This document shows positions 1 through 64,000 of a stretch of 64,000 nucleotides of DNA, one piece after another. Position numbers and translations under genes: made by a program. Under the pieces are notes generated by a model. The model did no database searches. It was not told the origin of the DNA and was given only the letters and a program-made list of their open reading frames with translations. Within the stretch, counting starts at the first letter, position 1; every line of letters starts with the position of its first letter. The stretch comes from Phyllobacterium myrsinacearum (GTDB lineage: Bacteria > Pseudomonadota > Alphaproteobacteria > Rhizobiales > Rhizobiaceae): positions 124,001 to 188,000 of the forward strand of contig NZ_JACGXN010000002.1 in assembly GCF_014138285.1 (NCBI RefSeq), written 5' to 3'.

Positions 1-331
1 AGTAGGGAACGCGTTTGGGCGCGATCGTTTCGACAGCCACGACGTCATAAAGCGCAACCGCAGCAAAGCTCACAAATGTGAAGAACAACGCCAGCAGCAA
101 TGTGCTATTGGGTATGGCGTGGATCGAATGCTTGACGGCACGGAAGGAAATTTCGCCCGACAGATGCGTCAACACCAATAGGCTAAGGACAGCCACGCCG
201 ACACCCATGAAGGTAAACAGCGCGGATTTCGTCTTCTTGCCCCACGGCAGTTTGAGCTGAGAGCGCGCATTGATTTGCTGCAGCGCTTTCTCGTTGCTGT
301 GAACCGGTGACGTGGAAGGGTCCGAGATCAA
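1..331 (-). CDS. MprF/LpiA-like lysylphosphatidylglycerol synthase/flippase, N-terminus only
   Basis: The gene runs off the left edge, so only about 110 N-terminal residues are visible. A short basic cytoplasmic stretch (LKLPWGKKTKS) is followed by two hydrophobic segments, one around FTFMGVGVAVLSLLVL and one around TLLLALFFTFVSFAAVAL, ending in YDVVAVETIAPKRVPY. This matches the start of MprF-type membrane proteins, which add lysine to phosphatidylglycerol and flip the product to raise resistance to cationic peptides and acid. The start is taken as a TTG at 329-331 with GGAAAG about eight bases upstream; an in-frame GTG near 433 is also open. The flippase core and synthase domain lie outside the window, so the call rests on the N-terminus alone. 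Confidence 0.55.
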   Translation of the reverse strand, partial: MISDPSTSPVHSNEKALQQINARSQLKLPWGKKTKSALFTFMGVGVAVLSLLVLTHLSGEISFRAVKHSIHAIPNSTLLLALFFTFVSFAAVALYDVVAVETIAPKRVPY

Positions 332-498
332 TGAACAGTCTTTCCAGTAGATGCCAAAACCACCATGATTTTTGGCAGGCGCGATAAGCTCCGCAATAAT
401 GGCGTCAATATGCCACAACAACGGCAACACTCAACTTTGGGCACACCAAAATCGAGTGCATTGTCCTGCTTGTTATTTCATTATGATGAATTGTGCTA

Positions 499-981
499 CT
501 AGGCGGCGCGATCCAAGGCAAGGTGACGATACGATCCCGGAGCCCGTACGCGTCCCACCGCTGCTGATGGCGGCGTGAGCCCCATGCCTTGCGCAATGGC
601 CGTGGCCACTGAATTGCTGTTCTGAATCAGGAAGGAATAGCCAAGACCGGAAGCCCGGATGCGGGCAGCGACATCAACCGCAGCGCGCCACCGCGTGGCA
701 ACGGCGGTATAATTGCCTTCAAGCAACAGTGTGGTACGCGATGTCGGACGCACATAGAACTCGGGGCAATAGACCAGATCCCGGCTGGCATAGTCGGTGA
801 TGACAGCGGTCAGCCGGCCCCGGATTGCGCAATAGTTGAAACTGCCGTCCGAATTGGCGGCACCGCCATTGATTTCATAAAGCGGCCTGCCCGTCTCATC
901 CGTCCAAACCACAAAATTATGGCTGGCAATCCCGGCAAAACGCGGGATCGGATAGGAGCCGAAGAGAATGCGGTGGTTCAT
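499..981 (-). CDS. Conserved hypothetical protein, 160 aa
   Basis: I do not recognise a characterised family. No signal peptide or membrane segment is visible. The N-terminal half carries HNFVVWTDETGRPLYEINGG, and the C-terminal part has NSNSVATAIAQGMGL, a His...Asn/Ser arrangement that faintly recalls papain-like (NlpC/P60-type) folds. There is no convincing catalytic cysteine, so an enzymatic role is not claimed. It lies between the truncated MprF-like gene and the FAH-family gene, all on the minus strand, but gaps over 150 bp on both sides argue against tight operon coupling. The ATG at 981 gives the longest reading. Confidence 0.6.
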   Translation of the reverse strand: MNHRILFGSYPIPRFAGIASHNFVVWTDETGRPLYEINGGAANSDGSFNYCAIRGRLTAVITDYASRDLVYCPEFYVRPTSRTTLLLEGNYTAVATRWRAAVDVAARIRASGLGYSFLIQNSNSVATAIAQGMGLTPPSAAVGRVRAPGSYRHLALDRAA

Positions 982-1301
982 AAAACGGGCGCTCTTGAGG
1001 TCTGGTTCGAGGAAATCAGAATCTTAAATAGACCATTTGATTTCAAAGACAACAGCCGATTTTCTCATAACTGTGTCAAAGGAATCTGCTTAGCCGGAAC
1101 ACCATCAATAAAGAGACACAAATCTGTCAAACATAAGGCCCTGCGGCGCCATTTCGAGCCTTTTGACGCTGATCTGCGGGGTATACCGAAGCACCGTCCG
1201 GCAGATCAGCGTTCAAAATTTATTTTGCACTTTTTTGCGAGCAAAGCGGCGAAACAGTTTCCCTTCGCTGGCAAATTGAATGCAACGAACCAACCATGAT
1301 A
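982..1301. other. Gene-free stretch with a long inverted repeat
   Basis: No credible gene is seen in these 320 bases. The main structure is an inverted repeat with arms at 1161-1177 and 1201-1218. Its inner 12 bp are perfect (ACGCTGATCTGC / GCAGATCAGCGT) and a further 5-6 bp pair after one unpaired T; the loop is 23 nt. It lies downstream of the minus-strand FAH gene. On the plus strand it is followed by AAAATTTATTTT. Confidence 0.6.
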
Positions 1302-2000
1302 TTAAACAACACGCGTGCGAATTTCGCCGATGCCGTCAACACCGCCGTGCATTTCGTCACCCCGAACGATGGCACCGACACCCGCTGGCGTTCCCGAAAA
1401 GATCAGATCCCCCGCCTGAAGCGTAAACAATGTCGAGAGATAGGCGATCGTTTCAGGAACGTTCCAGATCAACTGCCTGAGGTCACCGCGCTGGCGTTCC
1501 TTACCGTTCACATTGAGCCAGATTGCACCTGAAGACGGGTGACCGACTTTTGACGCCGGAACAATATCCGAACATGGCGCTGAGGCCTCGAATGCCTTGC
1601 CCACTTCCCACGGACGCCCAAGCTTTTTTGCCTCGCCCTGCAAGTCGCGCCTTGTCATGTCGAGCCCGACCGCATAGCCGAACACATGGTCAAGTGCTTT
1701 GCCGGCGGCAATATCCGTTCCGCCCTTTCCGAGTGCGATCACCATTTCCATCTCGTAATGCACGTCATTGGAGCCGGACGGATAGGGAAAGTCGCCATTG
1801 CCTGTTATTAGCGTGTCCGGGTTCTTCTGAAAGAAAAACGGCGGTTCACGGTTCGGGTCATGGCCCATTTCAATGGCATGATCGGCGTAATTTCGGCCGA
1901 CACAGTAAATCCGGTGGACGGGAAACAGCTTATCCGACCCGTTCACACGCAAAACCGGCTGGGAAACGGGCTGGAAGAGGAATTGATCATTCTGCATCAT
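1302..2000 (-). CDS. Fumarylacetoacetate hydrolase family protein (fumarylpyruvate hydrolase-like)
   Basis: At 232 aa this is a single FAH catalytic domain (PF01557 type) without the SH3-like N-terminal domain of true fumarylacetoacetases. Landmarks are IYCVGRNYADHAIEMGH near residue 31, the metal-binding acidic pair in HYEMEMV, the stretch GYAVGLDMTRRDLQ, and the C-terminal GDLIFSGTPAGVG. The wording resembles fumarylpyruvate hydrolases (NagL-type, gentisate/maleylpyruvate pathway), which cleave acylpyruvates to pyruvate plus an acid. No gentisate pathway genes are adjacent, so the substrate is open; acylpyruvase or oxaloacetate decarboxylase activity is equally possible. It is divergent from the glucanase-like gene across a 151-bp gap. 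Confidence 0.85.
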   Translation of the reverse strand: MMQNDQFLFQPVSQPVLRVNGSDKLFPVHRIYCVGRNYADHAIEMGHDPNREPPFFFQKNPDTLITGNGDFPYPSGSNDVHYEMEMVIALGKGGTDIAAGKALDHVFGYAVGLDMTRRDLQGEAKKLGRPWEVGKAFEASAPCSDIVPASKVGHPSSGAIWLNVNGKERQRGDLRQLIWNVPETIAYLSTLFTLQAGDLIFSGTPAGVGAIVRGDEMHGGVDGIGEIRTRVV

Positions 2001-2151
2001 GGGCCTTTCACACGAGATTGATCGCCTTGATCGACTTTGACCTTGGCAAGCTGACGATCACGCTACACATGGTATAGAGAAGAGACAAATACCGGATAGA
2101 CTCCGGCAAGTGTAGCGCCGTTTTGCCCTGTATCAGGAATATTCAGCCTTT

Positions 2152-3456
2152 ATGGATCAAACACTCGTGCACGGAAAAACAGGCGTCGGCGCCGAAGATG
2201 ATGCTTTGCTCGACAAGGTTCAGCGGGCCAGCTTCCAGTATTTCTGGGAAGGCGCTCATCCGCAAAGTGGTCTTGCAAGGGACCGCTCCGGCAAAAGTGC
2301 CGATCCGAACAACGACCTCGTGGCAACGGGCGCAAGCGGGTTTGGCTTCATGGCCATTCTGGTGGCTATCGAACGGGGCTGGATCGAGCGTCCGGCGGCG
2401 ATTACCCGTATCGAGACAATGCTTACCGCCCTGGAACACACCAAGCGCTATCACGGTGTGTTTCCGCATTTCTTCAACGGTGCCGACGGGTCCACCATTC
2501 CGTTTTCCCTGCGGGACGATGGCGGCGATCTGGTCGAAACCTCATTCCTGTTTCAGGGTCTGTTTTGTGTGCGGCAGTATTTTTCTGCGGCGTCAGCGGC
2601 TGAGACGGCTATGCGCGACCGGATAACCCATCTCTGGCATGCGGTGGAGTGGACAGCGCATATCAAGCACGGAGAAAAGGTCCTGTACTGGCATCACAGC
2701 CCTCGCTACCACTTTGCCCGCAACGTGCCGATCCGCGGTTGGAACGAAGCGCTCATTACCTATGTCCTGGCAGCTGGTGCCCCCAGACACGGCATTGAAG
2801 CTGACATCTATCACGAAGGGTTTGCCACCGGCAGCCAGTTCATCAACCGGCGTGACTATTATGGCATAAACCTGCCCCTCGGCCCGGACTACGGCGGTCC
2901 GTTATTCTTTGCGCATTATTCGTTCTGTGGTCTTGATCCACGCGGCCTATCGGACCGCTATGCGGACTACTGGGAGCAGAACCGCAACCATGTACGCATC
3001 AACTACGCGCATTGCGTGGAAAATCCCCACGGCTACCGTGGCTATGGGCCCGACAGCTGGGGCTTGACCTCAAGCCACGGCCCCACAGGCTACGTTGCCA
3101 GTTCGCCCGCGTCGGATTTTGGTCTGATTGCGCCGACCGCCTCCATTTGCAGTCTGCCCTATCTGCCTGACGAAGCCATGCATGCCCTTCGACATTTTTT
3201 CACACTGCCCCGGGGAAAGGTCTGGGGGCGTTTCGGCTTTGTCGATGCATTCTCGCCGAACAGTGGATGGTTCGCCAGAACCTATCTCGGTATTGATCAG
3301 GGCCCCGTGATTTCGATGATCGAAAACCACAGGACCGGCCTGCTGTGGAGCCTCTTCATGAGCGCACCGGAAGTGCGCCAGGGACTGCAAAAACTCGGCT
3401 TCACCAGTCCGCATCTGGTCGATTCTGCACAGTCAATAATGGAACCAATGGCCTGA
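2152..3456 (+). CDS. Glucoamylase-family protein (GH144-type endo-beta-1,2-glucanase-like)
   Basis: The 434-residue protein matches the glycoamylase-like family (PF10091), which includes GH144 endo-beta-1,2-glucanases. Typical features are LLDKVQRASFQYFWEGAHP at the start, the acidic patch RDDGGDLVETSFLFQGL near residue 130, and aromatic-rich segments such as GYRGYGPDSWGLTSSHGP and FSPNSGWFARTYLGIDQGP. No signal peptide is visible, so the product would act in the cytoplasm. Rhizobiales make cyclic beta-1,2-glucans, so turnover of such glucans is a reasonable inference, but no glucan synthase gene lies nearby. The lipid kinase reading frame opens directly after the stop on the same strand. Confidence 0.8.
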   Translation: MDQTLVHGKTGVGAEDDALLDKVQRASFQYFWEGAHPQSGLARDRSGKSADPNNDLVATGASGFGFMAILVAIERGWIERPAAITRIETMLTALEHTKRYHGVFPHFFNGADGSTIPFSLRDDGGDLVETSFLFQGLFCVRQYFSAASAAETAMRDRITHLWHAVEWTAHIKHGEKVLYWHHSPRYHFARNVPIRGWNEALITYVLAAGAPRHGIEADIYHEGFATGSQFINRRDYYGINLPLGPDYGGPLFFAHYSFCGLDPRGLSDRYADYWEQNRNHVRINYAHCVENPHGYRGYGPDSWGLTSSHGPTGYVASSPASDFGLIAPTASICSLPYLPDEAMHALRHFFTLPRGKVWGRFGFVDAFSPNSGWFARTYLGIDQGPVISMIENHRTGLLWSLFMSAPEVRQGLQKLGFTSPHLVDSAQSIMEPMA

Positions 3457-3534
3457 TTGCGCATTGCGACATTCGAAGGAGCCGGTCATATCTGGTTGGC
3501 TCGCCGTGATTATTTCTGCCATCGGGGACCATTC

Positions 3535-4446
3535 ATGAAAATTCATGCCGTTTTCAACCGCGATGGCGGTACATTCCGCACGACCGACATGAAGGCATTC
3601 GCCCTACACGCGAAAGAAATATTTGAAAAACATGGACATACCTTCGAGAGTGAGAGCGTAGCTGGCAAGGATATCGTCAAGGCCCTCAAGAATGCCGCTT
3701 CGAAAGATGATGATCGGGTGTTGATGGCAGGCGGCGGGGATGGAACGATTTCCGCCGCCGCTGACGTTACCTGGAAAGCCGGAGTACCACTCGCGGTCTT
3801 GCCTGCGGGAACCATGAACCTCTTCGCCCGCTCGCTGAAAATACCACTCGATTTGCATGCCGCACTGGAAAGTCTAGCCAGCGGTACGGTTGAACACGTT
3901 GATATCTCAACCGCCAATGAACGCACATTCGTCCATCAGTTCTCGATCGGTTTCCAGCCGCAGATGATCAAACTGCGCAACACACTGGAATTCAATTCTC
4001 GATGGGGCAAGCGCCTGGCCAGCATGCGGGCCTTTGCCAAGGCTATCGGCCGCCCGCCCCGCTTCGCCGTGCGTATGACCATCGACGGCGCACCGACAGA
4101 GCGCTCGGTATCCGCAATTTCCATCTCCAACAATCCCTATGGCCAAAGCATGTTGCCGATAGCCGACATCGTGAATCGCGGTGAGTTGGGCGTTTACATC
4201 GCCGAGCGGCTTTCACCCCTTTCGGTGACCAAACTGGCGGCAACCGTGCTCATGGGTTCCTGGCGCAAGAACAACGACGTGAACGAAATATTGGCCAAGG
4301 AGGTTGATCTGCATTTTCCGCATCTTCATCGCCGGGCCAAAGCCACGATAGATGGCGAGCTTATTCCGCTGGAGCGGGACGTAACGATCAAGATTCATGC
4401 GGGTGAATTGAAGGTTCTGGTTCCCGCCCCGCCAGCATCCAAATAA
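3535..4446 (+). CDS. Diacylglycerol kinase family lipid kinase
   Basis: A DAGK catalytic domain (PF00781) fills the N-terminal half of this 303-aa protein, with the nucleotide-binding motif MAGGGDGTISAAA followed by LAVLPAGTMNLFARSL, the usual two-part signature. The C-terminal half is the beta-rich lipid kinase domain, ending in HRRAKATIDGELIPLE. Members of the family phosphorylate diacylglycerol or related lipids at the inner membrane. The start is the ATG at 3535, because the protein then opens with MKIHAVFNRDGG as expected; a TTG at 3457 would add 26 residues without family support. It probably shares a transcript with the upstream glucanase-like gene. Confidence 0.85.
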   Translation: MKIHAVFNRDGGTFRTTDMKAFALHAKEIFEKHGHTFESESVAGKDIVKALKNAASKDDDRVLMAGGGDGTISAAADVTWKAGVPLAVLPAGTMNLFARSLKIPLDLHAALESLASGTVEHVDISTANERTFVHQFSIGFQPQMIKLRNTLEFNSRWGKRLASMRAFAKAIGRPPRFAVRMTIDGAPTERSVSAISISNNPYGQSMLPIADIVNRGELGVYIAERLSPLSVTKLAATVLMGSWRKNNDVNEILAKEVDLHFPHLHRRAKATIDGELIPLERDVTIKIHAGELKVLVPAPPASK

Positions 4447-4472
4447 AAACGGCGCAGCTTGCACCGCGCCGT
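4445..4472 (-). terminator. Rho-independent terminator of the lipoprotein gene
   Basis: An ACGGCGC / GCGCCGT stem (4449-4455 and 4466-4472, 10-nt loop) is followed on the minus strand by TTTTT. It lies between two convergent genes and suits the minus-strand lipoprotein gene. Confidence 0.7.
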
Positions 4473-4493
4473 CCCGTTATTAAAGCGGAAGAA

Positions 4494-4940
4494 TCAGCCC
4501 TGCTGCTGAACCTGCTTCTTCCTGGATTTCTTGACCGGCGTATCGGCGGTGCCACCGGCAGCCTTCTTGGTAGCGGCAGCTTCTTCTGCGGCAACCTGAT
4601 CGGCGCTCTTCGGCATTGTATCGACAACAGAGCGAACCTTGCCCTTGTCGGTAACGGTGCAGAGTGCATCGCGAATATCAACCTTGAGGCTGACTTCATT
4701 GACACCAGCACCGACCGCACGCTCATCAACTGCGCGGATATTCCGCTCAGATAGAACATACTTGTTCGCAGCCGCCGCGATGCACGGTTCCGCAAGAGCC
4801 GAGCTGACCGGCGGGCGAACCGGAGAAAATGTCGCAAATGTCGGTCCTGCGCTGGGCTCGCCGGTGGTCGAACATGCAGCCAAAGGAACAAGAATTGCCA
4901 AGGGGGCAATCCGGCTTAGAATAGAGGTAGGCAGGCGCAT
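4494..4940 (-). CDS. Putative lipoprotein, function unknown
   Basis: The 148-aa product opens with a lipoprotein signal: a short basic start, the hydrophobic IAPLAILVPLAA and the lipobox LAAC with Cys near residue 23. The mature part holds a small conserved-looking region with two cysteines (EPCIAAAANKY and DALCTVTDKGKVRSVVD), then an Ala/Lys/Gln-rich tail ending KKSRKKQVQQQG that is probably disordered. I do not recognise a family with known function. It is convergent with the lipid kinase gene and separated from it by a terminator hairpin. Confidence 0.75.
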   Translation of the reverse strand: MRLPTSILSRIAPLAILVPLAACSTTGEPSAGPTFATFSPVRPPVSSALAEPCIAAAANKYVLSERNIRAVDERAVGAGVNEVSLKVDIRDALCTVTDKGKVRSVVDTMPKSADQVAAEEAAATKKAAGGTADTPVKKSRKKQVQQQG

Positions 4941-5068
4941 GGCTTTCTCCGCAAAGTCTCATCGCAGGGTAATGTCTGATTAGGCCGGAAACTATTCGCT
5001 TTTAACCATTTGTCTAGTGGCACAACGGCCACAATGGGACTTTATTGCCACAATCCCCAGATCGCATC

Positions 5069-5947
5069 CTATGGAGAAACAGTGAGCATCCAGTTCAAAA
5101 CACCACGCCAGTCCGACATACGGATTGGTGTACCGTGGTTGCCGGTCTCGAAGCGGACAAAACGGACAGGATAGCCTTTCGCCGATTTGCGTATCTTTTG
5201 GTAAAATGCTTCCTGATCATCAATGCCAAACACCGGGTCGCGGCTGCCATGACCGAAGAAAACGGGAATGCGCCTCTTGTAGGAAGGCGAGCCAATGAAC
5301 TTATCCTCCCACAACGAGCCAAGAATGACCAATCCGGAAATGTTTTTGGCCGCCTCTGCATTCTGTGCAAGCCCCCAGCACAGCGAACCTCCCATTGAAC
5401 CACAGGCAACAAACAGTTTGGCCTGCGGTGACTGGGACTTGAAATAGGCGATCAGGCCGGCAATCTGCGCCACCCCCCTGTCGCCGAAATCGTGGAAATC
5501 CGGGGTGAGATACAGGCCACCGTTGAGAACCATCAAATTCTTGATGCGGTTGAAATTACCGCCAAAGGTAAAATCATTCATACCTTGCTGACGGTTGCCG
5601 CCTTGTCCGTGGAGATAGATGGTGATGACAGACGCGCCCGGATCAATTTTCCCGGCGGCCATCACCTTGATGGGACCGTTGGCTGTCGTTACCACCAGAT
5701 CCTTCTGCATCCGCTTGGCCGCAAGATCGATGTATTTCCGTTTGACCCGGAGCTCGGGTATCTCATCGCGACCGTTGATATCGCGCATTTCATTGTAGTC
5801 GACCACGATGTAATCGCCGCCATCTGATGACTTCATGATACCCGGATAGGCAAATATGTCGTCCTTGAAGGGCTCAAGCTGCGTTGCGAACGCTGCACTG
5901 GACAAACAGACGGCAGCCAGCGCGCCAAGAATAATAGTCCGGATCAA
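5069..5947 (-). CDS. Secreted alpha/beta hydrolase
   Basis: The 292-residue protein starts with a clear Sec signal peptide (MIRTIILGALAAVCLSSAAFA). The body is an alpha/beta hydrolase: an oxyanion segment YLHGQGGNRQQG, the nucleophile elbow CGSMGGSLCWG with serine as likely nucleophile, an acidic residue in HGSRDPVFGI, and the catalytic histidine in GNHGTPI near the C-terminus. It would act in the periplasm as an esterase or lipase-like enzyme; the substrate cannot be read from sequence. It lies 15 bp downstream of the molybdopterin fusion gene on the same strand, so it may be the last gene of that transcript although its role looks unrelated. Confidence 0.8.
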   Translation of the reverse strand: MIRTIILGALAAVCLSSAAFATQLEPFKDDIFAYPGIMKSSDGGDYIVVDYNEMRDINGRDEIPELRVKRKYIDLAAKRMQKDLVVTTANGPIKVMAAGKIDPGASVITIYLHGQGGNRQQGMNDFTFGGNFNRIKNLMVLNGGLYLTPDFHDFGDRGVAQIAGLIAYFKSQSPQAKLFVACGSMGGSLCWGLAQNAEAAKNISGLVILGSLWEDKFIGSPSYKRRIPVFFGHGSRDPVFGIDDQEAFYQKIRKSAKGYPVRFVRFETGNHGTPIRMSDWRGVLNWMLTVSP

Positions 5948-5962
5948 ATGAACACCTTCTGA

Positions 5963-7582
5963 TTATCGCACCGTTTCCACGATGGTACCGCCTGCCAGCC
6001 GCAACATGTCGGGCGTGTCCACGTCGATGGCAGCTGCTTCGCCAAGCTCTATATCAATGACAGGAATATCGCCACGCTCGACCAGATGCCGTGCACCGAC
6101 ATCACCGGCGAGGGTAAAAACCTCATCGAAGAGGAACCGGGGCAGGATCACCGGATTACCGCGCTTGCCTTTGAACGTTGCCCGCACCACTGTTTGCCCG
6201 CCGACGCTCTGAAATTGCCGAACCATGGTTTGCAGATCATGCGCAGACAACGCCGGCATGTCGGCAAGCATGATCATCACGCCATCTGCCGACGGCGGCA
6301 CATGCCGTATGGCCACATGCAACGACGACGCAAGGCCGCTGGTGTGATCCTTGTTGAGTGCGATGCTCACAGGCAGTCCGTCCAGCGCCGCACTGCACTC
6401 CTTCGCCATATGCCCGAGGACCGCAATCACCGGCTCTCCTCCCGCCTCGATTGCCAATTCAGCCGACCGGCGGATCAACGGTACGCCGCCAAATGTGGCC
6501 AATAACTTGTTGGCGCCCCCCATACGGGTCGACCGTCCGGCAGCAAGGACCGCTATGGCGACCGTCGGTTTTGGCAAGGGAGGTCGCGGGTCACGGGGCT
6601 GCGGACGCGTGGGAATCTCCATCAGAAGCCCGCCGACGCCCATCCCGACCACATCCGCCTTGGTCACGAGGATATCCGCCATAAGCCGGTCAATCACCCA
6701 GTCGAATCCATTCTCCTTCGGGCTGCGGGCGCAGCCGGGAGCACCGATGACAGGCTTGCCGTCCAGTTCGCCCAACACAAGCAGATTGCCGGGATCGACC
6801 GGCATTCCGATGTGATGCACCATTCCGCCGGCTGCCCGGATGGCCGCCGGAACGACATCATCCTTATCGACGACCGCCGATGCGCCGAAAATGATGACAA
6901 TATCGCTGTTACGGTGCATCTGCCTGATCGAGGCGGCAAGTGGATCTGTCTCATGCGCCGGGCGCAACTCTCCGATAAGGGCGCCGCCGCTGGCGGCAAC
7001 ACGTGCATCGACAACGCGCGTGGTCTTGTCGAGGACCCCGGGTTTGACCGACGCGAGCGTGGTCTGGATCAAGCCGACGCGCGTATCGGAAAAAGCGTGA
7101 ACACCAAAGGCGTTGCGCTGGCATGCGAGTGTTTCGATTTCATCAAGAACCGTCTTCGACACAGCGAAAGGAATAATCTTGATGGTGACAACCATCTGTC
7201 CCTGCTCCACCCGTTCGAAAGGCTTGAGGGTGGCTATCGTCACCGATGGATCAACGGAATTGACGGCGTTGATGAGATCCGCGTCAACGGTAAAAAGCCC
7301 GGCACTTCCGGCATAGCAATTCACCCGGCCCGTGGATGCAGGACCGGCCTGAATGCCGAACCATTGCAGGACACCGGTTATCTGCCGGGCAGCGGCATTC
7401 TCTTCAACATCGTCAGTTTCAAGGCGTGCGGCAGTCACTTCCGAAACGCCTGCGCTGCGCAATTGCTCGATATCGTCCTGTGTCAGCACATGGCCTTTTT
7501 TCAGCTTCGCTGCGCCCGCGTGGGTTGAATGGGCGAGAATGGCTCCAAGCGCCATATCCAAGGGGGTACTGCCGAAAATCAT
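5963..7582 (-). CDS. Molybdopterin-binding / MobA-like nucleotidyltransferase fusion
   Basis: Two domains are fused in 539 residues. Residues 1 to about 335 form a MoeA/MogA-like molybdopterin-binding region (for example NSDIVIIFGASAVVDKDDVV and KPVIGAPGCARSPKENGFDW). After a proline-rich linker (PRPQPRDPRPPLPKPT), residues from about 345 form an NTP transferase with the MobA/MocA signature LAAGRSTRMGGANKLLATF and ADMPALS. By family knowledge such fusions insert molybdenum and transfer a nucleotide, giving the dinucleotide cofactor of xanthine-dehydrogenase-type hydroxylases. The start overlaps the stop of the upstream xdhC-like gene by 4 bp, showing translational coupling. Confidence 0.88.
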   Translation of the reverse strand: MIFGSTPLDMALGAILAHSTHAGAAKLKKGHVLTQDDIEQLRSAGVSEVTAARLETDDVEENAAARQITGVLQWFGIQAGPASTGRVNCYAGSAGLFTVDADLINAVNSVDPSVTIATLKPFERVEQGQMVVTIKIIPFAVSKTVLDEIETLACQRNAFGVHAFSDTRVGLIQTTLASVKPGVLDKTTRVVDARVAASGGALIGELRPAHETDPLAASIRQMHRNSDIVIIFGASAVVDKDDVVPAAIRAAGGMVHHIGMPVDPGNLLVLGELDGKPVIGAPGCARSPKENGFDWVIDRLMADILVTKADVVGMGVGGLLMEIPTRPQPRDPRPPLPKPTVAIAVLAAGRSTRMGGANKLLATFGGVPLIRRSAELAIEAGGEPVIAVLGHMAKECSAALDGLPVSIALNKDHTSGLASSLHVAIRHVPPSADGVMIMLADMPALSAHDLQTMVRQFQSVGGQTVVRATFKGKRGNPVILPRFLFDEVFTLAGDVGARHLVERGDIPVIDIELGEAAAIDVDTPDMLRLAGGTIVETVR

Positions 7583-8292
7583 GCGGTCTTTTCCAGTGTT
7601 AGCGGTGTATGCAGGCTGCGGGCACGAAATGCACCGATGACCTCTGCAAGCACGGCAACAGCGATCTCGGATGGACTTGCCGCGCCGATATCGAGGCCGA
7701 TCGGCGCATGAATACGGGCAATGCCTGCATCATCGAAACCGAGCGCACGCAGCCGCTCCACTCTTGCGCCATGGGTCTTGCGACTGCCAAGTGCGCCGAT
7801 ATAGAAGCACCCCGCTTTCAAGGCTGCTTCCAGTGCCTGATCGTCAATTTTAGGGTCATGGGTCACAACCGCAACGGCTGTATAGGCATCGAACGGCCGG
7901 GTTTTCAGCACATCCTGCGGCCATTCGGCAAAAAGTGTCACATCGGAAAAGCGCTCCGGCGTGGCAAAAGCAGTACGCGGATCGATAATCTCCACATCAT
8001 AGCCCGCAAGCTTCGCCATGGGTGCCAGTGCCTGACTGATATGCACAGCACCGATAACAACAAGGCGCGGCGGGGGAAGATGGACATTGAGGAAGAACGA
8101 GCGTCCATCAACCTCGGCAACGCCGGACCGGCCGGAGAGAAATGCCCTGCCAATCAGTTCACCCAACTGTCCGGCAACCGGATCACCCTCTTTGATCACC
8201 CGGTCACGGCCATCGCCGAGATCGGTCAGAAGCAGCGCAGCCCGGCGGGCCCGGCGTTCAGCATTCAGTTTCTTGAGGCAATAGGGATCCAC
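7579..8292 (-). CDS. XdhC family protein with Rossmann domain
   Basis: The 237 residues carry the C-terminal XdhC domain (PF13478 type). The Rossmann stretch LVVIGAVHISQALAPMAKLAG is followed by EIIDPRTAFATPERF, VVTHDPKIDDQALEAAL and GALGSRKTHGARVERLR. XdhC proteins bind the molybdenum cofactor, help sulfurate it and hand it to xanthine dehydrogenase or CO-dehydrogenase-type enzymes. In many bacteria this domain is fused to the XdhC_CoxI N-terminal domain; here that domain is mainly a separate gene 10 bp upstream. It overlaps the fusion gene downstream by 4 bp. Confidence 0.85.
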   Translation of the reverse strand: MDPYCLKKLNAERRARRAALLLTDLGDGRDRVIKEGDPVAGQLGELIGRAFLSGRSGVAEVDGRSFFLNVHLPPPRLVVIGAVHISQALAPMAKLAGYDVEIIDPRTAFATPERFSDVTLFAEWPQDVLKTRPFDAYTAVAVVTHDPKIDDQALEAALKAGCFYIGALGSRKTHGARVERLRALGFDDAGIARIHAPIGLDIGAASPSEIAVAVLAEVIGAFRARSLHTPLTLEKTA

Positions 8293-8301
8293 GATGCGTC
8301 C

Positions 8302-8634
8302 TCAGCCCAGCCGTTCGACGTAGACTTTGATGCGGCCGCCGCAGGACAATCCTACCTGCCAGGCCGTTTCATCGGCAACGCCGAACTCCAGCAGGCGCGG
8401 TTCACCGCTGGCGAGGACATCCATCGCCTCGGCAATGACGGAGCCTTCGACACAACCGCCGGATACAGAGCCTTCAAAATTACCCTTTTCGTCGATGATC
8501 AGATGACTGCCGACCGGGCGCGGCGCCGATCCCCAGGTTTCGATGACTGTGGCAATGGCAACATCGCGGCCGGCGGACATCCAGTGCTCCGCCGTCAGCA
8601 GCGGATCGAGTTCACTCGTGGTTTGTTGTGTCAT
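8302..8634 (-). CDS. XdhC/CoxI family N-terminal-domain protein
   Basis: This short 110-aa protein matches the XdhC_CoxI domain (PF02625): VAIATVIETWGSAPRPVGSHL, then FEGSVSGGCVEGSVIAEA, then LSCGGRIKVYVERL with the conserved cysteines in GGCVEG and SCGG. It is likely a molybdenum cofactor chaperone working with the Rossmann-type XdhC encoded just downstream. The start is the ATG at 8634; a longer frame from 8709 would overlap the coxE-like gene and lacks family support. It lies 19 bp downstream of that gene. Confidence 0.85.
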   Translation of the reverse strand: MTQQTTSELDPLLTAEHWMSAGRDVAIATVIETWGSAPRPVGSHLIIDEKGNFEGSVSGGCVEGSVIAEAMDVLASGEPRLLEFGVADETAWQVGLSCGGRIKVYVERLG

Positions 8635-8653
8635 GGCCAAGTCTCCCGCACTA

Positions 8654-9901
8654 TTATGCGTATAAGCTGGGTTGCGGGAAAGAGTTTTGCAACCAGCGCT
8701 TGGGGTCATCGCTCTTTCCTGACGGGCGGCTTAACGCTCTGCACAAATCCTCCAGTGCATCGAGATTATGCACCGCGCGAAAATCGTCGACATGGGGCAA
8801 CATTGCCCTGATACCACCCGCGCGCGGCTCGAAACCTTCAAAACGCAACAGCGGGTTGAGCCAGATCAGCCGGCGGCAGGATTTTGCCAGCCGTTCCATC
8901 TCCGCTTCAAGCCCACCGGTTTCCCCGCGCTCGAGACCATCGGTAATCAGCAGAACAACCGCCCCTTGCCCCAGAACCCGGCGCGACCAGTGACGATTGA
9001 ACTCGCGGAGGGTTTCACCGATACGCGTTCCGCCTGACCAGTCACGCACAGCGCCCGTGCAATGCGCAATCGCATCATCCGGGTCCCGGTAACGCAACGG
9101 ACGGGTGATATTGCTCAGCCGCGTTCCGAAGACAAAGCAATGCACGCGGCGGCGCGTGGCCATCATAGCATGCATGAAATGCAGGAAAATACGGGTATAC
9201 TGGCTCATGGAACCGGAGATATCGGCCAGAACCACCAACGGCGGATGTATTTCACGCCGCGACCGGAATTTCGGCAGGATGAGGTCGCCACCGGTTTTCA
9301 GGCTCGAACGCATCATGGCTCTCGGATCAATGCGCCGCCCCTTCGGATCAGCCCGAAAACGCCGGGTCTTAACCTTGTCCACGGGCAGGATCAGCTGGTC
9401 CATGGCGCGGCGCGCCTGCACCAGTTCATCGGCGGTCATCTGGGCGAAATCCTTCGAATGCAACACCTCCTTGCCGGAGATCGTAAAACGCCCGTCAAAG
9501 TCGGTTTCCGGTAACCGCTCATTGCCGGCATTGCCCTCGAACATGGCCTCGCCAACGCGGGTCTTCGCCGCCTTCGATTTTGATCGCTCCTGCGTTGGAG
9601 CAACCGGCGAGACCATCGCCAGCATCTTTTCGATGAATTCGCGCGACTGCCAGTAAAGCCGGAATGCCTCGTCAAATGTGACGTGGTCCTCGCGGCGGGT
9701 AATGAGAACACTATGCAAGGTCCAGTAGAAATCATCGCGCGAGCCTATGCCAGCGGCAAGCACCGCCTCAATGGCATCCTTGACGGCTGCCGGACCAACC
9801 CGCAAACCCGCGTTGCGCAGCGTTCGGGCAAAGTAGACGATATTGTCTGCCAACCGGCTATCCTGCTGGTCAATCTGCGGTGAAGAAATGAATGTCTCCA
9901 T
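8654..9901 (-). CDS. VWA domain protein, CoxE-like
   Basis: The 415-residue protein belongs to the CoxE-like VWA family (PF05762). The N-terminal region has NIVYFARTLRNAGLRVGPAAV and the C-terminal half holds a von Willebrand A domain with the metal-site motif VLADISGSMSQYTR and later TDGLERGETGG. In carboxydotrophs CoxE works with the AAA+ protein CoxD to build the [CuSMoO2] centre of CO dehydrogenase. Outside that setting such pairs act as MoxR-type chaperones for other molybdenum hydroxylases. The AAA+ partner gene lies 13 bp upstream on the same strand. Confidence 0.85.
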   Translation of the reverse strand: METFISSPQIDQQDSRLADNIVYFARTLRNAGLRVGPAAVKDAIEAVLAAGIGSRDDFYWTLHSVLITRREDHVTFDEAFRLYWQSREFIEKMLAMVSPVAPTQERSKSKAAKTRVGEAMFEGNAGNERLPETDFDGRFTISGKEVLHSKDFAQMTADELVQARRAMDQLILPVDKVKTRRFRADPKGRRIDPRAMMRSSLKTGGDLILPKFRSRREIHPPLVVLADISGSMSQYTRIFLHFMHAMMATRRRVHCFVFGTRLSNITRPLRYRDPDDAIAHCTGAVRDWSGGTRIGETLREFNRHWSRRVLGQGAVVLLITDGLERGETGGLEAEMERLAKSCRRLIWLNPLLRFEGFEPRAGGIRAMLPHVDDFRAVHNLDALEDLCRALSRPSGKSDDPKRWLQNSFPQPSLYA

Positions 9902-9914
9902 CTGTTTCAGACAC

Positions 9915-10841
9915 CTAAGCTGCGTTCAGTTCGCTTTTGACCTCATCAAGAATGCGCCGCCCTTCCCCGGCTCCAATCCGGGCGATGTCATCCTGATATT
10001 TGAGCAGTACGCCAATAGTGTCCGAGATCGTTTCCGCGTCCAGCGCGAGCTTGTCCATTTCAGTCAGGGCACTGGCCCAATCGATCGTCTCGGCAACACC
10101 GGGCAATTTGAACAGATCCATGTCGCGCAATTTCTGCACGTAACGGACAATCTCAGCCGAAAGCCGTTCATTCGCCGCCGGTACCTTGCGCCGGACGATT
10201 TCCAGCTCTCGCTCCGCCGTGGGATAATCGACCCAGTGATAAAGACAGCGCCGCTTCAAAGCGTCGTGAATCTCGCGGGTACGATTGGTGGTGATGATGA
10301 CAACAGGCGGTTCGGCGGCAACAATGGTGCCAAGCTCGGGTATCGTCACCTGATAATCGGACAAGACTTCCAGCAGAAAGGCTTCAAAGGCTTCGTCCGT
10401 CCGGTCCAGTTCGTCGATGAGAAACACCGGCGCCCTGCCCGGTTCACCCGAAAGCGCCTGCAGAACAGGCCTTCGGATCAGAAATTTCTCGGAAAAGACA
10501 TTGCGTTCAATAGCAGACTTGTCGACATTACCCGCCGCCTCATCCAGCCTGATCTCGATCATCTGCGCCGCGTAGTTCCACTCATATACGGCCGAGGAAA
10601 TATCGAGGCCTTCGTAGCATTGCAGACGGATCAGCGGGCGATCCAGCGTCGATGCCAGAACTTTGGCAATTTCGGTCTTGCCGACACCGGCTTCGCCTTC
10701 AAGGAACAGCGGCCGTTTCATCCGAAGGCTGAGAAACAGCACCGTCGCCAGCGCCCGATCCGCGACATAACCGCCTGTTTCAAGCAGTGCCAACGTCTCG
10801 TCGATCGATTGCGGCAAAGATGAAACGGTCCGGTCAGCCAT
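9915..10841 (-). CDS. MoxR-family AAA+ ATPase, CoxD-like
   Basis: A 308-aa AAA+ ATPase of the MoxR/CoxD type. The Walker A motif is FLEGEAGVGKTEIAKVL, the Walker B region is VFLIDELDRTDEAFEAFLLE, and sensor 1 is VVIITTNRTREIHDALKRRC. Family members remodel or activate metalloenzymes, always with a VWA partner, here the CoxE-like protein encoded directly downstream. The five genes from here to 5963 form a compact minus-strand unit for maturing molybdenum hydroxylases. No structural large, medium or small subunit genes occur in the window, so the client enzyme is unknown. Confidence 0.87.
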   Translation of the reverse strand: MADRTVSSLPQSIDETLALLETGGYVADRALATVLFLSLRMKRPLFLEGEAGVGKTEIAKVLASTLDRPLIRLQCYEGLDISSAVYEWNYAAQMIEIRLDEAAGNVDKSAIERNVFSEKFLIRRPVLQALSGEPGRAPVFLIDELDRTDEAFEAFLLEVLSDYQVTIPELGTIVAAEPPVVIITTNRTREIHDALKRRCLYHWVDYPTAERELEIVRRKVPAANERLSAEIVRYVQKLRDMDLFKLPGVAETIDWASALTEMDKLALDAETISDTIGVLLKYQDDIARIGAGEGRRILDEVKSELNAA

Positions 10842-10859
10842 GGATTCTCCGTTGTGACT

Positions 10860-11366
10860 CTAATTCCCTACATCATGATAGGAGCGATTGAGATAGACAA
10901 GTGACTGGCCGCGTTCTCCGGTATTCAGCGCGGTGACTTTGCCATAGATGACATAGTGCGTTGCCACTTCGTGAGTGGCAATAATACGGCAGTCGAAACT
11001 GGCAAGCGCGTCAGCAAGCACCGGTGCACCGGTTTGCAGCGTCTGCCATTGTCCGAGTGCGAAGCGGTCTTCCTGAGTGAGATCGCCTTTGCCGGAGAAA
11101 GCCTCTGAAACAGCCTGCTGGCTGGCTGAAAGCACATTCAACGCAAAAACCTGATTCTCGATGAAGAGATGGTTGAACTCATGCTGCCGGTTGAGGCAAA
11201 CCAGAATCGTTGCTGGATCGTCGGACACGGAACACGCTGCAGAAATAGTCACGCCGCGCCTGCCCGCAGGTCCGTCGGTGGTAATAATATGAACCGCTTC
11301 CGCGAAATGACTCATGGCATTGCGGAAGGCAAGCGGTTCTATTTTTTGATCCTTGGCGATGAGCAC
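10860..11366 (-). CDS. Flavin reductase family protein
   Basis: The protein is a flavin reductase-like domain (PF01613), with FRNAMSHFAEAVHIITTDGPA, RRGVTISAACSVSDDPATILVCLN, FALNVLSASQQAVSEAFSGK and a C-terminal HVIYGKV-like motif (THYVIYGKVTAL). Such proteins reduce FMN with NAD(P)H to supply two-component monooxygenases. The frame is open up to a GTG at 11474 (204 aa). The start at GTG 11366 (168 aa) is preferred because it has GGAAA seven bases upstream and places the conserved FRNAMS about twelve residues in, as is usual. It lies 18 bp upstream of the moxR-like gene and may share its transcript. Confidence 0.8.
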   Translation of the reverse strand: MLIAKDQKIEPLAFRNAMSHFAEAVHIITTDGPAGRRGVTISAACSVSDDPATILVCLNRQHEFNHLFIENQVFALNVLSASQQAVSEAFSGKGDLTQEDRFALGQWQTLQTGAPVLADALASFDCRIIATHEVATHYVIYGKVTALNTGERGQSLVYLNRSYHDVGN

Positions 11367-11590
11367 TATTTTATTTCCATTGTCCAAAACATCCCTACCG
11401 CAACATGCGCCTGAACCATAGGGGTAGAATATTTTTTCCTCGTTTGCGATCCGGATTGGCGATCTGGCGCTCACATTATCGCACCATGCTTGCCCCTTTT
11501 ATATAGAGCCGCATTGCGCAGAGTGAAGGAAACAGCTACCCAAATCGAACGTTGGGTCATCTCCTATCTCGAAGGTACGGCAATATCGCA

Positions 11591-12673
11591 ATGAATCCCA
11601 TGATACGCGCAGCAACGCTTGGCCTATGCCTGTTGTTCAGCAGTGTCGCCTGTGCACAGGATAAGATCGGCGTTATTGCGCCGCTTTCCGGCTCCTTTTC
11701 ACGGCTGGGTAACCAGCTTGTGGATGGCGTCAATACCGCTGTAGCGGGCAACAAGCAGGGGCAGGACATCGGTGTCGTGACCGCCGACGATAGATGCGAT
11801 GCCGCAGGTGGAGCCGCCGCCGCCCGGGAAATGGTGCTGGCCAATGCCACTATCGTCGTCGGCTTTCTTTGCACGGAATCCCTTGAAGCCGCCCTGCCTA
11901 TCCTCGGCCAGAAGGGCATCGCAGTCATAACGCCAGGGATTCGGGCGCAGACGCTGACAGAGTTGCGCGCCGATACACCCTATCCCGTGTTCCGCATTGC
12001 TCCGTCTGAACGCAATGCCGCACGCGAAACCGGTGATATTCTGGCAAGTCTCTGGAGGTCATCCCCCTTTGCCATCATTGATGACGGCACCATTTTTGGC
12101 CGCGAACTTGCCTCAGCTGTCCGCGCACGGCTGGAGGAGAAAGGCCTAAAACCGGTTTTTGCCGACACGTATCGCCCCGGTCTCGACAATCAGAATGCGC
12201 TCGTATCGCGGCTGAAACGCGCTGGCGCGACGCAGGTTTTCGTCGGCGGCGAGCGGGACGATATCGCGGCGATCGGCCGGAGTGCCATAGCGCTTAACTA
12301 TCCGCTGATCACGGTCGGCGGTGAAACGCTCAATGCTGCCGCGAGTGGCAGTGACCTGCCCGCGGGAACCTTGATGATCGCACCGCGTGATCCTGAAACA
12401 CTGGAAACTGCACGAAACGCCAGAAATGCCATTGAGCTTGCAGGCAGGGTGCCGGAAGGCTATGCCGTTCCCTCCTACGCGGTAGCCGAAGTGGCGATCC
12501 AGCTTCTGATGACTGCGCAGGCACAAGCCTCATCTCTGGCGGATCTTTTGCGCAAGAATGTTTTCGAAACCGCCATCGGTCCCGTCCAGTTCGATGCCCA
12601 TGGCGAGCGCATTGCCGACACCTATCGGCTGCAACGCTATGACGGAAAACAGTTCGTGCAGGAGACCAACTGA
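11591..12673 (+). CDS. ABC transporter substrate-binding protein (branched-chain amino acid type)
   Basis: The 360-aa protein has a signal peptide (MNPMIRAATLGLCLLFSSVACA) followed by a periplasmic-binding fold of the Leu/Ile/Val-receptor type: KIGVIAPLSGSFSRLGNQLVDG, the segment VVGFLCTESLEAALPIL, and FAIIDDGTIFGRELA. No permease or ATPase genes lie nearby, so the transporter partner is unknown or the protein acts as a stand-alone sensor. The stop TGA overlaps the ATG of the P1 peptidase gene by one base, which indicates translational coupling. An in-frame ATG at 11552 exists, but the start at 11591 places the signal peptide correctly. Confidence 0.8.
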   Translation: MNPMIRAATLGLCLLFSSVACAQDKIGVIAPLSGSFSRLGNQLVDGVNTAVAGNKQGQDIGVVTADDRCDAAGGAAAAREMVLANATIVVGFLCTESLEAALPILGQKGIAVITPGIRAQTLTELRADTPYPVFRIAPSERNAARETGDILASLWRSSPFAIIDDGTIFGRELASAVRARLEEKGLKPVFADTYRPGLDNQNALVSRLKRAGATQVFVGGERDDIAAIGRSAIALNYPLITVGGETLNAAASGSDLPAGTLMIAPRDPETLETARNARNAIELAGRVPEGYAVPSYAVAEVAIQLLMTAQAQASSLADLLRKNVFETAIGPVQFDAHGERIADTYRLQRYDGKQFVQETN

Positions 12674-13680
12674 TGCCGCTGAAGACAGGTCCTCGCAATC
12701 TTATCACCGATGTGGCTGGACTGAGCATCGGCAATGCAGCTGACGCGACCATCAAATCCGGCACCACCGTCATTCTCTGCGATGAACCGGCGACAGCCGC
12801 CGTTCAGGTTCTCGGTGGCGCACCGGGTACGCGGGAGACCGACCTTCTGGAGCCACACAACACGGTTGAGACCATCAACGCGCTCGTCCTGTCCGGAGGC
12901 TCGGCCTTTGGTCTGGATGCGGCATCGGGCGTGCAGGCCGCCCTGCGGGAAAAGCGCATCGGCTTCAAGGTCGGAGCCCAGCGCATTCCGATCGTCCCTG
13001 CCGCCATTCTGTTTGATCTGATCAATGGCGGCGACAAGGATTGGGGCCTGTATCCACCCTATCGCGAGCTTGGATACGAAGCTGTGCAAACCGCATCGCG
13101 GGATTTCGCCCTCGGCAGCGCTGGTGCCGGCACAGGCGCCCTGGTGACTGGCCTGAAGGGCGGACTCGGCTCCGCATCTTCTATCCTGCCAAGCGGCGCG
13201 ACCATGGGCGCCCTTGTGGCCGTCAATGCACTCGGATCAGTGACGGTCGGACGCAGCCGCCATTTCTGGGCTGCTCCCTTCGAGATTGGCAACGAGTTTG
13301 GCGGGCTTGGCCTACCGCATCCGCTTCCCGCCGATGCGGCGGATATCAAGACCAAGTTCAAGGAAGCGGCAACAGACACCAACACAACCATCGGCGTCAT
13401 TGCCACTGATCTGCAATTGACCAAGGCACAGGCCAAGCGCCTTGCCATTGCGGCTCATGACGGCTTTACCCGCGCCATCTGGCCATCGCACACCCCGTTT
13501 GACGGCGACTTGGTGTTTGCGCTTGCAACCGGCACCGCCGGACGTGCACCCGACATCGGTGAATTCATCGAATTGTGCGCGGCGGCGGCATCAACCATGG
13601 CCCGCGCTGTTGCGCGCGGCGTATTTGCTGCTACCGCCGCACCAAATGACCTGTTTCCTGTGTGGAACGCGCGCCCCTGA
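12673..13680 (+). CDS. P1 family peptidase (DmpA/BapA-type aminopeptidase)
   Basis: At 335 aa this fits the S58/P1 family (PF03576) of N-terminal nucleophile aminopeptidases, which cut themselves into two chains and hydrolyse D-amino-acid or beta-peptide substrates. Landmarks are the opening RNLITDVAGLSIGNA, the segment LVLSGGSAFGLDAASGVQAAL, the glycine-rich region GAGTGALVTGLKGGLGSAS near the expected processing site, and the end AVARGVFAATAAPND. No signal peptide is visible. The gene is translationally coupled to the upstream binding-protein gene, so the pair may serve uptake and breakdown of one unidentified peptide-like compound; that is inference. Confidence 0.85.
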   Translation: MPLKTGPRNLITDVAGLSIGNAADATIKSGTTVILCDEPATAAVQVLGGAPGTRETDLLEPHNTVETINALVLSGGSAFGLDAASGVQAALREKRIGFKVGAQRIPIVPAAILFDLINGGDKDWGLYPPYRELGYEAVQTASRDFALGSAGAGTGALVTGLKGGLGSASSILPSGATMGALVAVNALGSVTVGRSRHFWAAPFEIGNEFGGLGLPHPLPADAADIKTKFKEAATDTNTTIGVIATDLQLTKAQAKRLAIAAHDGFTRAIWPSHTPFDGDLVFALATGTAGRAPDIGEFIELCAAAASTMARAVARGVFAATAAPNDLFPVWNARP

Positions 13681-13748
13681 CGGTTTTCATTGTGCCATCC
13701 GGGCGCGCATGGTAACGGGCGCGCACAACATTTCTACCGGAGAACGCC

Positions 13749-14423
13749 ATGAGCCGCCCGCTTGTCATCGCCCCGTCCATCCTCGCGTCGGACTTTTCGA
13801 AGCTCGGCTCGGAAGTCACCACTGTGCTCAAGGCGGGTGCTGACTGGGTACATATCGACGTAATGGATGGCCATTTCGTCCCGAACATCACCTTCGGCCC
13901 GGAAGTGGTGAAGGCGATCCGTCCATTGACCGATGCCATCTTCGACACCCATCTGATGATTTCGCCCTGCGATCCCTACCTTGAAGCCTTTGCCAAGGCT
14001 GGCTCTGATATCATCACCATCCATGCGGAGGCCGGACCGCACGCCCACCGCTCGCTGCAGGCCATCCGCGCCCTTGGCAAGAAAGCCGGGATCGCCATCA
14101 ACCCGGGCACGCCGGAATCCGCTATCGAATATATGCTCAATGACGTCGATCTAATCCTGGTCATGACCGTCAATCCCGGCTTTGGCGGGCAAAAATTCAT
14201 CTCCGAAACCTTGGACAAGCTCCGCAAGGTCAAGGCAATGATCGGCGACCGCCCGATCGATCTGGAAGTGGATGGCGGGATTACCGCCGACACTGCCGGA
14301 CTGGCGACGCAGGCGGGCGCCAATGCTTTGGTTGCCGGTTCTGCCGTATTCAAGGGCGGATCGGAAGCAAGCTACCGCGCCAATATCGAACTGATCCGCA
14401 ACGCAACGCTCAAGGGCTCATGA
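13749..14423 (+). CDS. rpe: Ribulose-phosphate 3-epimerase
   Basis: The 224-aa protein is a typical Rpe TIM barrel of the pentose phosphate and Calvin pathways, interconverting ribulose 5-phosphate and xylulose 5-phosphate. Diagnostic stretches are [14 protein letters not shown], the metal and catalytic motif [47 protein letters not shown] and the second catalytic acid in [13 protein letters not shown], with phosphate binding at [11 protein letters not shown]. An ATGA overlap of 4 bp joins it to the DUF2259 gene downstream, and the unit continues to purB. Confidence 0.95.
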
Positions 14424-15157
14424 TGCGTGCTTTCTCCCTGCTCGGCGCCGCTCTCGTCCTTGTCGCAAGTTCGTGGTCGTTTGCAGCGCAGGCAGGTGAT
14501 GTCGCAAAGCTCGACATTCTTGGCTTTTCCAAAGACGGCAAGGTTTTTGCCTTTGAGGAATACGGCGTGCAGGACGGCTCCGGGTTTCCCTATGCCAACC
14601 GCTATTACATCGACACGGCAACCGACACTTTCCTTCCCAAAACACCGGTGCGTGTGCGCCTTGACGATGAAAAGGCCTCTCTCGCCGATGCGCGCGAAAA
14701 GGTGGGGCGCGATGCACAAGGCCTGACCGGTTTTGCCGACGCCGAATTGCGGACCAATGCGGGCGATACGGTCGCGGCCAATCCTGTCACCGAACTCTCA
14801 GCTGACAAGTTCAAGGTCATGTTCAATCCACGCCCGGTTTTCCCCGCGATGGACGAGCCGATAACAGCCATGCTGGATGAAATCGATGTTCCGCGCCCGG
14901 ACAAATGCCCCGAGCCGGAACCCTACAAAGGCTTTCGCCTGACGATCAAGCAGGGCCAGTCTGCCGATATCAAGACATTGCACGAAGACAAAACCATTCC
15001 CGCCAGCCGCAGCTGCCCACAGGGTTATAGCATCGGGGCCGTGCAGACATTCTACCTGTCAGACGGCAAACCCGCCCTCGCCGTCTTGATTGCCGTGCGC
15101 ACGCTGGGTTTTGAAGGCCCTGATTACCGCTGGCTGGCTGTAACCACGCAACAGTGA
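14420..15157 (+). CDS. DUF2259 family secreted protein
   Basis: The 245-residue product has a signal peptide ([24 protein letters not shown]), consistent with the predicted-secreted DUF2259 family (PF10016). The body begins [24 protein letters not shown] and ends [28 protein letters not shown], both characteristic. The function of the family is not known to me. Its start overlaps the rpe stop by 4 bp and purB follows after 112 bp, an order I associate with Brucella-like genomes. Translational coupling to rpe suggests joint expression rather than a shared pathway. Confidence 0.85.
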
Positions 15158-15269
15158 TTTTTGGCCTAGATAACTGTGCGGGCTGAAAAGCCACGTTGAG
15201 TACAGCGGCTTGGTCTGTTAGAGCAGGTTTCACACTCATCCGCCCATCGATTGCCTATAGGAACACAAT

Positions 15270-16577
15270 ATGATCCCGCGTTATTCGCGGCCCGAAATGG
15301 TCGCCATCTGGTCCCCGGAAACGAAATTCCGCATCTGGTTCGAAATCGAGGCCTATGCCTGCGATGCACTTGCAGAACTCGGCGTCATTCCGAAAGAAGC
15401 TGCCGCGACAATCTGGGAAAAGGGTGGCGCTGCGACATTCGATATCGATCGCATCGACGAGATCGAACGTGAAACCAAGCATGACGTCATCGCCTTCCTG
15501 ACGCATCTGGCGGAAATTGTCGGCCCCGATGCGCGTTTCGTCCATCAGGGCATGACCTCTTCCGACGTGCTCGATACCTGCTTCAACGTGCAGCTTATGC
15601 GTGCCAGCGATATTCTTTTGGCCGACCTCGACAAGCTCTTGGTTGCCCTGAAGAAGCGCGCCTTCGAACACAAGGATACGGTTACGATTGGCCGGAGCCA
15701 CGGCATCCATGCCGAACCGACCACGTTCGGTGTCAAGCTGGCGCAGGCGTATGCCGAGTTCGAGCGCTGCCGCACGCGCCTTGTGGCGGCACGCGCGGAA
15801 ATCGCCACCTGTGCCATTTCGGGCGCTGTCGGCACATTCGCCAACATCGATCCATATGTCGAAGAGCATGTAGCCAAAGCGCTGGGCATGGAACCGGAGC
15901 CTGTATCCACACAGGTCATCCCGCGCGACCGCCATGCCATGTATTTCGCCACGCTCGGCGTCATTGCCTCGTCCATCGAGCGCCTGTCGGTTGAAATTCG
16001 TCACCTGCAGCGCACGGAAGTTCTCGAAGCGGAAGAGTATTTCTCGCCCGGCCAGAAGGGCTCGTCCGCCATGCCGCACAAGCGCAATCCGGTGCTGACA
16101 GAAAACATGACCGGCCTCGCCCGCATGGTTCGTGCCTTTGCATTGCCCGCCATGGAAAATGTCGCTCTTTGGCATGAGCGCGATATTTCGCATTCATCCG
16201 TCGAGCGTATGATCGGCCCTGATGCGACGATCACCTTGGACTTCGCTCTGGCCCGCATGACCGGCGTTATCGACAAGCTGCTGATCTATCCGGACAACAT
16301 GTTGAAAAACATGAACAAGTTCCGCGGCCTCATCCACTCGCAGCGCGTTCTGCTTGCTCTAACGCAGGCGGGTGTGTCCCGTGAAGATTCCTATCGCCTC
16401 GTCCAGCGCAATGCGATGAAGGTCTGGGAACAGGGCAAGGACTTCCTTGAGGAACTGCTTGCTGACGCTGATGTCCGCGCTGCACTGCCGGAAGAAACGC
16501 TCCGGGAAAAATTCGACCTTGGTTATCATACCAAGCACGTTGATACGATTTTCAAGCGGGTGTTCGGCGAGGCCTGA
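15270..16577 (+). CDS. purB: Adenylosuccinate lyase
   Basis: The 435-aa enzyme of the fumarase/aspartase superfamily acts twice in purine synthesis, releasing fumarate from SAICAR and from adenylosuccinate. Seen in the sequence are MIPRYSRPEM at the start, the histidine-bearing FVHQGMTSSDVLDTC, the histidine of the GRSHGIHAEPTTFG loop, and the flexible signature loop with GSSAMPHKRNPVLTEN. AGGAA lies six bases before the ATG. The other pur genes purC, S, Q and L are in the same window but in separate units. A strong bidirectional terminator follows. Confidence 0.96.
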   Translation: MIPRYSRPEMVAIWSPETKFRIWFEIEAYACDALAELGVIPKEAAATIWEKGGAATFDIDRIDEIERETKHDVIAFLTHLAEIVGPDARFVHQGMTSSDVLDTCFNVQLMRASDILLADLDKLLVALKKRAFEHKDTVTIGRSHGIHAEPTTFGVKLAQAYAEFERCRTRLVAARAEIATCAISGAVGTFANIDPYVEEHVAKALGMEPEPVSTQVIPRDRHAMYFATLGVIASSIERLSVEIRHLQRTEVLEAEEYFSPGQKGSSAMPHKRNPVLTENMTGLARMVRAFALPAMENVALWHERDISHSSVERMIGPDATITLDFALARMTGVIDKLLIYPDNMLKNMNKFRGLIHSQRVLLALTQAGVSREDSYRLVQRNAMKVWEQGKDFLEELLADADVRAALPEETLREKFDLGYHTKHVDTIFKRVFGEA

Positions 16578-16599
16578 GCGCCTCACGTCTGATCAAAGA

Positions 16600-16627
16600 A
16601 AAGCCCGCGATTTCGCGGGCTTTTTGT
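16600..16627. terminator. Bidirectional Rho-independent terminator
   Basis: An AGCCCGCGA / TCGCGGGCT stem with a very short loop is followed by TTTTT on the plus strand and preceded by AAAGAAAAG, so it can also stop minus-strand transcription. It lies between the convergent purB and VOC-protein genes. Confidence 0.85.
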
Positions 16628-16641
16628 TTTGGGAATACCGG

Positions 16642-17541
16642 TCAGGCCTTTGCGGGTACGATGCGCATGACATTGCCCCAGGGATCGACGATTTCCCGTT
16701 CTTCACGGGCATCACTTGACACGAATTCGGCCCACGCAAGACCGGAACGGTCATTGTCCCGCTTGCCAGCACCTTTGCTTTGCCAGGAATTGGCAGCAAC
16801 GTGATGATGGTAGCCTCCAGTAGACAGGAAAACGGCGCTGCCGCCAAATCCGGCAACGGTCTGCATGCCAAGTTCCTTGTGCCACCAGTCTTCCGCGTCC
16901 TTGGCGTTACCCACACGCAGATGCAGATGGCCGACCATCGCACCATCCGGTGCGCCAGTCCATTCAGCCGTATCCGGCTTCAACTCGCCAAGCAGATTGC
17001 CGACGTCAAGCGCGGCAGTTCCCATCTCGATGGATGAACCGTTCCACTTCCAGCTTTCGTGCGGGCGATCCGCATAAATCTCGATGCCGTTGCCCTCGGG
17101 GTCCGTCAGATAGATGGCCTCGCTGACAATGTGGTCCGATGCGCCGACAATGGCAGTGCGCTGATCAATGGCACGCCGTGCCCACCGGGCGAGGTCGACC
17201 CGCCGCGGCAGCAGAAAAGCCGTGTGGTACAGGCCCGCACCACGTGGATCATCGGCACGAATGGTCGGTGCCTGCTCGATTTCGAGCAAGGGCGTCTCAC
17301 CCGCCCCCAGAATAACTGACTGTCCCTTGCGGGAGAGTTCGCGCAATCCCACCACGTCACTGTAATATTTCGACAGCAGATCCGCGTCTTTGGCCTTGAT
17401 GCCAACCTTGGACACATGTGTCGGTGCCGTTGCTGCAAAAGGCATGCTGTTCATGTCTGTCTCCGCGCGGGCTGATCCCGCAATCGCCTGAAAGGCAAGC
17501 ATACTGGCACCGCCGACAACTTCTCTGCGTGTAACCTTCAT
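16642..17541 (-). CDS. VOC family protein (CatE-like), apparently exported
   Basis: Two vicinal-oxygen-chelate modules make up the body of this 299-aa protein. Candidate metal ligands are the His of THVSKVGIKAKD, the His of LYHTAF and the Glu of NGIEIYADRP in the first module; the second holds HLHLRVGN and YHHHVAANSW. It resembles CatE-type ring-cleaving dioxygenases and glyoxalase-like proteins. The first 27 residues look like a Tat/Sec signal (TRREVVGG, then a hydrophobic run ending SARA). GGGAG lies six bases before this ATG. A second ATG at residue 31 also has GGAG six bases upstream and would give a cytoplasmic form. Confidence 0.78.
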   Translation of the reverse strand: MKVTRREVVGGASMLAFQAIAGSARAETDMNSMPFAATAPTHVSKVGIKAKDADLLSKYYSDVVGLRELSRKGQSVILGAGETPLLEIEQAPTIRADDPRGAGLYHTAFLLPRRVDLARWARRAIDQRTAIVGASDHIVSEAIYLTDPEGNGIEIYADRPHESWKWNGSSIEMGTAALDVGNLLGELKPDTAEWTGAPDGAMVGHLHLRVGNAKDAEDWWHKELGMQTVAGFGGSAVFLSTGGYHHHVAANSWQSKGAGKRDNDRSGLAWAEFVSSDAREEREIVDPWGNVMRIVPAKA

Positions 17542-17703
17542 ATGTACTCCCGGCGATACACCTGTTTCATGCTGCTAAAGTCGGTCGTTCCGTCCAGAGA
17601 TACAAGTCATGGAGTGGCGAACAGCATGTTCACCATTCGTGAACCGGCAAATCCGGATTGTTTACAATCTTGCGGCGTTGCGATTTCCCGATATTTTTCC
17701 TAA

Positions 17704-18261
17704 ATGGGGAGCATGAAAGTCAAAGACGCTGATATCCTCATCATTCCCGGTTACACCAATTCCGGTCCCGATCACTGGCAGTCGCGCTGGGAGGCAAAGC
17801 TTTCCACGGCGCGGCGCGTCGAGCAGAAGGAATGGTCGAAACCTGTTCTTCAGGATTGGGTGGCGGAAGTGGTCAAATCCGTCAACGAGGCGACCCTGCC
17901 CGTTGTCGTCGTCGCCCATTCGCTTGGCGTGCCGACCTTCATCCATGCGTTGCCGCAGATCGGTGACAAGATCAAAGGCGCGTTTCTGGTCACACCGCCT
18001 GATGTGTCGAACCCGAAAATCCGCCCGAAGCACCTGATGACGTTTGGTCCCTACCCGCGCGAACCCTTCACATTTCCGTCCGTGGTCGTTGCCAGCCGCA
18101 ACGATCACTATTGCGAATATGCGGTCGCAGAAGATCTGGCTGCGGCCTGGGGATCACTGTTTATCGACGCCGGTGAATCAGGCCACCTCAACTCTGACTC
18201 CGGCCATGGACCCTGGCCGGAAGGTACGATGGTTTTTGCGAAGTTTATATCGCAGCTATGA
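17704..18261 (+). CDS. RBBP9/YdeN-type alpha/beta hydrolase
   Basis: This 185-aa serine hydrolase belongs to the RBBP9/YdeN family (PF06821). It opens with ILIIPGYTNSGPDHWQSRWE, which is diagnostic. The nucleophile lies in VVVAHSLGVPTFIHAL, the acidic residue in VVASRNDHYCEY and the histidine in ESGHLNSDSGHGPWPEG, all in the expected order. The family includes small cytoplasmic esterases of unclear substrate. Start at ATG 17704 or the in-frame ATG at 17713 are both possible. The last 6 bp overlap the convergent aldolase gene. Confidence 0.85.
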   Translation: MGSMKVKDADILIIPGYTNSGPDHWQSRWEAKLSTARRVEQKEWSKPVLQDWVAEVVKSVNEATLPVVVVAHSLGVPTFIHALPQIGDKIKGAFLVTPPDVSNPKIRPKHLMTFGPYPREPFTFPSVVVASRNDHYCEYAVAEDLAAAWGSLFIDAGESGHLNSDSGHGPWPEGTMVFAKFISQL

Positions 18262-19020
18262 TTTAACCGCTGCAAGCAATGTCTTCACGCCCAGTTGCAG
18301 ATAGCCCGTATCGACCGAAAGTGGGACATAGGTGAAACCGAGACCGGTAAAACGCTTCGCCAGTTCGGCATCTGCCGCGTAGATGCCGCAGAGTTTACCC
18401 GCAGCTTGCGCTTTGGCGGCAATTTCCTTGAGCGGTTCGATAATCGCTTGCGAGCTCGCATCAACTTCTGCGCCATTGCTCCAGGCAATGGAAAAGTCCG
18501 ATGGACCGACAAAAACGCCGTCAATACCGTCAACGGCCAGAATGTCATCCAGGGCGGCAAAGGCAGCGCGGGTTTCAATCATGGCAAAAGCCAGCGTCTT
18601 GGCATTGACTTCGGCGAGATAAGCACCGGAGCCGCCGGCCCCATAACTTGCCGGTCTGCCGCGCAATTGCCCCCATGAGCGTTCACCGACGGGCGGATAC
18701 TTCATGGAAGCAGCAAAACGCCGCGCATCCTCAGCGCTATTGATCATTGGGGCAATAACACCCTCGGCACCGAAATCCAGTGCCCGGCTTGCCATATCAA
18801 AACGATCAACAGGAATGCGCACAACCGTATGCTTGCCCGCATTCTGGATGATACCGACGCTGTGAAGAACAGATTCCGTATCAAACGGACCATGCTGCAT
18901 GTCGAGCATGAAAGCCGTGAAATCCGTCTTGCACAGGGTCTCTATGACCAATGGATAGGACAGATTGCACCAAGCGGAGAAAACAGTTTCTCCCGCTCTC
19001 AAGCGTGACACTAATGACAT
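18256..19020 (-). CDS. HpcH/HpaI aldolase/citrate lyase family protein
   Basis: The 254-aa protein is a class II pyruvate aldolase-type TIM barrel (PF03328). It shows FSAWCNLSYPLVIETL at the N-terminus, MLDMQHGPFDTES with the conserved histidine, the metal-ligand glutamate in AMIETRAAFAALDDIL and DGVFVGPSDFSIAW with the metal-binding aspartate. Enzymes of this family cleave 2-oxo-4-hydroxy acids to pyruvate and an aldehyde; the exact substrate is not evident. GGGAG precedes the ATG by five bases. Its 3' end overlaps the convergent hydrolase gene by 6 bp. Confidence 0.85.
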   Translation of the reverse strand: MSLVSRLRAGETVFSAWCNLSYPLVIETLCKTDFTAFMLDMQHGPFDTESVLHSVGIIQNAGKHTVVRIPVDRFDMASRALDFGAEGVIAPMINSAEDARRFAASMKYPPVGERSWGQLRGRPASYGAGGSGAYLAEVNAKTLAFAMIETRAAFAALDDILAVDGIDGVFVGPSDFSIAWSNGAEVDASSQAIIEPLKEIAAKAQAAGKLCGIYAADAELAKRFTGLGFTYVPLSVDTGYLQLGVKTLLAAVKS

Positions 19021-19091
19021 GATGGCTCCCGTATTCCATTGGGCTGAACGACTCGTGGCTCAGTGAAGCAAAAATGACAGCATCGCGCCAA

Positions 19092-19119
19092 TAAAAAACC
19101 GCCCGTGAAGGGCGGTTTT
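19092..19119 (-). terminator. Terminator of the DUF1476 gene
   Basis: A perfect AAAACCGCCC / GGGCGGTTTT stem with the loop GTGAA is followed by a T run on the minus strand, 25 bp past the stop of the ATPase zeta subunit gene. Confidence 0.85.
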
Positions 19120-19143
19120 CAAGAAACACCGACGTGATAACGA

Positions 19144-19455
19144 TCAGGATCCTTGGATCTGACGAATGGCTTCCTGCAGCATCTCTTCCATGGTCCGGCG
19201 GATGCGGTGGTCGGATTTGTCGACGCCAGCAGCGTCAAAATCAGCGCGGATCTTGCGGAAAACATCGTCGTCGCCCGCTTCCTGGAAGTCGGCCTTGATG
19301 ACCTCGAGCACATAGGCTTCGGCTTCTTCGCCTGTCTTGCCGAGTTTCTCCGCCGCCCACTGACCTATCAGCTTGTTGCGCCGTGCCTCTGCCCGAAAGC
19401 GAACTTCCGCATCATGTGCGTATTTGCTTTCAAAGGCATTTTCGCGATCTTCCAT
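19144..19455 (-). CDS. DUF1476 protein, F1Fo-ATPase inhibitor subunit zeta
   Basis: The core of about 103 residues matches DUF1476 (PF07345) closely: MEDRENAFESKYAHDAEVRF, then EARRNKLIGQWAAEKLGKTG, then VIKADFQEAGDDDVFRKIRADFDAAG and IRRTMEEMLQEAI. In Paracoccus denitrificans this family is the zeta subunit that blocks reverse rotation of the F1 motor; in other alphaproteobacteria its inhibitory strength varies. The start is the ATG at 19455, with AGAGG six bases upstream; the ATG six bases earlier sits too close to that site and the frame open to 19581 has no family support. Confidence 0.85.
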   Translation of the reverse strand: MEDRENAFESKYAHDAEVRFRAEARRNKLIGQWAAEKLGKTGEEAEAYVLEVIKADFQEAGDDDVFRKIRADFDAAGVDKSDHRIRRTMEEMLQEAIRQIQGS

Positions 19456-19772
19456 TGTCATCCTCTCTTGCTCCCGCAAAATGAATTTGTCGTCAGGTGA
19501 AAGATGCCTCCCGGGTCTTGGCATTTTTAGGGCAAGGTCCCGATCAACATAGCTTCTGAGGTCCATATAACTGTTCTGCACAAAATCGAAAGTCTGAATT
19601 GAACCTCGTCAGTCAAACATGGGTCACTTTGTCGTAGAAAGTCCATATAACCCATAATTCGGGGGAGCTCTACAAAGTATCATTGTAGAATGCTTGCTTT
19701 TACGATAGTTAGCGCGCCAACATGACGGCTATGACCAAGGCCGACCGATAACTCCAATACCAGAGACCTGCA
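19456..19772. promoter_or_regulatory. Divergent regulatory region before purC
   Basis: No gene is supported in these 317 bases between the divergent DUF1476 and purC genes. Two exact copies of GTCCATATAAC lie 80 bp apart (19561 and 19641). A perfect inverted repeat TCTACAA-AGTATCA-TTGTAGA occupies 19669-19689, about 85 bp before purC. The inverted repeat is a candidate operator; no PurR-type box is recognised. Confidence 0.45.
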
Positions 19773-20537
19773 ATGAACCGTCGCCGCCGTGTCTACGAAG
19801 GCAAAGCCAAAATCCTTTACGAAGGACCCGAGCCAGGAACACTTGTCCAACATTTCAAAGACGACACCACCGTGCTGCATCCAAAGAAGCACGAAGTCAT
19901 TGATGGCAAAGGTGTTTTGAACAACCGGATTTCCGAGTACATCTTCACCCAGCTGAACCGCATGGGTATTCCGACGCACTTTATCCGCCGCCTCAACATG
20001 CGTGAGCAGTTGATCAAGGAAGTTGAAATCATCCCGCTGCAGGTGGTCGTGCGCAATATTGCGGCCGGTTCGCTGGCAAAACGCCTTGGAATCGAGGAAG
20101 GCACGGTTTTGCCGCGCTCGATCATCGAATTTTACTACAAAAACGACGTTCTGGACGATCCTATGGTCTCCGAAGAGCACATCACGGCTTTCGGCTGGGC
20201 TGCGCCGCAGGAAATCGATGACATCATGGCGCTGGCCATCCGCGTCAACGACTTCCTCAGTGGCCTCTTCCTCGGCGTCGGTATCCAGCTTGTCGATTTC
20301 AAGATCGAATGCGGCCGTTTGTGGGAAGGTGACATGATGCGTATCGTTGTTGCCGACGAGTTCTCGCCTGATTCCGCCCGCCTTTGGGACAGCCAGACCA
20401 GCGAAAAGCTTGATAAGGACCGGTTCCGCCGTGATATGGGCGGTCTGATCGAGGCCTATCAGGAAGTCGCCCGCCGTCTGGGCATCATGAATGAAAATGA
20501 ACAATTGCGGCCAACCGGGCCGGTTCTCGTTAAATAA
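19773..20537 (+). CDS. purC: Phosphoribosylaminoimidazole-succinocarboxamide synthase
   Basis: PurC joins CAIR and aspartate with ATP to form SAICAR in purine synthesis. The 254 residues are the usual bacterial length and carry [19 protein letters not shown], the segment [21 protein letters not shown]-like region at residues 90-110, [21 protein letters not shown] and [10 protein letters not shown]. The gene heads the purC-purS-purQ unit, with 33 bp to purS. The start is the ATG at 19773, which gives [13 protein letters not shown] as expected. Confidence 0.96.
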
Positions 20538-20570
20538 TCGCTGATTGAACAATCTCGGAGAAGACAATCG

Positions 20571-20810
20571 ATGAAGGCACGTGTCACTGTAACCTTGAAG
20601 AATGGCGTACTTGACCCCCAGGGCAAGGCAATTGTCGGCGCGCTGGGCAGTCTCGGTTTCGATGGCGTCGCATCCGTGCGCCAGGGCAAGATTTTTGATG
20701 TCGAGATCGACACCAAGGATCGCGCCGTTGCCGAAGCCAACGTCAAGGCGATGTGCGAAAAGCTGCTCGCCAACACGGTCATCGAAGATTACGCGGTGGA
20801 GCTTGTTTAA
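20571..20810 (+). CDS. purS: Phosphoribosylformylglycinamidine synthase subunit PurS
   Basis: At 79 aa, with KARVTVTLKNGVLDPQGKAI, VASVRQGKIFDVEID and a C-terminal ANTVIEDYAVELV, this is the small bridging subunit of the three-part FGAM synthase. It brings the PurQ glutaminase and PurL synthase together. GGAG is placed well before the ATG. Only 3 bp separate its stop from the purQ start, so the two are likely translated together. Confidence 0.95.
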   Translation: MKARVTVTLKNGVLDPQGKAIVGALGSLGFDGVASVRQGKIFDVEIDTKDRAVAEANVKAMCEKLLANTVIEDYAVELV

Positions 20811-20813
20811 AAA

Positions 20814-21482
20814 ATGAAATCAGCTGTCGTTCTTCTCCCGGGCCTCAATCGCGACCGTGACATGATTGCGGCGCTGACGAAAATCTCTGGCCATGCACCG
20901 CAGACGGTCTGGCAGACGGATACCGAAATCCCCGATGTCGACCTGATCGTCATCCCCGGCGGTTTCTCCTATGGCGACTATCTGCGTTGCGGCGCCATTG
21001 CCGCACGCATGCCCGTTATGCAGGCAATCCGCGAAAAGGCGGACAAGGGCGTCATGGTCATGGGCGTGTGCAACGGTTTCCAGATTTTGCAGGAAGCAGG
21101 TTTGCTGCCCGGCGCCCTGATGCGCAATGCATCGCTGAAATTCGTCTGCCGTGAAGTGAAGCTGGAAGTGACCAACGCCAACACCGCCTTTACCCGCGGA
21201 TATTCGCATGGCCAGATCGTTCGCTGCCCGGTCGCCCATCATGATGGCAATTTCTTCGCTGACGAAACGACTTTGGCCCGCATCGAAGGCGAAGGTCAGG
21301 TGGTTTTCCGCTATGCCGAAGGCACAAACCCCAACGGCGCCATGAACGACATTGCCGGTATCATCAGCGAAAAAGGCAATGTTCTCGGTATGATGCCGCA
21401 TCCGGAGAACCTGATTGAAGCTGCCCATGGTGGTTCCGACGGCCGTGCCTTGTTTGCAGGCATTCTTGGGATTGCCGCCTGA
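20814..21482 (+). CDS. purQ: Phosphoribosylformylglycinamidine synthase subunit PurQ
   Basis: PurQ is the class I glutamine amidotransferase subunit of FGAM synthase, passing ammonia to PurL. In 222 residues it has [15 protein letters not shown], the nucleophile cysteine in [18 protein letters not shown], and the His/Glu pair in [11 protein letters not shown]. The purC-purS-purQ block is compact, whereas purL lies 3.7 kb downstream after five unrelated genes. Confidence 0.96.
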
Positions 21483-21559
21483 GTAAAATTCTATACGCTT
21501 GAGAAATGCTGTTTCGGCCTGCAATGGGCTGGAACAGCACTCAAACGGAGGAATTGAGA

Positions 21560-22219
21560 ATGAAACTGTATTCGCGGCCGCTCTCCCCCTACTCCTCAAT
21601 TGTTCGCTGCATCGCCTATTACAAGAAGGCACCTATCAAGGTTGTAGCGCCGCCGCCGGGTTTTCCGATACCCGAAGAGTTCCGCAGCATTTCCCCGTTC
21701 AACCGCATTCCGGTTCTGATCACAGGCTCCGGCCTGACAATCATCGAAGCGACGGTTATCTCAGAATATCTGGAAGAGCATTTTCCTGAACCGGTTCTGT
21801 TGCCGGCGGATTCGCGCGATCGCGCCGTGGTACGCATGACAGCCCGTATCGCCGAACTGGAAATTCTCGTTCCGGTCATGGAGCTTTTTGAACTCGTTCA
21901 TACCAAATCCAAGGACGATGCGCGGATCACCAAGCTTTTCAACCAGTTGGAAGCCGGTTTGCGTGAAATCGAACACCGCATGGGACATGGCCCCTATGTG
22001 CTTGGCAAGCAGATGACCATGGCCGATGCCTGGCTCACCCCCATCCGCTTCCTGTTCAACCATTTCCGGGTGATGACGCGCCGGTCGCGCCTGCTCGAAC
22101 CTTTTCCGAAATTCGATGCCTATGAGCAACTTATTGTTCAGGATCCGGTGCTATCGCTGGTGTGGTTCGAGATGACGGATGCCTTGAAAGTGTTCCTCGG
22201 GGAACTTGAGGTAAGCTGA
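21560..22219 (+). CDS. Glutathione S-transferase family protein
   Basis: The 219-aa protein has the thioredoxin-like GST N-domain (MKLYSRPLSPYSSIVRCIAY, then FNRIPVLITGSGLTIIEATV, the expected Pro and acid-Ser/Thr region for glutathione binding) and a helical C-domain with VLGKQMTMADAWLTP. The likely role is glutathione conjugation or redox chemistry in the cytoplasm; the substrate is unknown. GGAGG lies close before the ATG at 21560, which decides the start over the ATG at 21506. It follows purQ by 77 bp. Confidence 0.85.
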   Translation: MKLYSRPLSPYSSIVRCIAYYKKAPIKVVAPPPGFPIPEEFRSISPFNRIPVLITGSGLTIIEATVISEYLEEHFPEPVLLPADSRDRAVVRMTARIAELEILVPVMELFELVHTKSKDDARITKLFNQLEAGLREIEHRMGHGPYVLGKQMTMADAWLTPIRFLFNHFRVMTRRSRLLEPFPKFDAYEQLIVQDPVLSLVWFEMTDALKVFLGELEVS

Positions 22220-22251
22220 TCAACCGCCCTTATATCATTGGAGATAGCTGG

Positions 22252-22668
22252 ATGAAAAAGCAGACGATTGGCATGGCCATGATGATTTCGCTCGTGGCCC
22301 TTGCCGGATGCCAATCGCCCAGCAAGCCCGGGCCCGGTTCTCTGGCGTTCGGCTCGGACAAGGCTGCCCTTGCCACCATGGAAAGGGTGGCCCTCGCTGC
22401 CAACAACTGCTGGTTCAAATCGAAGGACTCCGCTTTCAAGCCCTATCACCTCGCTCCGGAGCTGAATTCCTATTCGGGACGTCCGCGCATTCTGGTTGTT
22501 CCGGCGGGCAATCCCGGTGGCCGTCCCCTACTCGTCGTGCATGCCGAGGGAAATCCGGCCAAGGTCGAAGCCTTTGGCCCGCTGATGGGTCATTCAACAG
22601 GAAATCGCATTGCGTCAGATGTACAACGCTGGGCGGGCGGACAACCATCCTGCACCGCGCGAGGCTGA
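22252..22668 (+). CDS. Putative lipoprotein, function unknown
   Basis: A lipoprotein signal is clear: MKKQTIGMAMMISLVALAGC with the lipobox LAGC and Cys near residue 20. The mature part of about 118 residues contains two further cysteines (NNCWFKSKDSAF and the C-terminal QPSCTARG) and conserved-looking stretches YHLAPELNSYSGRPRILVVP and RPLLVVHAEG. I do not recognise a characterised family. It is 32 bp downstream of the GST gene with GGAGA before the ATG. Confidence 0.75.
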   Translation: MKKQTIGMAMMISLVALAGCQSPSKPGPGSLAFGSDKAALATMERVALAANNCWFKSKDSAFKPYHLAPELNSYSGRPRILVVPAGNPGGRPLLVVHAEGNPAKVEAFGPLMGHSTGNRIASDVQRWAGGQPSCTARG

Positions 22669-22680
22669 TCCATCATCAAT

Positions 22681-22716
22681 ATTGAAAGGCCGGTGCCTCG
22701 CGCACCGGCTCTTCAA
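22681..22716. terminator. Hairpin between convergent genes
   Basis: A perfect GCCGGTGC / GCACCGGC stem (22689-22696 and 22702-22709) is flanked by ATTGAA and TTCAAT, which extend the pairing. It sits between the convergent lipoprotein and DUF1127 genes. T runs are weak on both strands. Confidence 0.55.
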
Positions 22717-22718
22717 TG

Positions 22719-22940
22719 TCAGGCTGACAGATAGCGATCAAGGTCGGCCTCGACATGATCACGGGTCAAGGCGAGATCCTTCAGTCCTTCGTCGCTCAGC
22801 TTGCCGAGTTGGAGCCTTGTGCGCCGTTTCATCAGGGCGCTTTCCACCCAGCCGGCAAATTGTGACAGGAAGTCCGGCTGTGAAGCATAGGTCAGCCCCC
22901 GGATAACGGGACGGTTAGGTTCTACAAAAGTCGTACCCAT
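22719..22940 (-). CDS. DUF1127 domain protein, 73 aa
   Basis: The C-terminal half matches the arginine-rich DUF1127 motif (PF06568): MKRRTRLQLGKLSDEGLKDLALTRD. The N-terminal 35 residues are less typical. Small DUF1127 proteins are abundant in alphaproteobacteria; some bind RNA and influence mRNA turnover or stress responses. GGGAGG precedes the ATG by five bases. A second DUF1127 gene lies 154 bp upstream in the same orientation, but the two differ outside the motif. Confidence 0.8.
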   Translation of the reverse strand: MGTTFVEPNRPVIRGLTYASQPDFLSQFAGWVESALMKRRTRLQLGKLSDEGLKDLALTRDHVEADLDRYLSA

Positions 22941-23094
22941 ATGCGCCTCCCTGAAACGATTAAATTAGTAATATATATGTAAATCACAAAAAATTCATCC
23001 AATATTACTGAAGGCAAGTATCAGCGGACCTGATCGCAGCAGAGAAGCTCACCCACGCCGAAACACAGCTCTCTTCCGGTTTGCTGCGGCGTAC

Positions 23095-23340
23095 TTAATC
23101 CCAGAAGAAACGGCGTGATTCACGCCTCGCATCAAACGGCGTCATTCCGATATCTTTGAGCTGTTCAGCGGAAAGTTCACTCAGGTGAATGCGGGTTCGA
23201 TGTTTCCTCACAGCCACGCACAACCATTCCATCATCCGATCGAACGCTGTCGTATTGTTACCCAGTGCGCGTGTCGTCAAATCGCGATCTACACGCTTTA
23301 CATCAGCACATTCTCTTTCAATTGCATCAATTGTACTCAT
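23095..23340 (-). CDS. DUF1127 domain protein, 81 aa
   Basis: The C-terminal half carries the DUF1127 pattern RKHRTRIHLSELSAEQLKDIGMT followed by FDARRESRRFFWD. The N-terminal part (STIDAIERECADVKRVDRDL) is acidic and probably helical. The start is the second ATG, at 23340, because AGGA lies eight bases before it; the ATG at 23349 abuts that site. It is divergent from the MocR-type regulator gene with 93 bp between the starts, and the shared region contains two direct repeats, so control by that regulator is likely. Confidence 0.8.
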   Translation of the reverse strand: MSTIDAIERECADVKRVDRDLTTRALGNNTTAFDRMMEWLCVAVRKHRTRIHLSELSAEQLKDIGMTPFDARRESRRFFWD

Positions 23341-23362
23341 AATATCCATCCTATCAAGCCAG

Positions 23363-23414
23363 ATTGACTCGAATTGTATCGCTGATTGTAATGGATTGAC
23401 TCAATTGGAATCGC
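23363..23414. promoter_or_regulatory. Two 20-bp direct repeats with TTGACT boxes (candidate MocR operator/promoters)
   Basis: The copies at 23363-23382 and 23395-23414 agree at 16 of 20 positions, share ATTGACTC at the start and ATCGC at the end, and are spaced 32 bp apart, about three helical turns. MocR-type regulators are known to bind direct repeats. Each copy also contains TTGACT, which could be a -35 box on the plus strand; TGTAAT follows the first after 17 bp and TACATA follows the second after 17 bp. Confidence 0.5.
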
Positions 23415-23433
23415 AATATACATAATTGTCACC

Positions 23434-24855
23434 ATGACAAATTGGCTTCCAGAACTGAAACACGGCAAGGGTCCGCTTTATCTGCAGCTTGCAGAGCGGA
23501 TTGAATCGGATATTGCGGATGGTGTGCTCGCGCCGGGCACGAAATTGCCTCCTCAGCGCAATCTGGCATTCGATATCGGGGTAACAATAGGTACGGTCGG
23601 CAGAGCGTACAATCTTATCCGCGAACGCGGTCTGGTCAGCGGCGAAGTCGGCCGGGGTACCTATGTAATTGATCACAAGGAAACGAAGCTGATCCAGCTT
23701 CCCACGGCCACGCACTCGGAACCGTTCGGCGGCACGCGCAGCACGATCATACCGCCGGGGAATATCCGGCTGGACAGCACGGCCGCCATTGATGTCGGAC
23801 AAGCGGTTGTGATGGACCGTTTTCTGAACGGCATCACCAGGAATTATCCCGCCGAAATTGCCAGCTATTCCCGCACCCTGCCCCCTTCATGGCAATTGGC
23901 GGGCAGCCGCTGGCTCGGTTCACAGGAATGGCGCCCTGACATATCCTCTATTGTCCCGACACTTGGCGCGCACTCTGCCATTCTTGCCATCATCGCAGCA
24001 GTCACTGTCCCCGGCGACCGTATAGCGTTCGAAGACCTGACCTATTGCTCAGCAGCACGCAGCGTCAATCTGATGGGACGGCGCAGCATCATCATGAACA
24101 CGGAGGACGGCAGCGCCACACCCGACGATTTTGAACGGCTTTGTGCGCAGCAACACCCGAAACTGGTGTTCCTCATGCCATCGCTGCAGAATCCGACTGC
24201 GACGACCATGTCCGAGGAGTATCGCCGTGCCATTGTCGAGATTGCCCGGCGCTACAATGTCTGGATCATCGAAGACGAGATTTATGGCTCGCTTCTCAAT
24301 TTGGACCACGTCAAGCTGGCCGAACTGGCTCCGGAACGCACCTTCCACATCGGCGGCCTGTCAAAATCTGTTGCGGCAGGTGTTCGCGGCGGCTGGGTCG
24401 CCTGCCCGCCACATCTGGCATCGCGCGTGCTGACTGCCCACAAGATGGTCACCGGCGGCATGCCGTTCATCATGGCGGAACTCGGTGCGCAACTGGTCAA
24501 TTCCGGCGAAGCCGACGCCATCCGCGTCAAGGTGCGGGAAGAAACCTCCGAGCGGGAATCCCTGGCGCGATCGATTTTCGCCAGTTTTGACGTCAACTCG
24601 CATCCCTATTCACCCTTCATTTGGGTGAAGCTGCCTGAACCATGGCTGTCCGCGACCTTCAAGAGTGCCGCGCTCAATGAGGGCGTCCTCATCGATGACG
24701 AGGACGAGTTCAAGCCGGGCCGCACGGAAAAAACTTTCCACCGCGTGCGTTTCGGCTATTCGGTACCCGGAACGAAGCAGGAGGTGGCCAATGGTCTGTC
24801 CATCCTGCGCCGGCTGATGGAAACCGGCAATGCGAGTTATGACAGCTATTCCTAA
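23434..24855 (+). CDS. MocR-type regulator: GntR DNA-binding domain fused to aminotransferase
   Basis: Residues 1-75 form a GntR winged helix (PLYLQLAERIESDIADGVL, then GTKLPPQRNLAFDIGVTIGT). Residues from about 130 to 465 form a fold-type I PLP aminotransferase, including LMPSLQNPTATTMS, IIEDEIYG and the PLP lysine in HIGGLSKSVAAGVRGGW. MocR proteins use PLP or an amino acid as ligand and usually control a neighbouring gene and their own. The 473-aa length is typical. The nearest targets are the divergent DUF1127 gene and itself. No clear ribosome site precedes the ATG, so the mRNA may be leaderless. Confidence 0.88.
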   Translation: MTNWLPELKHGKGPLYLQLAERIESDIADGVLAPGTKLPPQRNLAFDIGVTIGTVGRAYNLIRERGLVSGEVGRGTYVIDHKETKLIQLPTATHSEPFGGTRSTIIPPGNIRLDSTAAIDVGQAVVMDRFLNGITRNYPAEIASYSRTLPPSWQLAGSRWLGSQEWRPDISSIVPTLGAHSAILAIIAAVTVPGDRIAFEDLTYCSAARSVNLMGRRSIIMNTEDGSATPDDFERLCAQQHPKLVFLMPSLQNPTATTMSEEYRRAIVEIARRYNVWIIEDEIYGSLLNLDHVKLAELAPERTFHIGGLSKSVAAGVRGGWVACPPHLASRVLTAHKMVTGGMPFIMAELGAQLVNSGEADAIRVKVREETSERESLARSIFASFDVNSHPYSPFIWVKLPEPWLSATFKSAALNEGVLIDDEDEFKPGRTEKTFHRVRFGYSVPGTKQEVANGLSILRRLMETGNASYDSYS

Positions 24856-24863
24856 AAGCCATT

Positions 24864-25009
24864 GCATGAGCATGGTTTGTGGTTCGACAAGCTCACCATG
24901 AGGGAGTTGGGTGGCTGCAAGGCTAATCGCGAAGATTGCAGAACTGGACACCCTGCAATCCTCGCTCTCCCTCATGGTGAGCTTGTCGAACCACAAACCA
25001 TGCTCATGC
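24864..25009. repeat. Perfect 43-bp inverted repeat, REP-like element, copy 1
   Basis: Arms at 24864-24906 and 24967-25009 are perfect reverse complements around a 60-bp centre. The core GGTTCGACAAGCTCACCATG is shared with a second copy at 36810-36948 and half copies elsewhere in the window. Elements with this core are common between genes in Rhizobiales. This one lies between the MocR gene and purL. Confidence 0.9.
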
Positions 25010-25159
25010 TGCCCTCACAAAGCCTCTGACGTTTCCTCATCCAACACCGCCTGTTGAAGAAACGCGGCAAGCGACATTTTTTCCGCGTTTGACGGTGTAT
25101 TCCCCGCGCAAATTGCTCTAAGAGAACCCAAGAAAAGCGCAATGGAATTGGTATTACCT

Positions 25160-27391
25160 ATGGCTCTCTCCAACACAATCCAGATCACACCGGAACTCGT
25201 TGCTTCGCACGGGCTTAAGCCGGACGAATATCAACGCATTCTCGACCTGATTGGACGTGAGCCCAGCTTTACCGAGCTTGGCATCTTCTCCGCCATGTGG
25301 AACGAGCATTGCTCCTACAAATCCTCGAAGAAATGGCTGCGGACGCTGCCGACAACCGGCCCTCAGGTCATTCAGGGTCCGGGTGAAAATGCCGGTGTTG
25401 TCGATATCGGTGATGGCGACTGCGTTGTCTTCAAGATGGAGAGCCACAACCATCCGTCCTATATCGAACCCTATCAGGGTGCAGCAACAGGTGTTGGCGG
25501 TATTCTGCGCGATGTATTCACCATGGGCGCACGGCCGATTGCAGCCATGAACGCGCTGCGCTTTGGCGCACCGTCTCACCCCAAGACACGCCACCTCGTT
25601 TCAGGCGTAGTCGAAGGCGTCGGCGGCTATGGCAACTCTTTTGGTGTCCCCACTGTTGGTGGCGAAGTCAATTTCGATGCCCGCTATAACGGCAACATTC
25701 TCGTCAATGCCTTTGCCGCTGGCCTTGCCAAGACCGATGCGATTTTCCTGTCCGAAGCCAAGGGCGTTGGCCTTCCCGTTGTTTATCTCGGCGCCAAGAC
25801 CGGCCGTGATGGCGTAGGCGGTGCCACGATGGCATCGGCGGAATTCGATGAATCGATCGAAGAGAAGCGCCCGACCGTTCAGGTTGGCGATCCCTTCACG
25901 GAGAAATGCCTGCTCGAAGCCTCGTTGGAACTGATGGCGTCGGGTGCCGTCATCGCTATTCAGGACATGGGCGCCGCGGGTCTCACCTGCTCGGCTGTGG
26001 AAATGGGCGCCAAGGGCAATCTCGGTATTCGGCTGAATCTTGATGACGTACCTGTGCGCGAAGAGCGCATGACCGCCTATGAAATGATGCTGTCGGAAAG
26101 CCAGGAGCGCATGCTCATGGTTCTGCGTCCGGAAAAGGAAGCGGAAGCTCAGGCGATCTTCAAGAAATGGGGTCTGGATTTCGCCATCGTCGGTTACACG
26201 ACTGACGATCTGCGTTTCCGGGTTATCCATCAGGGCGAGGAAGTCGCCAATTTGCCGATCAAGGATCTCGGTGATCAGGCACCTGAATATGACCGTCCAT
26301 GGATGGAACCCGGCAAGCACGCCCCGCTGCCTGCTGCCAGCGTTCCCGATGTGGACGATTACGGTGTGGCGCTGCTGAAGTTGATCGGTTCGCCTGATCT
26401 GTCGTCGCGTCGTTGGGTTTACGAACAATATGACACACTGATTCAAGGCAATTCATTGCAGGTGCCCGGCGGTGACGCCGGTGTCGTGCGTGTTGAAGGT
26501 CACCGCAGCAAGGCGCTTGCTTTCTCGTCGGACGTTACCCCGCGTTACTGTGAAGCCGATCCCTATGAGGGCGGCAAGCAGGCTGTGGCTGAATGCTGGC
26601 GCAACCTGACGGCTGTGGGCGCAGAGCCGCTTGCAGCCACCGACAATCTCAATTTCGGCAATCCGGAGCGTCCAGAGATCATGGGACAGCTGGTGAAGGC
26701 CATTGGCGGTATCGGTGATGCCTGCCGTGCACTCGCCTTCCCCATCGTTTCCGGCAACGTGTCGCTCTACAACGAGACAAACGGTCAGGCGATCCTGCCG
26801 ACACCAACCATTGCCGGCGTCGGCCTCATCCCGGATTGGTCCAAGACGGCCAAGATCGGCGGCATGCATGAAGGCGACGTACTGATTCTGATCGGCGGTG
26901 ACGGCACCCATCTCGGCCAATCGGTCTACCTGCGTGACCTGCATGGCCGTGCCGATGGTCCACCACCACCGGTTGACCTCAACATCGAGAAGCGCAATGG
27001 CAATTTTGTCCGCTCCGCCATCCGCAATGGCCAGATCACTGCCTGCCATGACCTGTCCGACGGCGGCCTTGGCATTGCACTTGCCGAAATGTGCATGGCC
27101 TCCGGCAAGGGCGCAAATGTCAACGTTGGCGAAGGTCCGGCTCACGCCGTGCTTTTTGGTGAAGATCAGGCGCGCTACCTCGTCGCAGTGGCCCCTGACA
27201 TGGCCAACTTCATCGCACTTAACGCAGAAGGCTCGGGCGTTCCGTTCCGCAAGCTTGGAACGGTTGGCGGCAGCACATTGACGATCGAGCGTCTCGCCTC
27301 CATATCAGTTGCAGACCTGACAAAAGCACACGAATCGTGGTTCCCTGACTATATGAACGGTCGGGACGGCGAAGAAACACAGGCTGCATGA
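25160..27391 (+). CDS. purL: Phosphoribosylformylglycinamidine synthase subunit PurL
   Basis: PurL is the synthase subunit that converts FGAR to FGAM with ATP and ammonia from PurQ. At 743 aa it is the small, Gram-positive/alphaproteobacterial type that needs PurS and PurQ, both encoded upstream. Evident are [71 protein letters not shown] and [16 protein letters not shown]. The ATG at 25160 fits the family start; an in-frame ATG at 25142 would add six residues. Confidence 0.95.
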
Positions 27392-27434
27392 TCCTGTCCT
27401 CTTAAAGGACCGGCGAAAGTTTGGGAGACAGAAC

Positions 27435-27668
27435 ATGGCTATGGACGCGCACGACATCGAGAAAATGATCAAGGACGCCATCCCTGATGCACAAGTGACC
27501 ATTCGCGATCTGGCAGGCGATGGTGATCATTATGCAGCGGAAGTCGTCGCCGAGAGTTTTCGCGGCAAGTCGCGCGTTCAGCAGCACCAGATGGTCTATG
27601 ATGCGCTGAAGGGCAATATGGGCGGGGTGTTGCACGCCCTCGCCCTTCAGACCAGTGCTCCGGAATAG
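27435..27668 (+). CDS. BolA family protein
   Basis: This 77-aa protein is a short BolA domain (PF01722), with MIKDAIPDAQVTIRDLAGDGDHYAAEVV, FRGKSRVQQHQMVYDAL and HALALQT at the end. BolA proteins form heterodimers with CGFS monothiol glutaredoxins through a shared [2Fe-2S] cluster, and grxD lies 0.9 kb downstream. The conserved histidine in VQQHQMVY is the likely cluster ligand. GGGAG precedes the ATG. The stop directly abuts the convergent glycosidase gene. Confidence 0.9.
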   Translation: MAMDAHDIEKMIKDAIPDAQVTIRDLAGDGDHYAAEVVAESFRGKSRVQQHQMVYDALKGNMGGVLHALALQTSAPE

Positions 27669-28481
27669 TCACTTCTTTCCGAACACGGCGATAATCGGAC
27701 CAACGGGATCCGTACCACCGATGAGCGTCTTCCGGTCATTGGCAAGTGCGGAGATCGTACCATCCAGAAACAGCGCATTGGCGCAACCAAGCCCGTCCTT
27801 GAACAGCCGGGCAAAGCTTCCCAGACTCACAGGCTCTATCGTTATCGCCAGCACGACCGTGTTGGCATCACGGACACCGACGCCATTGCGGATCAGGCGT
27901 GATGTACCATTCGGCTCAAAGCGCGGGTGAACCTGTCCATTGATCACCAGCATTGGTCCTGATTGCGTTGCAATGCGGACATCAGGCGCGGCCGCAGCGA
28001 AAGCAGCCGTCTCCAGAACACCCGGCGTTCCATTCTTCTCGACAAAGAAAACGCCGTTCGGCTTCAGGAAGAAATTGCCTTCGCCGTCACCGACCTGCAA
28101 TTCCGAGATTGTTTTGCCGTTCTCCACGTAAAGACCGACAGCAGAAAGGTCTTCTTCATACATGCCGGCATTCATGGCAAGGATCGGCCGCGTCTCTTGC
28201 AGACGCGACATCACGAACGCCTTCAGCGACCCGTAGGGGTCTCCATCGGTGCCTGCGCGCGCCAGATCGATCCGGTGGGTTCGCAGATCGACCTCACAGA
28301 CAATGGTATCGACACCTTCGAACGTCATCTTCCGGCAAATGTCAGGCAGGTCGCCGTCAGAAATATTGATCGGCGGGTTAGGCGCAGGTTTGGGCGGTGG
28401 TGCAGGACGCATAAACCAGAAAATTCCTGCCAAAATTGCCACAGCGGCGAGACTGATCACAATGATGATACGAGATGACAC
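27669..28481 (-). CDS. Phosphodiester glycosidase family protein (NAGPA domain), membrane-anchored
   Basis: The 270-aa product starts with one hydrophobic segment (IIIVISLAAVAILAGIFWFM), likely an uncleaved anchor, and a proline-rich spacer. The rest is a NAGPA/phosphodiester glycosidase domain (PF09992): LAMNAGMYEEDLSAVGLYVENG, VFFVEKNG, ATQSGPMLVINGQVHPRF, RLIRNGVGV and NALFLDGTISALA. Human NAGPA uncovers mannose 6-phosphate; bacterial members are thought to act on cell-surface glycans. It sits between bolA and grxD on the opposite strand. Confidence 0.82.
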   Translation of the reverse strand: MSSRIIIVISLAAVAILAGIFWFMRPAPPPKPAPNPPINISDGDLPDICRKMTFEGVDTIVCEVDLRTHRIDLARAGTDGDPYGSLKAFVMSRLQETRPILAMNAGMYEEDLSAVGLYVENGKTISELQVGDGEGNFFLKPNGVFFVEKNGTPGVLETAAFAAAAPDVRIATQSGPMLVINGQVHPRFEPNGTSRLIRNGVGVRDANTVVLAITIEPVSLGSFARLFKDGLGCANALFLDGTISALANDRKTLIGGTDPVGPIIAVFGKK

Positions 28482-28587
28482 GATAACCAGCCTTGTTTTG
28501 CCAGAATTGAAGCGCTATTTGTTTAGAAGAGATCAATTTGGACCATTGATGACGATTCGTTGTCATTTGGTATGAAAGGTTGCCGAA

Positions 28588-28920
28588 ATGAGCGGTATCA
28601 ATGAATTTATCGACAATGAGGTCAAGAGCAACGACGTCGTCCTTTTCATGAAGGGAACGCCGGGCTTTCCGCAGTGCGGCTTTTCGGGCCAGGTCGTCCA
28701 AATTCTTGACTACATCGGCGTCGATTACAAAGGCGTGAATATTCTGACCTCGAATGAACTGCGTCAGGGTATCAAGGATTATTCCAATTGGCCGACCATC
28801 CCGCAGCTTTACGTGAAGGGCGAATTCGTCGGCGGTTGCGACATCATCCGCGAAATGTTCCAGGCAGGCGAATTACAAACCCTGCTCAGCGAAAAGGGCG
28901 TCGCTACAAAAGCGGCCTGA
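28588..28920 (+). CDS. grxD: Monothiol glutaredoxin, Grx4 family
   Basis: The 110 residues match Grx4/GrxD proteins: [19 protein letters not shown] with the CGFS active site near residue 30, then the glutathione-binding [24 protein letters not shown] glutaredoxins carry and transfer [2Fe-2S] clusters and pair with BolA, encoded 0.9 kb upstream. In Rhizobiales the two genes are usually close, downstream of purL, as here. A terminator follows before the efflux gene. Confidence 0.94.
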
Positions 28921-28970
28921 CTACGCAATAGTTTCAATCGGTTCCGGGGAAATCCGGAATCTCATTCTCA

Positions 28971-29006
28971 AGGCGCTGGCTGTTCCAGCGCCTTTGTCTT
29001 TGTTTT
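28971..29006 (+). terminator. Terminator of grxD
   Basis: AGGCGCTGG-CTGTT-CCAGCGCCT is followed by TTGTCTTTGTTTT, a typical plus-strand Rho-independent terminator about 50 bp past the grxD stop and just before the efflux gene start. Confidence 0.8.
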
Positions 29007-29018
29007 GCAGGTCTCATA

Positions 29019-30266
29019 ATGGATACCACCACACAAGCGACAGCGCCGCGCCTGATGGGCATGGGCAAAGTCGAGTTCATCGGAATGATGGCCATGCTCA
29101 TGGCGATCAACGCGCTTGCCATCGATATCATGCTGCCCGGTTTGCAGCAGATCGGCGCGAGCCTTGGTGTGACCAATGAAAACCACCGGCAATATGTGAT
29201 ATCAGCCTATCTGCTGGGTTTCTCGGTATCGCAATTGTTCTATGGTCCGCTGTCCGACCGCTTCGGTCGTCGCAAGCCGCTGCTGTTCGGCCTGGTTGTC
29301 TACGTCATAGCCGCAGCCAGCGCGGCCTTCGTGCCAAGCTTTGCTTCCCTCCTCTTTTTCCGCCTCATCCAGGGCATTGGTTCGGCGGCAACGCGCGTTA
29401 TCACGATTTCCATCGTTCGTGACGTTTATGGCGGGCGGCAGATGGCGGAAGTCATGTCGCTGATCATGATGGTGTTCATGATCGTACCGGTTATCGCGCC
29501 GGGCACTGGCCAGGCTGTCATGCTGTTCGGCGACTGGCACCTGATCTTCATGTTCATGGCCGTCGTGGCAGCCGGTGTGACCATCTGGATGTATTTCCGC
29601 CTGCCCGAAACCTTTGATCCGGCCGACCGGCGTCCGTTTACGCTGGCATCGGTTGCCCAGGGCTTCAAGATCGTGCTGACGAACCGCGTTGCACTTTGCT
29701 ATACGCTGGCGAGTGCATTCCTGTTCGGATCCCTCTTCGGCTTCATCAATTCGGCCCAGCAGATTTATATCGGCATCTATGATCTCGGCATCTGGTTCCC
29801 GGTGGCGTTCTCAGCGATCGCCATCATGATGGCGTTCTCATCCTTCGTGAACTCGCGCTTTGTCGGCAGGTTCGGCATGCGCCGTCTGTCGCACGGCGCA
29901 CTCATGGGCTTTTTGACGATCAATACGGTCTGGTTGCTCCTGACCATATTCGGTCCGCACCCAACGCCGTTCCCGCTTTACCTGCTGCTCTTCGCTATGG
30001 CGATGTTTCAGTTCGGCTGGATCGGATCGAACTTCAATGCGCTTGCCATGGAGCCGCTGGGCCACGTGGCCGGGACGGCATCGTCAGTGCTTGGGTTCAT
30101 GGGCACGGCAGGCGGCGGCGCGATCGGCGCCATCATCGGCCAGTCCTATGATGGGACGACCTTGCCGCTCGTCATGGGCTTCTTCGTGGTTTCGGTGATC
30201 GGCCTGATGTTCGTGCTGATTGCCGAAAAGGGCAAACTTTTCCATCCCCATAATCCGCGAGTCTAA
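29019..30266 (+). CDS. Bcr/CflA-type MFS multidrug efflux transporter
   Basis: At 415 aa with about twelve hydrophobic segments this is a proton-driven drug exporter of the DHA1 (Bcr/CflA) group. The first helix contains MLPGLQQIGASLGV. The family motif between helices 2 and 3 reads FYGPLSDRFGRRKPLL, and FFRLIQGIGSAATRV fits helix 4. Later comes GHVAGTASSVLGFMGTAGGG. The substrate is not predictable. It is downstream of the grxD terminator, so it probably has its own promoter; its 3' end converges with the IMPase gene. Confidence 0.88.
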   Translation: MDTTTQATAPRLMGMGKVEFIGMMAMLMAINALAIDIMLPGLQQIGASLGVTNENHRQYVISAYLLGFSVSQLFYGPLSDRFGRRKPLLFGLVVYVIAAASAAFVPSFASLLFFRLIQGIGSAATRVITISIVRDVYGGRQMAEVMSLIMMVFMIVPVIAPGTGQAVMLFGDWHLIFMFMAVVAAGVTIWMYFRLPETFDPADRRPFTLASVAQGFKIVLTNRVALCYTLASAFLFGSLFGFINSAQQIYIGIYDLGIWFPVAFSAIAIMMAFSSFVNSRFVGRFGMRRLSHGALMGFLTINTVWLLLTIFGPHPTPFPLYLLLFAMAMFQFGWIGSNFNALAMEPLGHVAGTASSVLGFMGTAGGGAIGAIIGQSYDGTTLPLVMGFFVVSVIGLMFVLIAEKGKLFHPHNPRV

Positions 30267-30275
30267 ACCAGCGAG

Positions 30276-31103
30276 TTATTCGGACCAAAGAGTCTGGCGC
30301 AAATCCTGCCAGTTGGCCTTATCGGGCGCAATCAGCAGGCCGCCGTCCAGATGTCTGGGAAGATAGGCAGAACCATCGAAGCGGGCTGCATAGCCGCCCG
30401 CTTCCTGATGGATGAGCACACCGGCAAGATGATCCCACGGCATCAGCTTGTTGAAGAGGGCGAAATGCGCATTTCCCGAGGCAATCAGGCGGTATTCATG
30501 CGCCGCACAGCGGAAACCGAACGATGCGTTGCACTTGGCATGGTTGCGCGCCAGTGTCGACCGCAGGGGATCGCTGAGAAACTGCCATGAAATCGCACCC
30601 AGCATCTCATTGACCGCCGTCGGCGGCGAAACAGATACTTTCTGCCTGATACCAAAGGCCGAGCGGATGTGGCTCCCTGCCCCTTTGACACCAATGATCC
30701 AGTCCTTGCCGACGGGATCGTGGATGATCCCGGCCACCGTCTCGCCATTGACCACAACGGCCAGCATCACACCGAACAGCGGCACGCCGGTGGCAAAATT
30801 ATAGGTGCCGTCGACAGGATCGATGACGAAGGCCAGCGGTGCGTCTTTCAACTTGCCAAGCAGGGATGTATCCAGTTCGCAGGCTTCTTCACCGAGCACA
30901 AAGGCATCGGGATAGCGCTCGCGCAGACGTTCTGTGATCACCCGTTCAGCGCTCGTGTCGGCTTCCGTCACCAGATCCAGCGCAGACGTCTTCTGTTTGA
31001 CATCATCCGTGCCCAGCTGGCGAAAGCGCGGCATGATTTCCTGAACCGCAACGGCGGCAAGCAGATCACTCAACCAATCGATATCATTGTCATTAAACTG
31101 CAC
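30276..31103 (-). CDS. Inositol monophosphatase family protein
   Basis: The 275-aa protein has the IMPase metal-site motifs in order: [21 protein letters not shown] (Glu ligand), [17 protein letters not shown] and [16 protein letters not shown]. It removes phosphate from inositol phosphate, histidinol phosphate or a similar sugar phosphate. The start is placed at a GTG at 31103, giving [15 protein letters not shown] and an 11-bp overlap with the 3' end of the ttcA-like gene; the ATG at 31184 would add 27 residues lying inside that gene. The pair is probably translationally coupled. Confidence 0.82.
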
Positions 31104-31956
31104 TGGGTTCGGCTCCGCTTGTGGCAAGACCGGCAAAATCGAAAATGTTGCGGTCGAGAAGATGGCTCGGGCGCGTATTGGCAAGCGCGCGGATCATGAT
31201 TTCCTTGCGGCCCGGCATGCGCTTTTCGATGTCGGTCAGCATCGCCTTCATCATGTTGCGCTGCAGCCCGTCCTGACTGCCGCAGAGATCGCAGGGGATG
31301 ATCGGAAACTGCATGGCGCCAGAAAATTTTTCCAGATCGTCTTCGGCGCAGTAGCTCAGCGGCCGCAACACCATGACATCGCCCTCGTCATTGAGCAGTT
31401 TCGGCGGCATCGCCGCCAGCCTGCCGCCGTGGAAGAGGTTCATGAAGAAGGTTTCGAGAATGTCCTCGCGGTGATGGCCGAGCACCAGCGCGGAACAGCC
31501 CTCTTCCCGGGCAACCCGGTAGAGATGACCGCGCCGCAGACGCGAGCAGAGCGAGCAATAGGTCTGGTTCTCCTGCACCTTGTCGGTAACGATCGAATAG
31601 GTATCCTTGTACTCGATACGGTGTTCAATACCGTTCTTCTCAAGGAATTCAGGCAGGATATGCTTGGGGAAATTCGGCTGCCCCTGATCGAGATTGCAGG
31701 CAAGCAGTTCCACCGGCAGCATGCCGCGCCATTTCAGATCAAGCAGCAATGCGAGGAGCCCATAGGAATCCTTGCCGCCGGAAAGCCCGATCAGCCAGCG
31801 TTCACCCGGCTTCACCATACCAAAGTCATCAAGCGCCTGCCTCGCATTGCGCAGGAGCCGCTTACGCAGCTTGTTGAATTCGACATTGGACGGCACTCCG
31901 AGAAACATCGGGTGGCAACCGGCAGCATCAGCCAATTCCTGATCATGAATGGTCAT
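31093..31956 (-). CDS. ttcA: TtcA-like tRNA 2-thiocytidine synthetase
   Basis: This 287-aa protein is a PP-loop ATPase of the TtcA group, which thiolates cytidine 32 in tRNA using a [4Fe-4S] cluster. Seen are the PP-loop [15 protein letters not shown], the cluster cysteines in [14 protein letters not shown] and a third in IPCDLCGSQ, plus [23 protein letters not shown]. The start is the ATG at 31956, with AGAGG placed before it; the frame open to 32073 runs into an intergenic repeat. It probably forms a two-gene unit with the IMPase gene. Confidence 0.9.
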
Positions 31957-32025
31957 TGTAACACCTCTGGCGCCTTCATTGCCTTGGCTTGAAAGCGAAG
32001 GCAAGGGATGATTGCAAACTTGAGT

Positions 32026-32218
32026 CACCCCCCTCTGGGCTGTCGCCCATCTCCCCACAAGGGGGGAGATCACATCGACATCAGAGATTTCGCGCTATTT
32101 TCAACATTGCAAATTGTGCGAAGGCAGTCATGAAGGCTGATCTCCCCCCTTGCGGGGGGCCGAAGGCGGGCGAGACCCGTGGCTCGCCCCGGCAGCCCGA
32201 CAGGGCAGAGGGGGTAAA
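32026..32218. repeat. Long intergenic palindrome, GGGGGAGATC family, copy 1
   Basis: The ends carry CACCCCCCTCTG and CAGAGGGGGT-type sequences in opposite orientation. Inside are CTCCCC-ACAA-GGGGGGAGATCACATCG and, inverted, GGCTGATCTCCCCCCTTGCGGGGG. A related element with the same order of blocks is at 51869-52028. This copy has extra sequence in its right half. It lies between glsA and ttcA. Confidence 0.8.
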
Positions 32219-32223
32219 CCAAC

Positions 32224-33153
32224 CTACTGCCCGAACACCGACCAGCCGGTCCTTTGTGCCAGAAGCTCCAGCGCGGCTGAACCGAGCAGCGAATTGCCGT
32301 TCTCGTTCAGTCCCGGCGACCAGGCGGCAATCGATGCCTTGCCCGGCGCTATGGCAAGAATCCCGCCGCCCACACCGCTTTTGCCGGGCAGACCGACCCG
32401 ATAGGCGAAATCGCCCGAGCCGTCATAGTGCCCGCACATCAGCATCAGCGCATTAATGCGGCGTGCCCGGCCCGATGACACGACACTACCACCGCTCAGC
32501 GGATTACGACCTGCAGAGGCCAGATACAGCCCCGCATGGGCCAGCTGCCGACAGGACATGGCAATTGCGCAATGATGGAAATAGACGCCAAGCACGTGCT
32601 CGGCCGGATGATTGAGATTGCCGAAGGAGCGCATGAAATTGGCCAACGCGACATTACGATAGCCCGTATTGGTCTCGGATCGCGCCACGTTGTGATCAAT
32701 GGCGATAGTCTCGTCATCGGCCAGATGCCGGATGAACTGAACAATTTCGCCGATTGCCTCTTTCGGCAGATGCCCTGCCAGAACGACATCGGCCACGGCA
32801 ATAGCACCGGCATTAATGAAGGGATTGCGCGGTTTGCCCTTCTCCTGCTCCAGCTGGACAATGGAATTGAAGGCATTGCCCGAGGGCTCGCGGCCCACAC
32901 GCTTCCACAGCCCGTCGCCGATCTTGCCAAGCGCCAGTGTCAGCGTAAAAACCTTGGAAATACTCTGGATGGAAAAGGACGTGTCCGCATCACCTGCTGT
33001 GTGCACCTGGCCATCGACGGTGCACAAGGCCAGCCCGAACTGTTTCGGATCGACCGTGGCAAGCTCCGGAATATAATCCGCCAGCTTGCCCTCGCCGATC
33101 CGGCTGGCAAGATCCTGATAGACACTGTCGACAACATCCTGAAGGTCGGTCAT
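32224..33153 (-). CDS. glsA: Glutaminase A
   Basis: The 309-aa enzyme hydrolyses glutamine to glutamate and ammonia. It is a serine-dependent beta-lactamase-like fold with the S-x-x-K motif in [16 protein letters not shown], the conserved [42 protein letters not shown], and the C-terminal [15 protein letters not shown]. Length and order match bacterial glutaminases such as GlsA/YbaS. It is downstream of the rpsD terminator and so is transcribed separately. Confidence 0.94.
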
Positions 33154-33177
33154 GCGCGCTCCGGCAAGGTATCAAAC

Positions 33178-33211
33178 AAAAAAAGCCGCCCTGATTTCTC
33201 TGGGCGGCTTT
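33178..33211 (-). terminator. Rho-independent terminator downstream of rpsD
   Basis: AAAGCCGCCC / GGGCGGCTTT with a 10-nt loop is followed by seven T residues on the minus strand. It ends the rpsD transcript about 120 bp past the stop and 25 bp before the glsA start. Confidence 0.88.
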
Positions 33212-33229
33212 CCATAAACTCAGAACTGC

Positions 33230-33332
33230 GTGCTGCGCCATGCGTCCTATTGGACGCATAAAGGACGCAGCACCAATTTGAGTGACGCATAATCCTTTCC
33301 AAAAATCCGAGGAGATTTTTGGGGTTATGCGT
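33230..33332 (-). other. Two nested stem-loops in the rpsD 3' untranslated region
   Basis: Directly after the rpsD stop, ACGCATAA and TTATGCGT (33285-33292, 33325-33332) enclose CCAAAAATC / GATTTTTGG. A second nested hairpin follows, with outer arms GTGCTGCG / CGCAGCAC (33230-33237, 33266-33273) and inner arms TGCGTCC / GGACGCA around TATT. Both precede the terminator at 33178-33211. Confidence 0.75.
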
Positions 33333-33949
33333 TAACGCGAATAGAATTCGACAACCAGGTTTGGTTCCATCTGTACAGCGTATGGCACATCGGAGAAGGC
33401 CGGAACGCGTGTGTACTTGGCAACCATCTTGTTGTGATCAACTTCGAGATATTCAGGAACATCACGCTCAGCGAGCTGAACGGCTTCCAGAACGATAACG
33501 AGCTGCTTCGACTTTTCGCGCACTTCAATCACGTCACCTGCCTTGCAGATGTAGGACTGAATGTTGACGCGACGGCCGTTGACGTTGACGTGACCATGGT
33601 TGACGAACTGGCGCGCTGCAAAGATCGTCGGAACGAACTTGGCGCGGTACACCACTGCATCCAGACGCGACTCGAGCAGGCCGATCAGCTGTTCGCCGGT
33701 ATCGCCCTTACGACGGGAAGCTTCTTCGTAGGTCTTGCGGAACTGCTTTTCCGAGATGTCGCCGTAGAAGCCCTTGAGCTTCTGCTTGGCGCGCAGCTGT
33801 ACGCCGAAATCGGAAAGCTTGCTCTTGCGGCGCTGACCGTGCTGGCCAGGACCATATTCACGACGATTTACCGGGGACTTCGGACGACCCCAGATGTTTT
33901 CGCCCATACGGCGGTCAATTTTATACTTGGACGATTCGCGCTTGCTCAT
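33332..33949 (-). CDS. rpsD: 30S ribosomal protein S4
   Basis: The 205-aa protein matches S4: the basic start [59 protein letters not shown] and the S4 RNA-binding domain [20 protein letters not shown]4 starts 30S assembly at the 5' domain of 16S rRNA and is a known translational autoregulator. The start is the ATG at 33949 (MSKRESS). It stands alone here rather than in the alpha operon, as is usual for alphaproteobacteria. A promoter is visible about 175 bp upstream. Confidence 0.97.
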
Positions 33950-34123
33950 CGCATTTCCTTTCAAACAAACACAAATCGAAGCTTGCGCCTCGATTCAAGG
34001 AAACGCGCCCTCCTCTGCCTTCTGTTTTTGAAGACTGACAGAATGATTCACGCACGCTTTGCGAAATCACTCACGGGACACGTCAAATGAAACGCAGAGC
34101 CGTTGAGCCCTGCGCTGGGGTGG

Positions 34124-34152
34124 CTTCTAGTGTGAAGGTTTCGTGATGTCAA
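34124..34152 (-). promoter_or_regulatory. Housekeeping sigma-factor promoter for rpsD
   Basis: On the minus strand TTGACA (34147-34152) is separated by exactly 17 bp from TAGAAG (34124-34129). Transcription would start near 34117, giving an untranslated leader of about 165 nt before rpsD, long enough for the feedback control known for S4 genes. Confidence 0.65.
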
Positions 34153-34244
34153 GCGAGACAGAGCATTTCAAGGGGTTATAAAGTTTGAAACCGATACTGT
34201 CTGTCAGGCGTTAGGCTATACGCTTAACAGGAGTAGAGCCGGAA

Positions 34245-35249
34245 ATGACCCTATCCTTACAGCAGTCGCGCTGCTCGACGATCATTCTTTTATCCCTCAC
34301 GGCATGTTTTACAACAACGGCTTTGCTCGGTACAGCTGACATTGCCGATGCACGCCAGCGGCGGCATTACCATTCGGTCAGCCGAACTGTGTTGCCCCTT
34401 GTGCCACCGATACCGCAAGCCAAACCCGGCAGCGAACCCTCACCTGAGGCCCCCAAGCCCGACGAAAAGCCAGCCGAAGACATTCAGAAAGCCGATCCGG
34501 AAATGACCCCGGTTCCTGAACAAAAGCCTGTACCTGACACCAAGGATGTCAAACCCGCGGAAAAACCCGATGTGAAAACCGGCGAGCAACTTGGTCCGAA
34601 TCTTCCAGCGGGCCAGAAGGCAGGCGCCGAAGACAGTTCAAAACCCGATGATGAAGACACGGCAGAAAAACCCGACCCCACCACCTCCCCCGACCGGGTG
34701 TACCAGAATGCCTGTCCGGCGCTGATGAACGGCGACGTTCAAGGTGAAATCATTCCTCCGCTTTCCGAGGGCACATGCGGCGAACGCTCACCGCTCAAGA
34801 TCACCGCAATCGGCAAGGAGAATCCGGTAAAATTTGCAGCCCCCATCATCACCAACTGCACAATGGCCGGAACTCTTGCCGGATGGATTGGCGACGTGCA
34901 GAAAGCAGCGCAGAAGTCTTTTGGCGCCGGGATCGAAAGCATTTCAACGGGTTCCGACTATCAGTGCCGCAAGGTCAACAATGGCAATAAGGGACGCGTA
35001 TCGGAACATGCCTTCGCCAACGCATTGGATATCATGTCATTCAAGTTCACCAACGGCAAAACCACGGAACTTGGGTCGGGCTGGAAGGGCACGCCGGAAG
35101 AACAGGAATTCTGGCGTTCGATCCACAAGAGCAGCTGCGAGCAGTTCATGACTGTCATCGGACCGGAAGGCGACGCAGCACATCAGGGCAATCTGCATCT
35201 TGATCTCGGCTGTCACGGCAAGGCATGCAAGGCGCGCATCTGCCAGTAA
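34245..35249 (+). CDS. Extensin-like family protein, exported
   Basis: The 334-aa protein begins with a basic-hydrophobic segment (CSTIILLSLTACFTTTALLG) that is a signal peptide or anchor. Residues 55-150 are a low-complexity Pro/Lys/Glu/Asp linker (PDEKPAEDIQKADPEM and similar). The C-terminal 180 residues form the extensin-like domain (PF06904): CGERSPLKITAIG, ITNCTMAGTLAGWI, DYQCRKVNNGNKGRVSEHA, ANALDIMSF and HQGNLHLDLGCHG, with paired cysteines. The domain resembles D-Ala-D-Ala peptidase-type zinc sites, so a cell-wall role is plausible but unproven. Confidence 0.82.
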   Translation: MTLSLQQSRCSTIILLSLTACFTTTALLGTADIADARQRRHYHSVSRTVLPLVPPIPQAKPGSEPSPEAPKPDEKPAEDIQKADPEMTPVPEQKPVPDTKDVKPAEKPDVKTGEQLGPNLPAGQKAGAEDSSKPDDEDTAEKPDPTTSPDRVYQNACPALMNGDVQGEIIPPLSEGTCGERSPLKITAIGKENPVKFAAPIITNCTMAGTLAGWIGDVQKAAQKSFGAGIESISTGSDYQCRKVNNGNKGRVSEHAFANALDIMSFKFTNGKTTELGSGWKGTPEEQEFWRSIHKSSCEQFMTVIGPEGDAAHQGNLHLDLGCHGKACKARICQ

Positions 35250-35269
35250 TGGCAGTGCGCACCTCAATC

Positions 35270-35461
35270 TTATTTCTTGGATTTGACCTTGTTTGGCAGA
35301 CCTTTGCGGTCTGTCTCCGCAAACTCTTCAAGCTGCGTCTCATTCATCGAGTCATACATGCTTTTGGATGCGCCCTTGAGTTCGCTTTTTTTGGTCTCGC
35401 CGCGCTTGGCGGACAAAGCAGCGCCAGCAGCCTTCTGCTGCGCCTGGGATTTTGCAGGCAT
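35270..35461 (-). CDS. DUF3008 family small basic protein
   Basis: This 63-aa protein matches the DUF3008 family: MPAKSQAQQKAAGAALSAKR at the start, ELKGASKSMYDSMNETQLEEFAE in the middle and KGLPNKVKSKK at the end. It is highly basic and soluble, of unknown function. The ATG at 35461 fits the family start; the frame open to 35560 is not supported. It converges with the extensin-like gene 20 bp away. Confidence 0.82.
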   Translation of the reverse strand: MPAKSQAQQKAAGAALSAKRGETKKSELKGASKSMYDSMNETQLEEFAETDRKGLPNKVKSKK

Positions 35462-35577
35462 TGTCTTTCTCCCTGTTGGTTTCATACAGGGAAAACGCCC
35501 GTAATACAGGAGAGTTCCGAGACAACAACCTGCAAAAGCACTGTGCGGCAGACGTTGCATACTTAACCGTGAAATTC

Positions 35578-35994
35578 CTATCCCTGCTGCGCCTCATCAA
35601 AAACCTTGCGGGCTTCACGCAAATGATCGCGGTTCTTGACCGCCCAGTCCCCCAAGGAACCGATAGGAACCGCAATCGAATGACCGATCGGGGTCAGCGC
35701 ATAGGTAACCTCCGGCGGCGACGTCGGCTTGACTGTACGCGACACCAGACCATCACGCTCAAGCGAGCGCAACGTGACCGTCAGCATGCGCTGCGAAATC
35801 CCCTCCACCATCCGGCGCAACACATTGAAGCGGCGAGGACCACCCTGAAGATTAATAATCACCAGAAGGCTCCAGCTGTCGCCCACAATGTCGAGCACTT
35901 CCCGCATCGGACAACTGCCGGCACCATCTGTCGTCATCGCAGCCGATGTTGAAAGCAGGGGCACATCGCCATCAGGTTTCGAATGTATGCTCAT
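35578..35994 (-). CDS. HxlR-family transcriptional regulator
   Basis: A winged-helix HxlR/MarR-like regulator (PF01638) of 138 aa. The motif GSCPMREVLDIVGDSWSLLVIINL contains the conserved cysteine, often redox sensitive in this family. It is followed by RRFNVLRRMVEGISQRMLTVTLRSLERDGLV and PPEVTYALTPIG in the wing. It is divergent from an NAD(P)H-binding oxidoreductase gene 149 bp away, the usual arrangement for HxlR regulators of redox or aldehyde stress genes. An inverted repeat in the gap is the likely operator. Confidence 0.87.
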   Translation of the reverse strand: MSIHSKPDGDVPLLSTSAAMTTDGAGSCPMREVLDIVGDSWSLLVIINLQGGPRRFNVLRRMVEGISQRMLTVTLRSLERDGLVSRTVKPTSPPEVTYALTPIGHSIAVPIGSLGDWAVKNRDHLREARKVFDEAQQG

Positions 35995-36088
35995 CTTCCA
36001 AAATCCTCATCGCTTCCGGGGTGGTTACCCCGGTGTTCCCTGAAACGGAAAAAGTGCGTTCTTCACAAGCGTCGTCCTGTAGCATAGA

Positions 36089-36107
36089 TGGTTATCAATA
36101 GTAACCA
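36089..36107. promoter_or_regulatory. Candidate HxlR operator
   Basis: TGGTTA-TCAATAG-TAACCA is a perfect 6-bp inverted repeat with a 7-bp spacer, located 37 bp before the oxidoreductase gene and in the gap shared with the divergent HxlR gene. A related half site, TGGTTACC, lies at 36022-36029. Size and position suit an HxlR dimer. Confidence 0.5.
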
Positions 36108-36143
36108 GAAAACAAACCGTACCCAAGCATTCAGGAGACCAAA

Positions 36144-36785
36144 ATGAAAATTGCACTGATCGGCGCCACAGGTTTTGTCGGTACAGAATTGTTGAAAGAA
36201 GCCGTTTCGCGCGGTCATTCCGTCACGGCGCTGGTTCGCAACGTCGACAAGGTTGAAAAGCTTGATGGTATCAAAGCCGTCAAAGCTGATGTGCTCGATG
36301 TCGCGGATCTCGCTGAAAAGTTGAAGGGTCACGACGTCGTGCTTTCGGCATATAATCCAGGCTGGGGTGTTCCTGACATTCAGGCCGTTCATGTCAAAGC
36401 CAGCAAGGCAATCAGCGAAGCCACGAAGAAGGCGGGTCTGAAGCGCCTGATCGTTGTCGGCGGTGCGGGAAGCCTGTTGAATCAGGAAGGCAAGCAATTC
36501 GTCGATGGCCCTGATTTTCCGGCCGAATATCGCGAAGGCGCCCTGGGCGCCCGTCAGGCCCTGAACGACCTGAAGACCGAAAATGGTTTGGACTGGAGCT
36601 TTATCTCTCCACCATTCGCCCTTGTGCCCGGCCCGCGTACCGGCACCTATCGGCTCGGCAAGGACAATCCCGTGTTCAATGCCGAGGGCCACAGCACTAT
36701 CAGCGCGGCTGACCTTGCTGTCGCCATTGTCGATGAAGCAGAGGCAGGCAAACACATCCAGCAGCGCTTCACCGTTGGATACTGA
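36144..36785 (+). CDS. NAD(P)H-binding atypical SDR oxidoreductase
   Basis: The 213-aa protein has an N-terminal Rossmann motif, KIALIGATGFVGTELLKEAV, and the pattern of NAD(P)H-binding atypical short-chain dehydrogenases (NmrA/YwnB-like): VTALVRNVDKVEKLDGIKAV, GHDVVLSAYNPGWG, LKRLIVVGGAGSL and DWSFISPPFALVPGPRTGTY. Such genes often sit beside HxlR regulators and respond to oxidants or electrophiles. The GxxGxxG motif is intact. It is followed by a palindromic repeat and a terminator. Confidence 0.85.
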   Translation: MKIALIGATGFVGTELLKEAVSRGHSVTALVRNVDKVEKLDGIKAVKADVLDVADLAEKLKGHDVVLSAYNPGWGVPDIQAVHVKASKAISEATKKAGLKRLIVVGGAGSLLNQEGKQFVDGPDFPAEYREGALGARQALNDLKTENGLDWSFISPPFALVPGPRTGTYRLGKDNPVFNAEGHSTISAADLAVAIVDEAEAGKHIQQRFTVGY

Positions 36786-36809
36786 TATCTGATTGCATGA
36801 CCATCGTGC

Positions 36810-36948
36810 GTGGTTCGACAAGCTCACCATGAGGGAGAGTGAGGATTGCAGGGAGTTATATTCTGAACGCAGGTGATTGGCTTGTTCTGCAACGCTGACG
36901 ATTAGCATGCAGCCATCCCTCGCCCTCATGGTGAGCTTGTCGAACCAC
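36810..36948. repeat. REP-like palindrome, copy 2
   Basis: Perfect 26-bp arms at 36810-36835 and 36923-36948 share GTGGTTCGACAAGCTCACCA with the 43-bp palindrome at 24864-25009. The outer GTGCG/CGCAC also pair loosely. The centre differs in length and sequence from the other copy. Confidence 0.88.
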
Positions 36949-36971
36949 GAATCACGCACCTGATATAAGCA

Positions 36972-37000
36972 GGCCGCCCCATCAGGGGCGGTTTCCTTTT
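36972..37000 (+). terminator. Terminator after the atypical SDR gene
   Basis: CCGCCCC-ATCA-GGGGCGG is followed by TTTCCTTTT on the plus strand. It lies between the palindromic repeat and the next plus-strand gene. Confidence 0.75.
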
Positions 37001-37088
37001 GGTGCCTCGGCAACCGGAATGTGCGTTCTTCACAAGCAATGGAGCTGTGCCTACCTATGCAGCAACACAAGATACGAAGGTGAAGATC

Positions 37089-38153
37089 ATGGAACTCGGC
37101 ATCTATACATTTGCAGGCATGAGCCCTGACCCGAAGAGCGGTGTTGCCATCGACGCACACCAGCGCATGCAGAACCTCCTGGAAGAAATGGAGCTGGCTG
37201 ATCAGGTCGGTCTCGATGTGTTCGGCATCGGCGAGCATCACCGCCCGGATTTCGTCATTTCCACTCCGGCCGTGGTTCTGGCCGCAGGCGCCGCACGCAC
37301 CAAGAATATCCGGTTGACCAGCGCCGTCACCGTTTTGAGCTCGGAGGATCCGGTTCGCGTGTTCCAGGAATACGCGACGCTCGACCTCATCTCGTCGGGC
37401 CGTGCGGAAATCATGGCGGGTCGCGGCTCGTTCATCGAGTCATTTCCCCTGTTCGGCTATGACCTTAACGACTACGATGAGCTGTTCACCGAAAAGCTCG
37501 ACCTGCTATTGAAACTGCGAGCCAGCGAACGCGTGACGTGGAAAGGCAACCTTCGGGCGCCGATCAACAATCTTGGCGTCTATCCACGTCCGTTGCAGAA
37601 TCCGCTGCCTGTATGGATTGCCGTCGGCGGCACCCCCGCCTCGGTCATCCGCGCCGGAACGCTCGGCCTGCCGCTTGCCGTTGCCATTATCGGCGGCGAA
37701 CCGCATCGCTTTGCGCCTCTGGTCGATCTCTACCGTGAAGCGGGAGCAAAGGCCGGTCATGCACCGGAGACGCTTAAAGTCAGCATCAATTCGCACGGCT
37801 ATGTCGCGGAGACATCACAGGCCGCAGCAGATGGCTACTGGCCATCCTATGAGGTGGTGATGAACAAGATCGGCCGCGAACGCGGCTGGCCGCCGAGCAA
37901 CCGGGCACAGTTTGAGGCGGGGCGCACCCCACGTGGCGCACTTCTGGTCGGCTCGCCACAGGAAGTCATCGACAAGATCATGCTGCAACACACCTACTTC
38001 AAGCACGATCGCTTCATGTTGCAGATCGATCTCGGCAGCCTGCCGCACAAGAACACGCTGAGGGCTATCGAGCTGTACGGGACGGAAGTTGCTCCTGTCA
38101 TCCGCAAGGAGCTTGGCCAATCCGTGAAAACGGAAGAAGCGGCATTGGTTTAA
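37089..38153 (+). CDS. LLM class flavin-dependent oxidoreductase
   Basis: A luciferase-like monooxygenase domain (PF00296) of 354 aa. Evident are [40 protein letters not shown]-type beta strands ([22 protein letters not shown]), [18 protein letters not shown] and the C-terminal [15 protein letters not shown]. Such enzymes use reduced FMN, often from a separate flavin reductase. The start at ATG 37089 has GAAGG before it. A 17-bp sequence 68 bp upstream is repeated exactly before the HxlR-linked oxidoreductase gene, which hints at shared control. Confidence 0.87.
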
Positions 38154-38160
38154 AACCAAC

Positions 38161-38186
38161 GGCGGTGGGATTTCAGTCCCACCGCC
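38161..38186. terminator. Hairpin between convergent genes
   Basis: GGCGGTGGGA-TTTCAG-TCCCACCGCC is a perfect 10-bp stem lying between the convergent LLM and murI genes. On the minus strand it is followed by GTTGGTTTT, so it can stop murI transcription. Confidence 0.7.
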
Positions 38187-38197
38187 CGCTGCCATGA

Positions 38198-38998
38198 TCA
38201 GGCCGTGGCAAGCCCAAAGCCCTGCATCAGCCGCCGGGTGGAAAAGTCGGGGTTACCTGATGTGAACACCGCGATATCGTCGCCATGCTCCGGCTCGGTG
38301 CCGGTACCGTTCGGCTTGAGCAGCGACAAGGCACGGCGGGCGATCGCTTCGGCCGGATCGAGCCAATCGACGGGCCATGGGGCAAGACGCCGGAACACAT
38401 TGGCCAAAAACGGGTAATGCGTGCAGGCCAAAACGACGATATCAGTGCGTTTACCATCCATTTCGACAAAACATGGCGCGATTTCCGCCTCTATCGCCGC
38501 ATCATCGAGATGATCACCGCGTATATGCGCTTCGGCCATGCGCGCCAGATTCTGGCTGCCAACGAGCCGTACATGGCATTTCGTGGCAAAAGATTGAATA
38601 AGATCGCGCGTATAGGCGCGCTTGACCGTGCCAGGCGTTGCCAGCACCGTGATAAGGCCCGACGAGGTACGCTCGGCTGCGGGTTTGATGGCCGGAACAG
38701 TGCCGACAAAAGGTACGGACGGAAAGGCCTGACGCAGATCGTCCAGCACCAGCGTCGACGCTGTGTTGCAGGGAATGATGGCGATCTCCGGATCGTATTT
38801 GGCAATAAAACCCTCGAACAGGCCGAGAATGCGCGCGCGCAACGGTTCCTCTTCCCAATCGCCATAGGGGAAACCGGCATCGTCGGCGATGTAGACAAAG
38901 CGTCGGTCCGGGATGAGCACCCGCGCCTCGCGCAAAACAGTCAAACCGCCAATGCCGCTGTCAAACGCAATGATCGGCCGGTCTGTTATGTCACTCAT
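38198..38998 (-). CDS. murI: Glutamate racemase
   Basis: MurI makes D-glutamate for peptidoglycan. The 266-aa protein carries both catalytic cysteines, in [12 protein letters not shown] and [10 protein letters not shown], with the conserved [14 protein letters not shown] at the N-terminus. The start is the ATG at 38998, which overlaps the stop of the trmJ-like gene by 8 bp; the frame open to 39130 lies inside that gene and is not supported. The two genes are therefore translationally coupled. Confidence 0.93.
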
Positions 38999-39860
38999 CG
39001 CCCGATTTATCCTCGTGTTTCGTTGGCTTGGCCGCTGGTTTCTTGGCCGCTGGTTTTTCCCGCTTGCGCCCTTCTGGCGCCCCCGAACCGCGCGGTGTCT
39101 TGGGGCTGAAATAATCCAGCGAGACAACAACGCCGCGCAAGAGCTTTAGCTCCGAGTCGGAAAATCCGGCTCGGGTCAGCACACCGCGCAGATTGTTGAC
39201 CATGATCTCCTTGCGGGCCATCGGACGGAAATAGCCCCGTGCCTGCAACGCATCTTCCAGATGGTTGAAAAAGCCCTGCAGCTGCTCCTTCGGCGCGGGC
39301 TCAAGCTCGGGCCCCCGGAAGGCCGTGTCCGTTTCCTTCTCCAACCCTGACTTCATCCACTCATAGGACATGAGCAAAACCGCCTGTGCGATATTCAGCG
39401 ACGAAAATGCCGGATTGACCGGAAATGTTACCAGCTCATCGGCGAGGCTGACTTCGTCATTATTGAGGCCGAAACGCTCGCGGCCGAAAAGAATGCCTGT
39501 TTTCTCGCCCCGGTTGAAACGCTGGCGCAGTGTCTGCCCTGCTTCGACAGGTCCCCGCACCTGTTTGAAGGCGTCGCGCTCACGTGCGGTCGTCGCGTAG
39601 ACGAAATGCAGATCCTCAATAGCCGACGGCAGATCATCATAGACCTTTGCCCCATCGATGATGTGATCAGCACGGCTTGCAGCGGAGCGCGCCTTATCGT
39701 TGGGAAATTCTTCGCGTGGTTTGACGAGGCGCAGCTCTGCCAGACCGAAATTGGCCATGGCCCGCGCCACCATGCCGATATTCTCCGGCAATTGCGGTTC
39801 GACCAATATGATCGCCGGCCCTTCGGCGATGAGAGTGCGCTGTCTGTCTGTACCTGCCAT
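38991..39860 (-). CDS. TrmH-family RNA methyltransferase (TrmJ-like)
   Basis: The 289-aa SPOUT methyltransferase has [24 protein letters not shown] at the N-terminus, [17 protein letters not shown] and the AdoMet-knot segment [17 protein letters not shown], all typical of TrmJ (tRNA Cm32/Um32 2'-O-methyltransferase). The last 40 residues are a Lys/Pro/Ala-rich tail ([20 protein letters not shown]), probably disordered and RNA-binding. Its 3' end overlaps murI by 8 bp. Confidence 0.88.
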
Positions 39861-40112
39861 CTGTGTTCCCTAGAGTATCTGGCGTCCTCTTAGCTCGCGA
39901 ATTTTTGATGAGCAATCCTGAGTGCTGCAAAGCCGGTATTTCGCAGGGTTACGGTGCATGGTTCGCCCTCATGCCCATTATTCCGCATGGATTGCCATCA
40001 AACCGTTAAAGCCTGTCTTTGCGTTCTGGTTTGCGAGTGCTATAGGGGCGCGAACCCTCAACGAAAACCGATGCTGGCATTCCCAGACCAGCAAAAAAGA
40101 GGCTGACTATTC

Positions 40113-41327
40113 ATGGCTAAGATCAAGGTTGCAAACCCGGTTGTCGAGCTCGATGGCGACGAGATGACCCGCATCATCTGGCAGTACATCAAAGAGAAGC
40201 TGATCCATCCCTATCTCGACATCGACCTGAAATATTACGATCTGGGCATCGAGCACCGCGATGCGACCGACGATCAGGTCACCATTGATGCGGCCAATGC
40301 GATCAACAAATATGGCGTCGGCGTCAAATGCGCCACGATCACGCCTGACGAACAGCGCGTTGAGGAATTCGGCCTCAAGAAGATGTGGAAGTCGCCCAAC
40401 GGCACCATCCGCAACATTCTCGGCGGCGTTATCTTCCGCGAACCGATCATTGCCAAGAACGTTCCCCGTCTGGTTCCAGGCTGGACGCAACCAATCATCG
40501 TCGGCCGTCATGCTTTCGGCGATCAGTACCGCGCGACCGATTTCCGGTTCCCCGGCAAGGGCAAGCTGTCGATCAAATTCGTCGGCGAAGACGGCAAGAC
40601 GATCGAACACGACGTCTATGATGCGCCAAGTGCCGGCGTTGCCATGGCCATGTACAATCTGGATGATTCCATCCGCGACTTTGCCCGCGCCTCGCTCAAC
40701 TATGCCTATAATCGCGGCGTTCCCTGCTACCTCTCGACCAAGAACACCATCCTCAAGGCCTATGACGGCCGCTTCAAGGATATCTTCCAGGAAGTATTCG
40801 ACGCCGAATTCAAGGACAAGTTTGCCGAGAAGAAGATCACCTATGAGCATCGTCTGATCGACGACATGGTTGCATCGGCGCTGAAGTGGTCCGGCGGCTA
40901 TGTCTGGGCCTGCAAGAACTATGATGGTGACGTGCAGTCCGATATCGTGGCGCAGGGCTTTGGCTCACTCGGCCTGATGACTTCCGTCCTGATGACGCCA
41001 GATGGTCAGACGGTGGAAGCGGAAGCTGCCCACGGTACGGTGACACGCCATTACCGCCAGCACCAGAAGGGGCAGGAAACTTCCACCAACTCCATCGCTT
41101 CGATCTTCGCCTGGACGCGTGGCCTTGCCCACCGCGCCAAGCTCGACGGCAATGCGGAACTGGACCGCTTCGCCAACACGCTGGAAAAAGTCTGCGTTGA
41201 TACGGTTGAATCCGGTTTCATGACCAAGGATCTGGCGCTGCTGATCGGTCCGGATCAGCCTTGGCTGTCCACCACTGGCTTCCTCGACAAGATTGACGAG
41301 AACCTGCGCAAGGCCATGGCCGCCTGA
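40113..41327 (+). CDS. icd: Isocitrate dehydrogenase, NADP-dependent
   Basis: At 404 aa with [20 protein letters not shown] at the start this is the eukaryote-like (subfamily II) NADP-dependent enzyme of the TCA cycle, converting isocitrate to 2-oxoglutarate. Present are the substrate-binding segment [19 protein letters not shown], the catalytic tyrosine in [18 protein letters not shown], the metal-site aspartates in [14 protein letters not shown] and the NADP loop [23 protein letters not shown]-rich hairpin follows. Confidence 0.96.
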
Positions 41328-41374
41328 TCGGCCATCCTTGAAAAGACCCGCTTCTGGCGGGGATGGACGAAACA

Positions 41375-41408
41375 ATCGGGCCCTCGGTGACGGGGGCCCG
41401 ATTTCATT
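41375..41408 (+). terminator. Terminator of icd
   Basis: ATCGGGCCC / GGGCCCGAT around a 10-nt loop is followed by TTCATTT on the plus strand, about 50 bp past the icd stop. Confidence 0.65.
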
Positions 41409-41515
41409 TCTGCAACTGCTTTTTAATGGTGTGCTCGGCGGCTCAAACTCCCCGGACCCAAACCGGTTCTCGACGCAGAGCCTTACGGATTGCCACATGA
41501 TGTGATTATCACGAC

Positions 41516-41857
41516 GTGCAACACACAGAATCTCTCGCTTTTCTCAAGATTGACAATGCGTTACCTTTCGTCATGAGCGAATATCCATCGACGACGGATC
41601 CCCATGAACTCAGGTTTTATTACAACGACCAACCAGTTGGGGCGTTTAAACCAGGGATAACACCGACCAGCCCAGGTACGCATGAATACGAACCATTTCG
41701 TGGCCCGGGACACTACGAAATGGTGATTACTGTGAAAAAGGGCGACTGCCCGCAATGCTGTTTCCTGCATCAGGGACACAGAGTAACTTTCAAAGTCATA
41801 GCAACTCAAACGAACGCAGTGCTCCTCGATTGCTTTGACGATCTATCCACTGCCTGA
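41516..41857 (+). CDS. Conserved hypothetical small protein
   Basis: The frame of 113 codons opens with GTG at 41516; the ATG at 41573 would give 94 aa beginning MSEYPSTTDPHELRFYY. The C-terminal half looks like a real domain: HELRFYYNDQPVGAFKPG, YEPFRGPGHYEMVITVKK, CPQCCFLHQGHRVTFKV. The R-G-x-G-H-Y pattern and paired cysteines resemble small uncharacterised rhizobial proteins. No ribosome site is clear at either start, and GC content is lower than in the neighbours. Function unknown. Confidence 0.55.
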   Translation: MQHTESLAFLKIDNALPFVMSEYPSTTDPHELRFYYNDQPVGAFKPGITPTSPGTHEYEPFRGPGHYEMVITVKKGDCPQCCFLHQGHRVTFKVIATQTNAVLLDCFDDLSTA

Positions 41858-41877
41858 ATCAAGGCCGTCCGCGAAAT

Positions 41878-42435
41878 TCACTCATCGTCTTCAGCCTTTT
41901 CTTCCTCTTTGGCCGGTTTCCCCGGCTTTGCCAGCGCAGCACAGTTTGGCGTCGCCGATGGCAATTTCATTCCCGATTTAAGGTCGAGCACCCTACGGAA
42001 GGCGTGGGCCGGAATGCTGCCAACGATCTTCCCCGCCTTTCCTGCCAGTTCGAACTCAAAACCCTTTGATGCAGCGGCAGCAAAGTCCGCCTCGTCCATC
42101 GAGACCATGCCCGTGTCTTCACGCGTGGGCACACACGGCTGGAAGTAACAAGGTATCCGGGTGCTCAATCCCTTGGTGAATGGCAGCTGTTTCCCGTAGC
42201 TCCACGCTTCGGAAATCAGGCTTTTGCCTGGCCCGACATAGCGCGTCTTGAATCCATATCCGACCGTTGTCGAATAATAGGGCTGCACGCTCAGTGACGT
42301 GAACAGAGCGTAATAAGCCATGACACTGGGGCCGTAGGCAGTATCACTCCGCATATGGACATCTTTGACCACCGTCGACGTCTGACAGGAAGCAAGTGCC
42401 ATCGCAGTACACAAAAGAGCCGGTATAGCTTTCAC
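41878..42435 (-). CDS. Putative lipoprotein, function unknown
   Basis: A lipoprotein signal (VKAIPALLCTAMALASC) precedes a mature part of about 168 residues. Features are the tyrosine-rich AYGPSVMAYYALFTSLSVQPYY, two cysteines in IPCYFQPCVPTREDTG, and an acidic C-terminal tail KPAKEEEKAEDDE. I do not recognise a family. The start is placed at a GTG at 42435 with GAGAA close by, because it puts the signal peptide at the N-terminus; an ATG at 42486 would add 17 mostly hydrophobic residues. Confidence 0.65.
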   Translation of the reverse strand: MKAIPALLCTAMALASCQTSTVVKDVHMRSDTAYGPSVMAYYALFTSLSVQPYYSTTVGYGFKTRYVGPGKSLISEAWSYGKQLPFTKGLSTRIPCYFQPCVPTREDTGMVSMDEADFAAAASKGFEFELAGKAGKIVGSIPAHAFRRVLDLKSGMKLPSATPNCAALAKPGKPAKEEEKAEDDE

Positions 42436-42690
42436 AAGAATTCTCAAAAATAATAAGTCAAAAACACTGCTCAAAATTTCAAACAAAACGCACGCGCCAG
42501 GGACATGGAGAATAGTACCGGAAACGCGGCATATTTTAAATTCTACTATAGTTTAATTGATAGACATGACGGGCAGGTGTACAAATTACCTCAAGAAGAA
42601 CATGAGGAAATGGGGTGGCGCGGTGGAGAGCCTATTCTCACACCGGTATGTTCCAGCTGCGCCGATACGCGGCTGGAACCATATTACTGG

Positions 42691-43214
42691 AAATAGCAAG
42701 CCAATGCCTCGCGCACGCCTGCTATCGCAGCTTCACTTCTGGAGCCGTCAAATGCGCCTGCCTGCGCAGTTTCAGGACGATTGCGGGAACTCATACGGAC
42801 TGGAAACAAATGCCAGAACGGGCCGGCAAAAGCGTGGCTCGCGATGGCTACTGCGGCTTCGGCCTTGCGGCTAACAGCCACCGGTATGCCCTTCAGGATG
42901 GTCGTCGCCAGCCGCGCTTATACGCGACTGGAAAAGCGGTCCGTTGAACTAATCAGCCAAAGCGTCGCGCACCACCGTCACAGCGGCTTCGGCCTTCGAA
43001 CCATCGGGTCCGCCTGGCTGCGCATGTCAGGATGCTCACGACCAGCCGCGCTTGCACGCGACTGGAAAAGCGGTTCGTTGAACTAGTCAGCCAAAGCATC
43101 TCGCACAGCTGCCACAGCGGCTTCGGCCTTCGAGGCATCGGGCTCACCGGCCTGCGCGTGTCAGGATGATCACGACCAGCCGCGCTTGCACGCGACTAGA
43201 AAAGCGGGTCGTTG
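42691..43214 (-). repeat. Tandem degenerate copies of the alaS 3' end
   Basis: Downstream of alaS, in the same orientation, lie four units: 43081-43214 and 42947-43080 (both exactly 134 bp), about 42817-42946, and about 42691-42816. Each repeats the last 75-80 bp of alaS through the stop codon, encoding versions of [16 protein letters not shown], then a spacer with a 9-bp hairpin, CCAGTCGCG-TGCAAG-CGCGGCTGG. The two units next to alaS are close to the gene; the outer two are heavily mutated. A further hairpin remnant is at 42648-42680. Confidence 0.9.
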
Positions 43215-43216
43215 AA

Positions 43217-45874
43217 CTAGTCAGCCAAAGCGTCGCGCACCGCCGTCACAGCGGCTTCGGCCTTCGAACCATCGGGTCCGCCTGCCTGCGCCATATCGGG
43301 ACGCCCGCCACCGCCAGCACCGCCAAGCGCGGCGGAAGCGATCTTGACGAGATCGACAGCGCTGAACTTGCCGACGAGGTCATCGGTGACGCCGACAACC
43401 GCACTTGCCTTGCCGTCTTCCGAGACGCCGATGAACGTGACGACGCCCGAACCGACAGTCTTCTTGGCATCATCGGCCAGAGGCTTCAGATCGCGCGGAT
43501 TGACGCCAGTCACAACCTTGCCGATAAAGCCAACGCCATTGACAGTCTCTGATTGTGCGCCGCCATTGCTGGAACCGCCAAGCGCCAACTGTTTGCGCGC
43601 TTCGACGAGTTCGCGCTCCAGTTTGCGGCGCTCATCCAGCAACGTTGTTACACGCGACAACGCATCGGCAGGCGTGGATTTCAACGCGCTGGCAATGGCT
43701 TTGACCCGGTCATCCTGCTCTTCGAGATAGCGGCGTGCAGCTTCGCCGGTCAATGCCTCCATACGGCGGACACCGGCAGCCACGGCACTTTCCGAGACAA
43801 TCCGGATCAGGCCGATATCGCCGGTTGCGCGAACATGCGTGCCACCGCACAGTTCAGTCGAATAGCTCTTGCCCGCTTTTTCACCATGCAGCGCCGTTCC
43901 CATGGAAACAACGCGTACTTCATCGCCATATTTCTCGCCGAACAGCGCCATTGCGCCTTCAGCTATCGCGTCGTCAACCGCCATCAGACGGGTGCTGACC
44001 GGTGCGTTCTGTAATACGATCTCGTTGGCCAGATCTTCAATCACAGCCAGTTCCTTGTCCGAAATCGGCTTCGGATGCGAGAAATCGAAGCGCAACCGGT
44101 CCGGTGCGACGAGTGAACCTTTCTGGGCAACGTGCGTACCAAGTGTTTCGCGCAGCGCTTCATGCAGCAGGTGTGTCGCCGAGTGATTGGAGCGAATACG
44201 CGTCCGGCGCGCACTATCGACCACCAGCTCAACCGGCTCATCCAACTTCACGGTGCCCTTGAGAACCTTGCCAAGATGCACGAACACGCCGTCATTCTTC
44301 TTCTGTGTGTCGGTCACGACCACTGTGAAGCCGTCACCGGAAATGACGCCAGTATCACCCTGCTGGCCGCCGGATTCACCGTAGAACGGCGTCTGGTTGA
44401 CCACAATGGCAATGTTCTCGCCTTCGCCGGCGCTGTCCACCTGCGCACCGTCCCGCACGAGTGCAGTGATGACGCCTTCGGCCTTTTCGGTCTCATAACC
44501 CAGGAATTCGGTGGAACCGACCTTGTCACGCACCGAGAACCAGACGGTTTCCGTAGCCGCATCGCCGGAACCGGACCAATGGGCGCGCGCTTCCGCCTTC
44601 TGTCGTTCCATGGCGGCGGCAAAAGCGTCGGTGTCAACAGCGATGCCACGCTGACGTAGCGCATCCTGCGTCAGATCGAGCGGGAAACCGAACGTGTCAT
44701 AGAGTTTGAAAGCCGTCTCGCCATCGAGACGATCACCCTCGCCAAGACCTTCCGTTGCGTCGCTGAGCAGGCCAAGGCCGCGATCCAGCGTCTTGCGGAA
44801 GCGGGTTTCCTCGAGCTTCAGAGTTTCGGAAATCAGTGATTCAGCGCGGATCAGCTCCGGATAGGCCTGCCCCATTTCGCGGATGAGCGCCGGCAGCAGG
44901 CGCCACATCAACGGCTCCTTGGCACCCAGCAACTGCGCATGGCGCATGGCGCGGCGCATGATACGGCGCAGCACATAACCCCGGCCTTCATTCGACGGCA
45001 GCACGCCGTCGGCGATGAGGAAGCTCGATGAGCGCAGATGATCGGCAATCACCCGGTGGCTGGCCCGGAATTTACCTTCCGCCTTGACGCCGGTTGCATC
45101 TTCCGACGCGCGGATAAGCGCGCGGAACAGGTCGATATCGTAATTGTCATGCTCGCCCTGCAGCACCGCAGCCAGACGCTCCAGCCCCATGCCCGTGTCA
45201 ATCGACGGGCGTGGCAATTCAATGCGCTGTTCCTTGGTGATCTGCTCGAACTGCATGAACACGAGGTTCCAGATCTCGATAAAGCGATCGCCATCCTCAT
45301 CGGCGCTGCCGGGAGGACCACCCCAGATGTCTTCACCGTGGTCATAGAAAATTTCCGAGCACGGGCCGCACGGACCGGTGTCACCCATGGCCCAGAAGTT
45401 GTCACTGGTCGCGATACGGATAATGCGGTCATCGGACAGGCCGGCAATCTTCTTCCAGAACCCGGCGGCTGCATCATCCGTGTGATAGACGGTGACCAGC
45501 AGCTTGTTCCTGTCAAGGCCGAATTCTTTGGTGATCAGGTTCCAGGCAAGGCTGATGGCCTCTTCCTTGAAATAATCGCCAAAGGAGAAATTTCCGAGCA
45601 TTTCAAAAAAAGTATGATGGCGGGCGGTATAGCCGACATTATCCAGGTCATTGTGCTTGCCGCCTGCCCTTACGCATTTCTGCGATGTCGTGGCGCGGCT
45701 ATAGGGCCGTTGCTCCAGACCGGTGAAAACATTCTTGAACTGCACCATACCGGCATTGGTGAACATCAGCGTCGGATCATTACGCGGGACAAGCGGGCTC
45801 GACGCCACGATCTCATGGCCGTTCTTCTTGAAATAGTTCAGAAATGTCGACCGGATTTCGTTGACGCCACTCAT
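43217..45874 (-). CDS. alaS: Alanyl-tRNA synthetase
   Basis: The 885-residue enzyme charges tRNA-Ala. It has the class II core ([21 protein letters not shown] and [15 protein letters not shown]), the editing domain with zinc-type ligands in [12 protein letters not shown] and [13 protein letters not shown], and the glycine-rich C-Ala domain [19 protein letters not shown]. The ATG at 45874 gives [15 protein letters not shown] as expected. The gene's last 75-80 bp recur in tandem downstream. recA lies 0.3 kb upstream on the same strand with its own terminator in between. Confidence 0.97.
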
Positions 45875-46182
45875 GTGTATTGCCTTCTGACTTGTCTAAA
45901 ACCAAAGCGAAATAGCCCCTTGTTGCAGCAAAGAGGCGGAACGCAACGCTTGTAGCGATGTGGCCGCTGCCTGTCCAGAAAATCCCTGTGATGATGGGCT
46001 TTGCTCGTGAACAGCACTGTCTTCAAATGCATGCCCTCTCCCTCATGCTGAGCTTGAGGGAGATTTGAGCCCAGCTGAGGCAAGGTCTTGCAGCATGAAA
46101 ACACTTCACAAAAGAAAAACCCGCATCCAGAGGCTGGATGCGGGTTTTCAATCACAGACCAGAAACGGCCCGTCCTGGAAGA
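45875..46182. other. Spacer between recA and alaS
   Basis: No gene is seen. The stretch holds the recA terminator at 46115-46149 and a short palindrome TCCCTCA-TGCTGAGC-TTGAGGGA (46041-46064) that resembles half of the REP-like element found twice elsewhere in the window. Confidence 0.6.
46115..46149 (-). terminator. Terminator of recA
   Basis: AAAACCCGCATCCAG-AGG-CTGGATGCGGGTTTT is a perfect 15-bp stem followed by TCTTTTG on the minus strand, 34 bp past the recA stop. Confidence 0.9.
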
Positions 46183-47277
46183 TCAGCCTTCAGCGGCCTC
46201 GGGGCCATCATTGTCTTCAACATCGTCCGGACCCTTATCCAGCATTTGCTCGGCAATCAGACCGGCGTTCTGGCGCAACACCAGTTCGATCTCATTGGCG
46301 ACTTCAGGATTATCCTTGAGGAAGAGTTTCGCGTTGTCGCGGCCCTGCCCCAGACGCTGGGAATTATAGGAGAACCATGAACCGGACTTTTCAACGATCC
46401 CTGCCTTGACGCCGAGGTCAACCAGTTCGCCGGTCTTGGAAACACCTTCACCATACATGATGTCGAATTCAACCTGCTTGAAGGGCGGCGCAAGCTTGTT
46501 CTTGACGACCTTGACGCGGGTCTGGTTGCCCACGACCTCGTCGCGTTCCTTCAACGCACCGATACGGCGAATATCGAGGCGAACCGAAGCATAGAACTTC
46601 AGCGCATTGCCGCCCGTCGTGGTTTCGGGCGAACCAAACATCACGCCGATCTTCATGCGAATCTGGTTGATGAAGATGACCATGCAATTGGAGCGCGAAA
46701 TCGACGCTGTCAGCTTGCGCAGTGCCTGACTCATCAGACGCGCCTGCAGGCCGGGGAGAGAATCACCCATCTCGCCTTCGATTTCCGCACGCGGTGTCAG
46801 GGCAGCTACGGAGTCGACAACAAGCACATCGATTGCCCCGGAGCGCACCAGCGTATCAGTGATCTCAAGTGCCTGCTCGCCGGTATCGGGCTGCGATATC
46901 AGCAGGTTTTCCAGATCCACACCCAGCTTGCGGGCATAGACCGGGTCCAGTGCATGTTCCGCGTCAACGAAGGCGCAGATACCGCCCTTTTTCTGGGCTT
47001 CAGCAATCGTATGCAGCGCCAGGGTCGTCTTACCGGAGCTTTCAGGTCCGTAAATCTCGACAATACGGCCTTTCGGCAAACCGCCGACGCCGAGGGCTAT
47101 GTCAAGTGAAAGCGAGCCAGTTGAAACCGTCTCAATTTCCACCACCTGCTCATTGCGTCCAAGCCGCATGATCGAACCCTTACCAAAGGCCCTCTCGATC
47201 TGGGACAATGCCGCATCCAGCGCTTTCGTTTTATCCACCGAATTACCCTCAACTAACCGCAAAGAATTTTGAGCCAT
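46183..47277 (-). CDS. recA: DNA recombination protein RecA
   Basis: RecA, 364 aa, drives homologous strand exchange and activates LexA self-cleavage. The Walker A motif is [15 protein letters not shown], preceded by [19 protein letters not shown]. Also present are the DNA-binding loops [29 protein letters not shown] and [16 protein letters not shown]. The C-terminal tail is acidic ([14 protein letters not shown]) as usual. A consensus alphaproteobacterial LexA box lies 124 bp upstream. Confidence 0.98.
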
Positions 47278-47400
47278 GTTACACTACCCCTGTGCTATCC
47301 ATGAAGTCCGGACGCTCCGGTCTTTGAAGATATTTGTATCTGTTTTGTTCTCATTTTGCAATACGAATAACCCATTGAAAAACAATAGTAACTCAAAAAT

Positions 47401-47415
47401 GTTCTTTTAACGTTC
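47401..47415. promoter_or_regulatory. LexA (SOS) box upstream of recA
   Basis: GTTC-TTTTAAC-GTTC matches the direct-repeat LexA box GTTC-N7-GTTC known from Rhizobiales and other alphaproteobacteria. On the minus (recA) strand it reads GAAC-N7-GAAC, 124 bp before the recA start. It is the only perfect match I noticed in an upstream region here. Confidence 0.88.
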
Positions 47416-47553
47416 TCGTTAGCACCCCCGCTGGGTTGTCCACATGTTCCTCTTGAGCACCGGCTGCCGGGACGGCAACAACGGAAAACAGATTCGAATC
47501 GTTCAGGCGATTGCGTCGACGCAAGGAGCGCTCTAGACAGGGGAAACGACCAA

Positions 47554-48546
47554 GTGTCTTTCAACCCATCAATTTGTTCAGCAAAAGCCATCGACATGCC
47601 CCAGGACAAAAACCCGCTGCTGTTCGCTGTCGGCGGCGCCCATATGGACCGGCGCGGCCAAAGCAGCGTTCCGTTTATTCCCGGCGCCTCCAACCCCGGC
47701 ATCATGCGGGAAGAACCGGGCGGAGGCGTTTTCAATGCCTTGCGTCTGGCGGTCCGGCGGGGTGTCCAAGCCGAGATGCTGTCGGTGCGCGGTGGTGACC
47801 GGGTCGGCGACGTCATCAGCGCGGCTTTCGAAGCCGCCGGGATCAAAGACAGCTCTGCCGTCTTCATTGATCGGGCGACACCAAGTTACACCGCTATCCT
47901 CGACGAGCATGGCGATGTTGTTGCAGCCATTGCCGATATGGCACTGTATGAACTTGCCCTGCCCCGACAGTTGCGCCGCCGCAAGGTGCGCGATTCCATT
48001 GAAGCAGCCGATGCCGTTTTCGGCGACGCCAATCTGCCGTCCGAAGCCTTGCAACGGCTGGCAGAGCTTGCCGGAGACAAACCGCTCTACGCGCTGGCCA
48101 TCTCTCCGGCAAAGGCCGTGCGGCTGCGGCCGGTCCTCGGAAACCTCGGCTGTTTGTTTCTCAACCGGCGTGAAGCCTTTGCGCTCACGGGACTCGGCGC
48201 GGATGCCAGCCTGCGCGATCTTCACAAAGCCCTGAGGGCAGAAGGCCTGCATGCGGCAATCGTCAGCAATGGCGGCGAGGCTGCACTTGCCTATTCCGAT
48301 GAAGGGGCGTTTTCCCTGCTTCCACCCGAAATTGATGGCATTGCCGATGTCACCGGCGCAGGAGATGCGCTGGCGGGCGCCACCATTGCCGCCCTGATGC
48401 GCGGCGCCGCACTGCAGGACGCCGTTCGCGAGGGCTTCGCAGCATCGGCTCTGACACTGAAAACCCATTCCGCAACCCCGATCTTTACGTCGAAGATTTT
48501 TGACGCGGTGCTTGCGACCATACCGACGGCCACCCGGCTCGCGTGA
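47554..48546 (+). CDS. psuK: PfkB-family kinase, probable pseudouridine kinase
   Basis: The protein is a PfkB-family sugar kinase with the glycine-rich EEPGGGVFNALRLAVRRG at the substrate site and the C-terminal signature DVTGAGDALAGATIAALM carrying the catalytic aspartate. The psuG gene follows 32 bp downstream, so the likely reaction is pseudouridine to pseudouridine 5'-phosphate. Start is uncertain: GTG at 47554 (330 aa, AGGGG upstream) or ATG at 47596 (316 aa, MPQDKNPLLFAVGGAHMD). It is divergent from recA. Confidence 0.87.
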   Translation: MSFNPSICSAKAIDMPQDKNPLLFAVGGAHMDRRGQSSVPFIPGASNPGIMREEPGGGVFNALRLAVRRGVQAEMLSVRGGDRVGDVISAAFEAAGIKDSSAVFIDRATPSYTAILDEHGDVVAAIADMALYELALPRQLRRRKVRDSIEAADAVFGDANLPSEALQRLAELAGDKPLYALAISPAKAVRLRPVLGNLGCLFLNRREAFALTGLGADASLRDLHKALRAEGLHAAIVSNGGEAALAYSDEGAFSLLPPEIDGIADVTGAGDALAGATIAALMRGAALQDAVREGFAASALTLKTHSATPIFTSKIFDAVLATIPTATRLA

Positions 48547-48578
48547 GCTAAGAGCCGCACATGACAAAGGAAAGAACC

Positions 48579-49505
48579 ATGACCACTGCAGCCCTCAACC
48601 CGTTCACCGACATTGCGCCTGAGGTACAGACGGCGCTTGATGCCGGACGACCCGTGGTGGCACTGGAAAGCACGATCATCACCCACGGTATGCCCTACCC
48701 GGACAACAGCCGCATGGCCGCCGATGTCGAGACGATCATCCGCGAGGGCGGTGCTGTTCCCGCAACCATCGCCATCATCGACGGCCGGTTGAAGATCGGT
48801 ATTTCCGCAGAAGAACGGGAGGCTTTGGCGCAGGTCAAGGGGGCCATGAAGCTGTCACGCGCCGACCTCGCCTTTGCCCTGTCCGAGGGCCGCACCGGCG
48901 GCACAACCGTGGCCGCCACGATGCTGGCCGCGCATCTTGCCGGCATTCGCGTGTTTGCAACGGGCGGCATCGGCGGCGCGCACAAGGGCGCCGAAACGAG
49001 CTTCGACATCTCAGCCGATCTTGAAGAGCTGGGCCGTACGCCGGTTATCGTTGTTTCGGCCGGTGCCAAGGCGATTCTGGATATTGAAAAGACATTGGAA
49101 GTGCTTGAAACCAAAGGTGTCCCCGTTGTGGTGCATGGGGCGGATGTTCTGCCTGCCTTCTGGTCGCGTCAGTCACACCTCAAGGCGCCGCTGCGTCTCG
49201 ACACGCCTGATGCCATTGCCAAATTTCAGGCAGCGCGCAACGCCATCGGCGTCATTGGCGGCATGCTGATTGCCAATCCCATCCCGGTCGAAAGTGAAAT
49301 TCCTGCGGAGATCATGGGCGGTTACATCCGTGAGGCCCTGTCGCGCGCCACAAAAAATGGCATTACGGGCAAGGCCGTAACGCCATATCTTCTCTCGGAA
49401 ATTCTCGACATCACCGGGGGTGAAAGCCTGAAGGCCAATATCGCCCTGGTGGAAAACAATGCACGCCTCGCGGCGCGCATTGCGGTTGCATTGACGACTA
49501 AGTAA
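48579..49505 (+). CDS. psuG: Pseudouridine-5'-phosphate glycosidase
   Basis: At 308 aa this is a classic PsuG, cleaving pseudouridine 5'-phosphate to uracil and ribose 5-phosphate. Diagnostic stretches are VVALESTIITHGMPYPDNS, AVPATIAIIDGRLKIG, the catalytic lysine region LSEGRTGGTTVAATM, FATGGIGGAHKGAETSFD and GGMLIANPIPVESEIP. AAGGA lies before the ATG at 48579, preferred over the ATG at 48561. With psuK it forms a pseudouridine catabolism unit. Its 3' end overlaps the convergent OmpA lipoprotein gene by 8 bp. Confidence 0.95.
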   Translation: MTTAALNPFTDIAPEVQTALDAGRPVVALESTIITHGMPYPDNSRMAADVETIIREGGAVPATIAIIDGRLKIGISAEEREALAQVKGAMKLSRADLAFALSEGRTGGTTVAATMLAAHLAGIRVFATGGIGGAHKGAETSFDISADLEELGRTPVIVVSAGAKAILDIEKTLEVLETKGVPVVVHGADVLPAFWSRQSHLKAPLRLDTPDAIAKFQAARNAIGVIGGMLIANPIPVESEIPAEIMGGYIREALSRATKNGITGKAVTPYLLSEILDITGGESLKANIALVENNARLAARIAVALTTK

Positions 49506-50157
49506 GCGGCGAAATCTGCAGTTCGACGCGACGGTTCTGGGACCGGCCGGCTTCCGAGTTGTTGGAAGCAACCGGCTCATCCATACCGAAACCTCGAACT
49601 GCAAAGCGCCTGTTGTCGATGCCCTGCTGGGTCAGGTAGTTCGATACGGAAAGCGCGCGGCGCTCGGACAGGAGCTGATTGTACTGCTGGCCGCCGACAT
49701 TGTCCGTATGACCATAGACATCGATGATACTGCGGTCGAACTTGCGCAGCACCACTGCAACCGAATTCAGCGTTGCAAAGAATTGCGGCTTAACCGCATC
49801 CTGGTCCGTGGCAAACGTGATGTTCGATGGCATATTCAGAATGATCTTGTCACCGTTACGCGTCACCGATACGCCAGTGCCCTGCAGCTGTGCGCGCAGC
49901 TCCGATTCCTGACGATCCATGTAATTGCCAACGGCACCGCCGGCGAGTGCGCCGATACCGGCACCGATCAAAGCCGCATTGCGGCCAGATTTGCCACCGC
50001 CGCCAACGGCAAGACCGCCCAGCGCGCCAACTGCCGCGCCAATCGCAGCACCACCGGCTGTGTTCGATATTTTCTGCTCGCCCGTATAGGGATCGGTGGT
50101 GGTGCAACCAGCTAAAAACGTCGCTGCAAGACAGCCGATGGCAAACTTCTTGATCAT
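49498..50157 (-). CDS. OmpA-family outer membrane lipoprotein (YiaD-like)
   Basis: The 219-aa protein has a lipobox (AATFLAGC), a glycine-zipper region (AAIGAAVGALGGLAVGGGG, then GAGIGALAGGAVGNYMD) that may insert in membranes, and a C-terminal OmpA domain with VYGHTDNVGGQQYNQLLSER and RRFAVRGFGMDEPVASN for peptidoglycan binding. The start at ATG 50157 (MIKKFAIGCLAA) has GGGGA upstream; the frame open to 50187 lacks a proper signal. It likely links the outer membrane to the cell wall. Confidence 0.88.
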   Translation of the reverse strand: MIKKFAIGCLAATFLAGCTTTDPYTGEQKISNTAGGAAIGAAVGALGGLAVGGGGKSGRNAALIGAGIGALAGGAVGNYMDRQESELRAQLQGTGVSVTRNGDKIILNMPSNITFATDQDAVKPQFFATLNSVAVVLRKFDRSIIDVYGHTDNVGGQQYNQLLSERRALSVSNYLTQQGIDNRRFAVRGFGMDEPVASNNSEAGRSQNRRVELQISPLT

Positions 50158-50227
50158 GGAATCAGGTCCCCGTTGGAATTGTCGCAAAATATACGAGTGA
50201 TTACGGCAAAATATGGAGAGGAACCGG

Positions 50228-50752
50228 CTAAATTTTTCTTAACCGGGCCATCGCCAGAGCATCGACAAACTGCCCGCCCTTGAAGGCATAGTCCCGGTGC
50301 AGGCCTTCCCGCTCGAAGCCACATTTTTCATAGAGATCGATGGCTCTGATATTGTCCGTATAGACCGTCAGCTCCAGACGCCGGATGTTCAGCCAGTTGT
50401 CCGCCGTATCGATCAAGGCAAGCAGCAAGGCCTTGCCTATGCCTCGTCCTGTAAAGTCGTCATGGACGCCAAGCCCCAGATTTGCCGCGTGAGCGCGCCG
50501 CCCGCCCGACGGATGCAAGCCGGCGTGACCAACAACCTTCTCATCGATTTCAGCAACGATGCTGATCGTCCCGGCACCGGGGTTCTCGAGCCATTTGCGG
50601 GTTTGTTCCGGCCCTTGGAAAGGCAGGCGCAAAGTGCCGGCGCGAAAGCCGGGCAGGTTCGTCAAGGCATTGATCTGGTCGCAATCGTCGATACGCGCGG
50701 CACGGATGGAAAATCCGCTGTCCTGAGATGATGGTGAATTCTGGTCTGTCAT
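50228..50752 (-). CDS. GNAT family N-acetyltransferase
   Basis: A 174-aa GNAT domain of the RimJ/RimL type. The acetyl-CoA-binding motif reads LGLGVHDDFTGRGIGKALLL, followed by NIRRLELTVYTDNIRAIDLYEKCGFEREG and a typical C-terminal RDYAFKGGQFVDALAMARL. The acceptor is unknown. GGAGA lies close before the ATG. The closest likeness is to YhhY-type acetyltransferases. Confidence 0.85.
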   Translation of the reverse strand: MTDQNSPSSQDSGFSIRAARIDDCDQINALTNLPGFRAGTLRLPFQGPEQTRKWLENPGAGTISIVAEIDEKVVGHAGLHPSGGRRAHAANLGLGVHDDFTGRGIGKALLLALIDTADNWLNIRRLELTVYTDNIRAIDLYEKCGFEREGLHRDYAFKGGQFVDALAMARLRKI

Positions 50753-51075
50753 CTTGCTCTCCGTTTGTTCAAGGAGAGCAGTGGTCAGACCCTGCTCGCC
50801 TCATTGGCAGGGTCTGGTGAAAGATCGCGTCGACGTCAGCGCAACAGCTCTCCACCACCCCTGAAAAGGAGTGCGGTGCAAAGCATCATAATTGTCGAAC
50901 GGTTGATCATGCGGCCATCTTTCACCACAATATCAGTGATTTCAAGGGGCCTTCGGACTCAAAACATGAGCGCAGTTCAAAAAATTTGACCGATCTGGCA
51001 GGTGAAATTCGTTTGCGAAGCCGGTTCCGATCTAAGATGCTCCGCCCACTCAAATTGCACAGACAAGGAACGACA
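50753..51075. other. Divergent spacer with a perfect inverted repeat
   Basis: No gene is supported between the divergent GNAT and SDR genes. CAGACCCTGC (50786-50795) and GCAGGGTCTG (50807-50816) form a perfect 10-bp inverted repeat with an 11-nt loop, 34 bp before the GNAT start. It has no T run on either strand, so it is more likely an operator or leader hairpin than a terminator. Confidence 0.5.
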
Positions 51076-51789
51076 ATGACTGATACTCCAAAATCGCCAG
51101 TAGCAATCATCACCGGTGGCGGACGCGGCATGGGCGCCGGCATAGCCCGCGAACTGCACGGCAGAGGCTACAAGCTGGGACTGATGTCGCCTTCCGGCAG
51201 TGCGATCGAGCTGGCAGCCGAACTGGGTGCCATCGGCATCAAGGGATCTGCCGGAGAAGCCAAGGATCTGGAAACGCTCGTCGCCAAGACGGCGGAAGCT
51301 TATGGTCGGATCGATGCGGTGGTCAATCACACGGGTCATCCGCCGAAGGGTGATCTTATCGACATCACCGACGAGAAATGGGCATTGGGCAATGATCTGA
51401 TGGTGTTGAGCGTCGTGCGCATGGCGCGGCTCGTCACACCGTACATGATCAAGCAGGGGAAAGGTGCCTGGGTAAACATCACCACCTTTGCCGCCTTCGA
51501 ACCAAGCCTTGTCTTCCCGGTTTCCTGCGCCTATCGCGCCGCCGTCGGCGCTTATACGAAGCTTTATGCGGATCGTTATGCCGCCGACAACATCCGCATG
51601 AATGCCTTACTTCCCGGCTTTATCGACAGCCTCGATCACAAGCCGGGCACCGAGACCGGCATCCCGATGAAGCGCGTCGGCACCATGAACGAGATCGCCA
51701 AGACGGCAGCGTTTCTGCTTTCGGATGATGCGGGCTATATAACCGGCCAGAACATCCGCGTCGATGGCGGCATCACCAAGCACGTCTGA
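51076..51789 (+). CDS. SDR-fold protein lacking the usual catalytic Tyr-x-x-x-Lys
   Basis: The 237-aa protein has an intact cofactor motif, AIITGGGRGMGAGIARELHG, and the C-terminal DDAGYITGQNIRVDGG typical of classical short-chain dehydrogenases. The active-site region reads CAYRAAVGAYTKLYADRYA: the position four after the tyrosine is Val rather than Lys. The segment that usually holds the catalytic serine reads NITTFAAFEPS, and NNAG is NHTG. It may therefore bind NAD(P) without normal reductase activity. The start at 51076 has AAGGA six bases upstream. Confidence 0.82.
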   Translation: MTDTPKSPVAIITGGGRGMGAGIARELHGRGYKLGLMSPSGSAIELAAELGAIGIKGSAGEAKDLETLVAKTAEAYGRIDAVVNHTGHPPKGDLIDITDEKWALGNDLMVLSVVRMARLVTPYMIKQGKGAWVNITTFAAFEPSLVFPVSCAYRAAVGAYTKLYADRYAADNIRMNALLPGFIDSLDHKPGTETGIPMKRVGTMNEIAKTAAFLLSDDAGYITGQNIRVDGGITKHV

Positions 51790-51868
51790 ACGCGCTTCGG
51801 GCAGCATGCTGAAATGCTGCCCCGCTGCTGTGCGTGGTTCGTGATTGTGCAAATATTGGATAGATATC

Positions 51869-52028
51869 CACCCCCCTCTGCCCTGTCGGGCATCTCCCCC
51901 GCAAGGGGGGAGATCACATCGTCATTAACCATCTCGCTCAACTTTCAGCTGTTGAAGATTATCTGAAACAGTTGTGAAGGCTGATCTCCCCCCTTGCGGG
52001 GGAGATGTCCGACAGGACAGAGGGGGGT
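51869..52028. repeat. Long intergenic palindrome, GGGGGAGATC family, copy 2
   Basis: This 160-bp element starts CACCCCCCTCTGCCCTGTCG and ends with the near-inverse GACAGGACAGAGGGGGGTG. Inside, GCAAGGGGGGAGATCACATCG and GGCTGATCTCCCCCCTTGCG mirror each other around an AT-richer centre. Blocks and order match the element at 32026-32218. Confidence 0.85.
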
Positions 52029-52089
52029 GAATTGGTCCTCAGTTTTGCCCTTCGTAAGAAAACCACACCAACTTATCCAACACTTCTCA

Positions 52090-52360
52090 TCCTCGCGTAT
52101 TCTCATCGTGTCCTTTCCGGCGGGAATGCTTCCGGAAACTTTCGAAAGTCGGGAAAGGATCGGCGCTTCGGCCTCGCGGGGAGAACCTGTGAGACTGGGG
52201 AGGTTTCGCCCCTTTGCCACAGCTTCATAGGGACCCGAAAGGGTCTGGTGAAAGGGCAGAACAAGGCGAAGACACAAATCGCCGGGGCGAGTGGTCCTTG
52301 GATCGCAAGCATCGCATACCAGACTACCCAAGACCCGCGTTCCAAGGACCGCCCGTCATT
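52090..52360 (+). ncRNA. Candidate structured RNA, unidentified
   Basis: Perfect stems follow one another: TCCTTTCC/GGAAAGGA (52111-52118, 52152-52159), ACTTTCGAAAGT (52138-52149), GACCC-GAAA-GGGTC (52232-52245), GGCGA/TCGCC (52265-52269, 52279-52283) and GGTCCTTGGA/TCCAAGGACC (52293-52302, 52341-52350, extendable to 12 bp). A GC-TTCG-GC hairpin lies near 52165. The GNRA and UUCG loops are in the plus-strand sense, which sets the likely strand. Ends are approximate. No Rfam family was recognised, and overlapping reading frames look spurious. Confidence 0.5.
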
Positions 52361-52463
52361 CTCTTCTTTCAACAGCCAGACGCAAAAGCGGGCGTGGCAA
52401 CGGGGAGAACTCGTTCCACAATGAGCTTGTCGAAGGGCGAACCACGGAACCTCAATCGCCGAT

Positions 52464-53159
52464 CTATATCAGATCAACGCCGAGCGATTCACGCAGATGC
52501 CTCTGGCCATTGGGCGTCACTGACACTGCGCGCGTGCCTTCAACGCGCCGGATCCAGCCCTTGTCGAAACAGTGATTGCACAATGCAGCACCTATGGCGC
52601 CAGCCAGATGCGGGCGCCGTTCGCTCCAGTCGAGGCAGGGGCGGCACAGAATGCGGCCTTTCTTCTGATTGATCGAGCCCACATCTATTCCCAGCCTGTC
52701 GAAGAGCGACATGCCCGTATCTGTCAGTTCGCCCGCATCGCGTCCCAGCTCCAGATGTCCGGCCCCGACAAGGGCATCGGCAATCGACACACCCAGCTTT
52801 CCCGCCAGATGATCATAACAGGTGCGCCCTGCCCGCAATGCCGCGTCGCGCGGCCCCGTGCGGACCGTCTTGCCGCCGGTGACGGGTGTTGCGATCTGCA
52901 TGATGCTTTCGATCATCTGCGCCACGGCAGGTGATGCCAGGCGATGATAACGGTGTCTGCCCTGTTTCTCCACCTGCAGAAGCCCGGCCTCCGTCATACG
53001 CATCAGATGGCTGCTGGCCGTCTGCGCCGTGATCCCGGCAAGGTGCGCCAGCTCGCCCGCTGTCAAAGCGCGGCCATCCATAAGGCCGGTCAGCATGCTG
53101 GCGCGGCCGGGATCTCCAGCCAGCGCGGCGATTTCGGCAAATCTTGCGTTGTTCGACAT
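52464..53159 (-). CDS. ArsR-family transcriptional regulator
   Basis: The N-terminal 90 residues form an ArsR winged helix: ALAGDPGRASMLTGLMDGRA, ELAHLAGITAQTASSHLMRM and GLLQVEKQGRHRYHRLAS. The C-terminal 140 residues form an extra domain with AGRTCYDHLAGKLGVSIAD and ILCRPCLDWSERRPHLAGAIG, carrying three to four cysteines, known in a subgroup of long ArsR regulators. The effector is unknown. The start is the ATG at 53159 (MSNNARFAE) with GGAAG upstream. It lies just downstream of cckA on the same strand. Confidence 0.85.
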   Translation of the reverse strand: MSNNARFAEIAALAGDPGRASMLTGLMDGRALTAGELAHLAGITAQTASSHLMRMTEAGLLQVEKQGRHRYHRLASPAVAQMIESIMQIATPVTGGKTVRTGPRDAALRAGRTCYDHLAGKLGVSIADALVGAGHLELGRDAGELTDTGMSLFDRLGIDVGSINQKKGRILCRPCLDWSERRPHLAGAIGAALCNHCFDKGWIRRVEGTRAVSVTPNGQRHLRESLGVDLI

Positions 53160-53246
53160 GACATTCTTCCGTGGCTGCTTCTGAGCCAATACTGGCGCAT
53201 CCACGCCAAGGATGCTTCGAAAACGCTCGAAGTATCAAGGCGCCCC

Positions 53247-55835
53247 TTATTCGCTTTCCAGCATTTCCTTCACCGAAGTCGCCAGCTGTTTCAGCGAGAA
53301 CGGTTTTGGCAGGAAGCCGAACTTGGCATCTTCCGGCAGGTTGCGTGCAAAGGCGTCTTCCGCATAACCGGACACGAAGATGAACTTGATATCCCCGTAT
53401 TCCTTGCGCAGTTCGCGCAGGAGTGTCGGACCGTCCATCTCTGGCATGACCACGTCGGAAACAATGATATCGACCTTGCCCTCGAGTTCCTTCATGACCT
53501 CAAGCGCTTCGACGCCGCTGGAAGCCTCATGCACCGTATAGCCGCGCGATTGCAGCGCCCGAACGCCGCCCATGCGCACCGCATCCTCATCCTCGACGAG
53601 AAGAACCGTTGCGGAACCTGAAAGATCAGTAGCCTTCTCGGCCTTCTTTTCCTTCTTCGGGGCTTCGACCGCAACAACTTCTCCAGCCTCGTTGAGAACA
53701 GGAGCTTCCACATGGCGCGGCAGGAAGATACGGAATGTCGTGCCCTTGCCGAGTTCGGATTCGCAATGGATCGAACCGCCGGTCTGCTTGATGATACCGT
53801 AGACCATGGAAAGGCCGAGGCCCGTGCCCTTGCCGACTTCCTTGGTGGTGAAGAAGGGCTCGAAAATCTTCTCGATGACCTCGGGCGGCATGCCCGTACC
53901 GCTGTCCTGCACCTCGACCAGCACATAGTCGCCCGGCATGAGATCACGGTAGTTGAGCGCTGCGCTTTCGCTCTCGCCGATATTGCGGGTGCGGATGATC
54001 AGATCGCCGCCCTCGGGCATGGCATCGCGCGCATTGACGGTCAGATTGACCACCACCTGCTCGAATTGGCCAAGATCGGCGCGCACGGGCCACAAATCCC
54101 GGCCGTGCTCGATCTTGAGGTTGACCTGTGTCCCCGCAAGCCGTGTCAGCAACATGCGCACATCGGCAATGACGTCGGTCAGGTCAAGCACCTCCGGACG
54201 CAGGGTCTGGCGCCGCGAGAACGCCAGAAGCTGCCGCACCAGCGATGCCGCGCGGTTGGCGTTCTGCTTGATGTTCATGATATCGGCAAAGGACGGATCG
54301 GAAGCCCGGTGATTGGTCAACAGAAGATCAGACGACATGATGATTGCGGTCAGGACGTTGTTGAAGTCATGCGCTATACCACCTGCAAGCTGACCAACGG
54401 CCTGCATCTTCTGGCTTTGAGCCATGGTGGCTTCGAGCGCTTTCTGCTCCGTGGTTTCCACAACGGAAACAATGGCCGCTTCCTCGGCGCCTTCTTCTGA
54501 TCCCGCATCGAAGACCGGACTGATATAGAATCGCAGGTGACGCTCCTCATGACCCGGAATAACCGTATCGACAGGCGATATTTCCGCCTTGCCTGCAAAG
54601 GCAGCGGCAAGCGCCCGGTCGAAAGCCTCCCTGTCGCGCTCGTGCACAACGGTTTCGAGCGGTGTCCTCCGGTCGATGGCATCACGATCCACCACAGGCG
54701 AGAACAGTCCCAGGAACCGCGCATTGGTGCGCAGGATTTTGCCGGACGCATCGACAGCTGCAATCGCCATGGATGCGGAATTGAAGAAGCGGGTGAACCG
54801 CACTTCAGCGGCGCGCAAGGCTGCGGAATTGTCTTCGCCCTCGGCGCGGTTGAGGACTATCGTGCGGGTCGGACCATGCTTGCCATCGCGCTGTGCCTGC
54901 ACGCGATGATAGAAGCGAACAGCGAGGCTTTGGCCGTTTGCCTTGGCCAGATCCAGATCGATCACCGTATTGCGGCTGGTGCCCGGCTCTGTCTTCACAG
55001 CATTGATCAGTGCCATGCCATTGCCGGCAACGATGTCACGTACAGTCATCGAGCCCGGCGTGAACTTGGTCAGATCGACTCCAAGCCATTCAGCCAGTGT
55101 CGCGTTGATATAGATGATACGCCCGTCGGGATCAGCCGAGAAGAAACCGGCCGGAGCGTGGTCGAGATGATCGATTGCTTCCTGAATATCCTGAAAATAA
55201 CGCTCCTGTTCGGCGCGTTCAGCGGAGATATCGGCAATCTGCCAGGCAAAAACCGGCGCGGTCTGACCCGGAATACCCGCAACGGCACGCGCTTTCACAC
55301 GGTACCAAGTGGGAACAGGCTCACGCGCCGGATCGAGTGGCCGTGACAGGCGCAGCTCCTCCTGGCCGGAAATACCATCCCTGACCGCATTGGCCAGCCG
55401 GTAAATGGGATCGGACGCGGCGCTTTCGCTGGACAATATATGCTCGATTGCCCGGACGTCGTTGGAATTGGTCACGCCGGTCAGCTGGGCATAGGCCCGG
55501 TTGGCGTAAACGATGCGGCCCTTCTGGTCCGTAACGACGGTTCCCTCGGGAAATGTATCGACAAAAGCGCGTGTCAGCTCATCGCTCGTCCCGCGCGGGG
55601 TAAACTGTATGACGTTGATGGCGGAGCCGAAGAGATAGAACACGCCGGTCATGGCCAGTGTGCCAAGAAGCCCCAGCAGGAACTGCTGCCCCAGCTGGTC
55701 GCGGTAGATGAAATAAAGGATGGAAACACCGACCAGCAGCACACCAAGGATGACAAGACGCAAAGCGGCTTTGGTCGACTTGGTATTGGCGATGATCGGC
55801 TCTGGATAAAGATCGTTGTGCGTCTCTTGAGACAT
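53247..55835 (-). CDS. cckA: Cell-cycle hybrid histidine kinase CckA
   Basis: The 862-aa protein has two membrane segments ([18 protein letters not shown] and [18 protein letters not shown]), three PAS-like regions between residues 85 and 440, a HisKA domain with the phospho-accepting His near 489 in [13 protein letters not shown], an HATPase domain ([19 protein letters not shown]), and a receiver with Asp near 794 in [15 protein letters not shown]. This order is that of CckA, which phosphorylates CtrA through ChpT to control the alphaproteobacterial cell cycle. The start is the ATG at 55835; upstream extension is not supported. Confidence 0.94.
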
Positions 55836-56172
55836 TCGTCTCAAACCCCTTCTTTTCATCGCGGAAGCTGCCCGGGCAGGCCACAATATTCTGAACCGGC
55901 TGAAATCCGTATGACCAATGCCGGTTCCGATTCGTTTGGAACATATCTTTGATGCCGTATAAACCCCAAGCGTGCAGAAGTGACTATTATTCCACGATTT
56001 CGCGAAGCAATTGCGCCGCGCGATTGATCCAAGGGAACCATTCGCGCCTGGCTGCGTATGCATCAGGGTTGCAGCAGGCAAAAGCTCGCACTACTGTCGC
56101 ACGAAATAATACTCCGGGTTCCATGTCGGGGGACGTGCGTTTTGGACCGGAGTTTGTAAAGGAGAGTTCGTC
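55836..56172. other. Divergent promoter region of cckA and fliO-like gene
   Basis: This 337-bp gap between divergent genes holds no supported gene. I saw no clear promoter, CtrA-type TTAA-N7-TTAA box or terminator in it. The apparent long extension of the cckA frame into it has no protein-family support. Confidence 0.5.
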
Positions 56173-57264
56173 ATGAATAATTGGCTGGCCGGTATTGTCG
56201 GCGAAACTGCGGCCCCGATCGTCGGGTTCGTCCTGCTTTTCGCGTTGGTCATTGTCCTGTTGTTGCTGGTCTTTGCGGTTCTGCGTCGGGTAACCGGCGG
56301 TACCTTCGTGTCAGGCGGACGCAACAGGCAGGTACGCCTGTCCGTCACCGATGCCGCAGCTGTCGATAATCGTCGCCGCCTCGTTCTGGTGCGCCGCGAC
56401 GATGTCGAACATTTGATCCTGATCGGCGGCCCCAGCGATGTGGTCATCGAGCAGAACATCCGGCAATTCGCCAAGCCGCAGTCGCGGGTCGAACCTGCAG
56501 CCACGGTTGTGCCTGTTGATGCGGAGACAAAAGCGGAGGCAAAGCCGGTCGAGGCGCCCCGCTTGCCGCCAGCAGCTCCAAGCCGTATTTCACCACCCGT
56601 TGCTCCCGTCGCCCGACCCACAACCGTGCCTGCACAGGCAGCACCGCACATTCCCATTCGCCCAGCGTCGGCTCCTGCCCAGTCCCAGGCACCCGCACGG
56701 GAAACACCACAGCCTGAATCTCAGCGCCCCGCTGCTGCGCCGGCCCCGCTGCCGCCGGTTCCGCCCATGCAGCCTATCCCGCCCGTCGTCGCCGCAGCAA
56801 CCGAGTTCACGGCGCAACCAGCACCAGCGGTAAAGCAACAGGTTGAGACTTCCAATCTGGATGCACCACAGAGGGACAACGGCTGGCAGCGCACGGCGGC
56901 ACCTTCGTTTGGCTCGACCCAGCGCAGTGAACCGCACATAGATGCCCTTCCCCATTTCGAAGAAACGCATCCGGAACCGGCCCCGCCCGTTGAAACCAGA
57001 ACCACGACGGCTGCAGCTTTTCCATTCTCCGTGCAGAACCTGAAGCCCGCGCAAGACGAGTCATCGCTGGATTTGCTTGGACCAGCCAAACAGGAAGAGC
57101 CGGAGATTAATCTTGCTGACATCGACTTTGACGATGCGTTTGAATCCGATCTGAAAGGCGAACTGCATGTCACGCCTGATGAGGAAGTCCGCAAGGAGTC
57201 CGGCAACATCGAGGATGAAATGGAGCGCCTGCTTGGTGATCTCTCCAAGCCCGAGAAACGCTGA
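56173..57264 (+). CDS. FliO-like flagellar biosynthesis protein with long Pro-rich tail
   Basis: Residues 1-100 resemble FliO: one membrane segment (IVGFVLLFALVIVLLLLVFA) then RQVRLSVTDAAAVDNRRRLVL, VRRDDVEHLILIGGPSDVVIE. FliO helps assemble the flagellar export gate. Residues 110-280 are low-complexity and rich in Pro, Ala and Gln. The C-terminal 80 residues are acidic, with PEINLADIDFDDAFESDLKG and EDEMERLLGDLSKP. The gene lies next to cckA and away from any other flagellar gene. GGAG is seven bases before the ATG. Confidence 0.78.
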   Translation: MNNWLAGIVGETAAPIVGFVLLFALVIVLLLLVFAVLRRVTGGTFVSGGRNRQVRLSVTDAAAVDNRRRLVLVRRDDVEHLILIGGPSDVVIEQNIRQFAKPQSRVEPAATVVPVDAETKAEAKPVEAPRLPPAAPSRISPPVAPVARPTTVPAQAAPHIPIRPASAPAQSQAPARETPQPESQRPAAAPAPLPPVPPMQPIPPVVAAATEFTAQPAPAVKQQVETSNLDAPQRDNGWQRTAAPSFGSTQRSEPHIDALPHFEETHPEPAPPVETRTTTAAAFPFSVQNLKPAQDESSLDLLGPAKQEEPEINLADIDFDDAFESDLKGELHVTPDEEVRKESGNIEDEMERLLGDLSKPEKR

Positions 57265-57287
57265 TCGGCAGCCCAACTGCTGAAAAC

Positions 57288-57315
57288 AAAAAAGCCCGGA
57301 ATATCCGGGCTTTTT
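57288..57315. terminator. Bidirectional terminator between fliO-like gene and dksA
   Basis: AAAAAAGCCCGGA-ATA-TCCGGGCTTTTT is symmetrical, with A and T runs on both flanks, and lies between two convergent genes. Confidence 0.88.
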
Positions 57316-57337
57316 CATTAGGGTCATTGAGATCACA

Positions 57338-57754
57338 TTAATCGTCGCGGTAGACTTTCTCGCGTCGTTCGTGACGTTCCTGCGCCTCAATGGAAAGTGT
57401 AGCAATCGGCCGTGCATCCAGACGCTTCAAACTGATTGGATCACCGGTCTCCTCGCAAAACCCGTATGTTCCGTCATCGATGCGCTGCAAGGCTGCATCA
57501 ATCTTTGAGATCAGTTTGCGCTGCCGGTCACGCGCCCGCAACTCGATCGCACGGTCAGTTTCTGACGATGCACGATCAGCGATATCTGGCAGGTTCGCAT
57601 TTTCCTGCTGCAGGATCTCAAGCGTTTCGCGCGCCTCCCGCAGAATGTCATTCTTCCAGTTGATTAGTTTTTCACGAAAGTAGGATTTCTGCCGATCACT
57701 CATGAAAGGCTCGTCATCCGTGGGCTTATAGTCAAGATCGATAAGTTTATTCAT
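57338..57754 (-). CDS. dksA: RNA polymerase-binding transcription factor DksA (zinc-less type)
   Basis: The 138-aa protein has the coiled-coil region (QKSYFREKLINWKNDILREA to LRARDRQRKLISKIDAALQ) and C-terminal GTYGFCEETGDPISLKRLDARPIATLSIEAQERHE. DksA works with ppGpp at the RNA polymerase secondary channel. Of the four zinc-finger positions only the first is Cys (pattern C-T-A-A), a variant known in alphaproteobacteria that works without zinc. The start at ATG 57754 gives MNKLIDLDYKP as expected. Confidence 0.93.
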   Translation of the reverse strand: MNKLIDLDYKPTDDEPFMSDRQKSYFREKLINWKNDILREARETLEILQQENANLPDIADRASSETDRAIELRARDRQRKLISKIDAALQRIDDGTYGFCEETGDPISLKRLDARPIATLSIEAQERHERREKVYRDD

Positions 57755-58149
57755 CTTTGAATCACCCTGCACCTATGAGACGCGAGGAGGCCTATATAGG
57801 TCGTGTCACAAGGCCGCACAACTGCAAAACGACAAGCGGTTGCCGGATTCGAATAACGTCATTTTGCTTAAAAAACCGGCAAATAATTTGCCAAATACAG
57901 CCCCTTTGAATGCAAAAATGCAGAAATTGAGCCAAAATCACCCCTAATCCGCTGTTTTGGTGCTTCGAACCGACTGACGCAATCTGGCTATTGCCTTACA
58001 GAAATGCAGGTCGCTCATAATTAGAACAGCTCGGTTTTGCACAATTATTTGAGAATTGCGTCATTTGTCGCAGAGGTTTATCCATTATTTGTGTCCTAAA
58101 AGAAACAATGACACCTTATCTGGCATTGCCATAATCTTGGAGTTTAGAG
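57755..58149. other. Long divergent spacer between dksA and sixA
   Basis: No gene is supported in 395 bases, and the stretch is AT-richer than its surroundings. Two inverted repeats stand out: GGCAAA-TAA-TTTGCC at 57878-57892 and CAATT-ATTTGAG-AATTG near 58041-58057. Either could be an operator; no promoter could be assigned with confidence. Confidence 0.45.
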
Positions 58150-58665
58150 ATGAGCCAGGTCTATTTACTCCGACATGCCAAAGCAGTCTGGCCATCACCT
58201 GGTCAGAAAGACTTCGACAGAGCGCTGGATTCTGCCGGTATTGAATCGGCAACTGTGCTTGGCGAAGAAATGAAACGGGCCGGGCTGCAGCCCGACGTCG
58301 TCATCTGCTCGACGGCCGTGCGAGCCCGCCAGACGCTGGAACATATCGGCGTAAAGCCGCCATTCATTCTGGAAACGCTGGAAAAACTCTACTCGGGCAC
58401 GGCAGACAATTATCTGACGGCAATCCGCATGGCGGGTCTTGAGCATGAAAATGCCAGCTCCGTCATGCTTGTCGGCCACAACCCTATGATGGAAGATGTG
58501 GCCATGGCTCTTGCCGGGCGCGGAGACCCGCCTGCCCATCCCGTCTTTGCCGCCGGTTTTCCGACCGCTGGTCTTGCCGTGATCAATTTCGACCGGCCAT
58601 TGGCAGAGATTCGTCCCGGAACCGGTACGTTGTCGACGTTCCTTTCGCCTTCCGAACATCTCTGA
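58150..58665 (+). CDS. SixA-type histidine phosphatase
   Basis: A histidine phosphatase superfamily (branch 1) protein of 171 aa. The catalytic motif VYLLRHAKAVWPSPGQKD is at the N-terminus. VVICSTAVRARQTLEH holds the second arginine, and SVMLVGHNPMMEDVAMALAG carries the conserved GHN histidine. SixA enzymes remove phosphate from phosphohistidine in phosphotransfer proteins. No phosphorelay partner is adjacent. The downstream ycjX gene is in the same orientation. Confidence 0.87.
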   Translation: MSQVYLLRHAKAVWPSPGQKDFDRALDSAGIESATVLGEEMKRAGLQPDVVICSTAVRARQTLEHIGVKPPFILETLEKLYSGTADNYLTAIRMAGLEHENASSVMLVGHNPMMEDVAMALAGRGDPPAHPVFAAGFPTAGLAVINFDRPLAEIRPGTGTLSTFLSPSEHL

Positions 58666-58752
58666 AAAAAGCCAGGTTCTTGTCATTAAACGCGTGGCCC
58701 CTATATCCGGGCCATAATCTGGATTGGCAACAGGGCGAAAGCGCAGGACGAT

Positions 58753-60216
58753 TTGGGAACACTGACAACACTGACCGACGAAGCGAAGATCGCGCTGGAT
58801 ACCCTGGCAGATCGCACCACTGCGTTGGTTTCCCCATCGCTGCGGCTTGGCGTGACCGGTCTTTCCAGGGCGGGAAAGACCGTTTTCATCACCGCACTGG
58901 TGCACAATCTCATCCATGGCGGCCGCCTGCCCTTGTTCGAGGCGCAGAAGTCCGGCCGCATCGCCAAGGCCTATCTGGAAGAGCAGCCCGACGATGCAGT
59001 GCCGCGGTTCCAGTATGAGGATCATCTGAAAGCCCTCATTGAAGACCGTATCTGGCCGGATTCCACCCGGGCTATTTCAGAACTGCGCCTCACAATCGAG
59101 TACGAATCCGCCTCGATGTGGAACCGTATGTTCTCAGGCGGCAAACTTTCCGTTGATATTGTCGATTATCCCGGGGAATGGCTGCTGGATCTGCCTCTGC
59201 TCAACAAGTCCTTTGCCGAATTCTCCAAGGACTCCTTCGAACTCGCCCGGCTTGAAAACCGTCACGAACTGGCAAGCGAATGGCTTGCTGAGGCGGACAG
59301 TGTCAGTCCCGACGCACAGGCGGACGAGATCACGGCGCAGCGGCTTGCCCGTAGTTTCACCGGCTATCTCAAAGCAGGAAAGGCTGACGAGCGCGCACTG
59401 TCAACACTGCCCCCCGGCCGCTTTCTGATGCCCGGTGATCTCGATGGTTCGCCTGCCCTCACTTTTGCGCCTCTGCCTAACCTCGGCACGGGCAAACACC
59501 GCGCGGGCTCCTTGGCAGCCATGATGGAGCGCCGCTACGAGGCCTACAAAACCCACGTGGTCAAACCCTTCTTCCGCGAACACATCGCCCGGCTTGACCG
59601 CCAAATCGTGCTTGTCGATGCCATGCAGGCGATGAATGCCGGAACATCAGCCATTGCCGATCTCGAACGTGCCTTGACTGAAATCTTGTCATGCTTCCGG
59701 CCCGGCAGTACGAATTTTCTCACCGGCCTCGTTCAGAGACGCATCAGCCGTATCCTCATTGCGGCAACGAAAGCCGATCATCTGCACCATGAGAGTCATG
59801 ACAGACTGCAGGCCATCGTCCGCCGCCTGGTCGATCGCGCCGTCAGCCGCGCCGATTTTTCCGGTGCGAATGTCGATGTGCTTGCTATGGCAGCCGTTCG
59901 CACCACCCGTGAAGCAACGGTGACTCAAGGCAAGGAAATCCTGCCCGTCATCGTCGGAACGCCGCTCAAAGGCGAAACGATCGACGGAGAACGCTTTGAC
60001 GGGAAGACGGAAACAGCCATATTTCCCGGTGACTTACCGCTAAAACCGGATTCAATTTTCGAGGAACCGGAATCAGTTTCTGAAGACCCGGCCATTCGCT
60101 TTGTCAGGTTCCGGCCGCCAAGCCTCGAAAAGACCGCAGAAGGGTTTACATTGTCGCTGCCGCACATCCGGCTTGACCGCGCGCTTCAGTTCCTGATCGG
60201 AGATCGTCTCGCATGA
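58753..60216 (+). CDS. YcjX family P-loop protein
   Basis: At 487 aa this matches the YcjX/DUF463 family (PF04317): VTGLSRAGKTVFITALVHNL contains the Walker A, followed by GKLSVDIVDYPGEWLLDLPLL in the Walker B region, RRYEAYKTHVVKPFFREH and ILIAATKADHLHHE near a G4-like motif. In Escherichia coli ycjX and ycjF are stress-induced and adjacent, as here. The start is a TTG at 58753 with AGGA upstream. Its stop overlaps the ycjF start by 4 bp. Confidence 0.87.
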   Translation: MGTLTTLTDEAKIALDTLADRTTALVSPSLRLGVTGLSRAGKTVFITALVHNLIHGGRLPLFEAQKSGRIAKAYLEEQPDDAVPRFQYEDHLKALIEDRIWPDSTRAISELRLTIEYESASMWNRMFSGGKLSVDIVDYPGEWLLDLPLLNKSFAEFSKDSFELARLENRHELASEWLAEADSVSPDAQADEITAQRLARSFTGYLKAGKADERALSTLPPGRFLMPGDLDGSPALTFAPLPNLGTGKHRAGSLAAMMERRYEAYKTHVVKPFFREHIARLDRQIVLVDAMQAMNAGTSAIADLERALTEILSCFRPGSTNFLTGLVQRRISRILIAATKADHLHHESHDRLQAIVRRLVDRAVSRADFSGANVDVLAMAAVRTTREATVTQGKEILPVIVGTPLKGETIDGERFDGKTETAIFPGDLPLKPDSIFEEPESVSEDPAIRFVRFRPPSLEKTAEGFTLSLPHIRLDRALQFLIGDRLA

Positions 60217-61310
60217 CCGGCAGCAACCCACGCAGACCCGCAGCCTTTCGCATTGATCCGCCCGAGCCAGACCAGCGCGCAAAAACTGAGACGCCCCAAA
60301 AGACCGTTTCGGTGCAACCCGAGAGCCGAAGGCCGAAGGCGATCAGGGATGTTGCCGTCATTACACCGGCAGCCGTTGACGTGTTTGATCTTGATCCGGC
60401 TGCCGCAAATGAACTCGACGCGCTCACCCCGCCCCCCGCCTTGCCGCGCAAGAAGCGTCTTTCCTTTGCTTCCGTGCTCACCGGCGCGTTGGGTGTGCTC
60501 GTATCACTGGCCGTCGGCCTTTGGGCTGACAATCTCATCCGCACCCTGTTTGACCGCGCACCCTGGCTCGGCTGGGTTGCACTTGCCGTTGGCGTTGTTG
60601 CCGCATTTTCACTTCTCGCCATTGTCATCCGTGAAGCGCTTGCCCTGCGCCGTCTTTCGTCCGTGCAATCCCTGCGCGATGAAGCCGCCAAGGCTGCCGC
60701 TGACAATGATGCACGGCAGGCCAAGGCAGCTGTGGCACGGCTTGTGACCATTGCCGAAACCATGCCGGCAACGGCCAAGGGCCGGGCCCTCCTGCACGAT
60801 TTGCGCGACGATGTGATCGACGGACGTGATCTCATCCGCCTGACGGAAACCGAATTGCTCCGCCCGCTGGACCGGCAGGCGCGCGAACTTATCCTCGCCG
60901 CATCGAAACGCGTATCGGTTGTTACCGCGGTCAGCCCGCGCGCTTTGGTCGATATTGGCTATGTCGTCTTCGAGTCGGCGCGACTGATCCGCCGCCTGTC
61001 GGAGCTCTATGGCGGGCGGCCCGGCACTCTCGGCTTCCTCAAGCTTACGCGCAATGTGATCGCCCATCTCGCTGTGACCGGCACTGTTGCCATGGGCGAC
61101 AGCATCATACAGCAACTCGTCGGCCATGGCCTTGCGGCCAAACTGTCCGCTCGTCTGGGCGAAGGCGTCATCAATGGCATGATGACCGCCCGTATCGGTA
61201 TTTCAGCAATGGATCTGGTCCGCCCTTTTCCGTTCAACGCGGAAAAGCGGCCGGGAATTGGCGATTTTATCGGGGATCTCGCCCGCATCGGCGGCACCAA
61301 AAAAGAATAA
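60213..61310 (+). CDS. YcjF/TIGR01620 family membrane protein
   Basis: The 365-aa protein has an N-terminal polar region, two hydrophobic segments (FASVLTGALGVLVSLAVGLW and LGWVALAVGVVAAFSLLAIV) and a C-terminal DUF697 domain with VTAVSPRALVDIGYVVFES and GDSIIQQLVGHGLAAKLSARLGEGVING. It pairs with YcjX, with which it shares a 4-bp overlap. The role is unknown beyond a likely membrane stress function. Confidence 0.85.
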   Translation: MTGSNPRRPAAFRIDPPEPDQRAKTETPQKTVSVQPESRRPKAIRDVAVITPAAVDVFDLDPAAANELDALTPPPALPRKKRLSFASVLTGALGVLVSLAVGLWADNLIRTLFDRAPWLGWVALAVGVVAAFSLLAIVIREALALRRLSSVQSLRDEAAKAAADNDARQAKAAVARLVTIAETMPATAKGRALLHDLRDDVIDGRDLIRLTETELLRPLDRQARELILAASKRVSVVTAVSPRALVDIGYVVFESARLIRRLSELYGGRPGTLGFLKLTRNVIAHLAVTGTVAMGDSIIQQLVGHGLAAKLSARLGEGVINGMMTARIGISAMDLVRPFPFNAEKRPGIGDFIGDLARIGGTKKE

Positions 61311-61416
61311 ACCTGTGGACGGGGTTGCAATTTCGGCAGGAATGGCAACCATCCGTTAACCATTCCAACCGATGATCGGTCATCGTCATTTCAATGATTT
61401 GTGCTGAGTATCCCTA

Positions 61417-61953
61417 ATGAAAACACGCGCAGCTGCCGCTACCCTGTCTTTGTTCGCCTGCGCGCTCTTCGCGTTTTCAGCACAAGCCAAGGATAAAGAC
61501 GCCGAATTCTTTCAGACCGTGGAAGGCCAATGGGTCGGCCCCGGCGAGATTGTTGCGGGCAAATACAAGGGCACAAAATTCACCTGCACCCTCGATGGTT
61601 CGACACCCGATGAGACAGCGGGCATGACGCTTGACGGCAATTGCCGCGTCGGCATTTTCAATCAGCCCATGAAAGCAACTATTGCGCGCAGCGGCGGCAC
61701 CTACAAAGGCACATTCCTCGACGGTGCGGCTGGCAAGGGCCTTGATATAACGGGCGGCAGCGTTGCGGGCGACCGTGTTGTCCTGAATATCACCCGCAAG
61801 CAGCTGACAGGCGCAATGCTGGCCAAATTCACCGGCGATAATATGCTGAATGTCACCATTTCCGTACGGCTCGAAGACACACTGATTCCGGTGGTCGGAA
61901 TGACGTTGAAGCGTGTGGATCCAACCGCCGTCAGCAGCATCGCCAAGAATTAA
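61417..61953 (+). CDS. Conserved hypothetical exported protein
   Basis: A signal peptide (MKTRAAAATLSLFACALFAFSAQA) leads a 154-residue mature domain of repeating short beta strands: EGQWVGPGEIVAGKYKGTKF, MTLDGNCRVGIFNQPMKATI and RSGGTYKGTFLDGAAGKG. The beta-rich pattern suggests a lipocalin-like or jelly-roll fold in the periplasm. I do not recognise a characterised family. Its stop overlaps the convergent folK gene by 4 bp, and its likely terminator is inside folK. Confidence 0.8.
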   Translation: MKTRAAAATLSLFACALFAFSAQAKDKDAEFFQTVEGQWVGPGEIVAGKYKGTKFTCTLDGSTPDETAGMTLDGNCRVGIFNQPMKATIARSGGTYKGTFLDGAAGKGLDITGGSVAGDRVVLNITRKQLTGAMLAKFTGDNMLNVTISVRLEDTLIPVVGMTLKRVDPTAVSSIAKN

Positions 61954-62480
61954 CTTTTTCCGGATCCCGTTTCGAGCCACCAGCCCGCGTCATCGCGGGC
62001 TTTTTCTATGCCGGAGCGGTCGCACAGCGCCGCCCAATCCGCGATGCTTTTGCCGTTGACCACAAGATCAGGCGCAATATCGTTGAGTGGAACCAGCACA
62101 AATGCCCGCTCTGTCATACGTGGATGAGGCAGGGTCAATGACTGGCTATCGAAGCTTTCCATGCCTTCATATGTGAGAACATCGATATCAATGATGCGCG
62201 GGCCCCAGCGCTCGATTCGCTCCCGTTTCATCTCTTTCTCGATATCCAGACACGCGGCCAGCAGTTCCTCCGGCAACATCGATGTTTCCACCTGTGCGCA
62301 GGCATTGTGGAACCAGGCCTGATCGGTCTTGCCCCATGGCGGGGTCCGATAAACCGGCGAAACAGTGGCGACGCGCGTATCATCGCGCCGGTGCAGCGCC
62401 TGCAAGGCGTCCGCCATCGATTGAGTCGGATCGCCGATATTGCCGCCGAGACCCAGCCATGTCCTGTACCTGATAGTCAT
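61950..62480 (-). CDS. folK: 2-Amino-4-hydroxy-6-hydroxymethyldihydropteridine pyrophosphokinase
   Basis: FolK moves pyrophosphate from ATP to 6-hydroxymethyl-dihydropterin. The 176 residues show WLGLGGNIGDPTQSMADAL, VSPVYRTPPWGKTDQAWFHNA, KEMKRERIERWGPRIIDIDVLTY and LPHPRMTERAFVLVPLNDIAP, the standard signature. It starts within the folP stop (4-bp overlap), so the two are translationally coupled. The usual rhizobial order folP-folB-folK is reduced here to folP-folK. Confidence 0.95.
   Translation of the reverse strand: MTIRYRTWLGLGGNIGDPTQSMADALQALHRRDDTRVATVSPVYRTPPWGKTDQAWFHNACAQVETSMLPEELLAACLDIEKEMKRERIERWGPRIIDIDVLTYEGMESFDSQSLTLPHPRMTERAFVLVPLNDIAPDLVVNGKSIADWAALCDRSGIEKARDDAGWWLETGSGKS
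61982..62006 (+). terminator. Terminator inside the folK coding region
   Basis: AGCCCGCG-TCAT-CGCGGGCT followed by TTTTCT fits a plus-strand Rho-independent terminator for the exported-protein gene ending at 61953. The sequence at the same time codes for the C-terminal residues of FolK on the other strand. Confidence 0.75.
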
Positions 62481-63316
62481 GTCTTCGCGCTCCGCTGCTG
62501 GAGGATGACATCAACCACGGCCAAGGCATCCCTGTTGGTTCTCACATCATGCACGCGGAAAATATCCGCCCCGGCCAGCCGCAGAATCGCCGAGGTCGCG
62601 GCCGTCACCGCATCGCGCTGGTCCGCATCGCGCCCCGTCACCGCGCCAAGAAAGCGTTTGCGCGAGGTGCCGGCCAGAAACGGATACCCGAAAGCCTGCA
62701 ACTCGCCAAAACGGTCGATCAGCGCCAGATTCTCCTCAGTCTCCTTGGCAAAACCAAATCCCGGATCAAGAACAATCTGATCATGCGCCACCCCCGCAAG
62801 GCTGGCGATTTCCAATGAGCGGTTAAGGAAAGCGAATTGGTCAACAATGACGTCGGGATCGCGTTCTCTCTCCCGGCCCGTATGCATGATCACAAGTCCC
62901 GCGCCGGTTTCCGCGGCAAGGTCCGCGATCGCCGGTTCACGTTGCACACCCCAAACGTCATTGACGATATGCGCGCCGGCAGCAACAGCAAGCCGTGCGG
63001 TCTCCTCGCGATAGGTATCGACGGAAATCAGTACGTCGGTCTCCCGTGCGAGAGCATCGATGACTGGAAGCACCCGCGACTGTTCGGTTTTGGGATCAAC
63101 ACGGGTTGCGCCAGGACGGGTCGACTCACCACCGACGTCGATGATGGTTGCGCCTTCGGCGATCATCGCCCTTGCTCCCTCAATCGCCTTGTCCAGAGCG
63201 AGATGCACACCGCCATCGGAGAACGAATCCGGCGTGACATTCAGAACACCCATGATGACAGACACCGGTCCGAGCGTCAGGGATCGTCCATGCGCCAGAC
63301 GCCACTCTCTTTGCAT
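62477..63316 (-). CDS. folP: Dihydropteroate synthase
   Basis: FolP condenses p-aminobenzoate with the pterin pyrophosphate and is the sulfonamide target. In 279 residues the TIM barrel shows VSVIMGVLNVTPDSFSDGG, EGATIIDVGGESTRPGA, VLISVDTYREETARLAVAAG, IVNDVWGVQ, LDPGFGFAKETEENLALI and FPFLAG-like TSRKRFLG loops. Its stop overlaps the folK start. Confidence 0.95.
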   Translation of the reverse strand: MQREWRLAHGRSLTLGPVSVIMGVLNVTPDSFSDGGVHLALDKAIEGARAMIAEGATIIDVGGESTRPGATRVDPKTEQSRVLPVIDALARETDVLISVDTYREETARLAVAAGAHIVNDVWGVQREPAIADLAAETGAGLVIMHTGRERERDPDVIVDQFAFLNRSLEIASLAGVAHDQIVLDPGFGFAKETEENLALIDRFGELQAFGYPFLAGTSRKRFLGAVTGRDADQRDAVTAATSAILRLAGADIFRVHDVRTNRDALAVVDVILQQRSAKT

Positions 63317-63472
63317 GGGATACTCCTTTCAAGACCGTTCTGCTCCAGTTGTTTTTGAACAGAACGGCCGTCACGTCAATTCATCCGCAACGTTTTTGCC
63401 CCTACAGTGTTACGCGATAGACTTATAAGCTGGATCAGGCAGGCTCCGGCAGAAAACGAAGGACGAATCCCC

Positions 63473-64000
63473 ATGAAGAATATTGTCAGAACGGCGGCTT
63501 TCGCACTCGCATGCCTGCTCGCGGGTGAAAGCGCCAATGCGGCGGTTGTCCTGCGCACATACGAATATTTCACCTTGTCGGGCAGAACCGCTGCCGATCT
63601 TGATCGCGAACTGAGCCGGCGCGGTCCGCAGATACACAAGACCGGGCAGCGCCACCCCGGGGCAACGCAGATGCGCTTCAACACGAAAGTCAAATACGGA
63701 TCGGACAGCAAAAGTTGCCGTATCGTTGCAGCGGACATCACCATTCGTGCGCGCGTGCATCTGCCACGCTGGAAGCAGCGCCCATCGGCAAAGCCCGATC
63801 TTGCCCTCATCTGGGATACGCTTTCGGCCGATATCAAACGCCACGAAGAGAGCCATATCATTATCGCCCGTACGGCTGCATTCGATATGGAGCGGTCCCT
63901 GAAGGCCCTGCCCTGGCGCAGCAATTGCGATGAAATGAAAACGGATGCTGCAGCGCTCATGACCAAACTGATGACGGAGCAGGATGCAGCACAGGTTCAA
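63473..64000 (+). CDS. DUF922 family putative Zn protease, cut by window end
   Basis: The frame is open from ATG 63473 to the window edge (176 codons). A signal peptide (IVRTAAFALACLLAGESANA) is followed by VVLRTYEYFTLSGRTAADLDR, two spaced cysteines (KSCRIVAADI and RSNCDEMK) and a metallopeptidase-like motif in DIKRHEESHIIIARTAAFDME (HExxH). This matches the DUF922 family (PF06037) of predicted secreted Zn-dependent proteases. GGACGAAT lies before the ATG. Only a few C-terminal residues are probably missing. Confidence 0.82.
   Translation, partial: MKNIVRTAAFALACLLAGESANAAVVLRTYEYFTLSGRTAADLDRELSRRGPQIHKTGQRHPGATQMRFNTKVKYGSDSKSCRIVAADITIRARVHLPRWKQRPSAKPDLALIWDTLSADIKRHEESHIIIARTAAFDMERSLKALPWRSNCDEMKTDAAALMTKLMTEQDAAQVQ

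Follow-up and report, generated by a model that had tools for sequence, protein, structure and literature searches.

Tandem, unequally decayed copies of the alaS 3' end in Phyllobacterium myrsinacearum and their probable origin by partial duplication

The array behind alaS and the make-up of its unit

The window, a stretch of 64,000 nucleotides of the P. myrsinacearum genome (G000:C2:124001-188000, G000 being this organism's own genome), carries alaS on the minus strand with its stop codon at 43217-43219, so that downstream of the gene means lower coordinates. On the 3' side of alaS, the end of the gene recurs in four copies of the same direction, two of exactly 134 bp and two that are older and damaged. 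They are numbered outward from the end of alaS itself, which is taken as unit 0 (U0, 43157-43290). TRF reported 42893-43291 with a period of 134 and 3.0 copies, the alaS end being one of the three, and a repeat search returned 131-nt copies at spacings of 134 and 134 and a 51-nt core at spacings of 130, 134 and 134. BLAST from the alaS end recovered U1 (E 2e-48), U2 (5e-50) and U4 (5e-6), and U3 by a 17-bp piece alone (E 0.003). The description in the earlier note of at least four such copies, the nearest two of exactly 134 bp, is confirmed by these searches. U1 and U2 adjoin directly and keep a register of exactly 134 bp with alaS, and a search of the whole genome with 801- and 1001-base queries matched the array at one place.

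Table 1. Features of the alaS 3' region (window positions)
Feature	Position	Strand	Basis
alaS, alanyl-tRNA synthetase, 885 aa	43217..45874	-	ORF; Pfam tRNA-synt_2c, tRNA_SAD, DHHA1
Last ~96 bp of alaS, probable source of the units	about 43217-43312	-	
Hairpin of alaS itself, 3' of the stop, CTAGTCGCG / CGCGGCTGG, with two G-T pairs	43176..43199	-	same stem in 12/19 relatives
Unit 1 (U1), 134 bp: copy of the alaS end with in-frame stop, then hairpin 43042-43065	43023..43156	-	repeat search, TRF, BLAST
Unit 2 (U2), 134 bp: coding half near-identical to alaS, spacer half diverged; hairpin 42908-42931	42889..43022	-	repeat search, TRF, BLAST
Unit 3 (U3): damaged copy, hairpin lost	42768..42888, lower limit cut-dependent	-	alignment, shuffles
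Unit 4 (U4): the oldest copy, interrupted hairpin 42651-42678	42651..42767	-	BLAST, shuffles
Next gene downstream of alaS, 202 aa as listed, without Pfam family	41878..42486	-	ORF; alaS neighbour in 16/19 relatives

Aligned with U0, U1 and U2, the outer units U3 and U4 each scored above all 1000 dinucleotide shuffles. Beyond them, 42480-42624 gave no copy signal, its scores against the same three units being reached by 752, 230 and 237 of 1000 shuffles, respectively. Together U3 and U4 fill 42651-42888; their boundary (about 42768) and their lengths vary with the cut, U3 measuring 130 bp by one cut and about 121 bp if U4 begins at its own alignment start. Both are mutated, as had been noticed before; the lengths of about 130 and 126 bp given at that time depend on the cut, and the hairpin remnant that had been placed separately, farther out, belongs to U4.

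The DNA 3' of the alaS stop was compared in 19 other genomes returned by a genus search. A stem CCAGCCG..CGGCTGG starts 13 to 25 nt from the first stop base in 12 of them, and in none of these 12 did self-comparison of the alaS end reveal an array. Because the same stem occurs in relatives without the array, the hairpin in the "spacer" of a unit is the trailing hairpin of alaS itself, native and not foreign. Four other relatives have a different, strong hairpin at this place (L003, L018, L020 and L021; z -3.6 to -5.8) and L019 has a weaker, GC-rich one (z -1.8); other DNA follows alaS in L004 (G015) and L006 (G008), with z values of -0.9 and -1.1. A spacer stem had been ascribed to every unit; it persists in U1, in U2 and, interrupted, in U4, and is lost in U3.

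The units derive from the 3' region of alaS. The gene part had been put at the last 75-80 bp; that it was copied holds, and its extent is probably larger. When the stretch before each copy was aligned with the codons upstream of the copied part, the score was reached by 5 of 1000 shuffles at junction J2 and by 1 of 1000 at J4, where these codons are traceable, by 64 of 1000 at J1, a weak result, and by 451 of 1000 at J3, which is no signal. Since the stretch before two of the four copies aligns with upstream alaS codons, the gene-derived part would be nearer 96 bp, and one period is probably made up of some 96 bp from alaS and some 38 bp from the DNA that follows the gene. By the unit alignment and the junctions, U1 and U2 hold no sequence beyond alaS's own region that is left to explain.

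A mobile or dispersed palindromic repeat was considered for the spacer, as the earlier note had envisaged, and rejected: the stem pattern occurs in the genome at U1 and U2 only, the spacer of alaS itself escaping the pattern by one base. The single Rfam match in 42400-43500 (19.5 bits against a cut-off of 47.9, E 0.24) was rejected as well. A plasmid collection searched in distant mode gave 10 records, each matching alaS coding DNA only.

Divergence of the copies and their spread in the genus

Coding sequence was compared over 69 bases, with U3 excluded because of its gaps. Of these, 3 differ between alaS and U2, 11 between alaS and U1 and 24 between alaS and U4, in agreement with the earlier observation that U2 is closer to the gene than U1. 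At third positions U2 differs from alaS at 1, U1 at 8 and U4 at 13 of 23, with 10-16 in the 19 relatives; at first and second positions together the numbers are 2, 3 and 11 of 46, with 2-9 in the relatives. U4 has thus lost coding constraint, since its 11 first- and second-position differences compare with 2-9 in the relatives, and it is old; the coding half of U2 is young. Read as protein, U1 is still a nearly intact C-terminus with its stop. The differences from alaS are enriched at third positions in both U1 (8/11, p 0.009) and U4 (13/24, p 0.028). Such third-position-rich differences argue against simple decay of the copies: free decay alone does not give the excess, and change in the living gene must therefore supply part of it. 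We ascribe the excess to synonymous change in the living alaS. It had also suggested a foreign origin of the outer copies, which was rejected, as living-gene change accounts for it.

The gap-free alignment of U0, U1 and U2 is a mosaic. Over the coding half (74 bp) U0 and U2 agree against U1 at 11 sites and U0 and U1 against U2 at 3; over the spacer half (60 bp) the first pattern is found at 0 sites and the second at 9, with U1 and U2 agreeing at 2 sites and all three differing at another 2 (Fisher p 0.0003; best split reached by 0 of 5000 shuffles). The coding half of U2 follows alaS and its spacer half does not, which bears out the earlier suggestion of recombination with the gene. An age order of this kind is no plain conveyor and speaks against a simple duplication: U2 lies farther out, yet is younger in its coding half than the nearer U1, so that an exchange between alaS and U2, or an offset second duplication, is needed and, judged from the alignment, must have taken place. 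No site of the U0/U1/U2 alignment reveals the direction of the exchange.

In 16 of the 19 relatives the 202-aa downstream gene is recognisable at most 1.5 kb from alaS, weakly so in L018; within that distance it was not found in L011, L019 and L021. The match begins 162-373 nt past the alaS stop in 14 of the 19, at 734 nt in the window and at about 1.1 kb in L004 and L006. The gap that the array occupies is thus short in most relatives. In L004 and L006 the interval from the alaS stop to the downstream gene is enlarged by about 1 kb of related DNA, which most relatives lack.

For the self-comparison, 100 alaS ends were assembled from the window, 19 genus loci and 80 named loci, and all 100 anchors were checked; 99 are distinct, L028 and L008 being apparently one contig. 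At E up to 1e-5 the gene end is repeated only in the window and in L004, and copies are thus absent from 18 of the 19 genus relatives. In L100 the repeated part is 26 bp of downstream DNA, without the gene end, and 24 further rows hold weaker matches (E 2e-4 to 0.03, 12-28 bp) that were taken as chance. The two copies in L004 lie 121 bp apart and comprise the last ~24 bp of its alaS with its own downstream DNA, an independent event different from that in the window. Alignment of relatives' alaS 3' ends, proposed in the earlier note, yielded both the native hairpin (12/19) and the absence of copies (18/19). The AlaRS C-terminal peptide varies little across the genus. The alaS query also gave 30-base matches elsewhere in four relatives (L022-L025).

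Origin of the array

Partial tandem gene duplication followed by decay arises by slippage, by microhomology-mediated events or by unequal exchange. The array very probably stems from such a duplication of the gene end, repeated over a long time and followed by decay and exchange, an option already listed in the earlier note and now supported. The copies lie head to tail and adjoin their source gene, the whole unit can be drawn from the source locus (the native hairpin, with two of four junctions traceable, one weak and one absent), and relatives with conserved neighbours lack it, apart from the different duplication of G015. An intact gene, copies of unequal age and exchange between copies are likewise shared with partial tandem duplications. 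Unlike the usual case, several rounds would have occurred at one place over a long time, with a living gene taking part in the exchange. A tandem array of fixed period in an intergenic gap also resembles a minisatellite or VNTR, but each unit here consists of the end of a gene together with its stop and hairpin, and strong divergence marks the outer copies.

As to route and breakpoints, we infer a head-to-tail duplication of one segment, which comprised the final ~96 bp of alaS together with the next ~38 bp and reached as far as the distal arm of the gene's own hairpin. alaS would have been left intact, the first copy keeping the full end and the second being free to decay. Further rounds by slippage or unequal exchange, easier given two copies, would have led to units of unequal age, and a later exchange, presumably from gene to copy, would have refreshed the coding half of U2. 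Against this reading stand the one junction of four without a trace of upstream codons and the age of U4, which appears about as old as the species splits of the genus, yet is kept by no other relative.

Integrative elements, for example those at icd, restore the 3' end of the gene they enter and leave a displaced second copy downstream. The array could accordingly consist of scars of repeated integration by a mobile element whose attachment site was the 3' end of alaS, each insertion restoring that end and pushing the old one outward before the element was lost. The displaced gene ends with stop and hairpin resemble what such elements carry, and outer copies that differ from alaS with a third-position excess would also fit. 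The short gap in 14 of the 19 relatives, however, leaves no room for an element, and U1 and U2 keep an exact 134-bp register without sequence foreign to the alaS region. The four copies of fixed period adjoin with nothing between them, and a Pfam scan that covered four proteins of the window (alaS, icd and two lacking a family) gave no integrase. The integration site suggested in the earlier note finds no support in these data, and its chances are even slimmer than those of the extra hairpins considered next.

Additional alaS hairpins may have been kept by selection as multiple terminators that insulate the downstream gene from alaS transcription, and the stems that persist in U1, U2 and U4, together with a hairpin behind alaS in much of the genus, agree with this. 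The stem of U3 is lost, however, and the youngest units would keep theirs anyway. Folded as 70-nt stretches, alaS, U1 and U2 exceed shuffles in stability only slightly (z -1.0 to -1.5; U4 -2.6). No T run follows the hairpin in the window, and we therefore do not call it a proven terminator. With copies also lacking in nearly all relatives, we regard selection for terminators as very improbable. The earlier note had further proposed that the copies are donors for variation of the AlaRS C-terminus, in which case they would act by gene conversion. Either an exchange of U2 with the gene or an offset duplication took place, and U1 still reads as a nearly intact C-terminus; the peptide is nevertheless alike across the genus, relatives other than G015 lack copies, and no site indicates transfer from copy to gene. 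The proposal is thus unsupported and has next to no chance of being correct.

The array is uncommon but mechanistically ordinary, with no new element or mechanism needed. Its copies of graded age show clearly how intergenic DNA can grow from a gene's own end, and how a gene can exchange sequence with dead copies of itself. No description of an alaS-end array was found among the titles searched, and one may still be in print. A more far-reaching reading, which we consider rather unlikely, is that the genus has a duplication hot spot at the 3' end of alaS, where the hairpin and Gly-rich codons would promote recurrent capture of the end of this essential gene, in two species independently, with continuing exchange between gene and dead copies. 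Were it a true hot spot, it would offer a small model for hairpin-linked duplication.

Close direct repeats elsewhere

The hot-spot reading is weakened by the finding that close repeats outside reading frames are not rare in G015. In 800 kb of that genome 13 close-repeat loci were found, 7 of them not inside one frame: by eye, these are the alaS end, two sets of genes that seem to be paralogous, two loci that contain a dispersed repeat, one duplication with a 194-bp offset and one uncharacterised locus. The offset duplication is direct and lies at G015:C15:481737-482060, in the gap upstream of a gene that by eye is gltX-like.

In the P. myrsinacearum genome the scan covered 1.99 of 5.97 Mb, namely contig C2 in full, 1.42 of the 1.93 Mb of contig C1 and none of the 38 remaining contigs. 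It returned 16 close direct-repeat loci, 13 of them within one open frame; the other 3 comprise the array, a tRNA-Pro gene with a partial copy, and a large repetitive region that overlaps with a long reading frame. A second array of the alaS-end kind outside reading frames was absent from these 1.99 Mb. The partial copy of the tRNA-Pro (ggg) gene lies about 109 bp from it and matches it over 36 bp at 86% identity (L140:932-1096, G000:C1 60932-61096).

Elsewhere in the window, at 24881-24992 and 36812-36946, there are two pairs of inverted GGTTCGACAAGCTCACCATGA copies, 91 and 114 bp apart from start to start. The pairs are exact matches, and none is expected by chance. Among the repeats of G015 are reading frames with a peptide motif like that of the GGTTCGACAAGCTCACCATGA regions.
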